From Anaerolineae bacterium (lineage in GTDB: Bacteria > Chloroflexota > Anaerolineae > JAAYZQ01): a stretch of DNA of 5,883 nucleotides. Positions within the stretch are counted from its first letter, which is position 1, and every line of letters starts with the position of its first letter. A program made the translations under genes and the position numbers. The notes beneath the pieces are model-generated. The model did not search any database. It saw nothing but the letters and a program-made list of their open reading frames with translations, and was not told where the DNA came from. Positions 1-5,883 of the stretch are shown here, piece after piece. The DNA lies in the NCBI GenBank assembly GCA_016926595.1, contig JAFGOG010000110.1, positions 1 to 5,883 of the forward strand. Reading direction: 5' to 3'.

Positions 1-2
1 GC

Positions 3-359
3 GAGGCCATCGCCGATCCGTCGAGCCTGCGCAGCGCCTTTACCACCAACAGCGCCTACGCCGGCCTCAAGGCCCCGGTGCGCGAGGCGGCTCCCGGGCA
101 GTTCATCCCCGACTTTGCCTCGCGCTACCTGGCCGAGGACGTGCCTTTCGGCCTGGCCGCCAGCCGGGCCATCGGCCGCCTGGCCGGGGTGGAGACGCCG
201 GTCATGGACCAGGTCATCGCCTGGGCCGGCGAGCGGTTGGGGTACGACTACCTGGGCCGCGACGCCGGCGAGGCGCGCATCCCGCAAAAGCATGGTTTCA
301 GCACCTTGGAGCAGTTGATCGCATTTGCAATGGAAAGAGGACAAGAGCAAGATTCATAA
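3..359 (+). CDS. Octopine/nopaline (opine) dehydrogenase family protein, C-terminal part (5' end outside window)
   Basis: The frame is open from the window edge to TAA at 357-359 and shows the last 118 residues. Visible blocks are TTNSAYAGLKAPV (residues 14-26), PDFASRYLAEDVPFGL (36-51), GRLAGVETPVMDQVIAWA (58-75) and a G-Y-D-Y-L tail. The order of NAYAG-like motif, R-Y-x-x-E-D-V-P-F-G-L, GV-x-TP and GxDY is what I know from the C-terminal helical domain of opine dehydrogenases. This family reductively condenses an alpha-keto acid with an amino acid, or runs in reverse, using NAD(P)H in the cytoplasm. The nucleotide-binding Rossmann half and the catalytic histidine would lie upstream and cannot be checked. 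The stop overlaps the ribosome-binding site of the next gene, so the two are very likely co-translated. The substrate is unknown, and some family members act on simpler 2-keto or 2-amino acids. Family call fairly sure; exact activity not. Confidence 0.82.
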   Translation, partial: EAIADPSSLRSAFTTNSAYAGLKAPVREAAPGQFIPDFASRYLAEDVPFGLAASRAIGRLAGVETPVMDQVIAWAGERLGYDYLGRDAGEARIPQKHGFSTLEQLIAFAMERGQEQDS

Positions 360-363
360 GGAG
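358..363 (+). promoter_or_regulatory. Shine-Dalgarno site AAGGAG deciding the GTG start at 370
   Basis: AAGGAG lies 6 bases before GTG 370-372 and uses the last two bases of the upstream TAA stop. This is a near-ideal ribosome-binding site, and it favours GTG 370 over the in-frame TTG at 325, which lies inside the upstream gene and has only a poor purine stretch before it. The overlap with the stop codon suggests that ribosomes finishing the dehydrogenase reinitiate on the fusion gene. Confidence 0.85.
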
Positions 364-369
364 AAGGTT

Positions 370-3300
370 GTGAACAAACAGGCACAAACAGAAACCAAAA
401 AGCGCCGCGTGCTGGCCGGTTCTATCGGCGATTGCGTCCACTCGCTGGGCGTCGAGTCGTTCGCCGAGTGGATGGAGGACCGGGGCGAGGGGTACATGGC
501 GGTCAAACTGGGTCCGGCCGTCCCCATCGAGGACGTGGTCAACAAGATCCGCGAGTCGCGGCCCGAAGTGGTGGCCATCTCCATGCGCCTGGGCGACCTG
601 CACGTGGATAAACTGATCGGCGAATTCATTGAAAAGACGGCCCAACACCGCTTGCTGCCCCGCGAGAGCGGCATCCGCTACGCTTTTGGCGGTTTGCGCC
701 CGGCGGCCAACCTGGTGCGGGCCATGACCGGCCTGCCGTTACAGGAGGACAAGTTCTCGCCGACCGCAAGTCGCCACTACGACCTGGACGAAATCGCCGA
801 GAACTATGGCGACATCGATGCCTTCCAGGGATTCTTTGCCCTGGTGGTCGACGACTATATCACCATGGAAGAGCTGGAAGCGTTCGCCCTGGGCGAGTCG
901 ATCAGCCAGCAGGCCGAGGCGACCGAGTGGTCCAACGATCTGCTGGAGCGCATCGGCCAGGTGCGCAAGCTGGAAAACCGGCCCATCCTCCGCGCCCACA
1001 TCGGCATCGCCGCCGACACGATCGAGCCAACGGTCGAGGCGGTCGAGATGCTGGCCGAATCGGAATGCCTCGAGATCATCTCGCTGGCCCCCGACCAGCC
1101 TTCGCAGGAGTACCTGGCCAAGTTCATCCGCGGTGAGGAGGACCCCAGCAAATACCTGAAAGGCCAGGGTGGCGTGCCGATCCGCACCATGGAGGATCTG
1201 CGGCGGCTCAAAGCGGCCACCCGGCGGGGCAACTATCCCATGACCCGCATCTATTCCGGCACCGACGAGCTGGTGGAGCTGGCCAAGCTATTCGAGGAAT
1301 CGTTCCGCATGCCCTTCCCGGCCGTGCCCATCTTTTTCTACAACGAGCTCGACGGCCGTGGCCCCATCTCCGTACGCGGCGGTTTTGACGAGCACTTTGA
1401 AGTAATGCGCTGGTGGGCGGCCCGCGACAAGGCGGTTGAGATCAACGACCCGCACCAGTGGCAGTTGCGCAACAGCACAGACGACCTGTTGGTCACCGAT
1501 CACGTCCTGGCCGGCGTCATAGCCCTGAAAATGGGCATCCGCAAGTACGTCATGCAGATGATGTACGATCTGCCCCCGGGCACCTCGGGCCTCAACGACC
1601 TGGCCAAGTTCCAGGCGGCCTACGAGCTGCTCCAGCCTCTGACCCAGCACTGGGACTTTAACATCATCAAAGAGACGCGTGGCGGCCTGTCCGACTTTCC
1701 GCCCAACCTGGACAGGGCCAAGGGCCATCTGTCCGTCTCCACCTACTGGCAGATGTACATGGAGCCGGACATCGTCCATGTCGTCAGCTTTTCAGAGGCC
1801 CATCACGAAGCCAAAGCCCAGGACGTGGTCGAGAGCTGCGACATCGTCAAGCAGACGATCGAGGACTTTAACCGCGACGACAAGCCCGACATCTGGCAGG
1901 ATCCGCGGTTGCTGGGCCGAAAGCGCAGCCTAAAGCTGGGAGCGATGTACAACCTGTTGCACCTGGCCCTGCTGGGCGGCTATGAGGGGCCGGTCACCCT
2001 GGACAGCTTTTTCGAATGGGCTGTTCGCCCGGAGGAGGCCAGCCAGCGCGATCATCGAAAACGGTGGGACCGCAATTACACGACGATGCTCCTCAGCTTT
2101 GTCGACGAGGCCAACTATCCCACCGGGCAGTGCGGCATGGTCAGCGCCGACACGCTGGACCTGGCCCTGCAAGTAGGGCTGCTCCAGGCGCCGCAGATCA
2201 CCGTGCTCGACAGGCGCTACGAAATGGTAGGCAAGTGCCGGACCAAGATCCTGGACGGCGGCTGCGTGATCGACGAGTTCAACGGGGTCAAAGTGGCCGA
2301 CGAGATCGAGCGGGTGGATCGCGTCCGGGAGCGGAGCCCCTGGTTCTTTGACAAAAACCTCAACCAGGCGGACGAAGATCTGGGCATCACCGAGACCGCC
2401 GAGGCCATGGATGAGAGCATCGTCGTTCAGGCGCGAAAACAGGTCGGCATCCGCAGCGAGGCCGGGCTGGACAAGCTGCAGGTCCTGGTCGTCGACTTTG
2501 GCAGCACCTTCTCCAAGATCGGCGCCTTTGACACGGCGACCGAGGAGTTCAGCCTGCGTTACGTGCCGACCGTCGTAGAGGACCTGCGCGTGTCGCTGGC
2601 AGACGGGCTTGGCGTCCTGGACGAGTGCCGCCAGCGGGGCGATTGGCAGCCGCTGGGCCAGGCGATGGCCCACTTTGACGTCAGGCTGCCCTGCTCCAGC
2701 GCCAAGGGCGGCCTCAAAATGGTAACCGTGTCCATGGTCAAAGAGGAAAGCGGCTTTGCCGCCGACCTGGCCGCCCTCACCGCCGGCGCCAAACTGCTGG
2801 GCAGCTACGATAGCAAGCTCAGTCCGCAGCAGGCGTTGGCCATCTACGAGCAGGATCAACCCGAGATCATCCTCCAGGCCGGCGGTGTGGACCTGGGCGG
2901 CGACACCGAAACCCAACTGCACAACGCCCATCTGCTGGCCATGTACGCCAAAGCAGCCACCTATGCCCGCTACGGCGTGCCGGTGATCTATGCCGGCAAC
3001 CAGGACATCCGGGACGAGATCGAACGGATCTACAAGGCCGAAGGGGTCGATATCCGCATCACCCCCAACGTCATGCCCGAGGTCAACACCTTCCGCATCG
3101 AGGTGGTCAACGAGGCCATCCGCGATCTGTTCCAGACGATCATCATCCGTGGCAAGGGCTTTGACGTGGTCGAAGAGTACATGAGCGCCCCATTCATCCC
3201 CACGCCGCGAGCGGCCTTTCGTGGTATCAACCTGCTCGCCAAGGGGTACGGCGCCGAGCCCGGTCTGGGCAACATCATGGCCCTGGACATCGGCGGGGCG

Positions 3301-4050
3301 ACGACCGACTTTTACTCCAACGTCGGCGACAACCCCCTGTACAGCTACGAGGGCGACGATCCGCGCCGCAAGGTCAAGCGTACCATCCTCAAGACCCCCA
3401 ACACCCCCCTGGCCTATCGCCGCGTGGAGGGCAAGTACGGTCTGGCCTACGACGCCGAGAACATCAAAGAGCTGCGACGCTTCCAGAGCGGCGTCATGAA
3501 GCGCGATCTGGAAGAGTTCCTGCTGGCCGAATATCCCACCTTCCGGCCGGCCGGCGACACCCTGGGCGCCTTTGTGCGTCAAGTGGACGGCCGCCTCGAT
3601 CTCGATCTGGACGGCTACCTGACCTGGCTGTCGGCCAATCCCCACGTCCTGCCTGCCGGCGACGAAGAAAACGCCATCCGCTCCCTGCTGGCCAGGGAGA
3701 TCATGGCCGCCACTACCGGGCGGAATCTCGGCTATGTCAAAGAGACCGACACCTACTTTTTGCAGTACGGGGTCAATTTTCTGAACCAACCCTGCACCAC
3801 CCTGCTGATCGGCGGCACCATCTACCACAAATGCAAGGATGGTTGCCACTTCAACCGTGACCTGCAGCTCATCGCCGCCGGCACGCAGTACAACGAGGAT
3901 GAATCGTGGCTCCTCCGCCCGCGCGGCCCGATCCTGCTGGATGCAGCCTACATGGTGTCGGTCGTCGGCGGGCTCTACGGGCGTATCGACCCAGAGCGGG
4001 CCCTGCGGATGCTCAAGCGCCGCCTGGTCCCCTTGGAGACAACAGCCTGA
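370..4050 (+). CDS. Fused cobalamin-binding domain / mutase-like TIM barrel / GlmL-type reactivating ATPase
   Basis: This 1226-residue protein starts at GTG 370. Residues 12-125 form a B12-binding Rossmann domain: G-D-C-V-H-S-L-G at 20-27 with H24 as likely lower cobalt ligand, S-M-R-L at 71-74 and F-G-G-L at 106-109. Residues about 203-530 resemble the TIM barrel of B12 mutases such as GlmE, with I-N-D-P-H-Q-W at 358-364 and P-P-G-T-S at 402-406. Residues 531-700 are unassigned. Residues 702-1226 match GlmL/MutL, the ASKHA ATPase associated with glutamate mutase: D-F-G-S-T at 709-713, C-S-S-x-x-G-G at 775-781, A-G-G-V-D at 837-841, N-V-M-P-E at 900-904, D-I-G-G-A-T-T-D at 973-980 and I-G-G at 1147-1149. 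The expected role is a cytoplasmic adenosylcobalamin-dependent isomerase carrying its own ATP-driven cofactor-exchange chaperone. GlmS, GlmE and GlmL are normally separate proteins, GlmL being about 460 residues. No PLP-binding lysine motif is evident, which argues mildly against an aminomutase. The substrate is unknown; coupling to the upstream opine-dehydrogenase gene points to amino-acid metabolism (inference). Confidence 0.85.
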   Translation: MNKQAQTETKKRRVLAGSIGDCVHSLGVESFAEWMEDRGEGYMAVKLGPAVPIEDVVNKIRESRPEVVAISMRLGDLHVDKLIGEFIEKTAQHRLLPRESGIRYAFGGLRPAANLVRAMTGLPLQEDKFSPTASRHYDLDEIAENYGDIDAFQGFFALVVDDYITMEELEAFALGESISQQAEATEWSNDLLERIGQVRKLENRPILRAHIGIAADTIEPTVEAVEMLAESECLEIISLAPDQPSQEYLAKFIRGEEDPSKYLKGQGGVPIRTMEDLRRLKAATRRGNYPMTRIYSGTDELVELAKLFEESFRMPFPAVPIFFYNELDGRGPISVRGGFDEHFEVMRWWAARDKAVEINDPHQWQLRNSTDDLLVTDHVLAGVIALKMGIRKYVMQMMYDLPPGTSGLNDLAKFQAAYELLQPLTQHWDFNIIKETRGGLSDFPPNLDRAKGHLSVSTYWQMYMEPDIVHVVSFSEAHHEAKAQDVVESCDIVKQTIEDFNRDDKPDIWQDPRLLGRKRSLKLGAMYNLLHLALLGGYEGPVTLDSFFEWAVRPEEASQRDHRKRWDRNYTTMLLSFVDEANYPTGQCGMVSADTLDLALQVGLLQAPQITVLDRRYEMVGKCRTKILDGGCVIDEFNGVKVADEIERVDRVRERSPWFFDKNLNQADEDLGITETAEAMDESIVVQARKQVGIRSEAGLDKLQVLVVDFGSTFSKIGAFDTATEEFSLRYVPTVVEDLRVSLADGLGVLDECRQRGDWQPLGQAMAHFDVRLPCSSAKGGLKMVTVSMVKEESGFAADLAALTAGAKLLGSYDSKLSPQQALAIYEQDQPEIILQAGGVDLGGDTETQLHNAHLLAMYAKAATYARYGVPVIYAGNQDIRDEIERIYKAEGVDIRITPNVMPEVNTFRIEVVNEAIRDLFQTIIIRGKGFDVVEEYMSAPFIPTPRAAFRGINLLAKGYGAEPGLGNIMALDIGGATTDFYSNVGDNPLYSYEGDDPRRKVKRTILKTPNTPLAYRRVEGKYGLAYDAENIKELRRFQSGVMKRDLEEFLLAEYPTFRPAGDTLGAFVRQVDGRLDLDLDGYLTWLSANPHVLPAGDEENAIRSLLAREIMAATTGRNLGYVKETDTYFLQYGVNFLNQPCTTLLIGGTIYHKCKDGCHFNRDLQLIAAGTQYNEDESWLLRPRGPILLDAAYMVSVVGGLYGRIDPERALRMLKRRLVPLETTA

Positions 4051-4054
4051 TTTT

Positions 4055-4110
4055 GTGGCGCAACGCATCAGATTAGGACATGGCGTAACTGAGCTGATGC
4101 GCTGTGCCAC
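4055..4110. repeat. Long imperfect palindrome after the fusion gene
   Basis: The arm GTGGCGCAACGCATCAG (4055-4071) pairs with CTGATGCGCTGTGCCAC (4094-4110) over 17 positions, with one G-U wobble, one A-C mismatch and a 22-base loop. It begins 4 bases after the stop of the fusion gene. TTTT precedes it (4051-4054), but no T-run follows it on either strand, so it is not a standard Rho-independent terminator. It may act as a 3'-end stabiliser, a Rho-assisted or bidirectional transcription barrier, or be one copy of a dispersed palindromic element. The loop has a TGGCGTAAC that echoes TGGCGCAAC in the left arm. The pairing is directly visible; the function is inferred. Confidence 0.75.
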
Positions 4111-4137
4111 CGGGGGGTGGGCTTGGAGCCCTGAACC

Positions 4138-4569
4138 ATGAAAAAAGTCTTTGCCTACATCACCCACGCCGGCCGGCTGCTCCTGTTTCGCCACACCGAT
4201 TACCCCGAGGCCGGCATCCAGGTCCCGGCCGGCACCGTCGCCGGCGGCGAGCAGCCAGAGGCGGCGGTGCTGCGCGAGGCGTTCGAGGAGACCGGCCTCG
4301 CCAACCTGGAGCTGGACCTGCTCCTGGGGGAGACGGTTTGCGACGGGTCGGACCTGGGTCTAGACCAGGTTCACCACCGCTATTACTATCACCTGCGCTG
4401 CACCGGCGATCCACCCCAGACCTGGCGCCACTGGGAGTGCGACGCCAGCGACGGCAGCCCGCCCATCGAGTTTGAGCTTTTCTGGGCGCCTCTGCCCGGC
4501 GGCCTGCCACAGCTCCTGCCCGCCCACGCCGCGATGCTGCCGCGGCTGCTGGCGCGGCTGGGGCTGTGA
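4138..4569 (+). CDS. Nudix hydrolase
   Basis: This is a 143-residue protein, the usual size for a single-domain Nudix enzyme. The complete Nudix box runs from G32 to L54 and fits GX5EX7REUXEEXGU exactly: G32, E38, R46-E47, E50-E51, T52, G53, L54. E47, E50 and E51 are the expected Mg2+ ligands. Such enzymes cleave a nucleoside diphosphate linked to another moiety; which one cannot be told here. The N-terminal strand K-K-V-F-A-Y-I-T-H followed by L-L-L-F-R-H is typical of the fold. ATG 4138 is preceded by GGAG at 4125-4128 with a 9-base spacer. The 87-base gap and palindrome separate it from the fusion gene, and I see no convincing promoter of its own, so it may depend on read-through. A terminator-like hairpin follows 6 bases after the stop. 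There is no evident functional link to the B12 gene. Confidence 0.92.
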   Translation: MKKVFAYITHAGRLLLFRHTDYPEAGIQVPAGTVAGGEQPEAAVLREAFEETGLANLELDLLLGETVCDGSDLGLDQVHHRYYYHLRCTGDPPQTWRHWECDASDGSPPIEFELFWAPLPGGLPQLLPAHAAMLPRLLARLGL

Positions 4570-4575
4570 TCGCGC

Positions 4576-4600
4576 CGCCGGGAAAGACCGCCCGGCGTTT
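4576..4600 (+). terminator. Probable Rho-independent terminator after the Nudix gene
   Basis: CGCCGGG (4576-4582) pairs perfectly with CCCGGCG (4591-4597) around an 8-base loop, giving a 7-bp all-GC stem immediately followed by TTT (4598-4600). The T tract is short, so intrinsic termination may be weak or incomplete. The T tract shares bases with the -35 box of the next promoter. Confidence 0.6.
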
Positions 4601-4627
4601 GACACCCCCCCCCTTGTATGCTAGAAT
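4599..4627 (+). promoter_or_regulatory. Near-consensus sigma70-type promoter for the secreted DUF11 protein gene
   Basis: A perfect -35 box TTGACA (4599-4604) is followed, after exactly 17 bases, by the -10 box TAGAAT (4622-4627, five of six consensus). TG at 4619-4620 gives an extended -10 element (TGcTAGAAT). In GC-rich DNA this combination is unlikely by chance. The predicted start is near 4634, leaving a leader of about 48 bases before ATG 4682. The leader contains a small CCCCA/TGGGG hairpin (4635-4648). The spacer carries nine consecutive C residues, listed separately. No experimental start is known. Confidence 0.75.
4605..4613 (+). repeat. Poly-C tract (9 C) in the promoter spacer
   Basis: Nine C in a row occupy the middle of the 17-base spacer between the -35 and -10 boxes. 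Homopolymers of this length are prone to slipped-strand changes during replication. At nine C the spacer is the optimal 17 bases; loss or gain of one C would give 16 or 18 and should change promoter strength. The tract is directly visible; its variability is inferred. Confidence 0.9.
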
Positions 4628-4662
4628 TCCATGGCCCCAGCTTTGGGGGATCATGTCGCCCA

Positions 4663-4668
4663 GAAAGG
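4663..4668 (+). promoter_or_regulatory. Weak ribosome-binding site for the DUF11 protein gene
   Basis: GAAAGG lies 13 bases before ATG 4682, which is longer than ideal. ATG 4672 is closer but opens a frame that ends after 9 codons. ATG 4631 is in the gene's frame but meets TGA at 4670-4672. ATG 4682 is the only start that gives a full signal peptide. Confidence 0.45.
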
Positions 4669-4681
4669 TTGATGCTGAACC

Positions 4682-5883
4682 ATGAACGCTCAAGACAGTA
4701 AAACACGGCTGTTGTGGCTGGCCCTGCCCGTGGCAGCCTTTGTCCTGCTGGCCGGGCTGGTGGGCCGGCTACCGGCCAGCCAGGCGCTCAGCCCGTCCGC
4801 CGCCGGAGTGACCAAGACGGTCGATCCGGCGTCGATCCTGCCCGGCCAGATACCTGGACCACTGTACACCGTCACCTTCTCCAACCCGGCCACCACCACC
4901 CTGATCCTCGACTGGATCACCGATACGCTGCCCGCCGACTTTGTCTTTGCCGGCATGGACCCGTCAAGTGGCTGGGATGAGGAACCGGTCGACACAACCG
5001 GGCCCGACATCGTCTGGCAGGGGCCGATCACCGTCCCGGCCACCGGCGCCCTGTCCCTTATCTACGTCGTCGACGTTCCTCTCGTCGTCCCACCTAGCTC
5101 CGTCCCCTACACCAACACCGTCGTCGCCCGCGCTGGCGACACCCTCATCGGCCCGGCCACCGCCCGCCTGTGGGTCGGCGCCCCCGACTTGAGTGTGACC
5201 AAGACCGCCGCTCCTACCCGCCTGCTGCCCGGCCAGCCGGTCGATTACACCGTCACCTTTGCCAACAGCGGCGAGCTGACCGGCACCCTGACGGTCATCA
5301 GCGACACCCTCGACCCATCCTTGACCTTCGTCGAAATGCTGCCCGGCAGCGACATCACCGGGCCAGTAGTCAGCGGCACCCTCCTCTATTGGACCGGACC
5401 GTTCACCCTACCCGCCTCCACCGACCTGGTGCTCAAATACCAGGCCGACACCTCCACCGACCCCGGCTGGCGCTGGCCGTGCAACGAGGTCGCCGCCCCC
5501 GCCGGCGGTGAGCTGGTCGGACCGGCCCAGGCCTGCGTCGAGGTCGGACCGGAAAAGGCGTTCCTCTACTTGCCGGTCATCTTCAACAACGTCCGCTGGC
5601 CGCAGTTCACCATCGCCAAGAGCGTCACCCCCACCAAAGTTGACACCGCGCCCGGCCAGGTGGTGACCTACACCGTCACCATCGCCAACGTGGGCGACGA
5701 GCCGGGCGCGCTGGCGGCGGTGGTCGATACCCTGCCGGCCGGGTTCACCTACTTGGACATGGCCCAAGGCAGCGACGTCACCGCCGACCCGGACGCCACG
5801 ACCGGCCTGATCCGCTGGGCCGGCCCGTTCGACGTGGCCGGCGGCGGGCAGTTGCGGCTGATCTACAAGGTGGCGCCCAGCCA
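4682..5883 (+). CDS. Secreted DUF11-repeat (conserved repeat domain) surface protein, N-terminal part (3' end outside window)
   Basis: The frame is open for 400 residues and runs off the window. Residues 1-35 are a signal peptide: polar, charged start with K7 and R9, hydrophobic stretch L10 to V27, and a probable signal-peptidase site after P-A-S-Q-A (35). Three DUF11-type beta-sandwich repeats follow at about 41-165, 168-287 and 308-400+. Each has the pattern V-T-K-T or A-K-S-V, P-G-Q, then Y-T-V-T-[FI]-[SA]-N, D-T-L, W-x-G-P and a later L-x-[LI]-x-Y. The Y-T-V-T block recurs after 127 and then 141 residues; the extra length comes from an insertion with F-L-Y-L-P-V-I-F-N-N (294-303) between repeats 2 and 3. 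C267 and C285 in repeat 2 may form a disulfide. Such proteins are usually large, exported structural or adhesive stalks; the anchoring end is not in the window. It has its own strong promoter, so it is probably independent of the upstream genes. No enzymatic role is visible. Confidence 0.85.
   Translation, partial: MNAQDSKTRLLWLALPVAAFVLLAGLVGRLPASQALSPSAAGVTKTVDPASILPGQIPGPLYTVTFSNPATTTLILDWITDTLPADFVFAGMDPSSGWDEEPVDTTGPDIVWQGPITVPATGALSLIYVVDVPLVVPPSSVPYTNTVVARAGDTLIGPATARLWVGAPDLSVTKTAAPTRLLPGQPVDYTVTFANSGELTGTLTVISDTLDPSLTFVEMLPGSDITGPVVSGTLLYWTGPFTLPASTDLVLKYQADTSTDPGWRWPCNEVAAPAGGELVGPAQACVEVGPEKAFLYLPVIFNNVRWPQFTIAKSVTPTKVDTAPGQVVTYTVTIANVGDEPGALAAVVDTLPAGFTYLDMAQGSDVTADPDATTGLIRWAGPFDVAGGGQLRLIYKVAPS

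Follow-up and report, generated by a model that had tools for sequence, protein, structure and literature searches.

Adenosylcobalamin (AdoCbl) mutases are few in number, and each carries out a distinct radical reaction. Glutamate mutase is made up of three proteins, GlmS, GlmE and GlmL, and in PMC4682846 MutL/GlmL is described as a chaperone that reactivates the enzyme. In IcmF (isobutyryl-CoA mutase fused) an AdoCbl mutase and its own nucleotide-driven cofactor chaperone share one chain (PMC10481361). A further B12-dependent family was predicted in 2009 (PMC2667541) and is described there as carrying an N-terminal B12-binding domain and a TIM-barrel-like prediction, as always adjacent to a pfam02317 octopine/nopaline dehydrogenase, and as lying near asparagine synthase and D-Ala-D-Ala ligase in several organisms. 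The words MutL, fusion and chaperone have no occurrences in the main text of that paper.

The window analysed here, a stretch of 5,883 nucleotides, encodes one chain of 1226 residues in which a B12-binding domain, an AdoCbl-mutase TIM barrel, a linker and a MutL/GlmL-type ATPase follow one another (Table 1). A preliminary description, made from the letters alone, had placed the B12 domain first and the ASKHA ATPase last, and this layout is borne out by the agreement of the Pfam matches with the AlphaFold2 fold (full-length model: pLDDT 83.6, pTM 0.67). The overlap of the Shine-Dalgarno-like element with the stop codon of the upstream dehydrogenase gene suggests that translation of the two genes may be coupled. 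No cobalamin riboswitch was found in the window or in the 14 loci searched.

Table 1. Positions of the features in the window
Feature	Position	Strand	Remarks
Opine (octopine) dehydrogenase gene, 3′ part	3..359	+	truncated by window start; PF02317 E 4.1e-18
Shine-Dalgarno-like AAGGAG	358..363	+	overlaps upstream stop codon 357-359; read from sequence
B12 mutase-MutL fusion gene	370..4050	+	1226 aa, GTG start; longest possible start is TTG 325
B12-binding Rossmann domain	403..759	+	residues 12-130; PF02310, AlphaFold2 model, conservation
Axial-ligand candidate His24	439-441	+	inside B12-binding domain
AdoCbl-mutase-type TIM barrel	922..1959	+	residues 185-530; AlphaFold2, Foldseek, VIA
Mutase C-terminal part	1960..2334	+	residues 531-655; helices and beta hairpin; model
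Linker, mutase to MutL	2335..2481	+	residues 656-704; includes low-confidence 669-680; models
MutL/GlmL-type ASKHA ATPase domain	2482..4023	+	residues 705-1218; PF13941 E 6.4e-75, 253 bits

An open reading frame of this family of at least 1190 residues is present in 35 of 42 homologous loci, which come from different genomes and span several phyla, and the fused proteins form one supported clade in the tree. Relatives of both halves do occur as separate adjacent genes, as would be expected if an assembly error or chance read-through had joined two genes; the homologues with the same fusion nevertheless rule this explanation out, and its probability is negligible. The unfused sister family is large, with at least 7806 matches at E≤1e-3 among the 7999 scored candidates, and the mutase family is common in Chloroflexota genomes. 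Six of 15 unfused relatives align through the mutase C-terminal part to residues 649-655, with gaps.

Within the B12-binding domain, the PF02310 score of the window protein (28.9 bits) lies below the cut-off of 32.1. H24 and G27 (H-x-x-G) are kept in 48/49 fused rows, the remaining row being gapped, and further loops of the domain are marked by S71/R73 and G107-G108 in the model and by conservation. The spacing departs from a strict DxHxxG, the acidic position being displaced by one place in the fused clade, where the 49 rows hold D (23), K (10), P (7), A (3), E (3), N (1) or a gap (2). The middle region, for which kinship with B12 mutases had been proposed, does fold as an AdoCbl-mutase TIM barrel according to AlphaFold2, Foldseek and VIA: AdoCbl mutases fill Foldseek ranks 1-12 and VIA ranks 1-22, and the mutase part groups with GlmE, ornithine aminomutase and methylmalonyl-CoA mutase.

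Profile alignment (hhalign) of the family with GlmE and OraE was weak (21% and 43% probability, respectively), so the active-site mapping rests on fold and strand order together with this weak alignment. A lone GlmE sequence gave no usable alignment and the fused family alone a weak one; combining the fused and unfused families made it longer, though still weak. In GlmE, glutamate is bound by an arginine claw (Arg66, Arg100 and Arg149) with Glu171 as the base; in the weak alignment these positions correspond to His210, Ser245/Gln246, Tyr295 and Val/Ala. E476 is invariant in 97 rows and aligns, again weakly, to the glutamate in the ‘EA’ motif of GlmE, which we take to be Glu330. A ribose contact of GlmE Glu330 is described in PMC3958899. 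The cofactor is read as AdoCbl rather than methyl-B12 because in locus L043 the fusion gene shares its 3′ end with an overlapping gene for an ATP:corrinoid adenosyltransferase; an adenosyltransferase gene of this type is also present in the Peptoclostridium glmS-glmL-glmE-lyase cluster.

The C-terminal domain is a MutL/ASKHA ATPase within the same chain, as the preliminary description had it: the PF13941 match is accompanied by two phosphate motifs. The first, D709-F-G-S-T713, does not vary in 49 rows; in the second, D973-I-G-G-A-T-T-D980, only I974 and A977 vary. In the tree, the fused MutL domains form a clade that does not include the separately encoded MutL proteins of unfused operons. This separation fits the suggestion that the fusion is an independent solution, although the tree carries long-branch warnings.

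A separate MutL gene stands at the unfused mutase locus in only 5/52 genomes, so MutL is perhaps dispensable for some mutases, and not every mutase of the family may need it. Some MutL exceeds the cut-off in 39/52 genomes with unfused mutases, mostly a longer type located elsewhere. This longer MutL-like protein (about 580-640 aa) occurs in Anaerolineae in a conserved gene cluster of its own; in locus L060, the one locus in which the cluster members were considered, MutL itself was the only Pfam match. It was considered as the reactivase of the unfused mutases, but is not beside their genes and no link is claimed.

Comparison of closely related loci bears on the relationship between the two arrangements. 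The DNA of loci L001 and L078 is 95% and 93% identical from the importer genes through the racemase-like and GGT genes to position 8313 of L001, past which the two carry different mutase modules, the separate genes of L078 being ordered MutL-OcDH-OcDH-mutase. Between L001 and L090, 88-90% DNA identity resumes directly after the mutase. Judged from these sequences, fused and unfused modules seem to exchange for each other in one import operon, and because of this apparent mutual replacement the fused module is probably equivalent to an unfused mutase plus a separate MutL.

The mutase is paired with an opine dehydrogenase. PF02317 was above cut-off in all 80 mutase-bearing genomes as against 1/80 mutase-negative genomes. 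The mutase query had matches in 71/199 surveyed genomes and in 0/80 of the negative set; the mutase-bearing set comprised 65 of those 71, leaving out G040, G101, G102, G168, G205 and G206 (fragments or weak matches only), and 15 genomes reached through fusion-homologue loci. With B12-domain-only and fragment rows excluded, a PF02317 gene lies within 5 kb on the same strand in 63/67 mutase rows (12/14 fused and 51/53 unfused loci). In protein P0085 the mutase and opine dehydrogenase are fused, and for this reason the two may act as one channelled unit. The dehydrogenase gene at the start of the window was absent from the preliminary description.

The partner homologue of locus L010 matches scallop octopine dehydrogenase 3c7a with an E of 2e-98. 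Of the residues described for the scallop enzyme in PMC2924402, H212, W278, R324 and D329 are retained in the partner enzymes, and the counterparts of R324 and D329 are still Arg and Asp in the window dehydrogenase. Among fused-linked partners the catalytic His is present in 31/32 ungapped rows, the exception being a paralogue in locus L003, and the NADH-sensing Arg and catalytic Asp in 34/34; the corresponding counts for unfused-linked partners are 18/18 (His), 18/18 (Arg) and 17/18 (Asp). In contrast, Q118 of the scallop enzyme is replaced by Arg in every ungapped linked partner, and E142, which contacts the arginine guanidinium, by Gln in 30/31 fused-linked rows, whereas 11/18 unfused-linked rows have Glu. 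On account of the E142 replacement, arginine is an unlikely substrate of the fused-linked dehydrogenases.

Neighbouring genes were grouped into clusters, each named from the Pfam match of one or two members. A glutamate 2,3-aminomutase is above the NCBI cut-off in locus L011, and GGT and a gamma-glutamyl-hydrolase-like C26 protein are further glutamate-related neighbours. In L043 and L023 the MR_MLE genes score best with the L-Ala-D/L-Glu epimerase and cis-3-hydroxy-L-proline dehydratase models, both below cut-off. D-glutamate cyclase was dropped as a general partner, since only 6/80 genomes have one, adjacent in two (L043, L082), and is retained as a hint. The neighbour genes vary, which makes any statement about the substrate soft; a glutamate-like compound, perhaps D-glutamate or a glutamate derivative, is a suggestion that we hold with low confidence. 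The constant company of a dehydrogenase related to the scallop octopine enzyme points to a step of amino-acid breakdown.

Taken together, we consider it likely that the locus encodes a self-maintaining, PLP-free AdoCbl mutase in a module with an NAD-linked opine-type dehydrogenase. What the computations show is the domain set and fold, the conservation of residues, the pairing with the dehydrogenase and an apparent exchange between fused and unfused modules; the cofactor, ATP-driven exchange, order of reactions and substrate are what we infer. The N-terminal Rossmann domain would hold AdoCbl base-off via His24, and the TIM barrel would take a multiply charged, amino-acid-type substrate whose binding would set off Co-C homolysis and a 1,2-rearrangement that does not involve pyridoxal phosphate. 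The MutL domain at the C-terminus may use ATP to open the mutase and replace damaged cobalamin by fresh AdoCbl, the task that GlmL performs as a separate protein. The neighbour with the opine-dehydrogenase fold would form or cleave a C-N bond with NAD, either before or after the rearrangement. This two-enzyme module often belongs to an operon whose products would take up peptide-like compounds or free carboxylates and cleave off gamma-glutamyl or acyl groups. A more specific proposal, which we advance tentatively and at somewhat less than even confidence, is an AdoCbl radical reaction of a new kind, in which an amino acid or opine-type secondary amine is rearranged without PLP so that the opine-dehydrogenase-fold enzyme can complete its breakdown with NAD; the repair ATPase would be built into the mutase chain as an ASKHA counterpart of IcmF.

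The fused family shares with glutamate mutase the AdoCbl-mutase barrel, the B12 domain, the MutL ATPase and, in L043 as in Peptoclostridium, a nearby adenosyltransferase gene. The protein could be glutamate mutase itself, combining GlmS, GlmE and GlmL in a single polypeptide and yielding 3-methylaspartate: GlmE is the top Foldseek match of the mutase part (level with OraE in VIA), GlmL is the best NCBIfam model for the MutL domain, the neighbours noted above are in part glutamate-related, and ‘glutamate mutase L’ is the name under which NCBI records several members of the family (others being ‘cobalamin B12-binding domain-containing protein’). However, the GlmL score of 255 bits is short of the equivalog cut-off of 475 and that of TIGR01319 (187 bits) short of 204, and the glutamate-binding residues of GlmE are apparently replaced in the weak alignment. 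Moreover, the constant partner is the opine dehydrogenase and not methylaspartate ammonia-lyase, which was not among the neighbour genes identified from scanned representatives; in the 17 fused-gene genomes, which may be incomplete, as may most of the genomes used, the lyase is above cut-off in five (three of the matches short) and GlmE in one. We regard this explanation as improbable, and the sequence comparisons are consistent with the earlier caution that glutamate is not a safe substrate.

Less probable still, the chain could be an OraE/KamDE-type aminomutase that depends on PLP and has its domains in a different order. The barrel fold is shared with OraSE and KamDE, and a MutL-type gene follows OraE in loci L047 and L064, but the lysine 11 residues after the axial His, whose role in PLP binding in aminomutases is described in PMC3958899, occurs in 0/97 fused and unfused rows (one gapped), although OraE (L047) and KamE (L046) have it. 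At that position Met or Leu stands in 47/48 rows of the fused family, one gapped, and Ala in 49/49 rows of the unfused family. Marginally behind this comes a corrinoid methyltransferase whose MutL part would be a corrinoid activator: in sequence the B12 domain is best matched by corrinoid proteins of methyltransferases (7xcn, E 2.1e-5), Foldseek also matches the cobalamin-binding protein 4jgi by fold, and MTTB-family genes lie near 3/43 loci (Pfam was run on one of the three).

We return to the reading of a PLP-free AdoCbl mutase with a built-in ATPase. The predicted family of PMC2667541 very likely corresponds to the unfused relatives found here; it shares the pfam02317 adjacency, and asparagine synthase adjoins loci L071 and L082 and a D-Ala-D-Ala-ligase-like gene is present in L037. 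The catalytic half is therefore very likely not wholly new to the literature. No account of the MutL fusion was found in a search of a literature collection that holds few subscription journals. As proposed earlier, an ASKHA ATPase stands where IcmF has its G-protein: MutL and B12-binding profiles were the only matches in the chain, with no fused G-protein chaperone domain. IcmF has a CoA substrate and also begins with its B12 domain, and a B12-first order is probably not a difference between the two, since the model (residues 9-627) runs along IcmF chain residues 24-988, an alignment usable for domain order alone because its rmsd is 22.9. A mutase and MutL in one chain would allow MutL-type reactivation to be studied structurally without a transient complex, as IcmF does for G-protein chaperones. 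In the OraE of locus L047 the B12 domain is C-terminal, whereas in the fusion protein it is N-terminal.

The window holds the genes listed in the table, of which the Nudix gene and the DUF11-repeat gene show no sign of belonging to the module.

Features of the window surrounding the mutase–MutL fusion gene
Feature	Position	Strand	Basis or remark
Octopine/nopaline dehydrogenase family gene, 3' end	3–359	+	PF02317, E 4.1e-18
AAGGAG	358–363	+	Overlaps stop codon of upstream gene
1226-residue ORF	GTG 370 to stop 4048–4050	+	ORF reading
Nudix hydrolase gene	4138–4569	+	Domain call; downstream of fusion gene
DUF11-repeat protein, leaves window at its end	4682–5883	+	Domain call

The fusion protein carries a nearly complete MutL domain (PF13941, residues 705–1218; 253 bits, cut-off 27), while its PF02310 match (residues 13–74; 28.9 bits) lies below the cut-off of 32.1. 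Profile searches found no recognisable domain in the middle region, and the NCBIfam cut-offs were not reached for GlmL (255/475 bits), the GlmL family (187/204) or Or-4 (152/600). Of 7995 candidates scored in a protein search, 445 were relatives at E ≤ 1e-3; the best 120 of the 445, as listed, are 65–100% identical. Scanning species genomes gave 43 loci in records named for Chloroflexota, Bacillota, Atribacterota, Acetothermia and others. The family ORF is at least 1190 aa long in 35 of the 42 loci that possess one; the short ORFs comprise five at contig ends, that of L017 (from a record titled chromosome), broken by an in-frame TAA at 11798–11800, and that of L036, broken by a frameshift at about 9080. 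The joining of mutase and MutL in one chain, as proposed in the preliminary description, is therefore real. The protein is genuine and conserved, a predicted AdoCbl-type mutase that carries its predicted MutL reactivase in the same chain, and its partner is an enzyme of the opine-dehydrogenase fold.

Homologues of this dehydrogenase were detected by tblastn at 33 of the 43 fused loci. Nine of the other ten have fewer than 200 bases upstream of the fused gene, and the tenth, L024, has no homologue within the stretch examined. Octopine_DH scored above cut-off in 80/80 mutase-bearing genomes versus 1/80 genomes without any match to the mutase query, and it lies on the strand of the mutase, no more than 5 kb away, at 12/14 fused and 51/53 unfused loci (n = 67). 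Given this co-occurrence and linkage, the two enzymes behave as a single functional unit. The one mutase-negative genome with an opine dehydrogenase above cut-off is G066 (contig C230). One relative, P0085 (1657 aa), joins the dehydrogenase to the entire mutase–MutL chain and so offers a ready-made test case for substrate channelling.

Compared with scallop octopine dehydrogenase, the mutase-linked enzymes keep the equivalents of H212, W278, R324 and D329 but differ at Q118, which is Arg in every ungapped linked row, and often at E142. Of 31 fused-linked rows, 30 have Gln at the latter position and one, L014, has Asp; 11 of 18 unfused-linked partners have Glu. In the scallop enzyme E142 contacts the guanidinium group (PMC2924402); because this residue is replaced, arginine would be an unlikely substrate of the fused-linked dehydrogenases. 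The homologue at locus L010 (8698–9882) matches the scallop enzyme at E 2e-98; L010 and its relatives are bacterial opine dehydrogenases strikingly near the scallop muscle enzyme, and bear on the origin of animal octopine dehydrogenase.

With residues 1–697 as query, matches were found in 71 of 199 genomes of one class. Fourteen of the 71 carry the fusion, in one case split across two contigs; most others encode a protein mostly of 540–640 residues, without MutL and with barrel identity of 36–43%. Five genomes have separate genes for MutL, two dehydrogenases and the mutase grouped at the mutase locus, and no MutL lies beside the mutase in the remaining unfused genomes. Across the importer, racemase-like and GGT genes the DNA of L001 (fused; 3543–8313) and L078 (separate genes; 1–4610) is 95% and 93% identical, with a sharp loss of identity at the GGT end. 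Beyond it L001 has dehydrogenase and fusion, whereas L078 has MutL, two dehydrogenases and an unfused mutase, the module proteins being 24–36% identical. Against L090, a further separate-gene locus, identity of 88–90% resumes directly after the mutase (L001 13800–15356, L090 5000–6501), with the break at the module border. As each border was seen in a different genome, we infer, rather than observe whole, a swap at one site. On the simplest reading, fused and separate-gene modules substitute for one another in the same role, which would make MutL the dedicated helper of the mutase whether fused or separate.

In the mutase tree 19 fused sequences lie on one side of a branch (support 100/100) and the five separate-MutL mutases fall within the unfused group. 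In the MutL tree, for which the program warned of long branches, fused MutL domains form one clade (100/100) and separate MutL proteins cluster with GlmL (93/94). Together, the trees suggest one fusion event, distinct from the separate-MutL operons. A second MutL-like protein (about 580–640 aa) occurs in Anaerolineae loci L055–L063, where it belongs to a conserved cluster of genes at a distance from the B12 mutase; in L060 the neighbouring genes gave no Pfam match.

Of the 49 fused rows, 48 retain His24 and Gly27 and the remaining one is gapped; both residues are present in 49/49 unfused rows. The acidic residue of DxHxxG is shifted one position. OraE (L047) and KamE (L046) have a lysine eleven residues after the axial histidine, which binds PLP (PMC3958899). 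This position is Met or Leu in the fused family and Ala in the unfused family, so that a PLP aminomutase is unlikely. R208, R293, R330, R367 and R437 are common to fused and unfused forms. E476, invariant in 97 rows, matches the Glu of the GlmE 'EA' motif, presumably Glu330, in an alignment of 21% hhalign probability. In that alignment R66, R100, R149 and E171, which we take to be the GlmE substrate residues, stand opposite His, Ser/Gln, Tyr and Val/Ala. Glu330 is associated with the adenosyl ribose (PMC3958899). Given the 21% probability, this mapping of E476, the replaced substrate residues and the kept arginines is suggestive.

A B12-dependent family was predicted in 2009 in 11 bacteria, in four groups and always adjoining pfam02317; several of the organisms also had asparagine synthase and D-Ala-D-Ala ligase close by (PMC2667541). 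Since asparagine synthase genes adjoin L071 and L082 and L037 has a D-Ala-D-Ala-ligase-like gene, the present family is very likely the same. The words MutL, fusion and chaperone do not appear in the main text of that paper, and no description of a MutL fusion was found in the literature searched. The one-chain mutase–chaperone design has a precedent in IcmF, in which the chaperone is a G-protein rather than MutL (PMC10481361).

The reaction of the fused mutase may be new. Recurrent neighbours across the 43 fused loci, with family names read from representatives, are an oligopeptide-type ABC binding protein (23 loci), an RpiR regulator (16), a C45 acyltransferase/hydrolase (11), a TAXI-type TRAP importer (6), a gamma-glutamyl-hydrolase-like C26 protein (5, two on the opposite strand), a D-aminoacylase-like amidohydrolase (4) and MTTB (3). 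GGT and an ornithine-racemase-like gene occur at L001 and L002, D-glutamate cyclase and a corrinoid adenosyltransferase at L043, and, downstream of the fused gene at L011 (14060–15310), a glutamate 2,3-aminomutase that exceeds its NCBI cut-off. A glutamate-like substrate would fit the gamma-glutamyl/acyl hydrolases together with the peptide importer or, instead, the TAXI importer. The mutase-bearing genome G116 has seven D-glutamate-cyclase-like matches on contigs C7, C8 and C14; those on C8 include three consecutive ones, which lie about 13 kb from the mutase.
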